Assembly (NCBI RefSeq): GCF_012184425.1
Contig: NZ_VTOW01000010.1
Span: 1 to 52,500, forward strand
DNA: 52,500 bases
From: Candidatus Manganitrophus noduliformans
GTDB taxonomy: Bacteria; Nitrospirota; Nitrospiria; SBBL01; Manganitrophaceae
Direction: 5' to 3'
Below the pieces are notes generated by a model. It made no database searches. It worked only from the letters and a program-made list of their open reading frames with translations, and was not told the DNA's origin. Position 1 is the first letter of the stretch. Every line of letters begins with the position of its first letter. Below, piece by piece: positions 1-52,500 of this stretch. Both the position numbers and the translations under genes were made by a program.

Positions 1-87
1 CTTACAGGCCTGTGAGACATTCCCTAACTGCTTGGCCAGCTCCAGTAATCCCACCTTCGTCTTGATGATCTTTTGATCCTTACTCAT
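1..87 (-). mobile_element. IS481-type transposase gene, 5' end only (cut by window edge)
   Basis: The first 29 codons of a minus-strand gene run off the left edge. The peptide starts MSKDQKIIKTKVGLLELAKQ and continues through LGNVSQACK, which I recognise as the helix-turn-helix N-terminus typical of IS481-like DDE transposases. An AAGGAG Shine-Dalgarno site precedes the ATG by a normal distance, so this is an intact gene start and not a random fragment. The DDE catalytic core lies outside the window, so whether the element is complete cannot be judged. I could not define its terminal inverted repeat; it should lie somewhere in the AT-rich stretch between about 100 and 234. Confidence 0.75.
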
Positions 88-234
88 GTCCTTGACTCCT
101 TTCTCCCACTCTCGGGATGAGATCCAAAGACCTTACCATATTGTCAGATTAAATCGTAGTACTTGCAATTTAACGGTTTTGTAATATTAAAACTAGCGTG
201 TGTTTTAGTAATCAACCGAGGGGAGAGGAAAGGT

Positions 235-2763
235 TCATTCGTCCTCTCCAGTGGTGAGCTTGTGCAGGATCGCAATCAACTCTTCGATTCGGTATGGTTT
301 TGCAACCACGTCCTTGAAACCGTACTTTCTAAAATCAGCCATGACCGGGTCATTCGAGTAACCGCTTGAGACGATCACCTTCGCTTGGGGAGCAAACTCA
401 AGGAGTTTTTGGATTGTTTCTTTCCCTCCCATTCCGCCGGGGATCGTCAAATCCATAATCACTACGTCAAACGGTTGTCCGAGCTTTTGGAATTTCTTAT
501 AAATGGTGAGGGCTTCTGCGCCGTCTTTGGCAAACTCAACCTCAAAACCGAAGTGAACCAATAATTTCCCGGTCGCGTATCGTAATGTCTCTTCATCGTC
601 CATGAGTAAGATCCTTCCTTGATGACGATGAGGAGGCCCTTGGATTTCTTTTGGAGAAAAGGGTTTTTTCCGGGAGGCTGGAAGATAAAAATCGAAAGTC
701 GTTCCGATTGCCACTTTGGATTTGACCTCAATGAAACCCTCATGTCTTCTAATAATAGAATAGACTGTTGCAAGGCCTAATCCGCTTCCGCCGATCTTGG
801 TGGTAAAATAGGGGTCGAAGATTTTATGCAGGTTCTCTTCCGGTATGCCGACACCCTCATCCTCCACCGTTATTTTTACGTATTTCTCCTCCTTCAGCAA
901 TGAGAGACCATGGATCGATCTTCCCTGGGTGATCGTTACATTTTCTCCACATATCCGAACAATACCTCCTTCTTCCGGCATTGCCTGCTTCGCGTTGACT
1001 ACAAGATGATCAATCACTTGGCTGATTTGTCCCTCGTCGACTTCTACCGACCAGAGATTCTCCGGCAGGGAGAACTCACACCGGGCATTTGTTCCTCTCA
1101 GGGCGGAGTCGGTGCGGTCCATCAGCAGCGGAGTGATTGAGGTGATCTTCTTCAGGGGGGCGCCCCCTTTAGAGAAGGTCAGCAGTTGCTGTGTCAAATC
1201 CTTGGCACGGAGGGAAGCTTTTTCAGCCTGAGATAATAGGGTGAACGTCTCATTTCCTGGATCGATCTGCATTTTGGAGAGAGAAATATTGCCCATAATC
1301 ACTGTGAGAATATTGTTAAAATCGTGCGCGATCCCTCCCGCAAGGACCCCGATCGATTCGATCTTCTCCTCTGCATGCCGATTCACTTCTCTGAAGAGCC
1401 GGGCATTCTCGAAGGCAACGGAGGCATTGGCGCAAAGTGTTTGGAGCATGAATCGCTCGGCGGGGGAATAACTTTTTCCGTTTTTTTTCGGTCCCAAATG
1501 ACAGATCCCGATGAGGTGGTCGTCAAAAATAAATGGAAGAGAGAGAGAACAGCCGAGTTTGCGCATCTCTTCGAGCGCTTCGGAAGGGTTCCCTGTCCAC
1601 TCCATTTCTTCGCAAACCAGCATTCTCTTCTGTCTCTGTAATTCTCTTATGAGAGGATGTTGCGAGGAGAAAATGTGATTGGGCGCTGCGGGGTCTTCGG
1701 AGTTTCGTACTCCGTGAAACTGAAAGTTTCCCTTCCCGTCCGGGAGAAAAAAAGAAATCGATTGAGGGCGCAACGTTTCCGACAGGATGCTGAAGAGTCT
1801 TTCAGTAAGATCGTCAAGGTGAAGGAGTTTAACCATCGACTCGCTAAAATCATGGATCGACTGATAATGCCGGTATCGCTCTCGGAAAATAGACCGCTCT
1901 ACCCATTGCTGTGTGAGTGGTTTGATGTTTGAGAAAACCAGGAGAATGGAGATAAACAGAATGAATGTTGTGACATTCGCTGCTTTGAGTGGAAGAACCG
2001 TTTGAAAGAAAGCGGTTAAGAGGAAGAAGGGGATGGCTGTGATTAGGAAGGTGACAAAATAAACCATACTGTTTTGGAGAACAATCTGAACATCGAGAAG
2101 ATGGTGTCTGACGATCGCATACATCAGGAGAGCGGCATAAACAGGAACCAGGTAAGTCGCGTAAGCGCTCAGTGAGTATATTTCCAGACCAAGGTCGGTT
2201 AAAAAATTGGTTGTTCCGCCGCCGAAACCGAGAAGTGTCGACCAAAAAAGGAGGCGTATTTGGTTCCGCTCTGGTCCGAAGGTAAGACGATAACGTCTTC
2301 TCAAAAGGTTGAACCCGAGGGAGAGATCAATCGTGAAGAGAACCAGGAGCAGAGGATAAAGAGGCCCTGCATCTGCGAAAAAGGACGATTGATATTTAAC
2401 GGAAACCCCTTGAATCATCCATGGTGTGAAATTAATGGCGATCAGGAGGAGCGAGGCTGCGTAAGAAAGAAAAAGAGATCTGTCACGCCTTATGTGTAAG
2501 AAGGCATACACAAAGTGGAGGAAGAAAGTTGGAATAAAAATGACTCCAGCGACGGCGAAGCGAACCCAAAACAGTGCTGTTTCGTAATCCGGAGTCGTAA
2601 GGTAAAGAACACGACCACCCGCCCAGATCGCGATACTAGATGCGAAAAGCGCAAATTGACGGTTGACCTTTCCTTCGGGGTGATGGAGGAGGACACCAAT
2701 CCCAATAGAAAATACGGAAAGAAGAGTGATCAGTGAGGACCAAGCGTAAGCGTTCATGCGCAC
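235..2763 (-). CDS. Hybrid sensor histidine kinase / response regulator, membrane-bound
   Basis: This 842-residue protein would sense a signal in or at the inner membrane and pass phosphate along an internal relay. Residues 1-290 hold about eight hydrophobic segments like the 7TM/MASE-type sensor regions. Residues 305-455 look like a GAF domain. The HisKA dimerisation segment carries the phospho-acceptor His480 in GIAHDFNNIL. The HATPase domain shows the N box at Asn590, the G1 box DEGVGIP (635-641) and the G2 box GSGLGLA (659-665). The C-terminal receiver domain (717-838) has the acidic pair at 722-723, phospho-acceptor Asp771 and Lys822. Family knowledge: HisKA plus receiver usually hands phosphate to a separate Hpt protein or output regulator; none is encoded nearby. 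The GTG at 2763 and the ATG two codons later are equally plausible starts; neither has a good ribosome site. Confidence 0.93.
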   Translation of the reverse strand: MRMNAYAWSSLITLLSVFSIGIGVLLHHPEGKVNRQFALFASSIAIWAGGRVLYLTTPDYETALFWVRFAVAGVIFIPTFFLHFVYAFLHIRRDRSLFLSYAASLLLIAINFTPWMIQGVSVKYQSSFFADAGPLYPLLLVLFTIDLSLGFNLLRRRYRLTFGPERNQIRLLFWSTLLGFGGGTTNFLTDLGLEIYSLSAYATYLVPVYAALLMYAIVRHHLLDVQIVLQNSMVYFVTFLITAIPFFLLTAFFQTVLPLKAANVTTFILFISILLVFSNIKPLTQQWVERSIFRERYRHYQSIHDFSESMVKLLHLDDLTERLFSILSETLRPQSISFFLPDGKGNFQFHGVRNSEDPAAPNHIFSSQHPLIRELQRQKRMLVCEEMEWTGNPSEALEEMRKLGCSLSLPFIFDDHLIGICHLGPKKNGKSYSPAERFMLQTLCANASVAFENARLFREVNRHAEEKIESIGVLAGGIAHDFNNILTVIMGNISLSKMQIDPGNETFTLLSQAEKASLRAKDLTQQLLTFSKGGAPLKKITSITPLLMDRTDSALRGTNARCEFSLPENLWSVEVDEGQISQVIDHLVVNAKQAMPEEGGIVRICGENVTITQGRSIHGLSLLKEEKYVKITVEDEGVGIPEENLHKIFDPYFTTKIGGSGLGLATVYSIIRRHEGFIEVKSKVAIGTTFDFYLPASRKKPFSPKEIQGPPHRHQGRILLMDDEETLRYATGKLLVHFGFEVEFAKDGAEALTIYKKFQKLGQPFDVVIMDLTIPGGMGGKETIQKLLEFAPQAKVIVSSGYSNDPVMADFRKYGFKDVVAKPYRIEELIAILHKLTTGEDE

Positions 2764-2884
2764 ATGGAGTCAAGATGACCTTAGGGGGAAACTGCCGGAA
2801 GTCTACCATAAAAATCGGGGAGGTTGCCTTAGTTTTTTAATCGATCAGGGAAGGTAAAGCAGAGGGAAGGAATAGGGAAAAAAG

Positions 2885-2955
2885 AAGCCGGTTGCGTGGA
2901 GCTTTTTTCATAAGAACCTCACGGTTCCTAATAAGTCGCTCCCCGCAACCGGCTT
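2885..2955 (-). terminator. Large branched stem-loop with T-tract, probable glsB-type gene terminator
   Basis: The 12-base arms AAGCCGGTTGCG (2885-2896) and CGCAACCGGCTT (2944-2955) are perfectly complementary. The pairing resumes after one mismatch with GGAGC (2898-2902) against GCTCC (2938-2942). A second small hairpin, GAACC/GGTTC, sits in the loop (2914-2927). Read on the minus strand, the structure follows the stop of the GlsB-like gene and is trailed by CTTTTTT (2878-2885 region), as in a Rho-independent terminator. The long loop is unusual for a simple terminator. Confidence 0.5.
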
Positions 2956-2978
2956 ATCTGGGACAGTCTAATTTTTTC

Positions 2979-3236
2979 TCAAGCGGTTCTGCGGCCAATC
3001 GTTGCGCGATATCCCCAGAGCACGAGAATCGCCCCGAGAATCGACATGATAAAGCCGCCCGCTTGTTGTTCGGGCCCATACATTCCGAGCGCCCGACCGA
3101 TGAAACCGCCGATCAGCGCACCGACGATGCCGAGCAAAATCGTGACGATGATTCCGCCAGGATCATCACCCGGCATCAAAAATTTTGCGATGACGCCGAC
3201 AATTGCTCCAAAGATAATCCAGCCGAGAATACTCAT
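2979..3236 (-). CDS. GlsB/YeaQ/YmgE family stress-response membrane protein
   Basis: The 85-residue, very hydrophobic and Gly-rich protein matches the transglycosylase-associated (GlsB/YeaQ/YmgE) family in length and pattern. It begins with a GWIIFGAIVGVIAKFLMPG segment and has three membrane helices separated by glycine-rich turns (GGIIVTILLGIVGALIGGFIG, then GGFIMSILGAILVLWGY; both shown here only to mark the helices). The family is associated with general stress in many bacteria; its biochemical role is not established. The start is supported by AAGGAGG seven bases before the ATG. It is monocistronic, divergent from the DUF2007 gene and followed by a strong stem-loop. Confidence 0.9.
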   Translation of the reverse strand: MSILGWIIFGAIVGVIAKFLMPGDDPGGIIVTILLGIVGALIGGFIGRALGMYGPEQQAGGFIMSILGAILVLWGYRATIGRRTA

Positions 3237-3338
3237 AGTTTTCCTCCTTGTCTTGGACTTATCTTAACAAAATCGAAAAAGGGTTTCCTATCCTCCGAAC
3301 GGAGGGCACCCGAATAGATGAGCCGTCTTCTCTGCCGC

Positions 3339-3367
3339 TTGTGAATTATGATTGAGAGTGCCATAAT
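3339..3367 (+). promoter_or_regulatory. Sigma70-like promoter for the DUF2007 gene
   Basis: TTGTGA (3339-3344) and CATAAT (3362-3367) are separated by 17 bases, 45 bases upstream of the start at 3413. Confidence 0.45.
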
Positions 3368-3412
3368 AGGTTCAGTTTTCCGTATCGGCCCAATGAATGT
3401 GGGAGATCAAAG

Positions 3413-3625
3413 ATGGATTTCATCCTTCTCCATCGCTTTCCATCTCGGATGGAAGCGGAAATGGCAGGGGAGATCTTAAAGCAGTCGGAGATCCCTTATC
3501 TGATCCAATCAGAAGATATCGGAATCTTCGGACCGGGCGCCGGACCGGCCCCGATGGGGGCGCGTCTCATGGTTCGTCAAGACGATCTCCAGGATGCAAA
3601 AGTCCTCCTTTCGGGGCTGATCTGA
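3413..3625 (+). CDS. DUF2007-family small protein
   Basis: The 70-residue protein follows the DUF2007 pattern: an N-terminal strand (ILLHRFPSRMEAEMA), a helix leading into a central segment that reads like 'xxLxxxGIPxxVxxED' (SEIPYLIQSEDIG), a Gly/Pro loop (FGPGAGPAPMGARL), and a C-terminal 'V...D...A..LL' helix (VRQDDLQDAKVLLSGL). The family is a ferredoxin-like fold called 'putative signal transducing protein'; no molecular role is established. The gene stands alone between the stress protein gene and scpA and has its own promoter. Confidence 0.75.
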   Translation: MDFILLHRFPSRMEAEMAGEILKQSEIPYLIQSEDIGIFGPGAGPAPMGARLMVRQDDLQDAKVLLSGLI

Positions 3626-3712
3626 AACGAAGTTCCAGGACGTCCATTCCCGTACAGAATACTTTATGTTGGGTCATCCTATTTTTCTTCCCACCATCCC
3701 TTGATTTTTCCC

Positions 3713-3741
3713 TTGCTTCGCAGGCTTTCTAATGATATAAA
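3713..3741 (+). promoter_or_regulatory. Sigma70-like promoter for scpAB
   Basis: TTGCTT (3713-3718), 17-base spacer, TATAAA (3736-3741). The leader to scpA is about 60 nt and contains two copies of TTTATCAAT (3744-3752 and 3775-3783) spaced 31 bases apart, close to three helical turns. Confidence 0.5.
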
Positions 3742-3810
3742 GATTTATCAATCGTAACCCTCATTTAATCCAGGTTTATCAATGGTCACTTCAGATGTAT
3801 ACGGGGTTGG

Positions 3811-4548
3811 ATGGAATCAGAAGCGGCATATGAAGTAAAAGTCGGGACGTTCGAGGGACCCCTCGAACTCCTCCTTCATCTGATCAAAAAGAACGAGATC
3901 AATATCTACGATATCCCCATCGCGCTGATCACCCAGCAGTATATTGAAACGCTCGATCTCATGAAATCCCTCAATCTCTCGATCGCCGGGGAATTTCTGG
4001 TCATGGCGGCGACCCTCATCCACATCAAATCTAAAACACTCCTGCCTCCCGCGGAAGAAGAAGCCGACGAGGAAGATCCGCGCCGCGAATTGGTGGCGCG
4101 CCTTCTGGAATATCAGAAATTTAAAGATGCGGCCGAACAGCTGGAGGAGAGGGAGAGCCTCTGGCGGGAGATTTTCCGCAAAGAGCCTTCCCCCTCTCCC
4201 GAGCTCCTTCCCGAGGAAGTTCCGCTGGTCGATCTCGATCTTTACGACCTTCTCGATGCCTTGAAGAATGTTCTGGCGAAAATTCCCGACAAAAAAGTGC
4301 TTCAAGTCACGATCGATGAGCTGAGCGTTAAAGATCGAATGCAGTTTCTGATGGAGCGGATGGGGACGATCGAAAGCATTCTCTTTGACGATCTCTTTGA
4401 GGGAATCCGGACGCGCCATTCCGTCGTGGTCACCTTCTTGGCGCTTCTGGAGATCATTCGTCTCGGCTTGGTTCGGGTGGTTCAGGGAGATGATTGCGGG
4501 CCGCTTCGCTTATTCAAAACAAAAAATCTTTCGGGAGAGGTGGAGTAG
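3811..4548 (+). CDS. scpA: Segregation and condensation protein A
   Basis: ScpA is the kleisin subunit that bridges the SMC dimer and binds ScpB in the bacterial condensin needed for chromosome segregation. The N-terminus contains the family signature YEVKVGTFEGPLELLLHLIK, followed by the INIYDIPIALITQQYI helix that contacts the SMC neck. A Glu-rich linker (about residues 88-145) separates it from the C-terminal winged-helix region (about 175-240). At 245 residues it has the usual length. The stop is separated from the scpB start by one base, so the two are translationally linked. No smc gene lies in the window. Confidence 0.95.
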   Translation: MESEAAYEVKVGTFEGPLELLLHLIKKNEINIYDIPIALITQQYIETLDLMKSLNLSIAGEFLVMAATLIHIKSKTLLPPAEEEADEEDPRRELVARLLEYQKFKDAAEQLEERESLWREIFRKEPSPSPELLPEEVPLVDLDLYDLLDALKNVLAKIPDKKVLQVTIDELSVKDRMQFLMERMGTIESILFDDLFEGIRTRHSVVVTFLALLEIIRLGLVRVVQGDDCGPLRLFKTKNLSGEVE

Positions 4549-4549
4549 G

Positions 4550-5257
4550 ATGGAAGATCATGAGATAAAGCCGGTCATAGAAGCATTGATGTTCGTTTCG
4601 GGCGATCCGATCTCAATCGATCGGCTTCATGACGTCCTCACCGCGGTCGATAAGGCGAAGATCAGGGCCCTCCTGGAGGAGCTTAAATTCGATTACGTCC
4701 AGTCGAATCGGGGACTCCAGGTGGTCGAAGTGGCGGGCGGCTATCAGATCACCACCCGGATCGAGATGGCCCCCTGGATCAAAGAGATGGAGAAAGTAAA
4801 GGCGGCGGCCCGTCTTTCGAAGCCGGGATTGGAGACGCTGGCGATCATCGCCTACAAGCAGCCGGCGACCCGCGCCGAGATCGAGCAGATCCGCGGCGTC
4901 GATGCGGCCGGGGTCTTGAAGACATTGATGGAGCGAAAGCTCATCAAGATCGTCGGCAGAAAAGAAGTTGCCGGCAGACCGATGATGTACGGCACCACCC
5001 GCGAATTCCTCCAGTACTTCGGCCTTGCCGACATCACCGGCCTTCCGACCCTCAAAGAATTCTCGGAGGTGGTCGACGCGGAACGGGAAGGAGAGGTCTA
5101 TTCAGAAACATCGGAAGCAATCTCTGATTCAACGCAACAGCCCCCCCTAGAAGGGGCTTCTTCTGAAGCTCCCGAAACAATGGCCGAGGCGGAAACGCCG
5201 GAGCCGCTCGAAGAAGAGACGATCCTAAGCGGGTCAAATCCATCGCAGGGGGAGTGA
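4550..5257 (+). CDS. scpB: Segregation and condensation protein B
   Basis: ScpB is the winged-helix partner of ScpA in the SMC complex. The start chosen is the ATG at 4550 (MEDHEIKPVIEALMFVSG), which has a GGGAGAGG site inside the end of scpA; the frame is open further upstream but that part only overlaps scpA. Two winged-helix domains are visible: residues about 5-85, and about 90-165 with LETLAIIAYKQPATRAEIEQ and IRGVDAAGVLKTL, the hallmark of the second domain. Residues after about 180 form an acidic, Ser/Glu/Pro-rich tail of about 55 residues that looks disordered and is longer than in many homologues. The protein is 235 residues long. Confidence 0.95.
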   Translation: MEDHEIKPVIEALMFVSGDPISIDRLHDVLTAVDKAKIRALLEELKFDYVQSNRGLQVVEVAGGYQITTRIEMAPWIKEMEKVKAAARLSKPGLETLAIIAYKQPATRAEIEQIRGVDAAGVLKTLMERKLIKIVGRKEVAGRPMMYGTTREFLQYFGLADITGLPTLKEFSEVVDAEREGEVYSETSEAISDSTQQPPLEGASSEAPETMAEAETPEPLEEETILSGSNPSQGE

Positions 5258-5398
5258 TCGGCCTAAGCGCCGATCCATCTCTCTTCGTCATCAAAGCTGT
5301 CTTCACTCTTTCCGAATTGTGGTGATCGCGCTTACGTTCGAGCCGATATTTCCTGCCGTCCACCCTCGAGTACCGACACTGTTACCCGCCTTCGGCCA

Positions 5399-5428
5399 TT
5401 GACAACAAATTTTTGAAGAGCCTAGAAT
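5399..5428 (+). promoter_or_regulatory. Sigma70-like promoter for the secreted barrel-like protein
   Basis: A perfect TTGACA (5399-5404), 18-base spacer and TAGAAT (5423-5428) lie 30 bases before the start at 5458. The 5258-5398 interval between scpB and this promoter holds only a weak 7-bp stem (GATCGGC/GCCGATC at 5256-5275) without a T-tract. Confidence 0.6.
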
Positions 5429-5457
5429 AGATCAAAACTCTTTCTAGGAGGTGAGCG

Positions 5458-6219
5458 ATGTCGTACGTGAAGGGTTTCATTCTGCTCCTTTTGGTTGCAC
5501 TTCCTCTGATGGTTCCTGGAAAAGCGGTCGCTTACAATGAGGACAGTCGGATCCATTTCGAAGCGCTCTTTCAAGTGCTCGAGCGCGATATAGAAGAAGA
5601 GGCGACCCAATTTTTAGGCGAAAACTTTCCTGAAGAGATCGCGTCGGCGGAATCGCTTCGGCTGTTGGGCAAGCTGAGTATTCAGGTGATCGATCCGGTC
5701 GAGATCTACGGCCTGATCGGAGGGGCCGACGTGGAAATTGATGAGTTCGGCTTCAGCTCCGATTTCGAAACGGCGTACGGCGCGGGGACCCGGGTGATTC
5801 TCTTCCGGGATCGAAATCCGAGGAGGCCCTATCAAGTTTTCGTTGACTATCATTTTCTCAAATACGAGGTCGACGACGAGATTAATTTCACCCCTACGGA
5901 CGATGCGGGAAATGTAATAGTGAACGAAATCGTTCGGGAAGAGATCGACTGGTTGGAGCATGTGCTCAAACTCGGCGTGATGGGGAGGTATTTTGAATTC
6001 GAACCGTACGGCGGAATTCAGTTTTCGATCGTACGCGGCGATGATCGAATCAACTCCCCGACTCAGCGAATCGATCTAGATCTAGACAACGACGACACTT
6101 TCGGGGTCTTTTTGGGGACGCTCTATTATCTCTCCCCCTCGGACCGGGCGGCCCTGTTCGTCGAGGCAAGCATGTTTGATCAATACTCGCTGGCCGGAGG
6201 AATCCGGGTCGGCTTTTAA
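5458..6219 (+). CDS. Secreted protein, probable outer-membrane beta-barrel, function unknown
   Basis: A classical signal peptide (MSYVKGFILLLLVALPLMVP, then GKAVA, probable cleavage near residue 25) precedes a 228-residue mature part. From about residue 65 onward the sequence alternates hydrophobic and polar residues in short segments ending in aromatic residues (VFVDYHFLKYEV, VLKLGVMGRYFEFEPYGGIQFSIV, TLYYLSPSDRAALFVEASMF) and ends with SLAGGIRVGF, as outer-membrane barrels do. I do not recognise a specific family. AGGAGG seven bases before the ATG fixes the start. The next gene encodes a lipoprotein and starts 20 bases downstream, so the two are probably co-transcribed. Confidence 0.7.
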   Translation: MSYVKGFILLLLVALPLMVPGKAVAYNEDSRIHFEALFQVLERDIEEEATQFLGENFPEEIASAESLRLLGKLSIQVIDPVEIYGLIGGADVEIDEFGFSSDFETAYGAGTRVILFRDRNPRRPYQVFVDYHFLKYEVDDEINFTPTDDAGNVIVNEIVREEIDWLEHVLKLGVMGRYFEFEPYGGIQFSIVRGDDRINSPTQRIDLDLDNDDTFGVFLGTLYYLSPSDRAALFVEASMFDQYSLAGGIRVGF

Positions 6220-6238
6220 GCAACAGGTGGGGGACAAC

Positions 6239-6646
6239 ATGATAAAAAGAACATTGTTCATTTTTTTACTGGTCAGTCTGACCGCATTGACCGGCTGCGA
6301 GACAGGGGCGAGGAGCTCCGTTCGCGCAGACTATTATTATGGCGGCGGAAGATACGTGCCTTATTCCTATTACGATCCCTTTTATCCGCGTTACTTCTAT
6401 GATCCTTATCCAAGCTTTTTCTTCGGTTCCAGTTTTTTTTACGGTTATCCTTATTACTATCCGTATTACCCGCATTTTATCGTTAAAGACGGAAGGGCTG
6501 GAAGGCGCAGCCTGCGTGGGGTGCCCCGCTCGAACGGGAGTATCGGCAGCAGCGGCGGGATGAGAGGACCTAGCCGCGGTGGTTCGACCGGCGGCGGCTC
6601 AGGTGGTTCAGGCGGCGGTTCAGGAGGAGGGAGGAGCCTTCGGTAG
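6239..6646 (+). CDS. Tyr- and Gly/Ser-rich lipoprotein, function unknown
   Basis: The start at 6239 ([20 protein letters not shown]) gives a lipoprotein signal peptide with lipobox LTGC and lipidated Cys20; GGTGGGGGA is the ribosome site. The mature 115 residues are low-complexity. A Tyr/Phe/Pro-rich stretch (about 30-80, with repeated YYPYYP-like words) is followed by a basic Gly/Ser/Arg-rich tail. Such composition suggests a surface-exposed, flexible or self-associating segment; no function can be assigned. The last 27 bases overlap the 3' end of accA on the other strand. A longer in-frame reading from 6176 only overlaps the previous gene. Confidence 0.7.
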
Positions 6647-7603
6647 AGACGCTTCCTCCGAGTAGGTTCCGATCTGTCGAAGACGGTTGTACCGGGCCTG
6701 AAGGCGCTCTTCTTGAGGGAGCGATTCGAGTTCCCGAAGATGTTTGGAGAGGGTTTTGGCAAGTCCTTCGGCCATCTTTGAGGGATTGCGGTGGGCCCCG
6801 CCGGGAGGCTCCGGAATGATCTCGTCGATCACCTTCAAGTGAAGGAGATCTTGTGCCGTCATCTTGAGGGCCTCGGCCGCTTCGGCCGTTTTGGCGGCAT
6901 CGTTCCAGAGAATGGCGGCGCACCCCTCCGGCGAGATCACCGAGTAGATCGAATACTGCAGCATCAGAAGGCGGTCTGCGACCGAGATCGCCAACGCCCC
7001 GCCGCTTCCCCCCTCCCCGATCACCACCGAGATAATCGGCACTTTAATTTGCGACATGACCATCAGATTTCGGGCAATCGCTTCCGATTGCCCGCGCTCT
7101 TCCGCGCCGACGCCGGGGTAGGCGCCGGGCGTATCGACGAAGGTGATGATCGGTTTTTTAAATTTCTCGGCCAGCTGCATGATCCGGAGCGCCTTTCGGT
7201 ATCCTTCTGGGTGCGGCATGCCGAAGTTCCGCGTAATCCTTTCCTTGACCGTTTTCCCTTTTTGATGGCCGATCACAGCGACGGAGCGTCCATCCAATCG
7301 GGCGAGGCCGGTGAGGATCGATTTGTCGTCGCCGTAGAGCCGGTCTCCGTGCAGCTCGGTGAAATCCTCAAACAACATTTCGATGTAGTCGTCGGTGTTC
7401 GGCCGCTGGGAGTGCCGGGCGATGAGTGTCTTCTGCCAGGCGGTCAGCTTGGAGTAGATCTCCTCCTGCAGCGCCTCCATCTTTTTCTGGAGCTTCTTAA
7501 TCTCTTCGCTCTGCCGCGGCTCGGTTTTCACAACATCTTTTAAATGATTGATCCGGGCCTGAATCTCTAATATCGGTTTTTCGAATTCCAAAAAGTCGTT
7601 CAC
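6620..7603 (-). CDS. accA: Acetyl-CoA carboxylase carboxyltransferase subunit alpha
   Basis: AccA is the subunit that, with AccD, transfers carboxyl from biotin-carrier protein to acetyl-CoA, the first step of fatty acid synthesis. The 327-residue protein has the usual length. The N-terminus [18 protein letters not shown] is typical; the crotonase-like core contains [20 protein letters not shown] and [12 protein letters not shown], which form the CoA/oxyanion region. Start is GTG at 7603 behind GAGGT, seven bases after the dnaE stop, so it is co-transcribed with dnaE, a gene order seen in many bacteria. The 3' end overlaps the convergent lipoprotein gene by 27 bases. Confidence 0.96.
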
Positions 7604-7610
7604 GTTGACC

Positions 7611-11261
<3,651 letters not shown>

Positions 11262-11267
11262 GGGGAG

Positions 11268-11296
11268 ATTTTAATGTGATGGGGTAAAAACGTCAA
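11268..11296 (-). promoter_or_regulatory. dnaE promoter, probably giving a leaderless mRNA
   Basis: On the minus strand TTGACG (11291-11296), a 17-base spacer and TAAAAT (11268-11273) are followed by only six bases (CTCCCC) before the ATG at 11261. Transcription would therefore start at or within a base or two of the start codon. Confidence 0.65.
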
Positions 11297-11560
11297 GACA
11301 AAAGGGGACGTATGCTTGACTGTTTGAGATGATTTGGACTATACACATGTAGCAGTTTTTAACGAAGCGTGTCTCGGTTGGATTAAAGAAATTCAAACTT
11401 TTATTGGGCGTTAAGCAAGGGAAGCTCTTGAGCATGGCAAATTCGAGGAAAATTAGAGGTCGCAGTGACGTGCTCCTTAAAACACCCAACAAGGCACTCA
11501 ACCAGACGCGCGCAACGACGGCGCGCACCGATTAGTTAGTTCATTGGGCAGCTTTTTGTT
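11297..11560. other. Gene-free stretch upstream of hicBA with degenerate attC-like palindrome
   Basis: No credible gene is present between dnaE and hicB. An orphan promoter-like pair TTGACT (11316-11321), 18 bases, TATACA (11340-11345) points towards hicBA. GCGTTAAGC near 11408 fits the integron core-site pattern GTTRRRY, and ACCCAAC (11484-11490) fits RYYYAAC. The latter opens an imperfect palindrome (to about 11550) with GCGCGC arms around a short loop and a closing TTGGGC. The resemblance to an integron attC site or to a relic repeat is suggestive only. Confidence 0.35.
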
Positions 11561-11570
11561 GGTGTATAAT
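11544..11570 (+). promoter_or_regulatory. Promoter for hicBA
   Basis: A perfect TATAAT is at 11565-11570. The -35 is weaker: TTGGGC (11544-11549, 15-base spacer) or CATTGG (11542-11547, 17-base spacer). The start of hicB is at 11608, behind TTGGAGGG. Confidence 0.5.
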
Positions 11571-11607
11571 ACTTTCATGCGCGTACCTTCTCTACTTGGA
11601 GGGATGA

Positions 11608-11832
11608 ATGACGATTAAATTAACAGCCGTTTTCGAAAAAGTTCCTGAAGGATACATCGGTTTTGTGGAAGAGCTGCCGGGTGTCAATACACAGGGGGCG
11701 ACACTGGAAGAGGCACGTACAAATTTACAAGAAGCAATTGAGTTAGTGCTTGAGGCGAATCGGGCGCTGTCGGAAGAAGGGATACAAGGTAGAAAAGTGA
11801 TTAAGGAATCCCTGCCGATCACGACCGCATGA
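11608..11832 (+). CDS. hicB: HicB-family antitoxin
   Basis: The 74-residue protein has the partial RNase H-like fold of HicB: a strand pair (LTAVFEKVPEGYIGFVEELP) followed by the signature GVNTQGATLEEARTNLQEAI and a helix VLEANR. The role is to bind and inactivate the HicA mRNA interferase and, in longer members, to repress the operon. Here the chain ends about 22 residues after the core, so no ribbon-helix-helix or HTH DNA-binding domain is visible; autoregulation would need another means. The gene overlaps hicA by four bases (ATGA), so the pair is translationally coupled with antitoxin first. Confidence 0.88.
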   Translation: MTIKLTAVFEKVPEGYIGFVEELPGVNTQGATLEEARTNLQEAIELVLEANRALSEEGIQGRKVIKESLPITTA

Positions 11833-12014
11833 AGCGGCGTGACCTCATCCGCCATCTTGAAAGGCACGGCTGCGAGCTTCTTCGTGAAGGGGCCAATCAC
11901 ACCGTGTATGTCAATCGGTCCACCCGCAAAACATCAACGATCCCAAGACATCGGGAAATTAATGACTTCCTGGCCCGTAAAATCTGCCGTGACTTGCAAA
12001 TCAATGAACCTTAA
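11829..12014 (+). CDS. hicA: HicA-family toxin (mRNA interferase)
   Basis: The 61-residue protein matches HicA, a double-stranded-RNA-binding-like fold that cleaves mRNA. It shows KRRDLIRHLERHGCELLREG, then the conserved catalytic His24 in GANHTVYVN, and the basic C-terminal part TIPRHREINDFLARKICRDL that binds RNA. Length and motifs are complete, so the toxin looks functional. It starts inside the last codon of hicB. Typical of accessory cassettes; the flanking genes are ordinary chromosomal genes. Confidence 0.9.
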   Translation: MKRRDLIRHLERHGCELLREGANHTVYVNRSTRKTSTIPRHREINDFLARKICRDLQINEP

Positions 12015-12031
12015 TTCAAGTACGTGCGTGG

Positions 12032-12718
12032 ATGTTCATGAATCTCGAAAATGAATTCCTCGAATCGGTCAAATCAGGTAATGCAATCAGAATCAAAACC
12101 CTTGTCGAATCAGACCCCCGCCTCATTCAGACCCGGGATGAAAACGGCGTCTCTTCGCTCATGTTGGCGATTTATCATGGCCGACGAGAAGTGGTCGATC
12201 TCCTTCTTCAGTTTCAATCCGAGCCGGATCTTTTCGAGTCGATCGCCCTCGGAAAATTAAAGCGGGTGCAGGATCTCATTCAAGGAGATCCTGAACAGGT
12301 GAACGCCGTCTCCCCCGATGGGTTCTCGCCGCTGGGGCTTGCGGCGTTTTTCGGCCACCCGAAGGTCGCGGCCTATTTGGTTAAGAAGGGGGCGGATGTG
12401 AATGCCGCCTCGAAGAATCCGATGCGTGTTTGTCCGCTTCACAGCGCGCTGGCACAACGTCAACCGGAAGTTTCGTTGGCGATTACCGAAATGCTGGTGG
12501 CGCACGGCGCGGATGTGAATGTACGGCAGGCGGCCGGCTGGACGCCGCTTCATCAGGCGGCGATTCACGGTCAAATCAACCTGGCAAAGCTTCTGCTGGA
12601 TCATGGCGCCGACGTCAACGCCAAGGCGGAAAACGGCAAGACGCCGCTGGAACTGGCGGCAGCGGGGAAGCACAATGTCATGGCCGCCCTGCTGCGGGAG
12701 AGGGGCGCGCTCTCGTAA
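12032..12718 (+). CDS. Ankyrin-repeat protein
   Basis: The 228-residue protein is built from ankyrin repeats. Recognisable units are GVSSLMLAIYHGRREVVDLLL (21 residues; core SLMLAIYHGR), GFSPLGLAAFFGHPKVAAYL, the HSALAQRQPEV unit, GWTPLHQAAIHGQINLAKLL and GKTPLELAAAGKHNVMAALL, with the linking LxxGADVNA turns. There is no signal peptide, membrane helix or catalytic domain, so it is probably a cytoplasmic protein-binding scaffold; its partner is unknown. The ATG at 12032 or 12038 may be used; neither has a strong ribosome site. It begins 18 bases after hicA but is not an obvious part of that cassette. Confidence 0.85.
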   Translation: MFMNLENEFLESVKSGNAIRIKTLVESDPRLIQTRDENGVSSLMLAIYHGRREVVDLLLQFQSEPDLFESIALGKLKRVQDLIQGDPEQVNAVSPDGFSPLGLAAFFGHPKVAAYLVKKGADVNAASKNPMRVCPLHSALAQRQPEVSLAITEMLVAHGADVNVRQAAGWTPLHQAAIHGQINLAKLLLDHGADVNAKAENGKTPLELAAAGKHNVMAALLRERGALS

Positions 12719-12727
12719 AGTGAAAGG

Positions 12728-13024
12728 CTATGGGTGGAGATATTTGCCGAGGTCGCGCTCGAAGCCCGGGAAGTATTTTGAAATCACCGTCACGTCGAAC
12801 CGGGAGAGGATCGATTCTTTCGGCTCCCGGTCGAGCAAGAACTGAAACGCCGCCTGAATGCAGCGCTCCGGGGTGACCTTCCCGTTGGTCAACCGCTTGT
12901 AGACCGATTCAGGCATCGTCACCTCATGTTTCGTCTCGCTCTGATCTTCGCCGACGATGACGCAAAACTCCAGCGGCTCTTCGGCCTTTTCGATTCGTTC
13001 GACATGAATCATTTTCATCGCCAT
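12728..13024 (-). CDS. Small conserved hypothetical protein
   Basis: The start at 13024 (MAMKMIHVERIE) is chosen because GGGAGGA lies seven bases upstream; the frame is open further up but lacks support. The 98-residue product has a compact alpha/beta look: VERIEKAEEPLEFCVIV and ETKHEVTMPESVYKRLT strands and a helix TPERCIQAAFQFLLDREP, ending with ILSRFDVTVISKYFPGFERD. I recall proteins with this C-terminal pattern in many bacteria, annotated only as hypothetical. No catalytic motif is visible. The gene is convergent with the ankyrin gene, ending nine bases from it. Confidence 0.7.
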   Translation of the reverse strand: MAMKMIHVERIEKAEEPLEFCVIVGEDQSETKHEVTMPESVYKRLTNGKVTPERCIQAAFQFLLDREPKESILSRFDVTVISKYFPGFERDLGKYLHP

Positions 13025-13160
13025 CGGTTTTTCCTCCCGCCGGAATCGGAACAACATCGACATGACCCTTGATGAGATCATCCTCACTATACTAAATTAA
13101 AGAGACCGGAATCAACGCTGCTGCCGTAAGCCCATCTATCTCGGAGCGCGACGAAATCAA

Positions 13161-13916
13161 ATGTCTTTCAAAGATCACTTCTCGGAAACCGCCGCCGGCT
13201 ACGCCCGTTTTCGACCCCGTTATCCGGAGACGCTATTCGATTTCTTGGCGGGCGCGGCGCCGCGAAGAGCGCGGGCATGGGATTGCGCGACGGGAAGCGG
13301 CCAGGCGGCGATCGGGCTGGCGAAACACTTCGAACGGGTGATTGCGACCGACGCCAGCGCCGGGCAGATTGCGCACGCGCTTCCAAGCCCGCGCGTCGAT
13401 TATCGTGTTGCTCCGGCCGAGAAAAGCGGATTAGAAACGGCGTCAATCGATCTGGTCACCGTCGCCCAGGCGTTACACTGGTTCGACATCCCTGCTTTCT
13501 TTCAGGAGGTGAAGCGGGTCTTGATTCCCGGAGGGCTTCTCGCCGTCTGGTGTTATCAGCTCTTTACAATCGATCCGGCGATCGACCGGATCGTCCGGCG
13601 CTTCTATGCCGAGACCCTCGGACCGTATTGGCCGCCGGAGCGGAAGATGATCGAAGAGGGGTATCGGTCGATCCCCTTTCCCTTCTCCGAACTGCAGACC
13701 CCCTCTTTTGGGATCGAGTCGTCCGTCACGCTGGGTCAACTCGGCGGCTATCTGCGGACCTGGTCGGCGACGCGGCGTTATCTTGCGGAGCGGGGGGATG
13801 ACCCGGTGGCGAACCTTCTCTCCTCGCTGGCCGAGGTTTGGGGAGATCCCGGAACACCGCGACAAATGAGATCGCCCCTCCGGTTGCGCGTCGGACGGAA
13901 GGAAGGACCGGAATGA
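13161..13916 (+). CDS. Class I SAM-dependent methyltransferase
   Basis: The 251-residue protein has the Rossmann-like methyltransferase fold. Motif I, the SAM-binding glycine loop, is WDCATGSGQAA (residues 40-50). The acidic residue at the end of strand 2 is in VIATDAS, and the post-motif segment IDLVTVAQALHWFD is typical of the Methyltransf_11 group. EVKRVLIPGGLLAVW is the usual strand 5 region. The C-terminal part (about 140-250) resembles the small yeast Tmt1/Crg1-like and bacterial homologues that methylate small acids, but the substrate cannot be told. The gene stands alone. Confidence 0.88.
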   Translation: MSFKDHFSETAAGYARFRPRYPETLFDFLAGAAPRRARAWDCATGSGQAAIGLAKHFERVIATDASAGQIAHALPSPRVDYRVAPAEKSGLETASIDLVTVAQALHWFDIPAFFQEVKRVLIPGGLLAVWCYQLFTIDPAIDRIVRRFYAETLGPYWPPERKMIEEGYRSIPFPFSELQTPSFGIESSVTLGQLGGYLRTWSATRRYLAERGDDPVANLLSSLAEVWGDPGTPRQMRSPLRLRVGRKEGPE

Positions 13917-13991
13917 AAATTCGGAACCTGATTCAGTGGATCGATAGGTTTTACGCGGGCGCAAGATGAAAGGTGATCTGTTTTCAGAAAA

Positions 13992-16769
13992 TCATGGGCG
14001 AAAACGAGCCAGCGCAAACTCATACCGGGTGCCGTTGAGGTTTCCTCCCGCTGCGACAATCTTACCGTCCGATTGAAGCGCAACGGCGTAAGCGAAATCA
14101 AAGCTCTGTGCGATCGGTAAGATTATTTTACCTCTCTGTCCAAAGGAGGTGTCGAGCACTCCATTTGGATAATAACGTGTGAGTGCGAAATCAGAGTCGA
14201 CGACATTGGAAAAGCCCGCCGCCACAATTTTCCCGTCGGGTTGAAGGGTCAGATCATAGAGACCATCATTTCCGATATCGATGACGGTGATCACCTTGCC
14301 CCCCACGCCGAAGGTCGAATCGAGGCTGCCGTTTTCATTATAGCGCACCAGCGAGAAATCAGAATTATTGTTATGGAGGGCATACCCCCCGGTAATGATT
14401 TTGCCGTCCGTTTGGATGCGGATTGAAGTGACGACTCCAATGCCGCTCAGTCCGACCGGAGTCAGAATTTTTCCTCCTGTTCCGAACGAGGCATCGAGCG
14501 TTCCATCGGAATTATACCGGGCCAACGCGAAATTCGTTATTTGGCCGACATCGGAATAGCCGGCCAACACGATTTTACCATCTTCTTGAAGAGCCATTGC
14601 GCTTACGAAATCGTTGGCTTGGCCGATGGAGGTAATGACTGTACCGGCTGTACCAAACGACAGATCAGGATTTCCGTCGGTGTCGAAGCGCGCTAAGGCA
14701 AAATCATAATTGTTTCCGACGAACGTCGATCCCGCCACCAAAAGTTTGCCGTCCGGCTGGAGCGCCGAGGCGGCGAGGAAGTCGTTGTTCGATCCCCCAC
14801 CCGGTCCAAATCCGACGGAAGAGAACCCGAGGAAGGTGCCATCCGTGTCATAGAGGATCACGCCAAAATCGTAGTCCCCATTCTGAAAAAGGGTCCCAGC
14901 CGCAAAAATTTTGCCGTCGGGTCGAATGACGATCTTCCCGCCATTTCCACCGTCAAGAAATGTCGTCAATATTCCATCCTCCCCGAAGGAAGCGTCGATT
15001 TGTCCGTCGGAACCATAACGAATGAGCGTGAACCGATTCTGTTCCCCGTCGAAAGAATCTCCCCCCGCGATGATCTTCCCATCGGCTTGAACCGCAAGGG
15101 TCTGCGCGACTGCGCTGGCGCTTTCCAGGTTGAGCGTTTGTTGTCCCTGCATTTTGAATGAAAGATCGAGGGTTCCGTTTGCACCATAGCGCGCCAGGGC
15201 GACATCTTTGTCACTGACGACCACAGATTCTCCCGCGGCGACGATCTTGCCGTCGGCTTGGATCGCGATCGCGCGGGCAATGTCGTTTCCACCGTCGAAA
15301 TCGGTCGTGGTTTTTCCCCCCGTGCCGAAGGTCGAATCGAGACTCCCGTTCAACTCATAACGGGCAAGCGCAAAATCGAAGTCAACGCCGTTGAATGTAA
15401 ATCCAGCGATCAAAATATGATTGGACTGAATCTGTAGAGAGAATGCGGAGTCATTAATAATGCCGATTGAGCTGACAACTTTTCCACCGCTGCCGAAGCT
15501 GGTATCGAGGCTTCCATCTGCAAGATTGTAGCGGGCCAGCGCGATGGCCGAAGAGGTACCATCGGAGGAGAATCCGGCGACGATAATCTTGTCGATCCGG
15601 ATTTCCATCGCGTGGATGGCGTCATGGCTGGTCCCGAGGGGGGAAACCACTTTGCCGGCGTTTCCAAAGGTGGTATCAAGCGTCCCGTTGCTATTATAGC
15701 GAACCATTGCAGAGTCAAAATCGTTCCCGTTGTCGACGTCGCCGGCGACGATAATTTTCCCGTCTGGTTGAAGAGCGACCGCGAAGACGAAGTCATCATG
15801 GCTGCCGATGGGGGTGACGAAGGCGTTGATCAGGTGGCCTGTATTGTCGTACAAAGCCAAGGCATAGTCGTAATTGCTGCCGTTGTGGGCTTGGCCGGCT
15901 GCAACGATCGAATCATCCGGTCGGATAGCGATGGCTACAACGTTATCGTCGCCGGAGCCGATTGGCGTCATGACCATTCCGCCTGCGCCGAAAGTCGTAT
16001 CGGCGCTCCCTTGAGCATCATAACGGGCCAGCGCGAAATCATAGTCGCTGCCGTTATAGGCGTACCCGGCCACAACGATTTTTCCCGTTGAATCAAGCGC
16101 GACGGTATCCGCTCCGTCCGCCGGGCTAAAATCAATGAGGACCTTTCCTCCGGTTCCAAATGTCGAGTCGAGACTGCCGTCTTGGTTATACCGAAGGAGA
16201 AGAAAGTCGCCATCGGCGCCGTTAAACCCGGATCCGGCAACGATGATCTTTCCATCCGACTGGATGACGACGCCGTTTGCCGCATCGCTCCCGAATCCGA
16301 CGCTCGTTGTGACCTTTCCGCCAATCCCGAAGGCGGAATCGAGTGTTCCGGAGGTCGGGGTCGTTCCTCCGATCGAGCGGAGCACCGTTACAACGGCAGT
16401 GGCGGTTTTACTCGTGTCGGCCTGACTGGTCGCCACCACATGGAAGGTTCCGGAAACGGTCGATGCGGTATAAAGGCCGTCCGGGGTGATGTTGCCGCCC
16501 GTGCCTCTTTCTTGAACACGCCAGGTGACTTCGTTATTGTCGGTTCCGCGAACGGTTGCCGAGAAGAGTTGACTCTCCTCGGTGTGAAGCGTCACGGTAG
16601 CGGGCTCAAGGGTGATTGAAATGCTTGGCGAGGTGGAAGGATCGCCTTCGGCAACATCCTCTTGTCCTCCCCCCCCTCCTCCGCCCCCGCATCCCGAGAA
16701 GAGAAGACTGATGGATAAGAAGGTACAAAAGAGGGAGAACCGAAGCTTGATCGGTAATAAAAACGCCAT
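13992..16769 (-). CDS. Delta-60-repeat lipoprotein with Ig-like domain
   Basis: The 925-residue protein has a lipoprotein signal (lipobox LFSGC, Cys27) followed by eight glycines and a short acidic linker. Residues about 50-130 resemble a bacterial Ig-like (Big_2) domain (VTLHTEESQLFSATV, VTWRVQE, GTFHVVATSQAD). The remainder is 14 repeats of about 52 residues matching the delta-60 pattern (for example ALQPDGKIIVAG ... FALARYN.DGSLD.TFGTGGKV). Such repeats are predicted to form beta-propeller-like structures in exported proteins; binding partners are unknown. Repeats 3 and 9 are degenerate in the 'FGxGG' word. Export to the cell surface is inferred. It has no close partner gene. Confidence 0.9.
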   Translation of the reverse strand: MAFLLPIKLRFSLFCTFLSISLLFSGCGGGGGGGGQEDVAEGDPSTSPSISITLEPATVTLHTEESQLFSATVRGTDNNEVTWRVQERGTGGNITPDGLYTASTVSGTFHVVATSQADTSKTATAVVTVLRSIGGTTPTSGTLDSAFGIGGKVTTSVGFGSDAANGVVIQSDGKIIVAGSGFNGADGDFLLLRYNQDGSLDSTFGTGGKVLIDFSPADGADTVALDSTGKIVVAGYAYNGSDYDFALARYDAQGSADTTFGAGGMVMTPIGSGDDNVVAIAIRPDDSIVAAGQAHNGSNYDYALALYDNTGHLINAFVTPIGSHDDFVFAVALQPDGKIIVAGDVDNGNDFDSAMVRYNSNGTLDTTFGNAGKVVSPLGTSHDAIHAMEIRIDKIIVAGFSSDGTSSAIALARYNLADGSLDTSFGSGGKVVSSIGIINDSAFSLQIQSNHILIAGFTFNGVDFDFALARYELNGSLDSTFGTGGKTTTDFDGGNDIARAIAIQADGKIVAAGESVVVSDKDVALARYGANGTLDLSFKMQGQQTLNLESASAVAQTLAVQADGKIIAGGDSFDGEQNRFTLIRYGSDGQIDASFGEDGILTTFLDGGNGGKIVIRPDGKIFAAGTLFQNGDYDFGVILYDTDGTFLGFSSVGFGPGGGSNNDFLAASALQPDGKLLVAGSTFVGNNYDFALARFDTDGNPDLSFGTAGTVITSIGQANDFVSAMALQEDGKIVLAGYSDVGQITNFALARYNSDGTLDASFGTGGKILTPVGLSGIGVVTSIRIQTDGKIITGGYALHNNNSDFSLVRYNENGSLDSTFGVGGKVITVIDIGNDGLYDLTLQPDGKIVAAGFSNVVDSDFALTRYYPNGVLDTSFGQRGKIILPIAQSFDFAYAVALQSDGKIVAAGGNLNGTRYEFALARFRP

Positions 16770-16868
16770 AATTCTAATTGCCGGTATACAGATTCGGTCT
16801 AAATTAAGTGAAAGGAGGGTACCGTATTCTCATTTAAGGAGTCAAGCAAAATATCAACGGCTGGAAAA

Positions 16869-17330
16869 CTAGACAAGAAAAACCACCCCTATTAAAAGGA
16901 GGCTCGTTGCGACCAATCCGACCATCGCAAAGACCAACCCCCGGTCGATCGAAGGCCGGTCTTGCCATTCGGTCGGATAGAGCGGCGCATCCGAAACATA
17001 CGCCCCCGGCTCGAAGAATTGGAGTTGCTGTTCGAGGAGGATCAGTTGCCGCTTGGCCCGCTCGTGGCGCGATTTCTCTTGTCTGATCTGATCGATGAGA
17101 AAGAAAGTCACCAGACCGACGCCGACGCAAGCCAGCCCTTTGAGGCCCGGATGGATCAGCCGTTCGCCGGAGAGGAGAACGGCCAACACGGAGAGGGAGA
17201 CGAAGGTCAGCATTCCGCTCCGCGCGATCTGCATCATCGCGCCGCGGCGGTTGTAGACCTCTTGCTTGAAGATCGGATAGATCGATCGAAGCGTTTCGAT
17301 CGTTTGATGTTCGGACTGCCTCTCGATCAT
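16869..17330 (-). CDS. Small 3-TM membrane protein coupled to the upstream ATPase
   Basis: The start at 17330 (MIERQSEHQTIETLR) gives 153 residues and overlaps the ATPase stop as ATGA, so the two are translationally coupled. An N-terminal amphipathic part (1-37) is followed by TM1 (about 38-54), TM2 (about 63-81), a charged Arg/Lys/Gln-rich helix likely to be a coiled coil (82-105), and TM3 at the extreme C-terminus (131-153). I do not recognise a family. The 2TM-coil-TM layout with a partner NTPase recalls membrane effectors paired with STAND-like ATPases, but this is only an analogy. Confidence 0.7.
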   Translation of the reverse strand: MIERQSEHQTIETLRSIYPIFKQEVYNRRGAMMQIARSGMLTFVSLSVLAVLLSGERLIHPGLKGLACVGVGLVTFFLIDQIRQEKSRHERAKRQLILLEQQLQFFEPGAYVSDAPLYPTEWQDRPSIDRGLVFAMVGLVATSLLLIGVVFLV

Positions 17331-18268
17331 TGTTCGGTCACCTGGGCGAAGAGGGGAGAGGTGATCCGAATGGCGGCGACGCCGTCGATCAATGTCCGGA
17401 CGGTCAGCCCGATCATGCAGAGACGGTCGAGGGCCGGCTTCGGGATCTTCTCTCCCCGTTTGTCCTTCAACGCGTCGAGGATCGTCCATCGCCCCCCTGG
17501 GTCGAGCTGGCCGAGGACCGCTTCATCTTCGGGGCGGAGCGTCTGTCGGAGCTGGTCTCGAAGCGATTTCGTTGAAGGGGTTTCCTGCCGGTTGAAGGCC
17601 CGCTCCATCAAAAGGGGGTGGCCGCCGGTTTCGTTCCAGATTCGGTCGATCTCTTCGACCGGTTTTTCCGGCCCGAGATGTTCCCGGATAATCTTCCGCG
17701 CCTCCCGGATCGGGATGACCGAAAGAGGATAAAGACGGAGCGCTCGTTTGAATGTCCCCGGATGCGCGGCGACCCAATCGGCGAAAGCGGGCCCGCCCAC
17801 CCAGCAGATCGCCTGGATCGAGGGGAGGGTCGATTCCAATGCCAGATTGACGATCTGCGGGATGATTGTTTCGTGGCGGAGGAGGTGATCGCAGTCGTCC
17901 AAAATCAGGACGACCGGACGGGCGGCGATTTCCGACGGGGCCCGCTCGTAGAGATGATGGAGCTGGGACATCAGGTCGGGAAGCGACGCGGGGGGCTTCT
18001 TGAAAGGATTGCGCGCGGCCGGTCCGATCCCCTGGTGAAGAAGGGCCTCAAGAAGCAGCGGCCAGAAGGCCGAATCGGAGATCAACAGGGGAAGTTGCAG
18101 AAAAACGGACTTTGCCCCGGCGTCGTCCAATTCTCCTGCAAGGCGCCGCGCCAGGGTGCTTTTGCCGATCAGAGGGCCGCCGAACATCGCGGACCATTGG
18201 CCGGCGAGAAGATAATTGCGGAGGTTTTCAACGAGGCCTAAGCGGCTTGGAAATGAGGTAGACGGCAT
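17327..18268 (-). CDS. AAA/STAND-like P-loop ATPase
   Basis: The 313-residue protein shows Walker A GGPLIGKST (residues 30-38) and Walker B VVLILDDCD (119-127). The arginine-containing segment ending ETGGHPLLME (213-221) carries the GGHP sensor-2-like motif common to the archaeal-ATPase/nSTAND group. The last 80 residues look like a winged helix (LRQTLRPEDEAVLGQL ... ILDALKDK ... LDRLCMIGLTVR). It is shorter than regulators of that group and has no extra sensor repeats. The 3-TM gene is overlapped by four bases and is probably its functional partner. No ribosome site is seen, and the promoter is six bases from the ATG. Confidence 0.85.
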   Translation of the reverse strand: MPSTSFPSRLGLVENLRNYLLAGQWSAMFGGPLIGKSTLARRLAGELDDAGAKSVFLQLPLLISDSAFWPLLLEALLHQGIGPAARNPFKKPPASLPDLMSQLHHLYERAPSEIAARPVVLILDDCDHLLRHETIIPQIVNLALESTLPSIQAICWVGGPAFADWVAAHPGTFKRALRLYPLSVIPIREARKIIREHLGPEKPVEEIDRIWNETGGHPLLMERAFNRQETPSTKSLRDQLRQTLRPEDEAVLGQLDPGGRWTILDALKDKRGEKIPKPALDRLCMIGLTVRTLIDGVAAIRITSPLFAQVTEQ

Positions 18269-18274
18269 GGCGAA

Positions 18275-18303
18275 ATCTTAACACACCCCGGTTGCCTCAG
18301 CAA
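18275..18303 (-). promoter_or_regulatory. Promoter of the AAA ATPase pair, probably leaderless
   Basis: On the minus strand TTGCTG (18298-18303), a 17-base spacer and TAAGAT (18275-18280) are followed by six bases and the ATG at 18268, the same geometry as at dnaE. Confidence 0.5.
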
Positions 18304-18327
18304 TGAGAAAGAAGACCGGACCGGGCT

Positions 18328-19905
18328 CTACCGATCTCCGCTCACTTCTCTTTCGAATCCCGGCAGGATCGCTTGGAAGAAAGCGTTCCGGATCAGGCGG
18401 ACCACCACCTCCCAGGTGCTTGATTCCGGATCTTCCACCTTTCCGGAAATGTCGGCTTGGGTGGCGACTTCATCGCGCGGCCGGTTCTCCAAAAGCTTTG
18501 AGATGCCGCCGACGAGCCCTTCGTATAATTTCCGGAAAAGTTTTTTATCTTTGTCCTGGCGCTTGTCGTAGACTTTGAGATCTTTGAAGAGTGGTTTGAC
18601 GTAGCCGCTGATTTCGTCCTGCTTCACCCCCACTTCCATGTAAAAGGAGAAAAGCCCTTCTTTCACGTCAAAATTACCATAGGCGCGCAGAAGGTCGTTC
18701 ATCGAGCGGAGCTGCGCCTTTTCCATGATGATGGCGAGATCGAAGTCGGGGCCTTGTTTCTCCGGGCGGAACTGAGCCGAGACGCCGAGATTTCCGCTCC
18801 CCATCCATTTTCCTTTTAGATCTGCTTCGCTCGTTCCCCGTGTCTTGTGGTTGCTAAACTCGGTAAGACGAAACTGCGTCTCGGTCACATAGAGCCGATA
18901 GTCTGGATCGGTGCTCTTGTTAACGAATCCGACGTCGCTGTCATTGATTTCAAGGTGGTTGATCTTGAACAGCACCGGTGGGGGCTGTTCCGTTTCGCTT
19001 GCTTCTTTTGCCGTTTGCGCCGTTTCTGCTTCGACTTTTTGGGTGCCCGTTGATTGCGGACTGTAGATGTAGTCGATACGGCTGTTCCGAAGCGAAATCT
19101 GATCGAGCTCCACCACCTTTGTGTGGGGAGAAAATTCGACGGCTCCATCCAGCGAGCCGGTGCCGCCTCGGACTGCTATATTGTAATGCCTTAGGAACGG
19201 CTCAAAGACCTCCAGGTTCACCTGCTCTAAAACAAGATCTCCTTTTACGCCGAGATGGGGTTCTGAAAGAAAATCGGCGTGGCCGTCGATTTTCACTTTC
19301 CCGGTGTTGAGAACGGTTGCTTTTAAACGGACCGGGGAGGGGTAGATGTTCTTCTCTGACTTGACGTTTCGGATATTTTCGGCTTGAAACTGGAGGTCAT
19401 GAATACGGACCTGCCTCAACGGGCTGTTGTCTAAATAGGTGATCTCTCCATCGATAATCTCGAAATGATTGATCGTGACGGGATAAATGGCATAGATCGC
19501 TTCCTGCCAGCCCCGTTCCTCCACGGAAGTCGGATCTTTCGCTTCTTTTTTGGCTTGCCTGAAATTGAGGTGGAAGATGGGATGTTCAATTCGCCAATTG
19601 CTGACGATATCGCCGGTGAGGATCTCCCGCCATTGGAGGCTCGCGCTCGCCTTTTGAATCGATGCCATCGGGGGTGTCGGATGGGCCTCTTGTAAGATTT
19701 TGACATCCATCAGATCGAGCGAGAGACCGATCGGGTGAAAGTCCAACGCGCCGATCCGGACGGTGTACCCCTTCAGGTTCCTGTTCGCTTCCCGCTCCAT
19801 ATATCGGCGAAGCGGCTCGTCGATAAAAAAGCCGATGATCAGCAAAATGAAAACAAAAACGGTAATAAAACCGATCAGCCAGTACCACTTCTTCGACAAC
19901 GTCAT
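18328..19905 (-). CDS. AsmA-like / DUF748 membrane-anchored envelope protein
   Basis: The 525-residue protein has one N-terminal membrane helix (WYWLIGFITVFVFILLIIGF, residues 7-26) and a long periplasmic beta-rich part. YMEREANRNLKGYTVRIGAL followed by DFHPIGLSLDLMDVKI is the DUF748/AsmA entry motif; further signatures are VTINHFEIIDGEITYLD and the VGVKQDEISGYVKPLFKDLK segment. AsmA-superfamily proteins are thought to form grooves that help move phospholipids between membranes, and DUF748 members are linked to envelope integrity; the exact role here is inferred. AAGGGGA before the ATG supports the start. It is not coupled to its neighbours. Confidence 0.85.
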   Translation of the reverse strand: MTLSKKWYWLIGFITVFVFILLIIGFFIDEPLRRYMEREANRNLKGYTVRIGALDFHPIGLSLDLMDVKILQEAHPTPPMASIQKASASLQWREILTGDIVSNWRIEHPIFHLNFRQAKKEAKDPTSVEERGWQEAIYAIYPVTINHFEIIDGEITYLDNSPLRQVRIHDLQFQAENIRNVKSEKNIYPSPVRLKATVLNTGKVKIDGHADFLSEPHLGVKGDLVLEQVNLEVFEPFLRHYNIAVRGGTGSLDGAVEFSPHTKVVELDQISLRNSRIDYIYSPQSTGTQKVEAETAQTAKEASETEQPPPVLFKINHLEINDSDVGFVNKSTDPDYRLYVTETQFRLTEFSNHKTRGTSEADLKGKWMGSGNLGVSAQFRPEKQGPDFDLAIIMEKAQLRSMNDLLRAYGNFDVKEGLFSFYMEVGVKQDEISGYVKPLFKDLKVYDKRQDKDKKLFRKLYEGLVGGISKLLENRPRDEVATQADISGKVEDPESSTWEVVVRLIRNAFFQAILPGFEREVSGDR

Positions 19906-19940
19906 TTCCCCTTACATCCAGTATAAGGGGAGGCAATATG

Positions 19941-19973
19941 CAAAAACAACAATGGCCGCTTCCGCGGCCATTG
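19941..19973 (-). terminator. Rho-independent terminator of the pnt operon
   Basis: The perfect 10-bp stem CAATGGCCGC/GCGGCCATTG (19950-19959 and 19964-19973) has a four-base loop. On the minus strand it is followed by TTGTTTTTG, 23 bases after the pntB stop. A run CAAAAAA on the other side could also let it act on the plus strand. Confidence 0.85.
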
Positions 19974-19995
19974 CAAAAAAGATTGAGACGGTGTT

Positions 19996-21402
19996 TTAAG
20001 CGGCCACCAGCTCCTTCAGCGCCGCCGTGATCTTTTCCACGGTTCCCTTGGCGTCCCCGAAAACCATCATCGTGTTGGGACGGTAGAAGAGGGCATTGTC
20101 GATTCCAGCGAAGCCGGGGTTCATGCTCCGCTTGATGACAATGACCGTCTCGGAGTTTTCCACGTCCAGAATCGGCATGCCGTAAATCGGGCTGCTCGGA
20201 TCGGTCTTCGCGGCCGGGTTGACGACGTCGTTCGCGCCGAGGACCAGCGAGACCTGGGTCTGCGGAAATTCGGGATTGATGTCGTCCATGTCGATGAGCT
20301 GGTCGTAGGGGACGTTCGCCTCGGCCAGAAGAACATTCATATGGCCGGGCATCCGTCCGGCGACCGGATGGATCGCATATTTGACCGTTTTCCCCTCTCT
20401 CTCAAGAAGGTTGGCCAATTCCCGAACGGCATGCTGCGCCTGGGCGACCGCCATTCCGTAGCCGGGGACCATGATCACCTGCTTCGCCGCCTTGAAGGCC
20501 TCGGCGGCTTCTTTCGGGCTGCCGCTCCAGACCTTCGGCTTCTCGGCGGGGGCGCCCTGGGCGCCGGGGGCCGCCGGGGCGGGGGCCTGGACCTGTCCGA
20601 AGGCGCCGAAGAGAACGTTGGTCAAAGAGCGGTTCATCGCTTTGCACATCAGGTTCGAGAGAATGATTCCCGAAGAGCCGACCAGCGCCCCGCTGATGAT
20701 CAAGACATCGTTGTGAAGGACGAAGCCGCTCGCCGCCGCCGCGATTCCCGAATAAGAGTTGAGCAGGGAGATCACGACCGGCATATCGGCCCCCCCGATC
20801 GGGAGGACGACGAGGACGCCGAGCGCGGCCGCGAGAATCGAAAGGGCGATAAACGCCGGAAGGCTTCCCGGCGAGACGATCAGATAAACGAGCAGACCGA
20901 GGGAGGCGACCCCGAGCACCGCATTCAAGGCGTTCTGGCCCGGGAAGACGACGGGGGCGCCGCGCATCAGCTCTTGCAGTTTGGCGAAGGCGATCACGCT
21001 GCCGGTCAGGGTGACGGCGCCGATCAAGACGGTGAGGCCGATCGTGAGCATTCCGGCCGCGTTGATCTCCGGCATGGTCCGAAGATACTCCGCGCCCCCG
21101 ACGAAGGCGGAGGCGATCCCCCCGAAGCCGTTGAGGAGGGCGACCATCTGCGGCATCGCGGTCATCTGGATCTTTGTCGCCAGGACCGCTCCGATCGCGC
21201 TGCCGATCACGATTCCGGCGATGATCCAGGTGAAGCTGACGACCTCCCTTTGGAGAAGGGTCCCGACGATCGCCAACAGCATTGCGATCTGCGCGAGAAA
21301 CATCCCCCGCTTGGCGGTGGTCGGCCCACTCAGATATTTCAGCCCAAGGATGAAAAGGACCGAAGCAATGATATAGAGAATTTCAATGAGATAAGTAGCC
21401 AC
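19996..21402 (-). CDS. pntB: Proton-translocating NAD(P) transhydrogenase subunit beta
   Basis: PntB carries the NADP(H)-binding domain III and half of the membrane channel of the enzyme that reduces NADP+ with NADH at the expense of proton-motive force. The 468-residue protein has about nine membrane helices up to residue 270, an Ala/Pro-rich linker (PAPAAPGAQGAPAEKP), then domain III with the fingerprint VPGYGMAVAQAQ and the conserved HPVAGRMPGHMNVLLAEA, VLGANDVVNP and KRSMNPGFAGIDN segments. Start is GTG at 21402 (MATYLIEILY) after AGGAGGGGG. It is the last gene of pntAA-pntAB-pntB, with the pntAB stop nine bases upstream. Confidence 0.96.
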   Translation of the reverse strand: MATYLIEILYIIASVLFILGLKYLSGPTTAKRGMFLAQIAMLLAIVGTLLQREVVSFTWIIAGIVIGSAIGAVLATKIQMTAMPQMVALLNGFGGIASAFVGGAEYLRTMPEINAAGMLTIGLTVLIGAVTLTGSVIAFAKLQELMRGAPVVFPGQNALNAVLGVASLGLLVYLIVSPGSLPAFIALSILAAALGVLVVLPIGGADMPVVISLLNSYSGIAAAASGFVLHNDVLIISGALVGSSGIILSNLMCKAMNRSLTNVLFGAFGQVQAPAPAAPGAQGAPAEKPKVWSGSPKEAAEAFKAAKQVIMVPGYGMAVAQAQHAVRELANLLEREGKTVKYAIHPVAGRMPGHMNVLLAEANVPYDQLIDMDDINPEFPQTQVSLVLGANDVVNPAAKTDPSSPIYGMPILDVENSETVIVIKRSMNPGFAGIDNALFYRPNTMMVFGDAKGTVEKITAALKELVAA

Positions 21403-21411
21403 ACCCCCTCC

Positions 21412-21693
21412 TTATTGCTCTTGCTTTCTGAACATCTTCAGCATCCGGTCGGTCACCATGAACCCGCCGACCACGTTGATGGTCGCGAAGATCACCGCCA
21501 GAAAGCCGAGGATGGTTGAAAGATCGGTTTGTTCCGTTCCGGCGGCAATGATGGCGCCGACCACCGTGATTCCGGAGATCGCGTTCGATCCCGACATCAG
21601 CGGGGTGTGAAGCAGCGGCGGAACCCGAAGGATCACTTCATAGCCGAGGAACGTTGCCAGAACGAAAATGGTGATCGAGGTCAATAACTCCAT
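21412..21693 (-). CDS. pntAB: NAD(P) transhydrogenase subunit alpha, membrane part
   Basis: This 93-residue protein is the membrane fragment of the alpha chain found as a separate subunit in three-subunit transhydrogenases such as that of Rhodospirillum. It has three hydrophobic helices and the conserved motif GYEVILRVPPLLHTPLMSGS followed by NAISGITVVGAI. TAGGAGA precedes the ATG. It is 10 bases from pntAA and nine from pntB. Confidence 0.95.
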   Translation of the reverse strand: MELLTSITIFVLATFLGYEVILRVPPLLHTPLMSGSNAISGITVVGAIIAAGTEQTDLSTILGFLAVIFATINVVGGFMVTDRMLKMFRKQEQ

Positions 21694-21703
21694 TGCATAT
21701 CTC

Positions 21704-22855
21704 CTATTTGCCCATCGCCTGCTTTACGACGGGATGGACCACCTCTCCTTGATGGGTCACCATCGATCCTTTGATGATTTCGTCGTTGACGTCAAGCTTG
21801 AGGGTTTTGTTGGCGTAGAAAAGAGAGAGAAAATTGAACATGTTTTTGGCGTACATCTGGCTGGCATGCACCGGGACGGTGCTCGCAAGGTTGGTCGCGC
21901 CGATGATCGTCACCCCCTGCTCGACGACCTCCTGGCCGATCCGGCTCAGCTCGCAGTTTCCCCCCTGCTCCACCGACATATCGATAATGACCGATCCCTT
22001 TTTCATCTCTTTGACCATGTCGGCCGTGATCAGGAGGGGGGCCTTCTTGCCGGGGATCAATGCGGTCGTAATGACGAGGTCGGCCCCTTTGACATGCTGA
22101 TGGATCAGCTCTTTTTCTTTTTTGTAGAATTCCGCGGAGAGCTCCTTGGCATATCCTCCCGCGTCTTCCGACTGTTCATGGCCGAGGTCGAGCTCGACGA
22201 ATTCGGCCCCGAGGCTCTTAACCTGCTCCTTCACCGCCGGGCGGGTGTCGAAGGCTTCAACCGTCGCCCCGAGGCGCTTTGCGGTGGCGATGGCTTGCAG
22301 CCCGGCGACCCCGGCCCCGATGATCAGGGCTTTCGCGGGGGGAAGGGTCCCCGCGGCGGTGGTCATCATGGGGACCATCTTTCCGAATGCGGCGGCCGCC
22401 AAAAGAACCGCCTTGTAACCGGCGATGCTCGCCATCGAGCTTAAGACGTCCATCCGTTGGGCGCGGGTGATTCTCGGAATAAGATCGGCGGCGAGGGCCG
22501 TCACCTTTCGGGCGGCGAGCCGTTGAACCGTCTCGGGATAATTCAACGGTTGAAGCAGGGAGGTCAGGATCGCCCCCTCCTTCATCATCTCGGTCTCGTG
22601 TTTTCCAAGCTTTTCGTTTTGAAGCGGTCGCTGGATTTTGAAAATAAGATCGGCATCCGTATACACCGCGGCGGCGTCGGAGGCGATTTTGGCGCCGACT
22701 TTTTCGTAGTCGGCGTTGGGGAACATGGCTGCCGCGCCGGCATCCGATTCGACCCAGACCTCCAGTCCCGCTTTGACCATTTTGTCGACCGTCTCGGGAG
22801 TCGCGGCCACCCGCCGCTCTCCGGCCAGAATTTCCTTAGGGATCGCTACCTTCAT
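21704..22855 (-). CDS. pntAA: NAD(P) transhydrogenase subunit alpha, NAD-binding part
   Basis: PntAA is the soluble NAD(H)-binding domain I, related to alanine dehydrogenase. The 383-residue protein starts with MKVAIPKEILAGERRVAATP. The Rossmann fingerprint is IIGAGVAGLQAIATAKRLGA (about 175-195) and the NAD-contacting segment RITRAQRMDVLSSMASIAGY is present. The GGYAKELSAEF and SVEQGGNCELS segments are typical. Length matches the Rhodospirillum-type subunit. GAGGA lies before the ATG, and its own promoter lies 43 bases upstream of the start. Neighbouring genes of related function are described at 23062 and 28524. Confidence 0.96.
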   Translation of the reverse strand: MKVAIPKEILAGERRVAATPETVDKMVKAGLEVWVESDAGAAAMFPNADYEKVGAKIASDAAAVYTDADLIFKIQRPLQNEKLGKHETEMMKEGAILTSLLQPLNYPETVQRLAARKVTALAADLIPRITRAQRMDVLSSMASIAGYKAVLLAAAAFGKMVPMMTTAAGTLPPAKALIIGAGVAGLQAIATAKRLGATVEAFDTRPAVKEQVKSLGAEFVELDLGHEQSEDAGGYAKELSAEFYKKEKELIHQHVKGADLVITTALIPGKKAPLLITADMVKEMKKGSVIIDMSVEQGGNCELSRIGQEVVEQGVTIIGATNLASTVPVHASQMYAKNMFNFLSLFYANKTLKLDVNDEIIKGSMVTHQGEVVHPVVKQAMGK

Positions 22856-22897
22856 CGTCGCTTCCTCAGTGAGGGGTTGGGAAAACGCAAATAGCTA

Positions 22898-22927
22898 TTT
22901 ATACACAGCCTAAAAGTCTCTCGTCAA
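22898..22927 (-). promoter_or_regulatory. Promoter of the pntAA-pntAB-pntB operon
   Basis: On the minus strand TTGACG (22922-22927), an 18-base spacer and TATAAA (22898-22903). It shows that pnt can be transcribed apart from the upstream oxidoreductase gene. Confidence 0.6.
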
Positions 22928-23014
22928 GCATTATCAACAAGGTCGATAGGGGATGGGACTTCTAGTTGCAACGTCTCGGATCCGGTTTCGGGGTTAAAAA
23001 GAGGAAGAATCGAA

Positions 23015-23043
23015 GGGAGGCCTTCACTTTTAGAAGGCCTCCC
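23015..23043 (-). terminator. Strong stem-loop after the 1244-residue oxidoreductase gene
   Basis: An 11-bp perfect stem GGGAGGCCTTC/GAAGGCCTCCC (23015-23025 and 23033-23043) with a seven-base loop sits 19 bases after the stop. The following minus-strand bases TTCGATTCTTCCTCTTTTT are T-rich but interrupted, so termination may be partial. Confidence 0.6.
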
Positions 23044-23061
23044 ATAGGGGAAATTTCGGAA

Positions 23062-26000
23062 TTAAACTCGGTGGAGCGGTTTTTTCTTCAGCAGGTAATC
23101 GAGCCATAAATTCGTCAGTTTTTCCTGGACGGAATTCTGTTTGAGGCGGGCATTCAAATTCGGGAAATCGACTTCGTCCATCTTCTGGTCCTGGTTGTAG
23201 CAGGTGAAGACCGGCTCGAGCTGCGCGCCGGTTTTGGGATCGATCTGCCGCTGCAGGCACTGGGCGCAGACCTCCTTCATCATGCACTGCATGGTGGAGT
23301 TGATCGAGGCGATCGCCGTGTGGTTTTCCCTGAAATAAGATTTCAGGACGGTATGGCGGGCCCGGCTGACCGCCGCCATCATCCGATCGGAGCCGATGGC
23401 GATGATCCGGTCGGCGTCGCGAAGGGGAACGGCCGTTTCGCCCAGCTTTCCCTCGCCGTAGGCTTGCATCGCCTGGAGAATGTTTCCGACGAAATTTTTA
23501 TCCTGAGGCCGCCGGGGCTGCGTCGCCGGGGCGATGTCCGAGCTCCAGACGATGACATCGGAAGCCATCTCGATGTCGTCCATTTTGAAAACATCGGCTC
23601 CATTTTTGTAGCCGGCGAAGTAGATGACCTTGTTTCCCTTGGCGCGGAGCGCTTTTCCGATGGAGAAGAGGACGGCGTTGCCGAGGCCTCCCCCCGCCAA
23701 GACGACCGTCTCACCCCCCTCCGGAATATGGGTGGGGCAGCCGGTCGGTCCCATCACGACCACCGGCTCGCCGATCCGCAGGGCGGCGCAGAGACGGGTG
23801 GAGTGGCCGAGCTCCAGGGCGATCAATGAAAGAAGCCCCGCCTCTTTATCGACCCAGGCGCCGGTGAGGGCGATTCCCTCCATCGACAAACGGGTTCCTT
23901 CGATGACGGGTGATTCGATTTCATAGTTCTGAAGACGGTAGAACTGGCCCGGCTCGAACTTCTGCGCCTGCAAGGGGGCCTTCACCACCACCTCGACGAT
24001 CGTCGGGGTGAGTCGGTTCACCTGGTGGACGCGGGGCATGCAGCTTTCCTCAAGGGTCTGCGCCAGCGTCATGAATTGCGTTTCACGCGCCGGCTGTTTG
24101 GCGGGATCGATCGCGGCGATCTCTTTCTCGAAGAGTTTGACGACGTAGGGATAGCCCTTCTTCGCCGACGCCATCGCCTTGACGACGTTCCCGGCATAGA
24201 TCGGGTGATTGTCTCCGTAGAAAGTGATGTAGCGCCCTTCGTTCTGATAGGAGGTGAAGAGGCTCGGGACGTCGGTGGCGACGGTATCCCATCCTTCAAT
24301 TTGAATCAGCTCCGGCTCGGGCTTTCCGTTCCACTTCGGCTCGTATTTCTGGAAAAACTTGTTCTTCTTGTCGAGCTGGAAAGTTCCGGGCCATTCTTTC
24401 TCGTAGATGATGTTGGGAGAGGTCCCGGCCGCCACGAAGACGCTCCGCGCCGGGAAGGGGATGATCTCACCCGAGCCGCGCCACTTTCCCTTCTCGTCTT
24501 TTTTCTGACGCTCGAAGGTGACTTCCTTGACGGCGCCGTGTGCGTCGGGAACACACTCCACCGGGCTCATGTTCTCGACGAAAAAGATCCCCTCTTCGAA
24601 CGACTTGACGATTTCTTCATGATTCAGCCGATAAGCCGGGGAGTCGGACAGGCTCTTTCGATAGAGAATTGAGACCCCGCCCCAAGACCGGACCAACGGG
24701 GTGAAGTCGGGCTCTTCCCTCGCCTCGGCGGCCCGCGCCCGTTCGCGCCGGCATTCTTCTGCGTGGGTGAGGAACTCTTCCAAGATCTCTTTTTCCTCCG
24801 CGTCGTACATCGACCAGATCTGCTCATCGCCGAACTCCCGGCGGAGGGCCTCGTAACGCTCCCGGATCTTTTCCACCTGCAGCGGATAGTAGGCCATCAG
24901 CTCCGTCGCGGTATCGGTCGCGGTCAAGCCCCCGCCGATCACGATCGCCGGCAGCCGCACCTGAAGGTTCGCCATGCTGCTCCGCTTGGCCGCGCCGGTC
25001 AGCTGGAGCGCCATCAGGAAGTCGCTCGCCTTTCGGACCCCGCGGATCAAATTATTTTTCATTTCGACGATGGTCGGGCGTCCCGCCCCGGTGGCGACGG
25101 CGATGTGGTCGATGCCGAGCCGCCAGGCGTCCTCGATCGTCAAGGTCCCGCCGAACCGGACCCCGCCGTAGACCCGGAAGTGGGCGTTTCGGACGAGGGA
25201 GAGGTAGATCAGCTTCAAAAAGTTTTTGTCCCACCGGACGGTGATGCCGTACTCCGCGACCCCGCCGAATCCGGCCATGATCCTCTCGTCGAGCGATTCG
25301 TAAATTTCGGAGACCCACTCGATCGGTTTGGGAGGAGCGCTTCCATTGCCGACCCATTCCTTCGGAAGCGGCTCGATCTTCAAGCCGTCGATTCCGAGGA
25401 CGCCGAATCCTTCATTCAGGAGATACTGGGCCAGGGTGAAACCGGCCGGACCCATTCCGACGACCAGGACCGTTTTCCCGTGGAAGGGGAGGGGATAGGG
25501 GCGCTTTACGTTGAGCGGATTCCAGCGGGTGAGAAGGTTGTAGATTTCAAAGCCCCACGGCAGATCGAGACAGTCGGTGAGCATTCGGGTCTCGATCTGG
25601 GGGATGTTGACCGGCTCCTGTTTTTGATAGACGCATCCCTTCATGCAATCGTTGCAGATCCGGTGGCCGGTGGCGGGGATCGTCGGATTGTCGATCATCA
25701 TCGTCGCGAGCGCCCCGATCGTCGCGCCGTCCCGCTTCAGCAGCTGGGCTTCCGAGATCTTCTCATCGAGCGGGCAGCCGGTCAGGGGGATGCCGAGGGG
25801 GTTCTCTCTGATTTTTCCGTCCTTCTCGATGAAGCCTTTGGAGCAGGAATCTTTCTCCCGCTCATGGCAGAAGATGCAGTAGTGGACCTCGTTGAAGACC
25901 TGCCGGAGATCGAAACGGGGGTCGGTCAGAACGAACCCGTCCCGCCGTCGCCGGTGCTCTTCCGGTCCCTGGATCGCTTCGGGGAGATCTTCTTTGATCG

Positions 26001-26796
26001 GGCGGGTCTCCACCAGATGCATGAAGTCGATCTTCTCCGGGAAACGGAACGAGACCCACTCTTTGACGCGGGCCTTCGCATCGGGCCGATGGGCATGGAG
26101 GGCGACCCACTGCTCCGGAATCTGAAGGAGGCGCGTGGCCGCTTCGGCCGCCGTCGGGATTGAATCGAGTGCAGAGGGGGAAGGAAGACGGTCTTCAAAA
26201 AACGGGCGGCGCGCCGGATCGCTCCGGAGCAGGTCGCAGATTTCGGCGAGCCGCTTCCGGCCCGGCTCGGCGTCGACCTGCTGCTGCCCTTTGGCCTTTC
26301 GGATCAGATCCCGCTCGATCTCCATCAACTGAACCGCGGCGACGGCGATCGACCGCTCGCGGTCTCCTTGCACCTGGGGGGCGATGACCGCTTCCAAGAT
26401 CTCCATCTGACGATCGAGCTTTTTGAGGTCGAACTCCGCCACGGCGGAAGAAGGGATTGCTTTCAACGCCCGCTTGATCACGAAATCGCGCTTGAAGTCG
26501 AAAATCGGCTTTTCAGCCTCGGCCCGTTGTACTTCTACGGAGAGGGCCGGCTCGATTCGAAAGAGGCGCGAGACGAATCGGTCCAGGTGGGGAGCGAGCG
26601 CCACGATCAGGTTCGATTCGTCGACGGGGGAGATCTCTTTTCCCCCGCTTTCACGGTATGCCGCGTAGCTTCGGCCGAGATCGGGATCGGACGCTTCAAC
26701 CGATCGGTAAAACATTTCCGCCAGTTCCTTCAGCCGAAGGGGATCATAGAGGTCGGCGTAACTCCATCCTTCGATCCCAAGAGACAACGTATTCAT
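23062..26796 (-). CDS. Fused GltD/NfnB-like and PyrK/NfnA-like FeS-flavin oxidoreductase, 1244 aa
   Basis: Two enzyme halves that are normally separate subunits appear in one chain. Residues 1-300 are helical, charged and unassigned. Residues 305-395 form a GltD-type FeS entry domain with Cys307, 310, 318, 341 and Cys381, 384, 388. FAD and NAD(P) sites follow at VVGMGPAG (445-452) and VIGGGLTATDTA (619-630), with a long charged insert near 640-700. Residues 915-1160 look like a ferredoxin-NADP reductase: EPGQFYRLQNY (948-958), GPTGCP (1016-1021) and LAGGGLGN (1033-1040). The C-terminal Cys1171, 1177, 1180 and 1199 fit a PyrK-like [2Fe-2S] site. In NfnAB/SudAB the two halves exchange electrons among NADH, NADPH and ferredoxin; here that reaction is inferred. 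The best AGGAGG lies 13-14 bases from the ATG, a little far. Confidence 0.8.
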   Translation of the reverse strand: MNTLSLGIEGWSYADLYDPLRLKELAEMFYRSVEASDPDLGRSYAAYRESGGKEISPVDESNLIVALAPHLDRFVSRLFRIEPALSVEVQRAEAEKPIFDFKRDFVIKRALKAIPSSAVAEFDLKKLDRQMEILEAVIAPQVQGDRERSIAVAAVQLMEIERDLIRKAKGQQQVDAEPGRKRLAEICDLLRSDPARRPFFEDRLPSPSALDSIPTAAEAATRLLQIPEQWVALHAHRPDAKARVKEWVSFRFPEKIDFMHLVETRPIKEDLPEAIQGPEEHRRRRDGFVLTDPRFDLRQVFNEVHYCIFCHEREKDSCSKGFIEKDGKIRENPLGIPLTGCPLDEKISEAQLLKRDGATIGALATMMIDNPTIPATGHRICNDCMKGCVYQKQEPVNIPQIETRMLTDCLDLPWGFEIYNLLTRWNPLNVKRPYPLPFHGKTVLVVGMGPAGFTLAQYLLNEGFGVLGIDGLKIEPLPKEWVGNGSAPPKPIEWVSEIYESLDERIMAGFGGVAEYGITVRWDKNFLKLIYLSLVRNAHFRVYGGVRFGGTLTIEDAWRLGIDHIAVATGAGRPTIVEMKNNLIRGVRKASDFLMALQLTGAAKRSSMANLQVRLPAIVIGGGLTATDTATELMAYYPLQVEKIRERYEALRREFGDEQIWSMYDAEEKEILEEFLTHAEECRRERARAAEAREEPDFTPLVRSWGGVSILYRKSLSDSPAYRLNHEEIVKSFEEGIFFVENMSPVECVPDAHGAVKEVTFERQKKDEKGKWRGSGEIIPFPARSVFVAAGTSPNIIYEKEWPGTFQLDKKNKFFQKYEPKWNGKPEPELIQIEGWDTVATDVPSLFTSYQNEGRYITFYGDNHPIYAGNVVKAMASAKKGYPYVVKLFEKEIAAIDPAKQPARETQFMTLAQTLEESCMPRVHQVNRLTPTIVEVVVKAPLQAQKFEPGQFYRLQNYEIESPVIEGTRLSMEGIALTGAWVDKEAGLLSLIALELGHSTRLCAALRIGEPVVVMGPTGCPTHIPEGGETVVLAGGGLGNAVLFSIGKALRAKGNKVIYFAGYKNGADVFKMDDIEMASDVIVWSSDIAPATQPRRPQDKNFVGNILQAMQAYGEGKLGETAVPLRDADRIIAIGSDRMMAAVSRARHTVLKSYFRENHTAIASINSTMQCMMKEVCAQCLQRQIDPKTGAQLEPVFTCYNQDQKMDEVDFPNLNARLKQNSVQEKLTNLWLDYLLKKKPLHRV

Positions 26797-27089
26797 ATTC
26801 TGAGTCGATCCCTCCTAACGAATTGTGAAATGGATACTGTTTTTCATGGGTGATAAACATTCTACCACCTCATTGTTCTATGCGGATTCCCATGATGTCA
26901 TGCGATCGTTCAAGGTGCGCCTGGAAAAGGGCGGAGTCGTTGCCCCTCGCCAAGCGATCATCGGTTGAAGGAGACGCAGAGATCGGAGAATTAAATAAGG
27001 GCGAGAATGCCTGTCCTAACTGAGGATTTTCTCATCGGTTTAACAAGGGCTTTTTCCAATCGGAACGAAAGGGCGCGATGGTTGAAGCG

Positions 27090-27341
27090 TCATCCCGACT
27101 TTCTCATTGCCTCCAGCGCTTCCCTGATTTGGGTTTCGACCCCTTCGCAGATCAAATCATCATCCACCATGTCGATCAGATCGTCTTCCGTTACGGTGAT
27201 GAACTTCCTCGCGTTTCCTTTTGAGAGGGAGATGAGGAAATTGTTGTTTGTCGAGCGAACCGGAATCACCCCTTCGGCTTTCGGATCGATCTTTTTGAGA
27301 ACTTCCAGAAACTTTGCCCGTCCTGCCTCGACTTCGTCCAT
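27090..27341 (-). CDS. Small acidic conserved protein, third gene of the nadK operon
   Basis: The start at 27341 (MDEVEAGRAKFLEVLKK) is set by AAAGGAGGG eight bases upstream; an ATG two codons earlier is too close to that site. The 83-residue product contains KFITVTEDDLIDMVDDDLIC and a helix GVETQIREALEAMRKS. There is no signal peptide and no known motif. The beta-strand then acidic-helix pattern suggests a small soluble binding protein. It begins 38 bases after the propeller gene stop, so it is probably co-transcribed. Function unknown. Between its end and the oxidoreductase gene, 26797-27089 holds no further gene that I can support. Confidence 0.6.
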   Translation of the reverse strand: MDEVEAGRAKFLEVLKKIDPKAEGVIPVRSTNNNFLISLSKGNARKFITVTEDDLIDMVDDDLICEGVETQIREALEAMRKSG

Positions 27342-27378
27342 CTCCATTCCCTCCTTTGCTCCTGAAGCGGCCTGTTTC

Positions 27379-28524
27379 TCACCTTCCCGAATATCGGCTG
27401 ACCCCGCCGAAGGTCCCGAACCATTTGTTCCCGTCGGGGTCGATCGCAATCGAATAGACGTAATCTCCTAAAAGGCCGCTCATCGTGTTAAAGTTTTTGA
27501 AGCTCTTCCCGTCGAACCGGCTGACCCCCTTATTGGTGCCGATCCACATCACCCCTTGTTTGTCGATCTCGATGGCGTTGACGATGTTTCCCGCCAGACC
27601 GTCGGCGGTCGTGTAGTTTTTGAAGCGCTTTCCGTCGAAACGAGAAAGCCCTCCCCCCCAGGTCCCGAACCATTTGGTCCCTTCGCCGTCGATCGCCGAG
27701 GAGATGACATAATTGGGGTTGGCCTCTTGATTTTCTTTTCGGTCTTGCTGGTGATGCGCCGGTCCCTCTTCATATTCATCGCCGGACGGCGGACGCGCTT
27801 TCGAATTCCCCACCGCGGCGCCGAGACCGTCGCGGTGGGTCCATCCCTTCATCGTTTTTCCGTCGAACCGGTTCACCCCTCCCTCGGTGCCGAACCAGAG
27901 GACTCCGGAGGGCTCGCGCTCGATCGTATAGACCCACTTATCGACCAAGCCGTCGTCCATCGTATAGGTCACAAAACCTTTTCCGTCGAAGCGGCTCGCC
28001 CCTTTCCAGGTGGCGACCCACATCGTTCCGTTCGGCTCGAAGAGGAGGTCATACACCCAGAGGTCCCCCAATCCGTTTTTCGGATTGTACAGGACCCACT
28101 CGGGGCCATACGTCTTCGGGCCCCGTCCATAGGGGGTAAAGTGCTCCCACGCGCCGCCGTCGAACCGGCTCAGCCCGCCGCCGTAGGTGCCGATCCAAGC
28201 GGACCCTTTCGAATCGAAGCGAATCGAGACGACCACGTTCGACAGGAGCCCCGACTTCGTATTGTAGATCTGATGCGTCTCGCTTTTCCGATTGAATCGG
28301 ATCAGGCCGTTCGACGTCCCGATCCAAACCTCATCCCCTTGGACGGCCAACGCCCGGATTACCACCTGGCCGATCTGCCAGCCGGTCCAGAGGGAGGCCG
28401 CTTCGGGGGGGGGAAGGGGCTGCCCCCGGCCGATCCCGGCGGCCAAAAGGAGAAGGGTCGCGGAAAGAAATACAACCCGGCGGAGGAAAGCGGCCGTCTG
28501 GAGCGATCCGTTGCGATCGGGCAT
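27379..28524 (-). CDS. Exported Reg_prop (two-component-regulator-type) beta-propeller protein
   Basis: The start at 28524 (MPDRNGSLQTAAFLRR) shares one base with the nadK stop (TAATG) and has GGGGAGAGGG upstream. A signal peptide (VVFLSATLLLLAAGIGRG) leads into about 340 residues of repeated propeller blades with words such as VWIGTSNGLIRFN, AWIGTYGGGLSRFDG, MWVATWKGASRFDG, LWFGTEGGVNRFDG, KWFGTWGGGLSRFDG and MWIGTNKGVSRFDG. This is the Reg_prop repeat known from the sensor part of hybrid two-component systems, but here without any kinase, so it is probably a free periplasmic binding protein. A hydrophilic insert (PPSGDEYEEGPAHHQQDRK, about residue 245) interrupts the fifth blade. Confidence 0.88.
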   Translation of the reverse strand: MPDRNGSLQTAAFLRRVVFLSATLLLLAAGIGRGQPLPPPEAASLWTGWQIGQVVIRALAVQGDEVWIGTSNGLIRFNRKSETHQIYNTKSGLLSNVVVSIRFDSKGSAWIGTYGGGLSRFDGGAWEHFTPYGRGPKTYGPEWVLYNPKNGLGDLWVYDLLFEPNGTMWVATWKGASRFDGKGFVTYTMDDGLVDKWVYTIEREPSGVLWFGTEGGVNRFDGKTMKGWTHRDGLGAAVGNSKARPPSGDEYEEGPAHHQQDRKENQEANPNYVISSAIDGEGTKWFGTWGGGLSRFDGKRFKNYTTADGLAGNIVNAIEIDKQGVMWIGTNKGVSRFDGKSFKNFNTMSGLLGDYVYSIAIDPDGNKWFGTFGGVSRYSGR

Positions 28525-29345
28525 TATCCCTCTCCCCATTTCAATTTTTGCCGGAGGACCTGATAATAATTCCGATGGGGGGATTGGATTAATTTCAGCC
28601 GCCGCTCCGAGGCCTCGATATGGACGATGTCGTTTTCTTCCAGGGGAAAGATCTCTTGCCCGTCGACCGTGACGTGGGGGCCCTTCTCGGCGGTTTTCAA
28701 AACAACATCGACCGCCACGCTAGAAGGAATGATAATCGGACGATTGGTCAGCATATGGGGGGAGATCGGGGTGAGAATGACGGCATCGACAGATGGGTGA
28801 ACGATCGGCCCGCCGGAGGAGAGCGAATAAGCGGTGGAGCCGGTGGCGGTGGCGATGATCAGACCATCGGCCCGCAGCGCGGTGACGAATTGGTTGTTGA
28901 TGGTGATCTCCAGCTTGATCAGCTTCGCCAGCGTTCCATGGCCGACGACGATATCATTTAAGACCCGCGGTTGAGGGATCTCTTTCCCACCGCGCCGGAT
29001 AAACGATTTGAGCATCAAGCGCGGGTCGAGGACATACTGGTTTTTGAAAATTTTCTCGAGGGTCGGATAGAGCTCATCCAGAGTGACCTCCGTCAAAAAA
29101 CCGAGGCTGCCGAGGTTCACTCCGAGGATCGGGATATCGAGCGCTTCCACCAATCGCGCCGCCGAGAGGAGGGTTCCGTCTCCCCCGAGGACGATGAGCA
29201 TGTCGAGGGAGCGCGGGATGGTTTTCTTGGCGACATCGATCATGAGGGCTTCTTTTCCCTGTTGCTGAAGCCAGGGGATCAGCTTCTCAAGGACGGCCTT
29301 CCCTTTGGGATGATCGGGCTTTAAGACGATGCCGATTGTTTTCAT
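28524..29345 (-). CDS. nadK: NAD kinase
   Basis: NadK phosphorylates NAD to NADP using ATP or polyphosphate. The 273-residue protein has the hallmark GGDGT (residues 54-58), the second conserved region VNLGSLGFLTEV, the NDIVV segment, and ADGLIIATATGSTAYSLSSG followed by GGPIVHP for the nucleotide pocket. The ATG at 29345 has no clear ribosome site. It heads an operon with the propeller protein and the 83-residue protein and lies close to two enzymes that handle NADPH (pnt and the fused oxidoreductase), a sensible clustering. Confidence 0.96.
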   Translation of the reverse strand: MKTIGIVLKPDHPKGKAVLEKLIPWLQQQGKEALMIDVAKKTIPRSLDMLIVLGGDGTLLSAARLVEALDIPILGVNLGSLGFLTEVTLDELYPTLEKIFKNQYVLDPRLMLKSFIRRGGKEIPQPRVLNDIVVGHGTLAKLIKLEITINNQFVTALRADGLIIATATGSTAYSLSSGGPIVHPSVDAVILTPISPHMLTNRPIIIPSSVAVDVVLKTAEKGPHVTVDGQEIFPLEENDIVHIEASERRLKLIQSPHRNYYQVLRQKLKWGEG

Positions 29346-29421
29346 GAGATCGTGTGATTTCAGTGAAAAAATGAGTAAATCAGAGCGAGTCCGATTCTAT
29401 ACGCCCCTGGTTTCTTTGTCA

Positions 29422-29449
29422 ACAAAAAGGCCGCTCTCCCGTCAAGCGG
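29422..29449 (-). terminator. Probable terminator of the CPBP protease gene
   Basis: On the minus strand a CCGCT/AGCGG stem (29431-29435 and 29445-29449, nine-base loop) is followed by CCTTTTTG. The hairpin overlaps the stop codon at 29442-29444. The stem is short. Confidence 0.4.
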
Positions 29450-29915
29450 GGAGTCCCGTCAGAAAAAAATATCCCCCATTGTAAAACATATGGAGGAAGA
29501 TCGAAGGGTAGAGGCTTCCGTAGCGATCCCGAAAGTATCCGAATAGGAGGGAGGGGAAAAAAACGGAGACGGCCCAGAGGGGAGGGTGGGTCCAGAAATG
29601 CATGATCGTAAATAAAAGCGAGACCAGCGCATTTGCGCCGGTGATACCAAAAAAGGAGCGCTTTCCCCGGGGGTGGTCGGCCCACGTTCCCTGGAGGAAA
29701 CCGCGAAAAAGGATCTCTTCAAACCAGGGCTGCCAAACGACCAGGAATAAAAAGGGGGTCGAGAAGATCTGACGCGGCGCCATCGGCGTGAGCGGCTGAA
29801 CCTGAGCGAGAAGAAGCCAAAAGAAACCTCCTGCGCCGAGGGCGAGGAGAAAGGGGGGATCTTTATAGAAGGGGGTGAAGATATCGAGACCGATTTCATG
29901 AATGAGTTTACGCAT
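29442..29915 (-). CDS. CPBP-family intramembrane glutamic endopeptidase
   Basis: The protein is a small CAAX-protease/bacteriocin-processing (CPBP, ABI) family member with about four membrane helices. The catalytic signature WFEEILFRG contains the two glutamates and the arginine. A second conserved region LFTIMHFW provides the first His, and SIFLHMFYNGG carries the His/Asn pair. Substrates are unknown; family members process prenylated proteins, peptides or sorting signals. The chosen start is the ATG at 29915 (MRKLIHEIGLDIF, 157 residues); a GTG at 29954 would add 13 residues, and neither has a good ribosome site. The gene stands alone between nadK and the TPR gene. Confidence 0.8.
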   Translation of the reverse strand: MRKLIHEIGLDIFTPFYKDPPFLLALGAGGFFWLLLAQVQPLTPMAPRQIFSTPFLFLVVWQPWFEEILFRGFLQGTWADHPRGKRSFFGITGANALVSLLFTIMHFWTHPPLWAVSVFFPSLLFGYFRDRYGSLYPSIFLHMFYNGGYFFLTGLPA

Positions 29916-30145
29916 GGTGAAGGAGATGTTTCGGTGGCGAGTTTTGATCCGCACGCGTGTGCGAAGCGGATGGAGCGGTTTCTTCTTTCTTCATCGGATC
30001 ACGCGACGTTTTCGAGGGTTTCATGGTAAAATCAGCGGGAATGAAATGGCAAGGTACCACGGGCCCTCGCGCTTGTCAATAAATGGGCCGCCTCGGGCGA
30101 CTCCGCGATAAAGTCGGAAAGTCCTTCGTTTCGTCCACCGTTTAC

Positions 30146-30174
30146 TTGACAATCGCTCCCCGTTTTCATAGGAT
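30146..30174 (+). promoter_or_regulatory. Promoter of the TPR membrane protein gene
   Basis: Perfect TTGACA (30146-30151), 17-base spacer, TAGGAT (30169-30174), 29 bases before the ATG at 30204. The rest of the 29955-30145 interval shows no feature I can support. Confidence 0.6.
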
Positions 30175-30203
30175 AGCTCGGTTTTGATCAAAGGAGTCTT
30201 TTA

Positions 30204-31040
30204 ATGCCCCATAAAATTCGAGTTCAAAAGAAGAGGGATGAAGCGCCGCTTCGCCTGGTCACCCGATCGGAGGAGCTGGTCGAGCAGGTCCGATCCAACC
30301 CAAAATGGATCTGGGGGGGAATCGGCATCGCGCTTGCCCTCATCGCCGTCTTCATCACCGGTTGGTTCCTGAACCAACAGGCCGAGAAAAAAGCCGCCGC
30401 GATTGAAGCGGAGGCGTTCCGGCTCTTCCATGAGCCCCCGCCGCTTCCGCAGCCGATCGAGGAAGGAAAGCCGGAGCCCGAGCCGGACATCATGGACAAG
30501 ACGGAGCGGTTGAAAAAATCGGCCAGCCTCTACGATGAAATCGTGGAAAAACATCCTCGGACCGACGTGGCGCGGATGGCGTTGTATGAGAGCGGCAACG
30601 TCTATTTTGAACTCAAGGATTACGATGCGGCGGAGAAACGCTATCTCGCTTTCCTGGAAAAAAACGCCGATCAAAAAAACCTCGCCTCCTTGGCTCATCT
30701 GAAGCTGGGGTATCTCTACCAGAAAAAAGGAAATCCCGAATCGGCGTTGAAACACTTCCGCGCCTCGTATGAAGCGGAAGGGGGCAACAGCAGAGACCAG
30801 GCCGGTTTTGAATTGGCGCGCGCCTTGGAAATGAGCAATAAAAAGAACGAGGCGGTCGAGATCTACAAAAAGGTTTCGGAGGATTTCGAAAAGTCTCCCT
30901 GGGGGGTTGAAGCGAAAGTCCGGATGGATCTCCTGAATCCCCCGACCGCATCGACGCCGGCCCCTTCCGGAACGGAACCGGCAGAACGATCGACTCCCCC
31001 GGCGGGAGCATCCGCCCCCGCGGAAACCGGAAAGAAATAA
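30204..31040 (+). CDS. Single-pass membrane protein with tetratricopeptide repeats
   Basis: The 278-residue protein has a basic cytoplasmic N-terminus, one membrane helix (WIWGGIGIALALIAVFITGW, residues about 32-52) and a periplasmic TPR region. TPR-like units are ASLYDEIVEKHPRTDVARMA, ALYESGNVYFELKDYDAAEK, RYLAFLEKN and LAHLKLGYLYQKKGNPESAL, then the ELARALEMSNKKNEAVEIYK unit. This layout resembles YfgM-type ancillary proteins of the Sec/BamB pathway and CpoB-like TPR proteins, but no neighbour confirms either. The C-terminal 35 residues are Pro/Ala/Thr-rich. AAAGGAG precedes the ATG. Confidence 0.85.
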   Translation: MPHKIRVQKKRDEAPLRLVTRSEELVEQVRSNPKWIWGGIGIALALIAVFITGWFLNQQAEKKAAAIEAEAFRLFHEPPPLPQPIEEGKPEPEPDIMDKTERLKKSASLYDEIVEKHPRTDVARMALYESGNVYFELKDYDAAEKRYLAFLEKNADQKNLASLAHLKLGYLYQKKGNPESALKHFRASYEAEGGNSRDQAGFELARALEMSNKKNEAVEIYKKVSEDFEKSPWGVEAKVRMDLLNPPTASTPAPSGTEPAERSTPPAGASAPAETGKK

Positions 31041-31073
31041 CGGGGAACGGATCGGTCTGTAGAATATAGAAGG

Positions 31074-32486
31074 TCAGTCTTCGGTGGGGATGATCAGGTA
31101 GTGCCCCGCCTGAATCATGCTGTTTCTTCTCAACTGATTGGCCCGCAGAAGGCTTCCGACGCTGACGTCGTACTTTCGCGCGATCGAGCTGAGGGTTTCT
31201 CCTCTTGAAATGCGGTGTTTTTCCGTCGGAATGGTCAGATAGTCCCCCGCCCGGATGGTGCTCTTTCTGTTCAGTCCGTTCGCCAGAAGCAGGCTTTCGA
31301 TGCTGACCTCATACATCCGGGCGATGGAACTGACCGTTTCTCCCCTGGAAATGCGATGCCGCTGGCCCTCGCCCAACATCGGTTCTCTTTTTGAATTCGG
31401 GGAAAAGTTCGCCAGGAATGTTTCGCGCGTTCCGGTCGGGAGCTTCAGGCGGTAGCGGGGGTAGCCGGGCGGGGTGGTCTCTTTTTTCAATTCCGGATTG
31501 TACGTCTTAATCTCGGCCACCGTGACCCCCGCCGCCTTTGCGATCGTCCTCAGCGCCGTCGCTTTCGGAATTTCCACCTCGTCGTAAGTGAAGGGGGGAA
31601 GATATTCGACGGAGAATCCATATTTCTGCGGGTTCCTCGCAATCATCGTCGCCGCCATGTATTTCGGAACATAGTTCTTCGTCTCAAGACGGATGTGGTG
31701 CGATTGTTTTAGTTCCCAAAAATCTTCCGCCTTTGTTCGGGCCATGGCGCGCATAATCCTTCCCTCTCCCGCGTTGTAGGAAGCCATTGAGAGGGGCCAC
31801 GATCCGAACAGCCCGTAGAGATCTCTGAGATATTTCGCGGCGGCGACGGTCGATTTGACCGGATCCCTCCGTTCATCGATCCACTGATCGATTCTCAACC
31901 CATACTTTTTCCCGGTGCCTTGAATGAATTGCCAGGGACCGGCCGCTTTTGCTCTGGAGAAGGCCTTCGGGTTAAATCCGCTTTCGATCAGAGAAAGAAA
32001 GACCAGGTCTTCGGGGAGTTGATGCTCCCGCAGAATGTCCCGCATCAGCGTGGTATATTGGCCGGAGCGCGCGAGCCAGAGCTCGAATTTATCTCTCAAC
32101 CGGGTCTGGAAAAAGATGATGTAATCGTTGACCAGCTCGTTAAAGACCATCGGGACATCGTAGGTGATCGAGGGGTCGGACGGATCCGCCATGATCGTCT
32201 GCATGGAAAAAGGGAGCGTATCCGGGGGAAGCTCCAACGTCAGAAGATCAAAAAAGTCTTCGGGGAGGTGCTCCTCTTCTTCGATCTCTTCAAGAGGGGT
32301 CGATCGGTCGGGGGGAGCGGCGGTTCCTTCCTCCGAAGTCGAGTCCGAAGTCGAGCTGACCAAATCGACGGAAGAAGGATGGCCTGTTTCGAGAGAGGCA
32401 TTTACAATCGAAGCGATTGAATAGATATAAAAAAAAGCGGATAAGAAAAAAACGAACCGGAGAGGAGATCCTTCTGTTCGACTCAT
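31074..32486 (-). CDS. mltD: MltD-like lytic transglycosylase with two LysM domains
   Basis: The enzyme cleaves the glycan strands of peptidoglycan. The 470-residue protein has an N-terminal export segment (FVFFLSAFFYIYSIASIVNA, residues 11-30) and an acidic Ser/Glu-rich linker. The SLT domain spans about 150-285 with catalytic Glu168 in SLIESGFNP, GPWQFIQGTGKKYGL and MASYNAGEGRI. Two near-identical C-terminal LysM repeats bind glycan: HRISRGETVSSIARMYEVS (about 377) and HRISRGETLSSIARKYDVS (about 424). The two share so many residues that recent duplication is likely. TGGAG precedes the ATG. It is convergent with the TPR gene and divergent from tetR. Confidence 0.93.
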   Translation of the reverse strand: MSRTEGSPLRFVFFLSAFFYIYSIASIVNASLETGHPSSVDLVSSTSDSTSEEGTAAPPDRSTPLEEIEEEEHLPEDFFDLLTLELPPDTLPFSMQTIMADPSDPSITYDVPMVFNELVNDYIIFFQTRLRDKFELWLARSGQYTTLMRDILREHQLPEDLVFLSLIESGFNPKAFSRAKAAGPWQFIQGTGKKYGLRIDQWIDERRDPVKSTVAAAKYLRDLYGLFGSWPLSMASYNAGEGRIMRAMARTKAEDFWELKQSHHIRLETKNYVPKYMAATMIARNPQKYGFSVEYLPPFTYDEVEIPKATALRTIAKAAGVTVAEIKTYNPELKKETTPPGYPRYRLKLPTGTRETFLANFSPNSKREPMLGEGQRHRISRGETVSSIARMYEVSIESLLLANGLNRKSTIRAGDYLTIPTEKHRISRGETLSSIARKYDVSVGSLLRANQLRRNSMIQAGHYLIIPTED

Positions 32487-32545
32487 CTTGGCTCCATTTT
32501 ATAAAGAAAATAAGAGACATCCGGAAATGCCTCAGCCTCAAGCAT

Positions 32546-32573
32546 ATAATACTTTTTTCTTCCTTTTTGTCAA
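32546..32573 (-). promoter_or_regulatory. mltD promoter
   Basis: On the minus strand TTGACA (32568-32573), a 16-base A-rich spacer and TATTAT (32546-32551), 60 bases before the mltD start. It lies back to back with the tetR promoter, 15 bases apart. Confidence 0.55.
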
Positions 32574-32588
32574 ATAAATAACATTCAC

Positions 32589-32617
32589 TTGACTACTGAG
32601 TAAACGTTTAGTAAATT
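32589..32617 (+). promoter_or_regulatory. tetR promoter with palindromic operator in its spacer
   Basis: TTGACT (32589-32594) and TAAATT (32612-32617) are separated by 17 bases. The perfect palindrome TAAACGTTTA (32601-32610) lies in the spacer, flanked by ACTGAG on the left and GTAAAT on the right. A TetR dimer bound there would cover both boxes. The ATG at 32626 is only eight bases after the -10 box and has no ribosome site. Confidence 0.7.
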
Positions 32618-32625
32618 GGGTCATT

Positions 32626-33255
32626 ATGCCTGCCAAACCTCAAACATCCCGGTCGGACAAAGCGGAGCGCCGTAGAAAAGAGCTTCTGGAGGTCAGCCTC
32701 CGGCTTTTCTCGGAAAATGGATACGATGCCACGAGCATCCGCGACATCGCCCGGGAGGCCGGGATTACGGAAGGTCTTATCTATCATTACTTTCAGGGGA
32801 AGAAAGACCTACTCAAGGCCATCGTTCAGGGATCGGTCTGCGACGGCGTGGTCTTCGAGCAGATCGATCAGGTCGAGTCGTTGCCGATCGAGGAAGCGGT
32901 TTTGAAGATCGGCGCCCACCTGTTGGAGAACCTCCGGAATCGCAAAGAGATCTTCACCCTCATGCTGGCGGAGGCCCGTCTTTTCGAGAAGGATAAAGAC
33001 TACTTCATTCCGAAACTGATCTACGAAAACAACATGCTCCGCTTCGGCGCCTTCCTCAAGAAGCGGATGGAGCGGGGGGAGATCCGCGAGATGGAGCCGG
33101 TTTTGCTGGCCCGCCAGTTCAGCGGATCGCTCGTCGCCTTTTTTCTGTTTCAAGAGATCTTGCTCGGCAAGACCGTCACCGACGTTCCGCCGGAGCATTT
33201 TTTGAAGTGTTTGATCGATGTATTCCTTCGCGGCATCAAAAAGTGTGAGAATTAA
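32626..33255 (+). CDS. TetR/AcrR-family transcriptional regulator
   Basis: The 209-residue protein has the TetR DNA-binding domain at the N-terminus: LLEVSLRLFSENGYDATSIR, DIAREAGITEGLIYHYFQGK and KDLLKAIV (about 20-68). The C-terminal helical part would bind a ligand and form the dimer. It is the first gene of the efflux supercluster, with 26 bases to the next gene, so it most likely represses that operon and itself through the palindrome described at 32589. The E. coli CecR-ybhG-ybhFSR arrangement (TetR, HlyD-type adaptor, ABC-2 exporter) is a useful comparison for part of the cluster. Confidence 0.93.
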   Translation: MPAKPQTSRSDKAERRRKELLEVSLRLFSENGYDATSIRDIAREAGITEGLIYHYFQGKKDLLKAIVQGSVCDGVVFEQIDQVESLPIEEAVLKIGAHLLENLRNRKEIFTLMLAEARLFEKDKDYFIPKLIYENNMLRFGAFLKKRMERGEIREMEPVLLARQFSGSLVAFFLFQEILLGKTVTDVPPEHFLKCLIDVFLRGIKKCEN

Positions 33256-33281
33256 AACCGCCGATCCCGGGACAAGCCCTG

Positions 33282-34208
33282 ATGAAAACCCGCACGATGG
33301 TCGTCCTCTTCATTCTGCTCACGTTGGTTCTCTCTTTTGCCGCCTTTCCTTTTTTCAGAAAGCCGCCTGAATCGGACTACATCGAGCGGGTCGGGATCAT
33401 TGAGGCGACGGAGTTGCATCTCAGCTCGAAGATCGCCGAGCGGATCGAGGCCCTTCCCTACGAGGAGGGAGATCCCGTTCCGGTGAATGCCGTGGCGGTT
33501 CGTCTTGACGAGCGGGAGATCGCGGCCCAGGTGGCCCAAGCGGAGGCGAACGTCCAGCGGGGGGAGGCGGGCCTGGTCAACGCGCGGGCCCAGATCGAAA
33601 AGGCAAAAGCGACGCTGGAAGACGCCCGGCGGAACATCGATCGTCTGTCGTCCCTCCGTCAGGAGGGATTGGTCTCCGATTCCGACTGGGACAGCGCCCG
33701 GACCCGGCTGGAATTGGCCGGCGCGGAGTTGAAGGCGGCGGAGGCGGAAGCGCGATCGGCGGCGGCGGAGCTAAAACAGCGGCAGGCCAATCTCAACCTT
33801 GTTGAGATCCGGTTAAAAGAGACGGAGATTCATGCTCCCATCGGAGGGGTGGTGACCTTAAAAGCATTCGAAGCCGGGGAGATGGTCTCGCCGGGGGCGA
33901 CGATCCTGACGTTGATCGATCCGAATTCGGTTTGGGCGCGGGTCAACCTGGAAGAGGGAGAGGTCGGGAAAGTGCGGATCGGCGCGCGTGCGGAGATTTT
34001 CGTCGGCTCTCTTCCGAATCGGGTGTTTGAGGGAAAGGTCTCCGAGGTCGGGGCGGAGGGGGGATTTGCGACGCAGCGCGATGTCACCCGGGGAAGGCAG
34101 GACATCAAGACCTTTCGCGTGAAGGTCCGCGCCCTCTCTCCGGAGGGGCTGTTGAAGCCGGGGATGACGGCGAGGGTGCGAATTTTCGTTAACGAGATGG
34201 AGAAGTAG
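33282..34208 (+). CDS. HlyD/YbhG-like membrane-fusion protein
   Basis: The 308-residue adaptor is anchored by one N-terminal helix (VVLFILLTLVLSFAAFPFF, residues 7-25) and has no lipobox. A lipoyl-like half (VGIIEATELHLSSKIAERIE) leads into a long Ala/Glu/Arg-rich coiled-coil hairpin (about 80-175). The second lipoyl half is IHAPIGGVVTLKAFEAGEMV and the beta-barrel follows. It resembles YbhG, the adaptor of the YbhFSR ABC exporter. In this cluster its natural partner is the ABC ATPase/permease pair at 39866-42005, although two RND genes lie between. The outer-membrane channel would be the TolC encoded immediately downstream, six bases away. Confidence 0.9.
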   Translation: MKTRTMVVLFILLTLVLSFAAFPFFRKPPESDYIERVGIIEATELHLSSKIAERIEALPYEEGDPVPVNAVAVRLDEREIAAQVAQAEANVQRGEAGLVNARAQIEKAKATLEDARRNIDRLSSLRQEGLVSDSDWDSARTRLELAGAELKAAEAEARSAAAELKQRQANLNLVEIRLKETEIHAPIGGVVTLKAFEAGEMVSPGATILTLIDPNSVWARVNLEEGEVGKVRIGARAEIFVGSLPNRVFEGKVSEVGAEGGFATQRDVTRGRQDIKTFRVKVRALSPEGLLKPGMTARVRIFVNEMEK

Positions 34209-34214
34209 CAAAGG

Positions 34215-35561
34215 ATGCAGCTTCGGCGGATGGGAGCGGCCGGCTTGAGCGCCGGCGGGAGGTTTTGGGTGGTTTTTTCTCTGATGAGCCTTTTCGGATT
34301 TTCTTCGATCGATGCGGCCTCGGCCCAAGAAGAAGGGCTGACGATCGAAGAGGCGGTTCGGCTCGCTCTCACACGGAACGAACGGACAGAAATCGCCGAC
34401 GCGCAGCTCGCGGCGGCGGCGGCCCGGGTGAAAAAAGCGCGCGCTTTCTTTTTCCCCGATCTCACCGCCACCGGTGGATATTCTCGAAGCGGTTTTGACG
34501 ACGGCGAAGACGACGGGAGCCGGTTCGATCGGGATCCCGAGTCTTTGTTGGGGACGATTACATTGAACCTCCCTCTCTTCGATGCGCGGGCTTTTCCGCT
34601 TTATAGTCAGGCCAAACACGAGCATGTCGCGGCCCGCTTCAGCACCGAGGAGGATAAACGTCTTCTGGCGTTTGAGGCGGCCGATGCTTTCTTAAGAACG
34701 CTCGGCGTCGAACAGGTCCAAGCGGCTGCGGAGCGGAGGGAGGCCTTCGCCCGGGAGACGCTCGAAGACACCCGGGTCCGTTTTGAGGCGAAACTCGTCA
34801 GCTCGAACGACGTCACCCGGGCCGAACTGGAGCTGGCCAACGCGGAGAGGGAAGCGACGTTGGCCCGCGGAGAGGCCGAACTGGCCCGTCTGCAGCTGGG
34901 GTTCTTGATCGTCTCCGAGATTCGGGGAGCGTTGGTGATCCCCGACGCGTTGCTGAACCCTCCCCAGATGGCCGAACCGGGACGGTTGATCGCGGAGGCG
35001 CAGACGCGCCGGCTCGATCTTGCCGCTGGTCATGAGCAGACCGAGGCGCTGCGCGCCTTTGCAGAGGAGCCGTCTCGGAGGATCATCCCGATCTTGGGGC
35101 TGACCGGACAGTTTCAACAAGAGGCCGGTTCCGACGCCGAGAGCCGAAGCCGCGAGTGGCTGATCGGGCTGAATCTGACCTGGCTGTTGTACGACGGCGG
35201 AGAGCGGCAGGCCGATCGGGCCGAGCGAAATGCCCTGGCCCGAAGTTCGGCATTGGAAGTGGAGGCGACGCGGCGTCGGGTGGCACTCGATGTCCACCGC
35301 GCCCTCGTCGACCTGGAGAGCAACCGGACGGCGACCCGGCAGGCGGCCACGGCGGCTCAGATGGGGGAGCGGAATGCGGAGGAGGTCGCTGTTCTCTACG
35401 GCCAGGGGCTGGCAAGCGCCCTCGAGGTGGCCGACGCCAATCTTCAGCGTTTTGTCGCGGAAGTCGCCCTGGTGCAGGCCCGTTACGGACAGGGGCTTTC
35501 GCATCTGAATCTGCGGGCCGCCCTTGGATTCGATCCCTTTGGAATGGAGGTGACCCCGTGA
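34215..35561 (+). CDS. TolC-family outer-membrane efflux channel (first copy)
   Basis: The 448-residue protein has an N-terminal signal region ending about SIDAASAQ (residue 38) and two OEP repeats. The first begins LTIEEAVRLALTRNERTEIA and contains the long helices (AQLAAAAARVKKARAFFFPD). The second contains LDLAAGHEQTEALRAFAEEP, PILGLTGQFQQEA and the WLLYDGGERQADRAERNALA strand-helix typical of TolC. These proteins form the trimeric channel through the outer membrane. It is translationally coupled to the following RND adaptor (GTGA overlap), which suggests it also serves the first RND pump. Confidence 0.92.
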   Translation: MQLRRMGAAGLSAGGRFWVVFSLMSLFGFSSIDAASAQEEGLTIEEAVRLALTRNERTEIADAQLAAAAARVKKARAFFFPDLTATGGYSRSGFDDGEDDGSRFDRDPESLLGTITLNLPLFDARAFPLYSQAKHEHVAARFSTEEDKRLLAFEAADAFLRTLGVEQVQAAAERREAFARETLEDTRVRFEAKLVSSNDVTRAELELANAEREATLARGEAELARLQLGFLIVSEIRGALVIPDALLNPPQMAEPGRLIAEAQTRRLDLAAGHEQTEALRAFAEEPSRRIIPILGLTGQFQQEAGSDAESRSREWLIGLNLTWLLYDGGERQADRAERNALARSSALEVEATRRRVALDVHRALVDLESNRTATRQAATAAQMGERNAEEVAVLYGQGLASALEVADANLQRFVAEVALVQARYGQGLSHLNLRAALGFDPFGMEVTP

Positions 35562-36757
35562 GGTCTGAAAACCCGATCTTGGCCCTGTTGCTCCTTACGT
35601 TGATTTTGACGGCGACGGCGTGCGCCGACAATGCCGGCTCTTCTACGGCCAAAGGACGGCAGGGAGGAAAACCGCCGGTCGCCTTTCCGGTCGAGACCGA
35701 GAAGATCGAGAGCCGCCGGGTCGAATATCAGGTGACCGCGGTCGGGTCGGTTGAAGCATTCGAAACGGTTCAGGTCACGGCGCGCGTCGCCGGCGTGATC
35801 GAACGGGTTCACTTCAGCGAAGGAGAGACGGTCAAGGCGGACAAAATTCTTGCTGAGATCGAGCCGGATCGATTCCGGTTGGCGGTCGAATCGGCCCGCG
35901 CCGTGTTAGATAAGGCCGAAGCGGCGAAGGTCGATGCCGAGGCGGCGTTGGCCCGCCGGGAGGCGGTGAATGAGAAAAATCCGGGGCTGATCATCGGGGA
36001 AGAGATCGAGACCTTTCGGACCCGCGTTCAGACCGCTTCGGCGGAGCTCTCCCAAGCGCGCGCCGCGCTGGAGATCGCCGAGCTCAACCTCCGGGACGCC
36101 TTTACCAAGGCCCCGGTCGTCGGCATCATTCAGACCCGCACCGTTCAAACCGGAGAGTATGTCCAGCCCGGAAAAGTATTGGCCACGTTGATTCGACGGG
36201 AGCCGCTCCTGCTTCGTTTCCGCGTGCCGGAGCAAGATTCGGCGGCGCTTCGTCCCGGGATGTCGGCCCGCTTTACCGTTCGGGGGAGTCAGCGAGTCTA
36301 TTCGGCGGTGTTGACCCATGTGGCCGGTTCGGCCGATCCGGCCTCGCGCATGGTCGCGGTGACGGGCGAAGTGAATGATCCGAACCGAAAGGAGTTGCGG
36401 CCGGGGACTTTTGCCGAGGTCCGCATCCCATTGGAAGTCACGGCGGAGACCCCGGTGATCCCGCAGACGGCGATCCGTCCCAGCGAGAAGGGTTTCCTTG
36501 CTTTCGTGGTGGAAGAGGGAATTGCTAAAGAACGGGTCCTCACCCTGGGGATGCGGACGGCCGAAGGCCGCGTCGAGGTCCGATCCGGCGTTCAACCGGG
36601 TGAGGTGCTCGTCATCCGGGGCGCGGAGGCGCTCCGAGAAGGGGCGCAGGTTCGGATCGCCGAGAAGGAGGAAACTCCCTCCGGCGGACCGACATCGACA
36701 CCGGAGCAAGGGGGCGGCACCCCCGCCGATCCGAATCGCGGAGGGGAGCAGCGATGA
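35558..36757 (+). CDS. RND efflux periplasmic adaptor lipoprotein (first system)
   Basis: The start is GTG at 35558, overlapping the TolC stop as GTGA, with GGAGGTG upstream; the frame is open further back but that part only mirrors tolC. The 399-residue protein has a lipoprotein signal with lipobox TATAC and Cys22. The MFP family features are VTAVGSVEAFETVQVTARVA (lipoyl entry), GVIERVHFSEGETVKADKIL, a short alpha-hairpin (about 100-165), then VVGIIQTRTVQTGEYVQPGK and the beta-barrel with LRPGMSARFTV. A Pro/Gly-rich tail ends the chain. It should link the inner-membrane RND pump with TolC. It overlaps the pump gene by four bases. Confidence 0.93.
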   Translation: MRSENPILALLLLTLILTATACADNAGSSTAKGRQGGKPPVAFPVETEKIESRRVEYQVTAVGSVEAFETVQVTARVAGVIERVHFSEGETVKADKILAEIEPDRFRLAVESARAVLDKAEAAKVDAEAALARREAVNEKNPGLIIGEEIETFRTRVQTASAELSQARAALEIAELNLRDAFTKAPVVGIIQTRTVQTGEYVQPGKVLATLIRREPLLLRFRVPEQDSAALRPGMSARFTVRGSQRVYSAVLTHVAGSADPASRMVAVTGEVNDPNRKELRPGTFAEVRIPLEVTAETPVIPQTAIRPSEKGFLAFVVEEGIAKERVLTLGMRTAEGRVEVRSGVQPGEVLVIRGAEALREGAQVRIAEKEETPSGGPTSTPEQGGGTPADPNRGGEQR

Positions 36758-39700
36758 ATCTCACCGACATCTGCATCAAAAAGCCCGTTTTCGCCTGGAT
36801 GTTGATGGCCGCCACCGTCGTCTTCGGCGGGATTGCGGCGACTCGGATCGGCATCAGCCAATTCCCCGACGTCGACTTCCCGACCCTCTCGATCAACGTG
36901 ACCTGGGAAGGGGCCGCCCCCGAAGTGGTCGAGCACGACGTGATCGAGATCCTTGAAGAGGCGGTCGTTCAGGTGGAAGGGGTCCGGTCGATCACCTCTT
37001 CGTCGCGACAGGGCGGGGGGAATATCACGGTGGAGCTCGACCTCGCCCGGAATGTCGATCTGGCGATGCAGGATGTCCAGTCCAAGGTCTCCCAGGCCCA
37101 ACGGCGCCTGCCGGAAGACATCGATCCTCCGGTTATTTCAAAGACCAACCCGGAAGATCAGCCGATCATGTGGGTCGGCCTCTCCGGCCCTTTTCCGCCG
37201 CGGGTCTTAAGCGATTTCGCCCGCTATCGGCTGAAGGAAAAACTGCAGACCGTCCCCGGGATCGGCGAGATCATCATGGGGGGATTCGTTGAGCGGAACA
37301 TCCGCGTCTGGCTCGACGCGACCCGGCTCGATGAAAAGGGGCTGACGGTGACCGACGTCATCGAGGCGCTTCAGCGGGAGCATGTCGAGCTTCCCGCGGG
37401 GCGAATCGAGACCGAGGGGCGCGAGGTGAACGTCCGGATTCTGGGGGAGGCGCTCGATCTTTCCACCTTCCGCCGGATCGTGGTCGGCAACACCAAAGAG
37501 GCCCCCGTCTATCTGGAAGACGTCGCGCTGGTGGAGGACGGCTTCGAGGATATCCGCCGGCTCTCGCGCGTCGCGGGGGCACCTGCGCAGGGGCTCGGGA
37601 TCAAGAAACAACGGGGGGCGAATGCCGTCGCGCTTGCCCGGGGGATCCGGCAGGCGATGGAAGAGCTGCGGCCGACCCTCCCGGAAGGGATGGAATTGGG
37701 GGTCAACTTCGACTCCACCCGATTCATCGAAGAGTCGGTCCATGAGGTCGAGTTCGAGCTGGTGATGGCGGTGATCCTGACGGCGGTCGTCTGCTGGCTC
37801 TTTCTCGGCTCCCTGTCGAGCACCCTGAACGTCGTCCTCGCCATTCCGATGTCGCTGTTGGGAACGATCGCCACGATCTACTTCCTCGGATTCACCCTGA
37901 ACACCTTTACGTTGCTGGCCCTTTCGCTCGCCGTCGGGATCGTCGTCGACGACGCGATCATGATTCTGGAGAACATCTTCCGCCATTCGGAAGAGGGGAA
38001 AGACCGGGTCCGCGCGTCGCGGGAGGGGACGGAGCAGATCAAGTTCGCCGCGCTGGCGGCGACCCTGGCGGTTATCGCCATCTTCATTCCGGTGATTTTC
38101 ATGAAGGGGGTCATCGGCCGGTTCTTCCTCCAGTTCGGCGTCACCCTCAGCGTGGCGGTGATGCTTTCTTATCTGGAGGCGATCACCCTGGCGCCGGCCC
38201 GCTGCGCCCAGTTTCTCTCCACCTCGCGGGAGGGGCGGAGCCGGCTCGGGCAGTGGGGCGATCGTGGATTCGAGTGGCTCGCCCACGCCTACAGCGGGCT
38301 GCTCGCGCGCGGGCTGAGGTGGCCGGTAGCCATCCTTTGTCTGGCGGCGGTCCTTTTCGCCGGCTCGTTCCTGGTGCTGACCCGATTGCCGAAAGAGTTC
38401 GTCCCTTCGCAGGATCAGAGTCGTCTGCTGGTCCGACTTCAAACCGCGGTCGGGTCCAACCTGGCCGAGACCGATCGAATTTTCCATCGGGCCGAGGCCT
38501 TCATGAACGCCCGGCCGGAAGTGGCCCGGGCCTATGCGATCGTCGGCGGATTCGGGGGCGGCAGCGTCAATACCGGCGTCATGTTCGTCACCTTGGTTCC
38601 TCCCAGGGAGCGCGACCTCAGCCAGGCGGAATTCGCCGCGGTGATCCGAAAGGAGATCAACTCTTATCCGGGGGTGCGGGCGGTCGTCCAGGATCTCTCG
38701 CAGCAGGGCTTCACGGCGCAGCGGGGTTTCCCGGTGGAGTTTTCGGTCCGGGGGCCCGATTGGGACCGTTTGGTCGAGGTGAGCCGGGAGATCGAGCGGA
38801 AGCTTTCGGCGAGCGGCGCGGTGATCGATCTCGACAGCGATTATCAGGTCGGGATGCCGGAATTGCGGATTTCGCCCGACCGGGCCCGCGCGGCCGACCT
38901 GGGGATTTCGGTCGAGAAGGTGGCACAGACGATCAATGCGATGGTCGGCGGGCTCCGGGTTGGAAGGTACAGCACCGAGGGGCGGCGCATCGACGTCCGG
39001 CTTCGGCTGCTGGCCGATCAGCGCTCGCGCCCGGAGGATCTGTCGCGGCTCCGGGTTCGAAGCGCCTCCGACGAGCTGATTCCGCTCTCCTCGCTGGTCA
39101 CCTATGAGGAGCGTCCCGCCCTCCAGGCGATCACACGGAGCGATCGGGAGCGGGCGATCACCTTTTTCGCCAATGTCGCGCCGGGCCGCTCTCAGGACGA
39201 AGCGCTCACCCTCGTGAAGCAGCTCTCCAAGGAGTTGCCGATCGGATACCATGCGGTATTGGGGGGGGCGAGTGTGGCATTCCAGGAATCGATGGGGAGC
39301 CTGGTTTTCGCGATCTTGTTGGGGGTCGTGGTGGCGTATATGATCCTGGCGTCGCAGTTCAACTCGCTTCTCCACCCGGTGACCGTTCTGACGATCCTTC
39401 CCCTTTCGATCGCCGGCGCCGCCATCGCGCTTTTGATTGCCGGAAAAAGCTTGAACATCTTCAGCATGATCGGGCTTCTCCTTTTGATGGGAATCGTCAA
39501 GAAAAACTCGATTATCCTGGTGGACTACGCCCTTCAGATCCGGGAAGAAGGGGGGCTCGACGCCGCAACGGCGATGCTTCGCGCTGGACCCGTCCGGCTG
39601 CGGCCCATTTTGATGACGTCGGTGGCGACCATGATGGCGGCCGTTCCGGCGGCGCTGGCCCTCGGCTCGGGCTCGGAGGTCCGCTCCCCGATGGCGATGG

Positions 39701-39858
39701 CGGTCATCGGCGGGCTGATCGTCTCCACCGTGCTCAGTCTTTTCGTGGTCCCGGCGTTTTATGTCGTGGCCGATCGGATGGCCGTGAAGGTCCAAGGATG
39801 GCGGAGCCGGGGACGGGCGGTCGGGCCGGTTGAACCCAAGCCGAAGTTGATGGAGTAG
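36754..39858 (+). CDS. RND-family efflux pump, AcrB/HAE1 type (first system)
   Basis: The 1034-residue protein has the full AcrB layout: 12 membrane helices and two large periplasmic loops. It opens MNLTDICIKKPVFAWMLMAA. TM4 carries the paired aspartates in VGIVVDDAIMILENIFRH, and the partner lysine is present in LLLMGIVKKNSIILVDYALQ, so the proton relay is intact. The periplasmic segment QSRLLVRLQTAVGSNLAETD belongs to the substrate-binding porter domain. These pumps export drugs, solvents, bile salts, lipids or metals; the substrate cannot be told. VDDA and the length argue for HAE rather than the heavy-metal group. Confidence 0.95.
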   Translation: MNLTDICIKKPVFAWMLMAATVVFGGIAATRIGISQFPDVDFPTLSINVTWEGAAPEVVEHDVIEILEEAVVQVEGVRSITSSSRQGGGNITVELDLARNVDLAMQDVQSKVSQAQRRLPEDIDPPVISKTNPEDQPIMWVGLSGPFPPRVLSDFARYRLKEKLQTVPGIGEIIMGGFVERNIRVWLDATRLDEKGLTVTDVIEALQREHVELPAGRIETEGREVNVRILGEALDLSTFRRIVVGNTKEAPVYLEDVALVEDGFEDIRRLSRVAGAPAQGLGIKKQRGANAVALARGIRQAMEELRPTLPEGMELGVNFDSTRFIEESVHEVEFELVMAVILTAVVCWLFLGSLSSTLNVVLAIPMSLLGTIATIYFLGFTLNTFTLLALSLAVGIVVDDAIMILENIFRHSEEGKDRVRASREGTEQIKFAALAATLAVIAIFIPVIFMKGVIGRFFLQFGVTLSVAVMLSYLEAITLAPARCAQFLSTSREGRSRLGQWGDRGFEWLAHAYSGLLARGLRWPVAILCLAAVLFAGSFLVLTRLPKEFVPSQDQSRLLVRLQTAVGSNLAETDRIFHRAEAFMNARPEVARAYAIVGGFGGGSVNTGVMFVTLVPPRERDLSQAEFAAVIRKEINSYPGVRAVVQDLSQQGFTAQRGFPVEFSVRGPDWDRLVEVSREIERKLSASGAVIDLDSDYQVGMPELRISPDRARAADLGISVEKVAQTINAMVGGLRVGRYSTEGRRIDVRLRLLADQRSRPEDLSRLRVRSASDELIPLSSLVTYEERPALQAITRSDRERAITFFANVAPGRSQDEALTLVKQLSKELPIGYHAVLGGASVAFQESMGSLVFAILLGVVVAYMILASQFNSLLHPVTVLTILPLSIAGAAIALLIAGKSLNIFSMIGLLLLMGIVKKNSIILVDYALQIREEGGLDAATAMLRAGPVRLRPILMTSVATMMAAVPAALALGSGSEVRSPMAMAVIGGLIVSTVLSLFVVPAFYVVADRMAVKVQGWRSRGRAVGPVEPKPKLME

Positions 39859-39865
39859 ATCATCC

Positions 39866-40882
39866 GTGATTCAAGACGAACCTTCCAATGCGATCGTCGT
39901 CAAAAACCTGGTGAAGCGATACGACGCATTCAACGCGCTCGATCATATCGATTTGACCGTGCCGTTCGGCGAATGTTTCGGGTCGCTCGGTCCCAACGGC
40001 GCCGGCAAGACGACCCTCATCCGGATCTTGACCGGGTTGATCCACCCGACGGAGGGGGAGGCGATCGTCGCCGGGCACGATGTGGCGAAACGGCCCGACG
40101 CGGTCCGCCGGTCGATCGGTGTCGTCTCCCAGGCGATGACGACCGATCTCGATTTGACCGGCCGGGAGAACCTCGACATTTATGGAAAGTACTATCAGGT
40201 TTCCGACAAAGAGCGGCGCGAGCGGATCGGGGACCTTCTCGATCGGGTCGGCCTGACGGAGCGGGCGGACGATCTCGTCGCCGCCTACTCCGGCGGGATG
40301 CGCCGCCGGCTGGAGATCGCGCGCGGGTTAATTCATCGGCCGAAGATTCTCTTTCTCGATGAGCCGACGATCGGGCTCGATCCGCAGTCGCGCCGGGTCG
40401 TCTGGGACCTTTTACAACAGTTTCGAAAGAACGAAAACCTGACGATCTTTTTGACGACCCATTATATGGACGAGGCCGATCTGCTCTGCGACCGAATCGC
40501 GATCATCGACGCCGGAAAAATCGTCGTGATGGACAGCCCGGAGAATTTAAAAAAGAAGATCCCCGGGAGCGACATCATCGAGATCTCCATCGATGGAGAG
40601 CGGGAAGGCCTGCCGGCCTCTCTCGAATCGCTTCCTTCCGTGCACAAGGTCGTCGTTGAAGAGGGATTGCTCCGCGTCTTTGCCGATCAGGGAGCCCAGT
40701 CGGTCCCGATTTTGATGGAGGTGATCCGGAAGCAGGGGGTGAAGGTCCAATCCATCAGCGTCAAACAGCAGACGCTGGAGGATGTCTTCATCCACTACAC
40801 CGGCCGATCGATCCGCGCCGAAGATACCAAAAAAGTCAGCTACTTCATCGGCGCCGGCGTGCCGAGAAGATGGGGAAGGTGA
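39866..40882 (+). CDS. ABC-2 exporter ATPase subunit (YbhF/DrrA-like)
   Basis: The 338-residue ATPase drives an ABC-2 exporter. Walker A is LGPNGAGKTT (about 45-53), the Q loop is in VSQAMTTDLDLTGRENL, the signature is YSGGMRRRLEIARGL and Walker B is ILFLDEPTIGLDPQSR, followed by the H-loop TTHYMDEADLLCDR. A C-terminal extension of about 100 residues (after about 230) is typical of drug-exporter ATPases. Start is GTG at 39866, seven bases after the RND stop. The permease follows after four bases, so the two form the transporter, with the HlyD-type protein at 33282 as its likely adaptor. Confidence 0.93.
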   Translation: MIQDEPSNAIVVKNLVKRYDAFNALDHIDLTVPFGECFGSLGPNGAGKTTLIRILTGLIHPTEGEAIVAGHDVAKRPDAVRRSIGVVSQAMTTDLDLTGRENLDIYGKYYQVSDKERRERIGDLLDRVGLTERADDLVAAYSGGMRRRLEIARGLIHRPKILFLDEPTIGLDPQSRRVVWDLLQQFRKNENLTIFLTTHYMDEADLLCDRIAIIDAGKIVVMDSPENLKKKIPGSDIIEISIDGEREGLPASLESLPSVHKVVVEEGLLRVFADQGAQSVPILMEVIRKQGVKVQSISVKQQTLEDVFIHYTGRSIRAEDTKKVSYFIGAGVPRRWGR

Positions 40883-40886
40883 TCGT

Positions 40887-42005
40887 ATGACAATGCGCAC
40901 GCTCGCCTTCGTCGAACGGGATCTTCGAAAATTTCTCCGGAATCCGATTGCGATTCTGTCGAGCATTCTGTTGCCGATGGTCTATTTGTTAATCATCGGG
41001 AACTCGTTTCAGGGGAGTCTCAAGAACCTTCCCTTGGCCTTTGTCGATCAGGATCAGGGGCCGTATGCCGAGCGGATGCTCGACCGGCTCCGGTCCATCG
41101 AGACCGGACCGAGCACCTTCCGGCTCGTTTATCTTGCCGATCCGGTGGCGGCGGAGAAAGGGGTTCGAGCGGGAACGTTCAAAGGAGCGGTGGTAATTCC
41201 CCCCGACTTTTCGAAAAATATCGATCGGGGGACCGTGCCGCAGGTAGGGCTGGTCCTCGACAATACCGACGGCGTCTCGGCGGCGGCGCTGCAGCAGAGC
41301 CTCTCGGAGGCGTTCAATTCGTTGAAAGTCGATGCGCTTCCGATCCGGTCCGATCCGAGCGTGCCGCAACTGTATCCGATCGAGCTTTATCGAAAAATCG
41401 ACTACGACGCCTCGCTCGTGCCGGGGGCGGTGATCATGGCGATCTTCATGGGAACGATGATCACCGGGGCGTTCAATCTGGTGATGGACCGATTCCTGGG
41501 GGTCCACGAAGCCTACCTCTCGACGCCGTTGACGAAGATCGATATGATCCTCGGCATTCTGATCAGCGGGGTGCTGGTGACGACGCTGATCTCTCTCGTG
41601 GTCTTGGGCGCCGGGATCTGGATCACCGAGGTGCCGGTCGCCGGGGGGGCCGCCTCCTTCTCGGCGGTGGTCCTGGTGATCGTCTTGACGGCGACGGGGT
41701 TGCTGACGATGATGTGCGCCCTGCTTTCCCGGGTCGATCATCCCCGGATCGTCGGGCTGCTCGGCGGCTTTCTGAATGTCATCTTTTTTTTCCCGAGCGG
41801 GGCGGTTTACCCCGTGGAGAGTTTCCCGAAGTGGCTCCAGGCGTTCAGCAGGGTCAATCCGGAGACCTACTCGGTCCATGCGTTGAAATCGGTCCTCTTC
41901 AAAGGGGCCGATTGGCAGGCGATCCGGGGAGATATCCTTTATTTGATCGGTTTCACACTGGTGATGTTTCTGTTGTCCATTAAAACGTTCAAGCGAGACC
42001 TATAA
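40887..42005 (+). CDS. ABC-2 type exporter permease
   Basis: The start at 40887 (MTMRTLAFVERDLRKFLRNP) follows GGGGAAGGTG; an earlier ATG in the frame lies inside the ATPase gene. The 372-residue protein has one helix at 22-42, a large external loop (LPLAFVDQDQGPYAERML, VVIPPDFSKNI), and a cluster of five helices in the C-terminal half (GAVIMAIFMGTMITGAFNLV to IGFTLVMFLLSIKTF), as in ABC2_membrane_3 permeases such as YbhS/YbhR. Only one permease is encoded, so it must act as a homodimer or use a partner elsewhere. TolC follows after 19 bases. Confidence 0.92.
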   Translation: MTMRTLAFVERDLRKFLRNPIAILSSILLPMVYLLIIGNSFQGSLKNLPLAFVDQDQGPYAERMLDRLRSIETGPSTFRLVYLADPVAAEKGVRAGTFKGAVVIPPDFSKNIDRGTVPQVGLVLDNTDGVSAAALQQSLSEAFNSLKVDALPIRSDPSVPQLYPIELYRKIDYDASLVPGAVIMAIFMGTMITGAFNLVMDRFLGVHEAYLSTPLTKIDMILGILISGVLVTTLISLVVLGAGIWITEVPVAGGAASFSAVVLVIVLTATGLLTMMCALLSRVDHPRIVGLLGGFLNVIFFFPSGAVYPVESFPKWLQAFSRVNPETYSVHALKSVLFKGADWQAIRGDILYLIGFTLVMFLLSIKTFKRDL

Positions 42006-42024
42006 ACATGGGAGAAGGTGAATC

Positions 42025-43368
42025 ATGATCCGGAGGGGCGTTTTTCTTCTTGTGTTGGTTCAACTGATTATCGTCGATCCTTTTCAGGGATTTGCGCAGG
42101 AGGTCGTCACGCTCGAAGAGGCCTATCGCTCCGCGATGGCCGAAAGCGAGCAGATCGGGATTTCCAGAGAGAATTTGATGCAGGCGGAGCGGGAGATCGA
42201 CCGTGCGAAAAGCTTTCTCTATCCCAGCATCAACACCGAAGCGAGCTATCTCCGCCGGTCGGAGGCGAAGCAAGGGCCGTTCGGCGTTCTGCTTCCCGAA
42301 TCTCAAAAGCAGTTTAATCTCACGATCGAGCAGCCGCTCTATACCGGCGGCCGGGCGTCGGCCGCCTATCGGAGCGCGAAGCTCGGTGTCCGAGGGGGAA
42401 AGCTCGACCTCAGTCTGACCACCGAAAATATTCTCTTCGATGTCGCCCGTGCTTATTACGAGGCGCTCAAGGCGCAGCGTAATGTCGAAATCGAGGAGAA
42501 TGAGGTCAAACGGTTGGAGGCCCATCTTCGCGATGCCGAGAAACGTTTTCGGGTCGGGGAGGCGATCAAGACGGTGGTGTTGCGCGCCGAGGCGGAGCTG
42601 GCAGACGCCCGCGCCCGATTGATCCGGGCCCGAAACGATCAAGAAACGACGAAAGATCAACTGGCGCTCTTCGCCCGGATCGAGGGGCCGTTTAATCTCG
42701 CCGATCCGCCCTCCTTAACCCTCTCGGAGCAGAGCGAGGCGGAGTGGGTCAAAACGGCGCACGAACGGCGGTCCGATCTCGCGTTGCAGTCGACGAATGT
42801 CAAGATTTCCGAAGAGCAGATCAGCATCGCCAAGGGGACCTTTTTCCCTTCTCTCAGCCTACAGGGGCGGTACAACTGGATCGATCAAGACCCGGAAACC
42901 TCCTTTTTGACCACCAACGATCGATCGGCGATTCTCAGCCTCAGCTTCCCCATTTTTGAGGGACGCCTGAGGGTCGCGGAGTTGGCGCAAGCGAGGTCCC
43001 GTCATCGTCAACAGCTGCTGCAAAAGGCGTTTCTGTCGGATCAAATCTCCGTCGAGGTGCGGCGCTCTCTGCTGAACTTGAATGCCCTTACCTCTCAGCT
43101 CGATGTCCTTAGGGCGCAGGTCGCCTTTGCGCGTGAGAACTTTTCGCTGATCTCCCGGCAGTTTGCGGTAGGTCTTGCCACGAACATCGACGTTCTCGAT
43201 GCGAATGCCACCCTGATCAGCGCGGAACGCCAGCTCACGAACACCACCTATGATCGGGAGGTGGCGATCCTCCAGGTGGAAAGGGCGGTCGGCGTTTTCC
43301 TTGATTTAATGCCGCCAAAAGCGGGGCGGGGTGATGAGGGTTCAAGCGGACCGACAGACAATCCGTAG
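42025..43368 (+). CDS. TolC-family outer-membrane efflux channel (second copy)
   Basis: The 447-residue protein has a cleavable signal (MIRRGVFLLVLVQLIIVDPF, cleavage after GFAQ) and the two OEP repeats: VTLEEAYRSAMAESEQIGIS ... EREIDRAKSFLYPSINTEAS and LALQSTNVKISEEQISIAKG ... FFPSLSLQGRY. IEQPLYTGGRASAAYRSAKL marks the first strand-helix junction. It differs clearly from the first TolC of the cluster, so it is not a recent duplicate. Its position between the ABC exporter and the second RND pair leaves open which pump it serves; the 27-base gap to the next gene favours the second RND pump. Confidence 0.92.
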   Translation: MIRRGVFLLVLVQLIIVDPFQGFAQEVVTLEEAYRSAMAESEQIGISRENLMQAEREIDRAKSFLYPSINTEASYLRRSEAKQGPFGVLLPESQKQFNLTIEQPLYTGGRASAAYRSAKLGVRGGKLDLSLTTENILFDVARAYYEALKAQRNVEIEENEVKRLEAHLRDAEKRFRVGEAIKTVVLRAEAELADARARLIRARNDQETTKDQLALFARIEGPFNLADPPSLTLSEQSEAEWVKTAHERRSDLALQSTNVKISEEQISIAKGTFFPSLSLQGRYNWIDQDPETSFLTTNDRSAILSLSFPIFEGRLRVAELAQARSRHRQQLLQKAFLSDQISVEVRRSLLNLNALTSQLDVLRAQVAFARENFSLISRQFAVGLATNIDVLDANATLISAERQLTNTTYDREVAILQVERAVGVFLDLMPPKAGRGDEGSSGPTDNP

Positions 43369-43395
43369 ATTCTATAGATAAGGGAGCGGGTCTCA

Positions 43396-44511
43396 ATGAA
43401 ACATCGAGTTCGATGGAGTGGCATATTGAAGAAGATGGGGGCGTTCTTGACGGTGTTCCTGATTTTCGCCGGGTGCGGCGAGGGGGGGAAATCCGACGCC
43501 AAGCCGCCGCAGGCGGCCCCCGCCGCGGGTCCCCCGGCGATGCCGGTGGAGGCGGCGCGGGTCCAGACCGGAACGGGACGGTTGGAAGTCACCGCCGTCG
43601 GTTCCCTGGAAGCGAATGAATCGACGGTGATTCGGTCGGAGATCGCCGGCCGGATCACCGCTATCCGGTTCAAAGAAGGGGAGCGGGCGACGAAGGGGAG
43701 CGTTCTTCTCACGATCAACTCGGAGGAGTTCCAGGCCCAGCTCAATCAGATCAAAGCGGTCGTCGAGCTGAACAAGATGAACTTCGAGCGGGCGAAACAG
43801 CTGCGCCCGGAGGGGTTGATCGCCGAGCGGGCGTACGATGAGGCCGAATCGAGATTAAAGGAGTCGGAAGCGAGCCTCTCCCTCGCGCAGGTGCGCCTCG
43901 ACAAATCGATCCTCCGCGCCCCTTTCAGCGGCCAACTCGGTCTCCGTCAGGTGAGTCCGGGCGACTTTGTTCAGCCGGGCCAGGCGATCGTCAATTTGGA
44001 AGATACCGATTCGATCAAGGTCGATTTCCGTGTCCCGGAGATCTACTTGAACCGGATCGAAGACGGCCAGTCGCTTCAAGTCGGGGTGGACGTCTATCCG
44101 AATCGGCTCTTCGAGGGGAAAATTTATGCGATCGACTCGCGGATTGACAATGCGACGCGGACCGTTCTCGTTCGCGCGCGGGTGCCGAATCCGGCGGGGG
44201 TGCTCCGTCCGGGGATGTTCGCCCGCGTGACGCTGCTCCTCGGCGAGCGGGAGAATGCCGTCTTCGTTCCCGAGCAGGCGGTGGTCCCGATGGGGGGGGA
44301 TAAATTCGTCTACCGTGTGGTCGACGGAAAGGCGGTATTGACGAAGGTCCGCCTGGGGCTTCGGAAAGAGGGCCGGGTGGAAGTTGTCGAAGGGATCGGC
44401 CCGGAGGAGACGGTGATCACCGCCGGGCAGATGAAGCTCTTCGACGGCGCCCCGGTGATGACCGTGGGGGCCACAGAGGCCGCGCCTGAAAAGGCGCCGG
44501 CGGGAGGGTAG
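43396..44511 (+). CDS. RND efflux periplasmic adaptor lipoprotein (second system)
   Basis: The 371-residue MFP has a lipoprotein signal with lipobox FAGC and Cys27. The lipoyl entry is VTAVGSLEANESTVIRSEIA, then GRITAIRFKEGERATKGSVL, a short helical hairpin (about 105-165), and the second lipoyl part ILRAPFSGQLGLRQVSPGDF. The beta-barrel contains VLRPGMFARVTLLLGERENA. The short hairpin is as in the MexH/MdtA-like adaptors of MexI-type pumps. It lies five bases before the pump gene. Confidence 0.93.
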   Translation: MKHRVRWSGILKKMGAFLTVFLIFAGCGEGGKSDAKPPQAAPAAGPPAMPVEAARVQTGTGRLEVTAVGSLEANESTVIRSEIAGRITAIRFKEGERATKGSVLLTINSEEFQAQLNQIKAVVELNKMNFERAKQLRPEGLIAERAYDEAESRLKESEASLSLAQVRLDKSILRAPFSGQLGLRQVSPGDFVQPGQAIVNLEDTDSIKVDFRVPEIYLNRIEDGQSLQVGVDVYPNRLFEGKIYAIDSRIDNATRTVLVRARVPNPAGVLRPGMFARVTLLLGERENAVFVPEQAVVPMGGDKFVYRVVDGKAVLTKVRLGLRKEGRVEVVEGIGPEETVITAGQMKLFDGAPVMTVGATEAAPEKAPAGG

Positions 44512-44516
44512 TCCAA

Positions 44517-47500
44517 ATGTATTTGCCCGAGATATCGATTCGCCGTCCCGTCCTCGCGACGGTGATGAGCCTGGTCCTCACCCTGCTCGGCGTCATCTCC
44601 TACACGCGCCTCTCCGTCCGGGAATATCCGAAGATCGACCCGCCGGTCGTCTCGGTCCGGACCGTTTACCCCGGTGCTTCCGCCGAGATTATCGAAAGCC
44701 AGATCACCCGGCCGATCGAAAGCGCCCTGGCGGGGATCGAGGGGATCAAGACGATGAAGTCGATCAGCCGGGAGGAGGTCAGCCAGATTACGATCGAGTT
44801 TGTCCTGAACCGCGATCCCGACGCGGCGGCGAACGATGTGCGCGACCGGGTCGCGCGCGGACGGGCGACCATTCCGGAGGAGGCGCTGGAGTCGATTGTC
44901 CAAAAGATCGAAGCCGACGCCCAAGCGGTGATGTGGATCGCCTTCTCCAGCGATCGGCATACCCCGCTGGAGATCACCGACTATGCCGATCGTTTTGTGA
45001 AAGACCGTCTTCAGACGCTCGACGGGGTGGCGACCGTCATCATCGGCGGCGAGCGCCGCTACGCCATGCGGATCTGGCTTGACCGGGACCGCCTGGCGGC
45101 GTTTCAATTGACCCCGCGTGATGTCGAGATGGCCCTCCGCGCGCAGAATGTCGATGTGCCGTCGGGCCGGATCGAAAGCCGGTTCCGCGAATTTACGGTC
45201 TTGACCGAGACCGACTTGAAGACGCCGGATGAATTCAACCGGCTGATTCTTCGGGAGGTCAACGGTTATCCGGTCCGCTTGAGCGATGTCGGCTATGCCG
45301 AAGTCGGCGCGGAGGACGACCGGAACGCGGTCCGGGTCAACGGCAACCCGGCGGTCGGCCTGGGAATCGTAAAACAATCGACCGCCAACACCCTGGAAGT
45401 CGCCGAGGGGATCAAGGCGGAGCTGCCGAATATCAGCGCGGGGCTTCCGGAGGGGATGCGGTTGCAGGTCGCCTTCGACAGCTCGGTCTTCATCGACAAG
45501 TCGATCAACGCCGTCTACCGGACGATTGCGGAGGCGATGGTTTTGGTGGTCCTGGTGATTTTCTTCTTCCTCCGGTCGTTCCGGGCGACCCTGATCCCGT
45601 CGATCGCCATTCCCGTCTCGCTGATCGGCGCTTTCCTTTTTATGTACATCATGGGGTTTTCGGTCAATATCTTGACGCTGCTGGCGCTGGTGCTGGCGAT
45701 CGGTCTGGTGGTCGACGACGCCATCGTGATGATGGAGAATATCTACCGCCGGATCGAGGGGGGGATGCCGCGGCGTCAGGCGGCGCTCGAGGGGAGCCGC
45801 GAGATCGCCTTTGCCGTGGTCGTCATGACGATCACCCTTTCGGCCGTCTTCGTTCCGCTGGCGTTTATCACCGGCACCACCGGAAGGCTCTTCATCGAGT
45901 TCGCCCTGACCGTGGCGGGGGCAGTCCTTGTCTCCGGTTTTGTCGCGCTGACCCTCACCCCGATGTTGTCGGGAAGAATCTTAAAGCATCAGGCGCAGCA
46001 GGGCCGGTTCTACACCGTCACCGAGCGCTGGTTTGAGGCGATGAATAACGGCTATCGAAGGCTCCTGGCCGGGTCGTTGAGGGCGCGGGGGTTGGTGGTC
46101 TTGCTCGGGTTGATCTTCGCGGGGGCGAGCGTTCTCCTCTTCATGTCGCTCAAATCGGAATTGGCGCCGCTCGAAGACCGCGGGACGATTATCGGGGTGA
46201 TGATCGCTCCGGAAGGTTCGACGATGGCCTACACCGACAAGTATGCCCGGCAGGTGGAGGAATTCTATTCCAACGTCCCCGAGATCAAGACGTACTTTAT
46301 GGTGATCGCCCCCGGTCTGGAGCGGCCGAACCCGGTCAATTCGGCCCTCTCGTTCGTCAGCCTGAAGCCGTGGGAGGAGCGGACGCGGAAGCAGCAGGAG
46401 ATCGCCGCCGCGCTGGGGCCGAAGATGTTCGGCCTGCCGGGGGTGTTGTCGTTTCCGGTCAATCCCCCTTCTCTCGGGCAGAACTTCCGGAATCCCCCGG
46501 TGCAATTCGTCATTCAGGCGAATTCTTATGAGGAGCTTCAAACGCTGACCGATCGGCTGATGGAGAAAATGCGCGCCAACCCGGGCCTCGCCAACATCGA
46601 CAGCGACCTGAAGCTCAACAAGCCGCAATTAAACGTCACGATCAACCGCGACAAAGCGGCCGACGTCGGGGTGGGGGTCGACGAGATCGGCCGGACCCTT
46701 CAGACCCTCCTCGGCGGGCTCCAGGTGACCCGCTACAAGGAGCAGGGGGAGCAATATGATGTCATTATCAAGCTGGCCGACAAGGACCGGACCAATCCGG
46801 CCGATCTGACCTCGATTTTCGTCCGGGGAAAGGATCAGCAGTTGGTGCAGCTCTCGAATCTGGTTCAGGTGAAAGAGACGGTCGCTCCCAAAGAGCTCAA
46901 CCACTTCAATCGGCTTCGCTCCGCGACGATCTCCGCCAATCTGGCCTCCACTTATTCCTTGGGGGAGGCGATCGAATTTCTGGAAAAATCGGCGGCCGAG
47001 ATCCTCCCGGCGACGGCGAAGGCCGATCTCGACGGCCAATCGCGGGAGTTCAGGGAGGCGGGGGCGAGCCTCTACTTTGCCTTCGTCCTTGCCCTGGTCT
47101 TCATTTATTTGGTTCTGGCGGCGCAGTTCGAGAGCTTTATCGATCCGTTCGTCATCATGCTCTCGGTGCCGCTGGCGGTGACCGGGGCGCTGCTGTCGCT
47201 CTGGCTTACCGGGGGGACGCTGAATGTCTACAGCCAGATCGGAATGGTGATGCTGATCGGCCTGGTGACCAAGAACGGGATCCTGATCGTCGAGTTTGCC
47301 AACCAGATTCAGGAGCAGGGAAAAGAGCTGCAGGAGGCGGTGATCGAGGCGTCGGTCCTCCGGCTGCGTCCGATCTTGATGACGGCGATCACCGCGGTCC
47401 TCGCCGCGGTCCCGTTGGCGCTGGCGAAGGGGGCGGGGGCGGAGAGCCGCCAGCAGATCGGGTGGGTCGTCGTCGGCGGGATGAGCCTGGGGACGCTGCT

Positions 47501-47612
47501 GACCCTCTTCATCATTCCGACGGCATATACCTTTTTTGCGAAAAAACGGCAGGCGGAGGAGACGGAAGAGGTTCGAACGTCGCCCGAACTTGTCCATGCC
47601 GATCGGGGTTAA
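44517..47612 (+). CDS. RND-family efflux pump, AcrB/MexI-like (second system)
   Basis: The 1031-residue protein has the AcrB layout. It starts MYLPEISIRRPVLATVMSLV. TM4 carries LAIGLVVDDAIVMMENIYRR, with both aspartates, and the lysine is in MLIGLVTKNGILIVEFANQI, so the proton relay is complete. The porter region contains PNISAGLPEGMRLQVAFDSS and AFVFPVNPP-like substrate-loop words (LSFPVNPPSLGQNF). Many of its motifs (SIRRPVLA, YPKIDPPVVSV, SEIVESQ-like SAEIIESQ) match the MexI/MdtBC-like group more than AcrB itself. Its substrate is unknown. A 28-bp palindrome follows the stop. Confidence 0.95.
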   Translation: MYLPEISIRRPVLATVMSLVLTLLGVISYTRLSVREYPKIDPPVVSVRTVYPGASAEIIESQITRPIESALAGIEGIKTMKSISREEVSQITIEFVLNRDPDAAANDVRDRVARGRATIPEEALESIVQKIEADAQAVMWIAFSSDRHTPLEITDYADRFVKDRLQTLDGVATVIIGGERRYAMRIWLDRDRLAAFQLTPRDVEMALRAQNVDVPSGRIESRFREFTVLTETDLKTPDEFNRLILREVNGYPVRLSDVGYAEVGAEDDRNAVRVNGNPAVGLGIVKQSTANTLEVAEGIKAELPNISAGLPEGMRLQVAFDSSVFIDKSINAVYRTIAEAMVLVVLVIFFFLRSFRATLIPSIAIPVSLIGAFLFMYIMGFSVNILTLLALVLAIGLVVDDAIVMMENIYRRIEGGMPRRQAALEGSREIAFAVVVMTITLSAVFVPLAFITGTTGRLFIEFALTVAGAVLVSGFVALTLTPMLSGRILKHQAQQGRFYTVTERWFEAMNNGYRRLLAGSLRARGLVVLLGLIFAGASVLLFMSLKSELAPLEDRGTIIGVMIAPEGSTMAYTDKYARQVEEFYSNVPEIKTYFMVIAPGLERPNPVNSALSFVSLKPWEERTRKQQEIAAALGPKMFGLPGVLSFPVNPPSLGQNFRNPPVQFVIQANSYEELQTLTDRLMEKMRANPGLANIDSDLKLNKPQLNVTINRDKAADVGVGVDEIGRTLQTLLGGLQVTRYKEQGEQYDVIIKLADKDRTNPADLTSIFVRGKDQQLVQLSNLVQVKETVAPKELNHFNRLRSATISANLASTYSLGEAIEFLEKSAAEILPATAKADLDGQSREFREAGASLYFAFVLALVFIYLVLAAQFESFIDPFVIMLSVPLAVTGALLSLWLTGGTLNVYSQIGMVMLIGLVTKNGILIVEFANQIQEQGKELQEAVIEASVLRLRPILMTAITAVLAAVPLALAKGAGAESRQQIGWVVVGGMSLGTLLTLFIIPTAYTFFAKKRQAEETEEVRTSPELVHADRG

Positions 47613-47623
47613 ATTTGCATTGC

Positions 47624-47651
47624 GTAGGGGCGTATTGCAATACGCCCCTAC
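47624..47651. repeat. 28-bp perfect palindrome (REP-like)
   Basis: The arm GTAGGGGCGTATTG (47624-47637) is followed without a spacer by its exact complement CAATACGCCCCTAC (47638-47651). Words beginning GTAGGGGCG and ending CGCCCCTAC recur in many genomes as REP-like mobile palindromes. It lies 12 bases after the second RND stop and just before the next promoter. There is no T-tract, so a terminator role is unsure. Confidence 0.85.
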
Positions 47652-47681
47652 TTGAAACCGTTTCTTTACGCCTGATATGAT
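47652..47681 (+). promoter_or_regulatory. Promoter of the small Cys protein gene
   Basis: TTGAAA (47652-47657), 18-base spacer, TATGAT (47676-47681), 24 bases before the ATG at 47705 and immediately after the palindrome. Confidence 0.5.
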
Positions 47682-47704
47682 GTGAGAGACAAGAGGGCCG
47701 CTCT

Positions 47705-48205
47705 ATGAAATCTCGTCTCCTCGATTTGCACCAATCGGCGAAAGAGGATCTCCCTCGCATCATCCTCTATTCGGTGATGGTCCATTACATTGTCTTTTAT
47801 TATCTCTTCGGCAATCCGTTCCTGGTCCTGATCGATCGGAAGGGGTCCGGCGGCCCGAGCAATCTCGACGTGCAGCTTTTTTCTTCCAAGGATATTGAGG
47901 AAGAAGGGGACGACCCTTTCGGAGGGAAGAGAGAGTTTCCCGTCTTCCCTCCCGAAAAAGGGGAGGATGAGCAGGGGGAGATCGAGTTTCGCGGGAGAGA
48001 AAAACCGGATGATCTTTCCGAGGACGGGATGAATCTGGTCGAGAACATCGCGTCGCAACCTCCTCCGAAGAAGATCCTCAAGCCCCCGCCCAACATGACC
48101 GGACCGGAAGATTGTATGCTGAAGCTGGTCGGGATGGTCTGTCCGAACGGCGATTTCGATTGTATCGAGGCCTACAAAGCGTTCTGCACCCGCTTGCCTG
48201 AATAA
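47705..48205 (+). CDS. Membrane-anchored protein with Cys-rich C-terminus, function unknown
   Basis: The 166-residue protein has a short cytoplasmic N-terminus and one membrane helix (IILYSVMVHYIVFYYLFGN, about residues 19-37). The middle (50-125) is acidic, Pro-rich and probably disordered. The C-terminal 35 residues hold four cysteines in the pattern C-x8-C-x6-C-x8-C (within CMLKLVGMVCPNGDFDCIEA and YKAFC), which could form two disulfides or bind a metal in the periplasm. The overall plan, helix plus Pro-rich spacer plus small periplasmic end, recalls TonB-like linkers, but the C-terminus is not a TonB domain. Three 11-bp repeats run through the stop codon. Confidence 0.65.
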   Translation: MKSRLLDLHQSAKEDLPRIILYSVMVHYIVFYYLFGNPFLVLIDRKGSGGPSNLDVQLFSSKDIEEEGDDPFGGKREFPVFPPEKGEDEQGEIEFRGREKPDDLSEDGMNLVENIASQPPPKKILKPPPNMTGPEDCMLKLVGMVCPNGDFDCIEAYKAFCTRLPE

Positions 48206-48228
48206 GGCCTGAATAAGGCCCGAATAAG
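48196..48228 (+). repeat. Three tandem 11-bp repeats over a stop codon
   Basis: GCCTGAATAAG occurs at 48196-48206 and 48207-48217, and GCCCGAATAAG at 48218-48228. The stop TAA of the preceding gene is in the first copy, and each copy carries a TAA. Confidence 0.85.
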
Positions 48229-48242
48229 GGAGGATGCAGCGG

Positions 48243-49028
48243 CTAAGGGGTTTCTCTCCGAAGGGTCCAGGCGGGATTTCCATACTTTTCTTTGACGAGG
48301 CGGGCGGCGACTTCTTCTTCCTCCGGGGTGAGGCTTCCCATCTCCAGATTGATTGAGAGAGCCGATTCGAACCCTCCCTTCATCGCCGCAAACAGGGTTT
48401 CATCGTCGGGCAGGAGAGGAAGAAGCGCATCAAGACTGATCTGATTTTCGGAGGAGAAACGCCGGTCCGATCCTTTCTTCAAGATCAACGATCCATGTTG
48501 CAGAAAATGTTTCGTCCATCGCCGCTGCGCGCTTCCGATCAGCTTTTTTCCTTGGGCGGTGATTTCGTACCAGGAGGTCGAAGCAAAACAGAGGGAATTC
48601 GAGGGTCGTTCGAGTCGCTGCGAGCGGGGAGGGGCATACACTTCGGCCTCGACGCCGAGCGATTCCAATCCGGCCAAGAGCCCTTTCGCAATCGTATAAA
48701 AAGTTTCCTTGATCCCTCCGGCAAAGAGCGGATCTTTCGTGGAGGCGACAACGGAGTAGGTCAACTCCCGATCATGAAGAAGCGCCCGGCCCCCCGTCAT
48801 CCGCCGGACGAAGTGGAGCGCCCCGCCCGCCGCGAGCGCATCCCATTCCGGCTCCCACTTCTGAAAGGAGCCGAACGAAACGGAGGGAACGGCCCAGCTG
48901 TAGAGACGGAGGGTCGGCGGGACCTGACCTTTCGAAAAGGCGGTCGCGATCGCCTCATCGATCGCCATGTTCATCTCGGGCGGCTGAGGTAAATGAGAGA
49001 GCAGCCGCCATGTCGTCTTGGAGTTCAT
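48243..49028 (-). CDS. LipM/LplA-type lipoyl/octanoyl transferase
   Basis: The start at 49028 (MNSKTTWRLLSHLPQPP) has GGAG eight bases upstream; an earlier ATG has none. The 261-residue protein has the biotin/lipoate-ligase fold: LRLYSWAVPSVSFGSFQ, RRMTGGRALLHDRELTYSVV (75-94) and LCFASTSWYEITAQGKKLIG (146-165). Cys147 followed by SxYEI and GKKLIGSAQRR is the pattern of LipM-type octanoyltransferases, which use this cysteine to carry octanoate, rather than of ATP-dependent LplA. It should supply octanoyl groups for lipoylation of E2 or GcvH proteins. No lipA gene is nearby. It ends 15 bases after the repeats. Confidence 0.82.
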   Translation of the reverse strand: MNSKTTWRLLSHLPQPPEMNMAIDEAIATAFSKGQVPPTLRLYSWAVPSVSFGSFQKWEPEWDALAAGGALHFVRRMTGGRALLHDRELTYSVVASTKDPLFAGGIKETFYTIAKGLLAGLESLGVEAEVYAPPRSQRLERPSNSLCFASTSWYEITAQGKKLIGSAQRRWTKHFLQHGSLILKKGSDRRFSSENQISLDALLPLLPDDETLFAAMKGGFESALSINLEMGSLTPEEEEVAARLVKEKYGNPAWTLRRETP

Positions 49029-49090
49029 CTCGTCTCCGATTTTTCGCTGCCTCGGATGGATCTTAGGGAAAGTAAAACGAAACGTCAAGA

Positions 49091-49119
49091 TTGACTTAGA
49101 GGCACATTTGGGGTATCTT
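49091..49119 (+). promoter_or_regulatory. ndk promoter
   Basis: TTGACT (49091-49096), 17-base spacer, TATCTT (49114-49119), 70 bases before the GTG start of ndk. Confidence 0.5.
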
Positions 49120-49189
49120 TACCCGCGATTTCTCAGGTTGTATTCCCGCGTCTCTGAGGACGCGTCATGTTGAAGTAGAAGGAGGATCG

Positions 49190-49609
49190 GTGGCTGAGCG
49201 AACACTTTCGATTATTAAGCCGGATGCGGTGTCTAAGAATGTCATTGGAGAGATCATCAAGCGGTTTGAAAGCGCGCAACTCAAGATTGTCGCGATTCAG
49301 ATGCGTCATTTAACGAAAAAGGAAGCGGAGGCGTTTTACGATGTCCATCGGGAGCGCCCCTTCTTCGATAGCTTGGCCACCTTTATGAGTTCGGGGCCGG
49401 TTGTGGCGATGGTGCTGGAGGGAGAAAACGCCGTTGCGAAGAATCGCACCCTGATGGGAGCGACCGATCCGAAGAAGGCCGATAAGGGAACGATCCGGGC
49501 CGACTTTGCAGGAAGCATTGAAGCAAATGCCGTTCATGGCTCCGATTCCTCCGCATCGGCGGCCGTTGAAATTCCTTTTTTCTTCAGTCGACTCGATCTC
49601 GTTCGTTGA
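49190..49609 (+). CDS. ndk: Nucleoside diphosphate kinase
   Basis: Ndk moves the gamma-phosphate of ATP to other NDPs. The 139-residue protein shows [18 protein letters not shown] at the N-terminus, the Kpn-loop region [24 protein letters not shown], and the active-site His116 in NAVHGSDS. The length is normal for the family. Start is GTG at 49190 with AAGGAGG seven bases upstream. The next gene starts three bases after the stop, so the two form an operon. Confidence 0.96.
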
Positions 49610-49612
49610 ATC

Positions 49613-51016
49613 ATGACAGAACGAAAAAAGTATGATGCCGTTTTTGCGGGGTGCAGTCTGACGTCACTGGCTGCCGCCGCCGCATTGGCGAAAAGGGGGA
49701 GATCGGTCCTCGTTCTGGCGGAGACCGAGGTTCACTTCCCCTCTCCTCTCTTTCGGTTTGCCCAGGGGCCCCTCCTCTATCTCGGTTTTGAAGAGGGGGG
49801 GGCGATGGAAGGTTTCTTCTCGGAGCTCCCCCTCCCCATCCCCAGCTTAAGAAAGGAAGGGTTCTTATTCAAGCGGGTCCTTCCCTTTCTGCAAATCGTC
49901 CAATCCCAGCATCGGATCGATCTCTCCTCCCAAAATGAAGAATACCTCGACGAGCTGAAACGGGAGTTCGGCCCCCAGCTCCAAAAAATTAAATCGTTCT
50001 TTCAGGAAATCGAGAAAGAGACGCCGGCCCTCGCGCCCTATCTGGGCCGTTTCTCCCAGGTGGAAATCCATGGAGTGGTCGACCGATTGGGCGCCTGGAA
50101 GCAGAAATTTGATTTTCAGAGGGCGGTTCAAAGTTATAACAAGAAGCCCGCTACGGAATTCCTCGCCCCCTTCGCTTTTGATGAGGAATTTCTCGAATAT
50201 CTCGATCTCCAAGCGCTCTTTGCGTTTCGACGGCCGCTGACCGACATCTCGACCTACGATCTGATTCTTCTGACCTGGAGTCTATCCAAAGGGGGAGTTC
50301 GGATGGTAGGGGGCGCGTCGACGCTCATCTCCTTTTTCGTTAAGTTGATCAAGGGGTGGGGAGGGGAGGTGGTCGGAGACAAAACCGTCACCCAGGTCGA
50401 AACAAAGGGGAAGCGGATCGATGAAGTCGTCCTGGAGGATGGGACGCGGATTCCGACCAAACACCTCATTCTCGTCCAACCTCCGCCGAATTCCCCCGTT
50501 CATTTCTGTTTTACCCTGCGCAACGAATGGATTCCGACGCCGATGAAAGAGAGTCTTCTCATGACCTGGGGGGAAGAGATTCCCGCCGATGTCGAAGACC
50601 TGTTGGTCCTCCGCCTCAGCCTGCCGGAGGAGGAAGAGGGGTTTGCCGCCGGTGTTAGAGGGCTGGTTGTCACGGCGCTTTTCCGCCCAGGCGTGGAGGT
50701 CACGGCGGATCGAATCGAAGCGGTCCGGAAGAGGGTGCTCGATCGACTTCAATGGCTGATGCCCTTTTCCAAATCGCAAATCGAGGCAGTCTCCGGCACA
50801 GTCGGCAAGCGGGAGCTTCCTTCTTCCCTCGAAACGCTTCGGACGGAGTGGCGCGGCAAATCGCGCGAAATTTCGAAAGGGACCTGGAGCTTCCTTCAGC
50901 CGAAGGATTTAAGGAATGTCATTCTGCTGAAAGATGATCTGTCGGATCACCTTGCATGGGGTTCCTCCTTTCTCGCCGGAACCTCCCTCGCCCAGACGGT
51001 CGAGCAAGGGCTTTAG
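49613..51016 (+). CDS. Divergent FAD-dependent-oxidoreductase-like protein
   Basis: The 467-residue protein looks like a phytoene-desaturase/amine-oxidase type flavoprotein. The N-terminal strand-turn-helix YDAVFAGCSLTSLAAAAALA and RGRSVLVLAETE sits where the Rossmann FAD motif is expected, but the usual GxGxxG reads G-C-S-L-T-S, so the dinucleotide loop is degenerate. LSKGGVRMVGGASTLISFFV and GGEVVGDKTVTQVETKGKRI match the middle 'GG...L...G..V...V' region of phytoene-desaturase-like enzymes. The C-terminus lacks a clear second FAD motif but LAWGSSFLAGTSLAQTVEQG is in the right place. It is co-transcribed with ndk. It may bind FAD weakly or have a changed role. Confidence 0.6.
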   Translation: MTERKKYDAVFAGCSLTSLAAAAALAKRGRSVLVLAETEVHFPSPLFRFAQGPLLYLGFEEGGAMEGFFSELPLPIPSLRKEGFLFKRVLPFLQIVQSQHRIDLSSQNEEYLDELKREFGPQLQKIKSFFQEIEKETPALAPYLGRFSQVEIHGVVDRLGAWKQKFDFQRAVQSYNKKPATEFLAPFAFDEEFLEYLDLQALFAFRRPLTDISTYDLILLTWSLSKGGVRMVGGASTLISFFVKLIKGWGGEVVGDKTVTQVETKGKRIDEVVLEDGTRIPTKHLILVQPPPNSPVHFCFTLRNEWIPTPMKESLLMTWGEEIPADVEDLLVLRLSLPEEEEGFAAGVRGLVVTALFRPGVEVTADRIEAVRKRVLDRLQWLMPFSKSQIEAVSGTVGKRELPSSLETLRTEWRGKSREISKGTWSFLQPKDLRNVILLKDDLSDHLAWGSSFLAGTSLAQTVEQGL

Positions 51017-51065
51017 CGCCCGGCATCTATCTCCATTTTCTATTAGAATAAGGACTCTCTTGGGA

Positions 51066-52346
51066 ATGTTCTTTCGCGTTTTTGTGATCGGGTTTTTTTT
51101 CGCGGCCTTTATCTCGGGGTGTGTCCGGCCGCCGACCCGGACTATTCAGACCGATGACCAGGGGTGGGCTGAACTGGTCGAGGGGATTCGTTCTTTTGAA
51201 GCGAGCCGTTATTCGGAAGCGAAGCAACGGTTTTTGAGGATCATCGCGTCGTATCCCGGCTCTCCGCTTTTGAGTGAAGCGCAGTGGCTGTTGGCCAGGA
51301 CATACGATGCGGCGGGTGAGAAGCCGGAGGCGATTCGAGAACTTCGACTTTTTCTGAGGAATTACCCGAAGAGCCTACACGAAGAGGAGGCGCGCTTTCT
51401 CCTCTCCCGGCTCGATCAGCCGGACCAAAAGATCGTCGCGGTGATCTGGTCTCCCTTGTCCGGATGGGAGATGGAAGATTATCTCCGGGCGTTTCGGAGA
51501 AGGGCGAATGCGGTCATTATCCCGGTTTTCAATAATTCGCCCGGAAGGAGCGGCGTTTTCTTTCAAGCTTCAGGCGCTCCTGTGTTGGCCGATCGGCTTC
51601 GCGAATGGACGGAGACGGCCCGTCGGGTGGGATTTCGCGTCGTGGCAGTCTTGCCGATCCGGGAAATGCGCTGGGCGACGCAGGCCCGTCCGGAGTGGCG
51701 TGATATCAGATATGATCCGAATAAACAAGATCTCCATTCCATCGAAAAACTCGATTTGTTCAACACGGAAGTGAAGGAAATGGTATTGGACCTCTATCGG
51801 GATCTGGCGCGTTATCCGATCGACGGCGTTTATATCAGCGATTTATCGTACGGCTCCGAAGAGGGGTGGACCCCTTCCGCCATTCGCCTTTATGAGAGCC
51901 TGTTTTCCGAATCGATCGATCCCGGCTCTGTGGCGGCCGGATCGGTCGGGCGCACGAGGGATGGACGAGGATCTCAATTCTGGCATTGGATCGGTTGGAG
52001 GAGCCGTTTTTTGAGCGACTTTGTAAAGGATCTCCAGACGGAAATTCGGCTGCATCGGCCCGACATGTTGTGGGGAGCCGTTTTTCCTGAAATCGTCCTC
52101 ACCCATCCCGTAAAAGGCCTTGCGGAGACCTCCGTCGATCTGCTCGATATCAAACGGGCTGAGAACGACATCCACCTGATTTTCCCGCAGTCGGCTCCCG
52201 GAGGGGTGGCGCATCTCGCCGATACAATGTCGAAATATGCGATTCGGCCGGAAGACGTATGGCTGCAACCGACCTCGAACGATCGCGCGTTGCTCTCTGA
52301 AGTGATGAGATCCCCTTTCCAGGGGATCATCCTTCCAAGTCCTTGA
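51066..52346 (+). CDS. TPR lipoprotein with PgaB-like C-terminal domain
   Basis: The start at 51066 (MFFRVFVIGFFFAAFISGC) gives a lipoprotein signal with lipobox ISGC and Cys19; the longer frame to 50934 overlaps the previous gene. Residues about 30-130 hold TPR/BamD-like helices (FEASRYSEAKQRFLRIIASY, LSEAQWLLARTYDAAGEKPE, AIRELRLFLRNYPKS). Residues about 135-426 resemble the GHL13/PgaB C-terminal barrel: ANAVIIPVFNNSP, GFRVVAVLPIREMRW, PIDGVYISDLSYGSEEGW and SDFVKDLQTEIRLHRPDMLW. In PgaB this domain binds and cleaves poly-N-acetylglucosamine; the catalytic residues here are not proven. No pga genes are nearby. The protein is 426 residues long. Confidence 0.7.
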   Translation: MFFRVFVIGFFFAAFISGCVRPPTRTIQTDDQGWAELVEGIRSFEASRYSEAKQRFLRIIASYPGSPLLSEAQWLLARTYDAAGEKPEAIRELRLFLRNYPKSLHEEEARFLLSRLDQPDQKIVAVIWSPLSGWEMEDYLRAFRRRANAVIIPVFNNSPGRSGVFFQASGAPVLADRLREWTETARRVGFRVVAVLPIREMRWATQARPEWRDIRYDPNKQDLHSIEKLDLFNTEVKEMVLDLYRDLARYPIDGVYISDLSYGSEEGWTPSAIRLYESLFSESIDPGSVAAGSVGRTRDGRGSQFWHWIGWRSRFLSDFVKDLQTEIRLHRPDMLWGAVFPEIVLTHPVKGLAETSVDLLDIKRAENDIHLIFPQSAPGGVAHLADTMSKYAIRPEDVWLQPTSNDRALLSEVMRSPFQGIILPSP

Positions 52347-52371
52347 CAAAACATTCACCGCTGGTTTATAT
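52343..52371 (+). promoter_or_regulatory. Promoter pointing out of the window
   Basis: Perfect TTGACA (52343-52348, overlapping the preceding stop), 17-base spacer, TTATAT (52366-52371). A small ATCTAT/ATAGAT hairpin follows at about 52371-52388. The last 110 bases hold no start of a gene that I can support, so the product lies beyond 52500. Confidence 0.55.
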
Positions 52372-52500
52372 CTATCATTTTATAGATGGGGCCGGCGCCG
52401 AAGGCAGTCTGTTGATTTCGATTTTCACACTCGGTGCGCCATACCCAATCTCTCCTTGATTTTATTCTGGACTGGCAGTAGGTGCTAGCCTGAATTTTTG

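Follow-up and report, generated by a model that had tools for sequence, protein, structure and literature searches.

A conserved single-chain Nfn-like oxidoreductase with a four-cysteine [2Fe-2S] motif and a helical N-terminal module in Candidatus Manganitrophus noduliformans

A single open reading frame in the genome of Candidatus Manganitrophus noduliformans encodes one polypeptide in which an NfnB-like and an NfnA-like half follow an all-helical N-terminal module, and this chain is likely to couple NADPH, NADH and ferredoxin in the manner of Nfn; as an explanation of the protein as a whole, we rate this reading somewhat better than even. The frame lies on the minus strand of the window, by which we mean the entire stretch of 52,500 nucleotides that was analysed (contig NZ_VTOW01000010.1), and occupies positions 23062-26796, with its ATG at 26796-26794, its stop at 23064-23062 and 1244 codons that contain no internal stop. 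The first-pass annotation had described one chain of 1244 residues carrying motifs at named residues, and both the intact frame and the motifs were found as described. The features to which we refer are the following.

23065-26796, minus strand: the whole single-chain Nfn-like oxidoreductase, 1244 residues (open reading frame, family and relative comparisons)
26047-26796, minus strand: all-helical N-terminal module, residues 1-250 (predicted fold; PRK06567 shares part of it)
25774-25878, minus strand: first [4Fe-4S] cysteine motif, residues 307-341, C-x2-C-x7-C-x22-CPL (conserved cysteines)
25591-25656, minus strand: second [4Fe-4S] motif, residues 381-402, C-x2-C-x3-C and then Glu402 (conserved cysteines and glutamate)
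24880-25479, minus strand: FAD Rossmann domain with the first part of the NADPH domain, residues 440-639
25234-25236, minus strand: Arg521, putative position at N5 of the bifurcating FAD (alignment with Nfn)
24685-24885, minus strand: conserved, charged insert of the NADPH domain, predicted as a helical hairpin, residues 638-704
24127-24684, minus strand: end of the NADPH domain (YRK...PAYR) and remainder of the FAD domain, residues 705-890
23317-24054, minus strand: NfnA/PyrK-like ferredoxin-NADP-reductase half, residues 915-1160
23182-23304, minus strand: [2Fe-2S] motif, Cys 1171, 1177, 1180 and 1199 followed by NQDQ, residues 1165-1205
23015-23043, minus strand: 11-bp hairpin 3' of the gene with a T-rich tail behind it, resembling a terminator
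19996-22855, minus strand: proton-translocating transhydrogenase genes pntAA (21704-22855), pntAB (21412-21693) and pntB (19996-21402), downstream
28524-29345, minus strand: NAD kinase, upstream

Sequence searches of the PDB return Nfn subunits as the best matches of the chain (5jca_S, E 4.8e-22), and Pyr_redox_2 is the sole Pfam family above its cut-off. The best NCBIfam model is PRK06567 (NF005128; E 1.5e-195), with an alignment that extends over the greater part of the chain and takes in some of the N-terminal module; at 652 bits the chain does not reach the curated cut-off of 1072 bits, and the model has 1031 positions against the 1244 residues of the chain. Judged by these scores, the chain is related to PRK06567 but falls outside its curated group. 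The product name given by NCBI is 'bifunctional glutamate synthase subunit beta/2-polyprenylphenol hydroxylase'.

A full-length structural model was made on a homologue of 1188 residues that is 58% identical to the window's chain (L066), and it reached a pLDDT of 90.2 and a pTM of 0.91, a value that lends confidence to the predicted positions of the parts with respect to one another, in an arrangement that need not equal that of NfnAB. The middle part of this model matches the large subunit of Pyrococcus furiosus NfnI (5jfc_L; Z 27.4, rmsd 2.8 over 443 residues), the C-terminal part matches Thermotoga maritima NfnA (4yry_C; Z 13.9, rmsd 2.5, 259 of 265 residues), and further matches are 4ylf_A (TMt 0.88) and 5jca_S (TMt 0.87). 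Hence, the ferredoxin-NADP-reductase-like half that had been proposed for residues 915-1160 is borne out by the match to 4yry_C and by that of the sequence to 5jca_S. The large charged insert that had been noted near residues 640-700 is likewise present, at about 638-704, and is predicted to form a helical hairpin, with helices at 584-615 and 626-652 of the modelled homologue.

The residues expected to hold cofactors are those under the strongest conservation. The seven GltD-type cysteines that had been read from the sequence were found (307, 310, 318, 341, 381, 384 and 388), as was the PyrK-type four-cysteine end (1171, 1177, 1180 and 1199), and by sequence this pattern of eleven is more than chance, because each of them is kept in 97-100% of 80 aligned chains and the other seven cysteines of the chain are conserved less. 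The two anticipated Rossmann nucleotide motifs read GMGPAG (447-452) and GGGLTA (621-626). Glu402 is invariant and matches the glutamate of the Nfn/GltD motif Gx2ER. The cysteine spacings are altered relative to Nfn: the first motif is C-x2-C-x7-C-x22-C as opposed to C-x2-C-x4-C-x3-C, with an insertion of about 20 residues, and the second is C-x2-C-x3-C as opposed to C-x5-C-x3-C. Arg521, in GGVAEYGITVRWDKNF, is invariant and aligns to Arg201 of P. furiosus NfnL, which we take to be the residue at N5 of the bifurcating FAD. An arginine at this position is conserved in all Nfn homologues (PMC6405883). The GltD of the same genome has lysine there (YGIPDFKMEK). Dihydropyrimidine dehydrogenase also has an arginine at N5 of its FAD, and thus this residue is necessary but not sufficient for an assignment to Nfn. 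In the second half, Thr978 at the second FAD and the nucleotide motif GGGLGN are retained, as is the YR of the NADPH site, and the a-FAD motif ERxPxT reads EGIALT, which keeps the glutamate and the N5 threonine and loses the arginine and the proline.

The main departure from Nfn concerns the [2Fe-2S] cluster, whose motif, C-x5-C-x2-C-x18-C followed by NQDQ, includes no aspartate in the window's chain or in its homologues; all 38 of the C-termini compared have four-cysteine ligation. The corresponding NfnA motif, DGTGMCGxCRx10CV, is well conserved, with aspartate as an atypical ligand that has been tied to the potential of +80 mV used in the exergonic branch (PMC6405883). Our comparison of aspartate and cysteine uses this published motif and a weak alignment of the last cysteine with T. 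maritima NfnA, because a profile of the last 145 residues gave no meaningful match in the PDB. By its likeness to PyrK, the four-cysteine cluster would have a lower potential than the aspartate-ligated one of NfnA, and such a shift may retune or abolish bifurcation.

Set beside NfnAB/NfnI (5JCA, 5JFC; 4YLF, 4YRY), the chain has both subunit folds, the seven cysteines and the glutamate for two [4Fe-4S] clusters, the N5 arginine, and the NADPH and NAD motifs, but here these stand in one polypeptide with the NfnA half at its C-terminus, an extra N-terminal module, a helical insert, cysteine in place of aspartate at the [2Fe-2S] cluster and changed spacings for both [4Fe-4S] clusters. The earlier proposal of a fused NfnB-like and NfnA-like chain therefore stands, but a straight assignment to NfnAB does not, given the cysteine for aspartate, EGIALT and the insertion of about 20 residues; because of the four-cysteine cluster and EGIALT, we rate the protein as Nfn-like in its working rather than as a true Nfn. 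Residues from about 283 to 890 would work like NfnB, with NADPH, a bifurcating-type FAD and two [4Fe-4S] clusters leading to ferredoxin, and residues 915-1244 would work like NfnA, with a second FAD, the [2Fe-2S] cluster and a site for NAD(H). The chain would most likely couple NADPH, NADH and ferredoxin within one polypeptide, in either direction, and the helical module and insert probably shape the ferredoxin entrance or an oligomer. What these comparisons establish is the sequence, its conservation, the predicted folds and the retained ligands; true bifurcation, the cofactor content, the substrates, the direction and the role of the N-terminus are inferred from them.

We favour the Nfn-like reading because the Nfn subunits are the best PDB matches in sequence and in the modelled fold, the ligands and the N5 arginine are conserved, the fusion itself is conserved, a homologue in Acidithiobacillus caldus has fdxA as its neighbour, and the genome encodes 2-oxoacid:ferredoxin oxidoreductase. 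Against it stand the missing aspartate ligand, EGIALT, the lack of a conserved neighbour in 80 loci, two myxobacteria with no match to 2-oxoacid:ferredoxin oxidoreductase, the loss of GGGLGN from the NfnA half of the A. caldus homologue, and the many aerobic carriers, bifurcating enzymes being reported as nearly absent from aerobes (PMC6085437). Several of these points would suit an NAD(P)H-driven reductase or transhydrogenase that does not bifurcate. In such an enzyme both FADs and the clusters would form one serial path for electrons, ending at ferredoxin or another partner, and the all-cysteine [2Fe-2S] cluster would be a low-potential relay as in PyrK. The uniform four-cysteine ligation, PyrK-like rather than NfnA-like, the partial loss of ERxPxT and the broad occurrence in aerobic lineages agree with such an enzyme, but the N5 arginine and both nucleotide sites are kept and both halves fit Nfn subunits over almost their entire length, and we consider a series reductase possible, though clearly less probable than Nfn-like coupling.

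The name PRK06567 and the match to GltD folds (Z 25-26) could instead indicate a GltD-type subunit that feeds electrons into glutamate synthase or another partner enzyme. This is very unlikely: the genome has a separate gltB-gltD pair elsewhere, the gene studied here has no gltB-like neighbour, its FAD N5 residue is arginine and not lysine, and a PyrK/NfnA half with an NAD site has no place in GltD. GltD and dihydropyrimidine dehydrogenase resemble the chain in fold across its [4Fe-4S], FAD and NADPH regions (Z 22-26); both lack an NfnA/PyrK half. The NfnABC/StnABC enzymes (9BOV, 9N5U, 8OH5) share an NfnB-like core (Z 21-24) but have other subunits and another domain order, and belong to a different class of bifurcating enzymes.

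That the fusion is conserved in relatives is evident within the genus and order, where seven other genomes encode the full-length chain with no internal stops, at 57-98% identity across relatives, and two further genomes have a gene interrupted only by contig ends. Beyond these, at least 567 candidate loci in named genomes encode a relative of the chain; the best 80 of them come from Acidobacteriota, Myxococcota, Methylococcales, Ignavibacteriota, Planctomycetota, Armatimonadota and Acidimicrobiia, and among 79 loci in unrelated assemblies almost every one has an uninterrupted single frame. The carriers include the aerobes Methylococcus, Methylomonas, Myxococcus and Pyrinomonas. The DNA of Candidatus Manganitrophus GAC4 (L034) is about 85-92% identical over most of the region, a kinship that puts the window within Manganitrophaceae. 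In GAC4 the gene (G003:C1:665823-669581) is divided between reading frames and contains one TGA, and pntB is likewise interrupted; both breaks are most likely assembly errors. That two genes were joined by misassembly or a frameshift, as the split GAC4 gene might suggest, has a negligible probability and is rejected, since the frame is intact in the seven other relatives and in nearly all of the 79 unrelated loci, across independent assemblies.

A homologue tree, built by a quick method with a midpoint root, is ordered mostly by phylum, with 12 changes as compared to 42 in shuffles, and places the window's chain near others of its own order, on a long branch. A copy in another genome of the same genus (L008, G004:C3) is just 61% identical and falls, with support 100, among sequences from another family of the order, so that the copy in the window may have had a different history.

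Fused Nfn homologues with a C-terminal NfnA half were described in 2019 as 'Pattern C' and were reported as uncharacterised (PMC6405883). The description of this pattern (Mobiluncus curtisii type) matches our chain in its single gene, in the C-terminal position of its a-FAD, NAD and [2Fe-2S] domains, and in being at least about 200 residues longer than Pattern B fusions. The fused domain order is of an already known kind; new, with Pattern C compared by description alone, are the helical module, the four-cysteine cluster and how widely the family extends among aerobes. In the literature we found no functional test of the single-chain family.

The N-terminus of about 300 residues that had been left without assignment is predicted to form a helical module of about 250 residues with no recognised relative. 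Modelled on their own with 76 homologues, residues 1-300 come out as all-helical (pLDDT 93.3, pTM 0.82). We found no Pfam family for the module, and the best matches in a PDB sequence search (E 1.1), in Foldseek (E 1.7) and in VIA-align (Z 5.1, a helical bundle, below a meaningful level) carry no weight, so that a known domain is rejected; such a lack of matches to a predicted fold is no proof of a new one. A stand-alone protein of this kind is also rejected, the module being present only within the fused gene in 12 genomes.

Together with the pnt genes, the NAD kinase gene makes this an NADP(H)-themed stretch. Between the NAD kinase gene and the Nfn-like gene lies a gene for a two-component-regulator-propeller protein (27379-28539), whose frame overlaps that of the NAD kinase by a few bases. 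The hairpin with its T-rich tail separates the Nfn-like gene from pntAA, and only some genomes of the genus show the adjacency to pnt (G004 has the fused gene and pntB on separate contigs); we thus reject a pnt linkage as a general rule. Across the 80 loci, where ORF calls are crude in GC-rich contigs, no gene neighbour is conserved. The strongest hint of a partner, toward ferredoxin, comes from A. caldus plasmid pTcM1 (L113, NC_010600.1), on which the homologue lies 149 bp behind fdxA. The gene run of this plasmid (4132-11024) encodes a fumarate-reductase-like flavoprotein, a small 2[4Fe-4S] protein, a HEAT-repeat protein, FdxA and the Nfn-like chain, and the proteins of this operon have no match within the examined flanks of the other loci.

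The reverse TCA cycle of Manganitrophus-type bacteria needs reduced ferredoxin, for which an unusual complex I (complex I_3) working in reverse has been proposed in a paper whose main text does not mention NADPH (PMC9040806). Plausibly, the Nfn-like chain in Manganitrophus would provide reduced ferredoxin for CO2 fixation from NADPH supplied by PntAB, and we propose that PntAB and the chain are, in addition to complex I_3, a second candidate means of obtaining low-potential ferredoxin. Two strong POR_N loci are present in the genome, one of which reads as a 2-oxoacid:ferredoxin oxidoreductase gene set, and no NfnA-like match above the family cut-off occurs elsewhere in it. A universal link to 2-oxoacid:ferredoxin oxidoreductase is rejected, as two myxobacterial genomes that carry the fused gene have no match to that enzyme. 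The gene is widespread in heterotrophs and methanotrophs, with these two myxobacteria among its carriers, and such a distribution suggests that its role is more general.

With at least 567 loci, many of them from aerobic lineages, that combine most hallmarks of bifurcation with a changed [2Fe-2S] ligand set, the family bears on two questions: how common bifurcation is among aerobes, and whether the aspartate ligand is needed for it. The boldest extension of our reading is that aerobes contain a large family of bifurcating transhydrogenases, so far overlooked, whose single chains combine an all-cysteine [2Fe-2S] cluster with a helical module that is new, and whose members in relatives of the manganese oxidiser would turn NADPH made by PntAB into reduced ferredoxin for the reverse TCA cycle; we offer it tentatively, as rather unlikely to hold in its entirety. 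Elsewhere in the same genome (L111, G000:C5 near 319381) there are genes that resemble those for the gamma, beta and small subunits of a sulfhydrogenase-type soluble NiFe hydrogenase.
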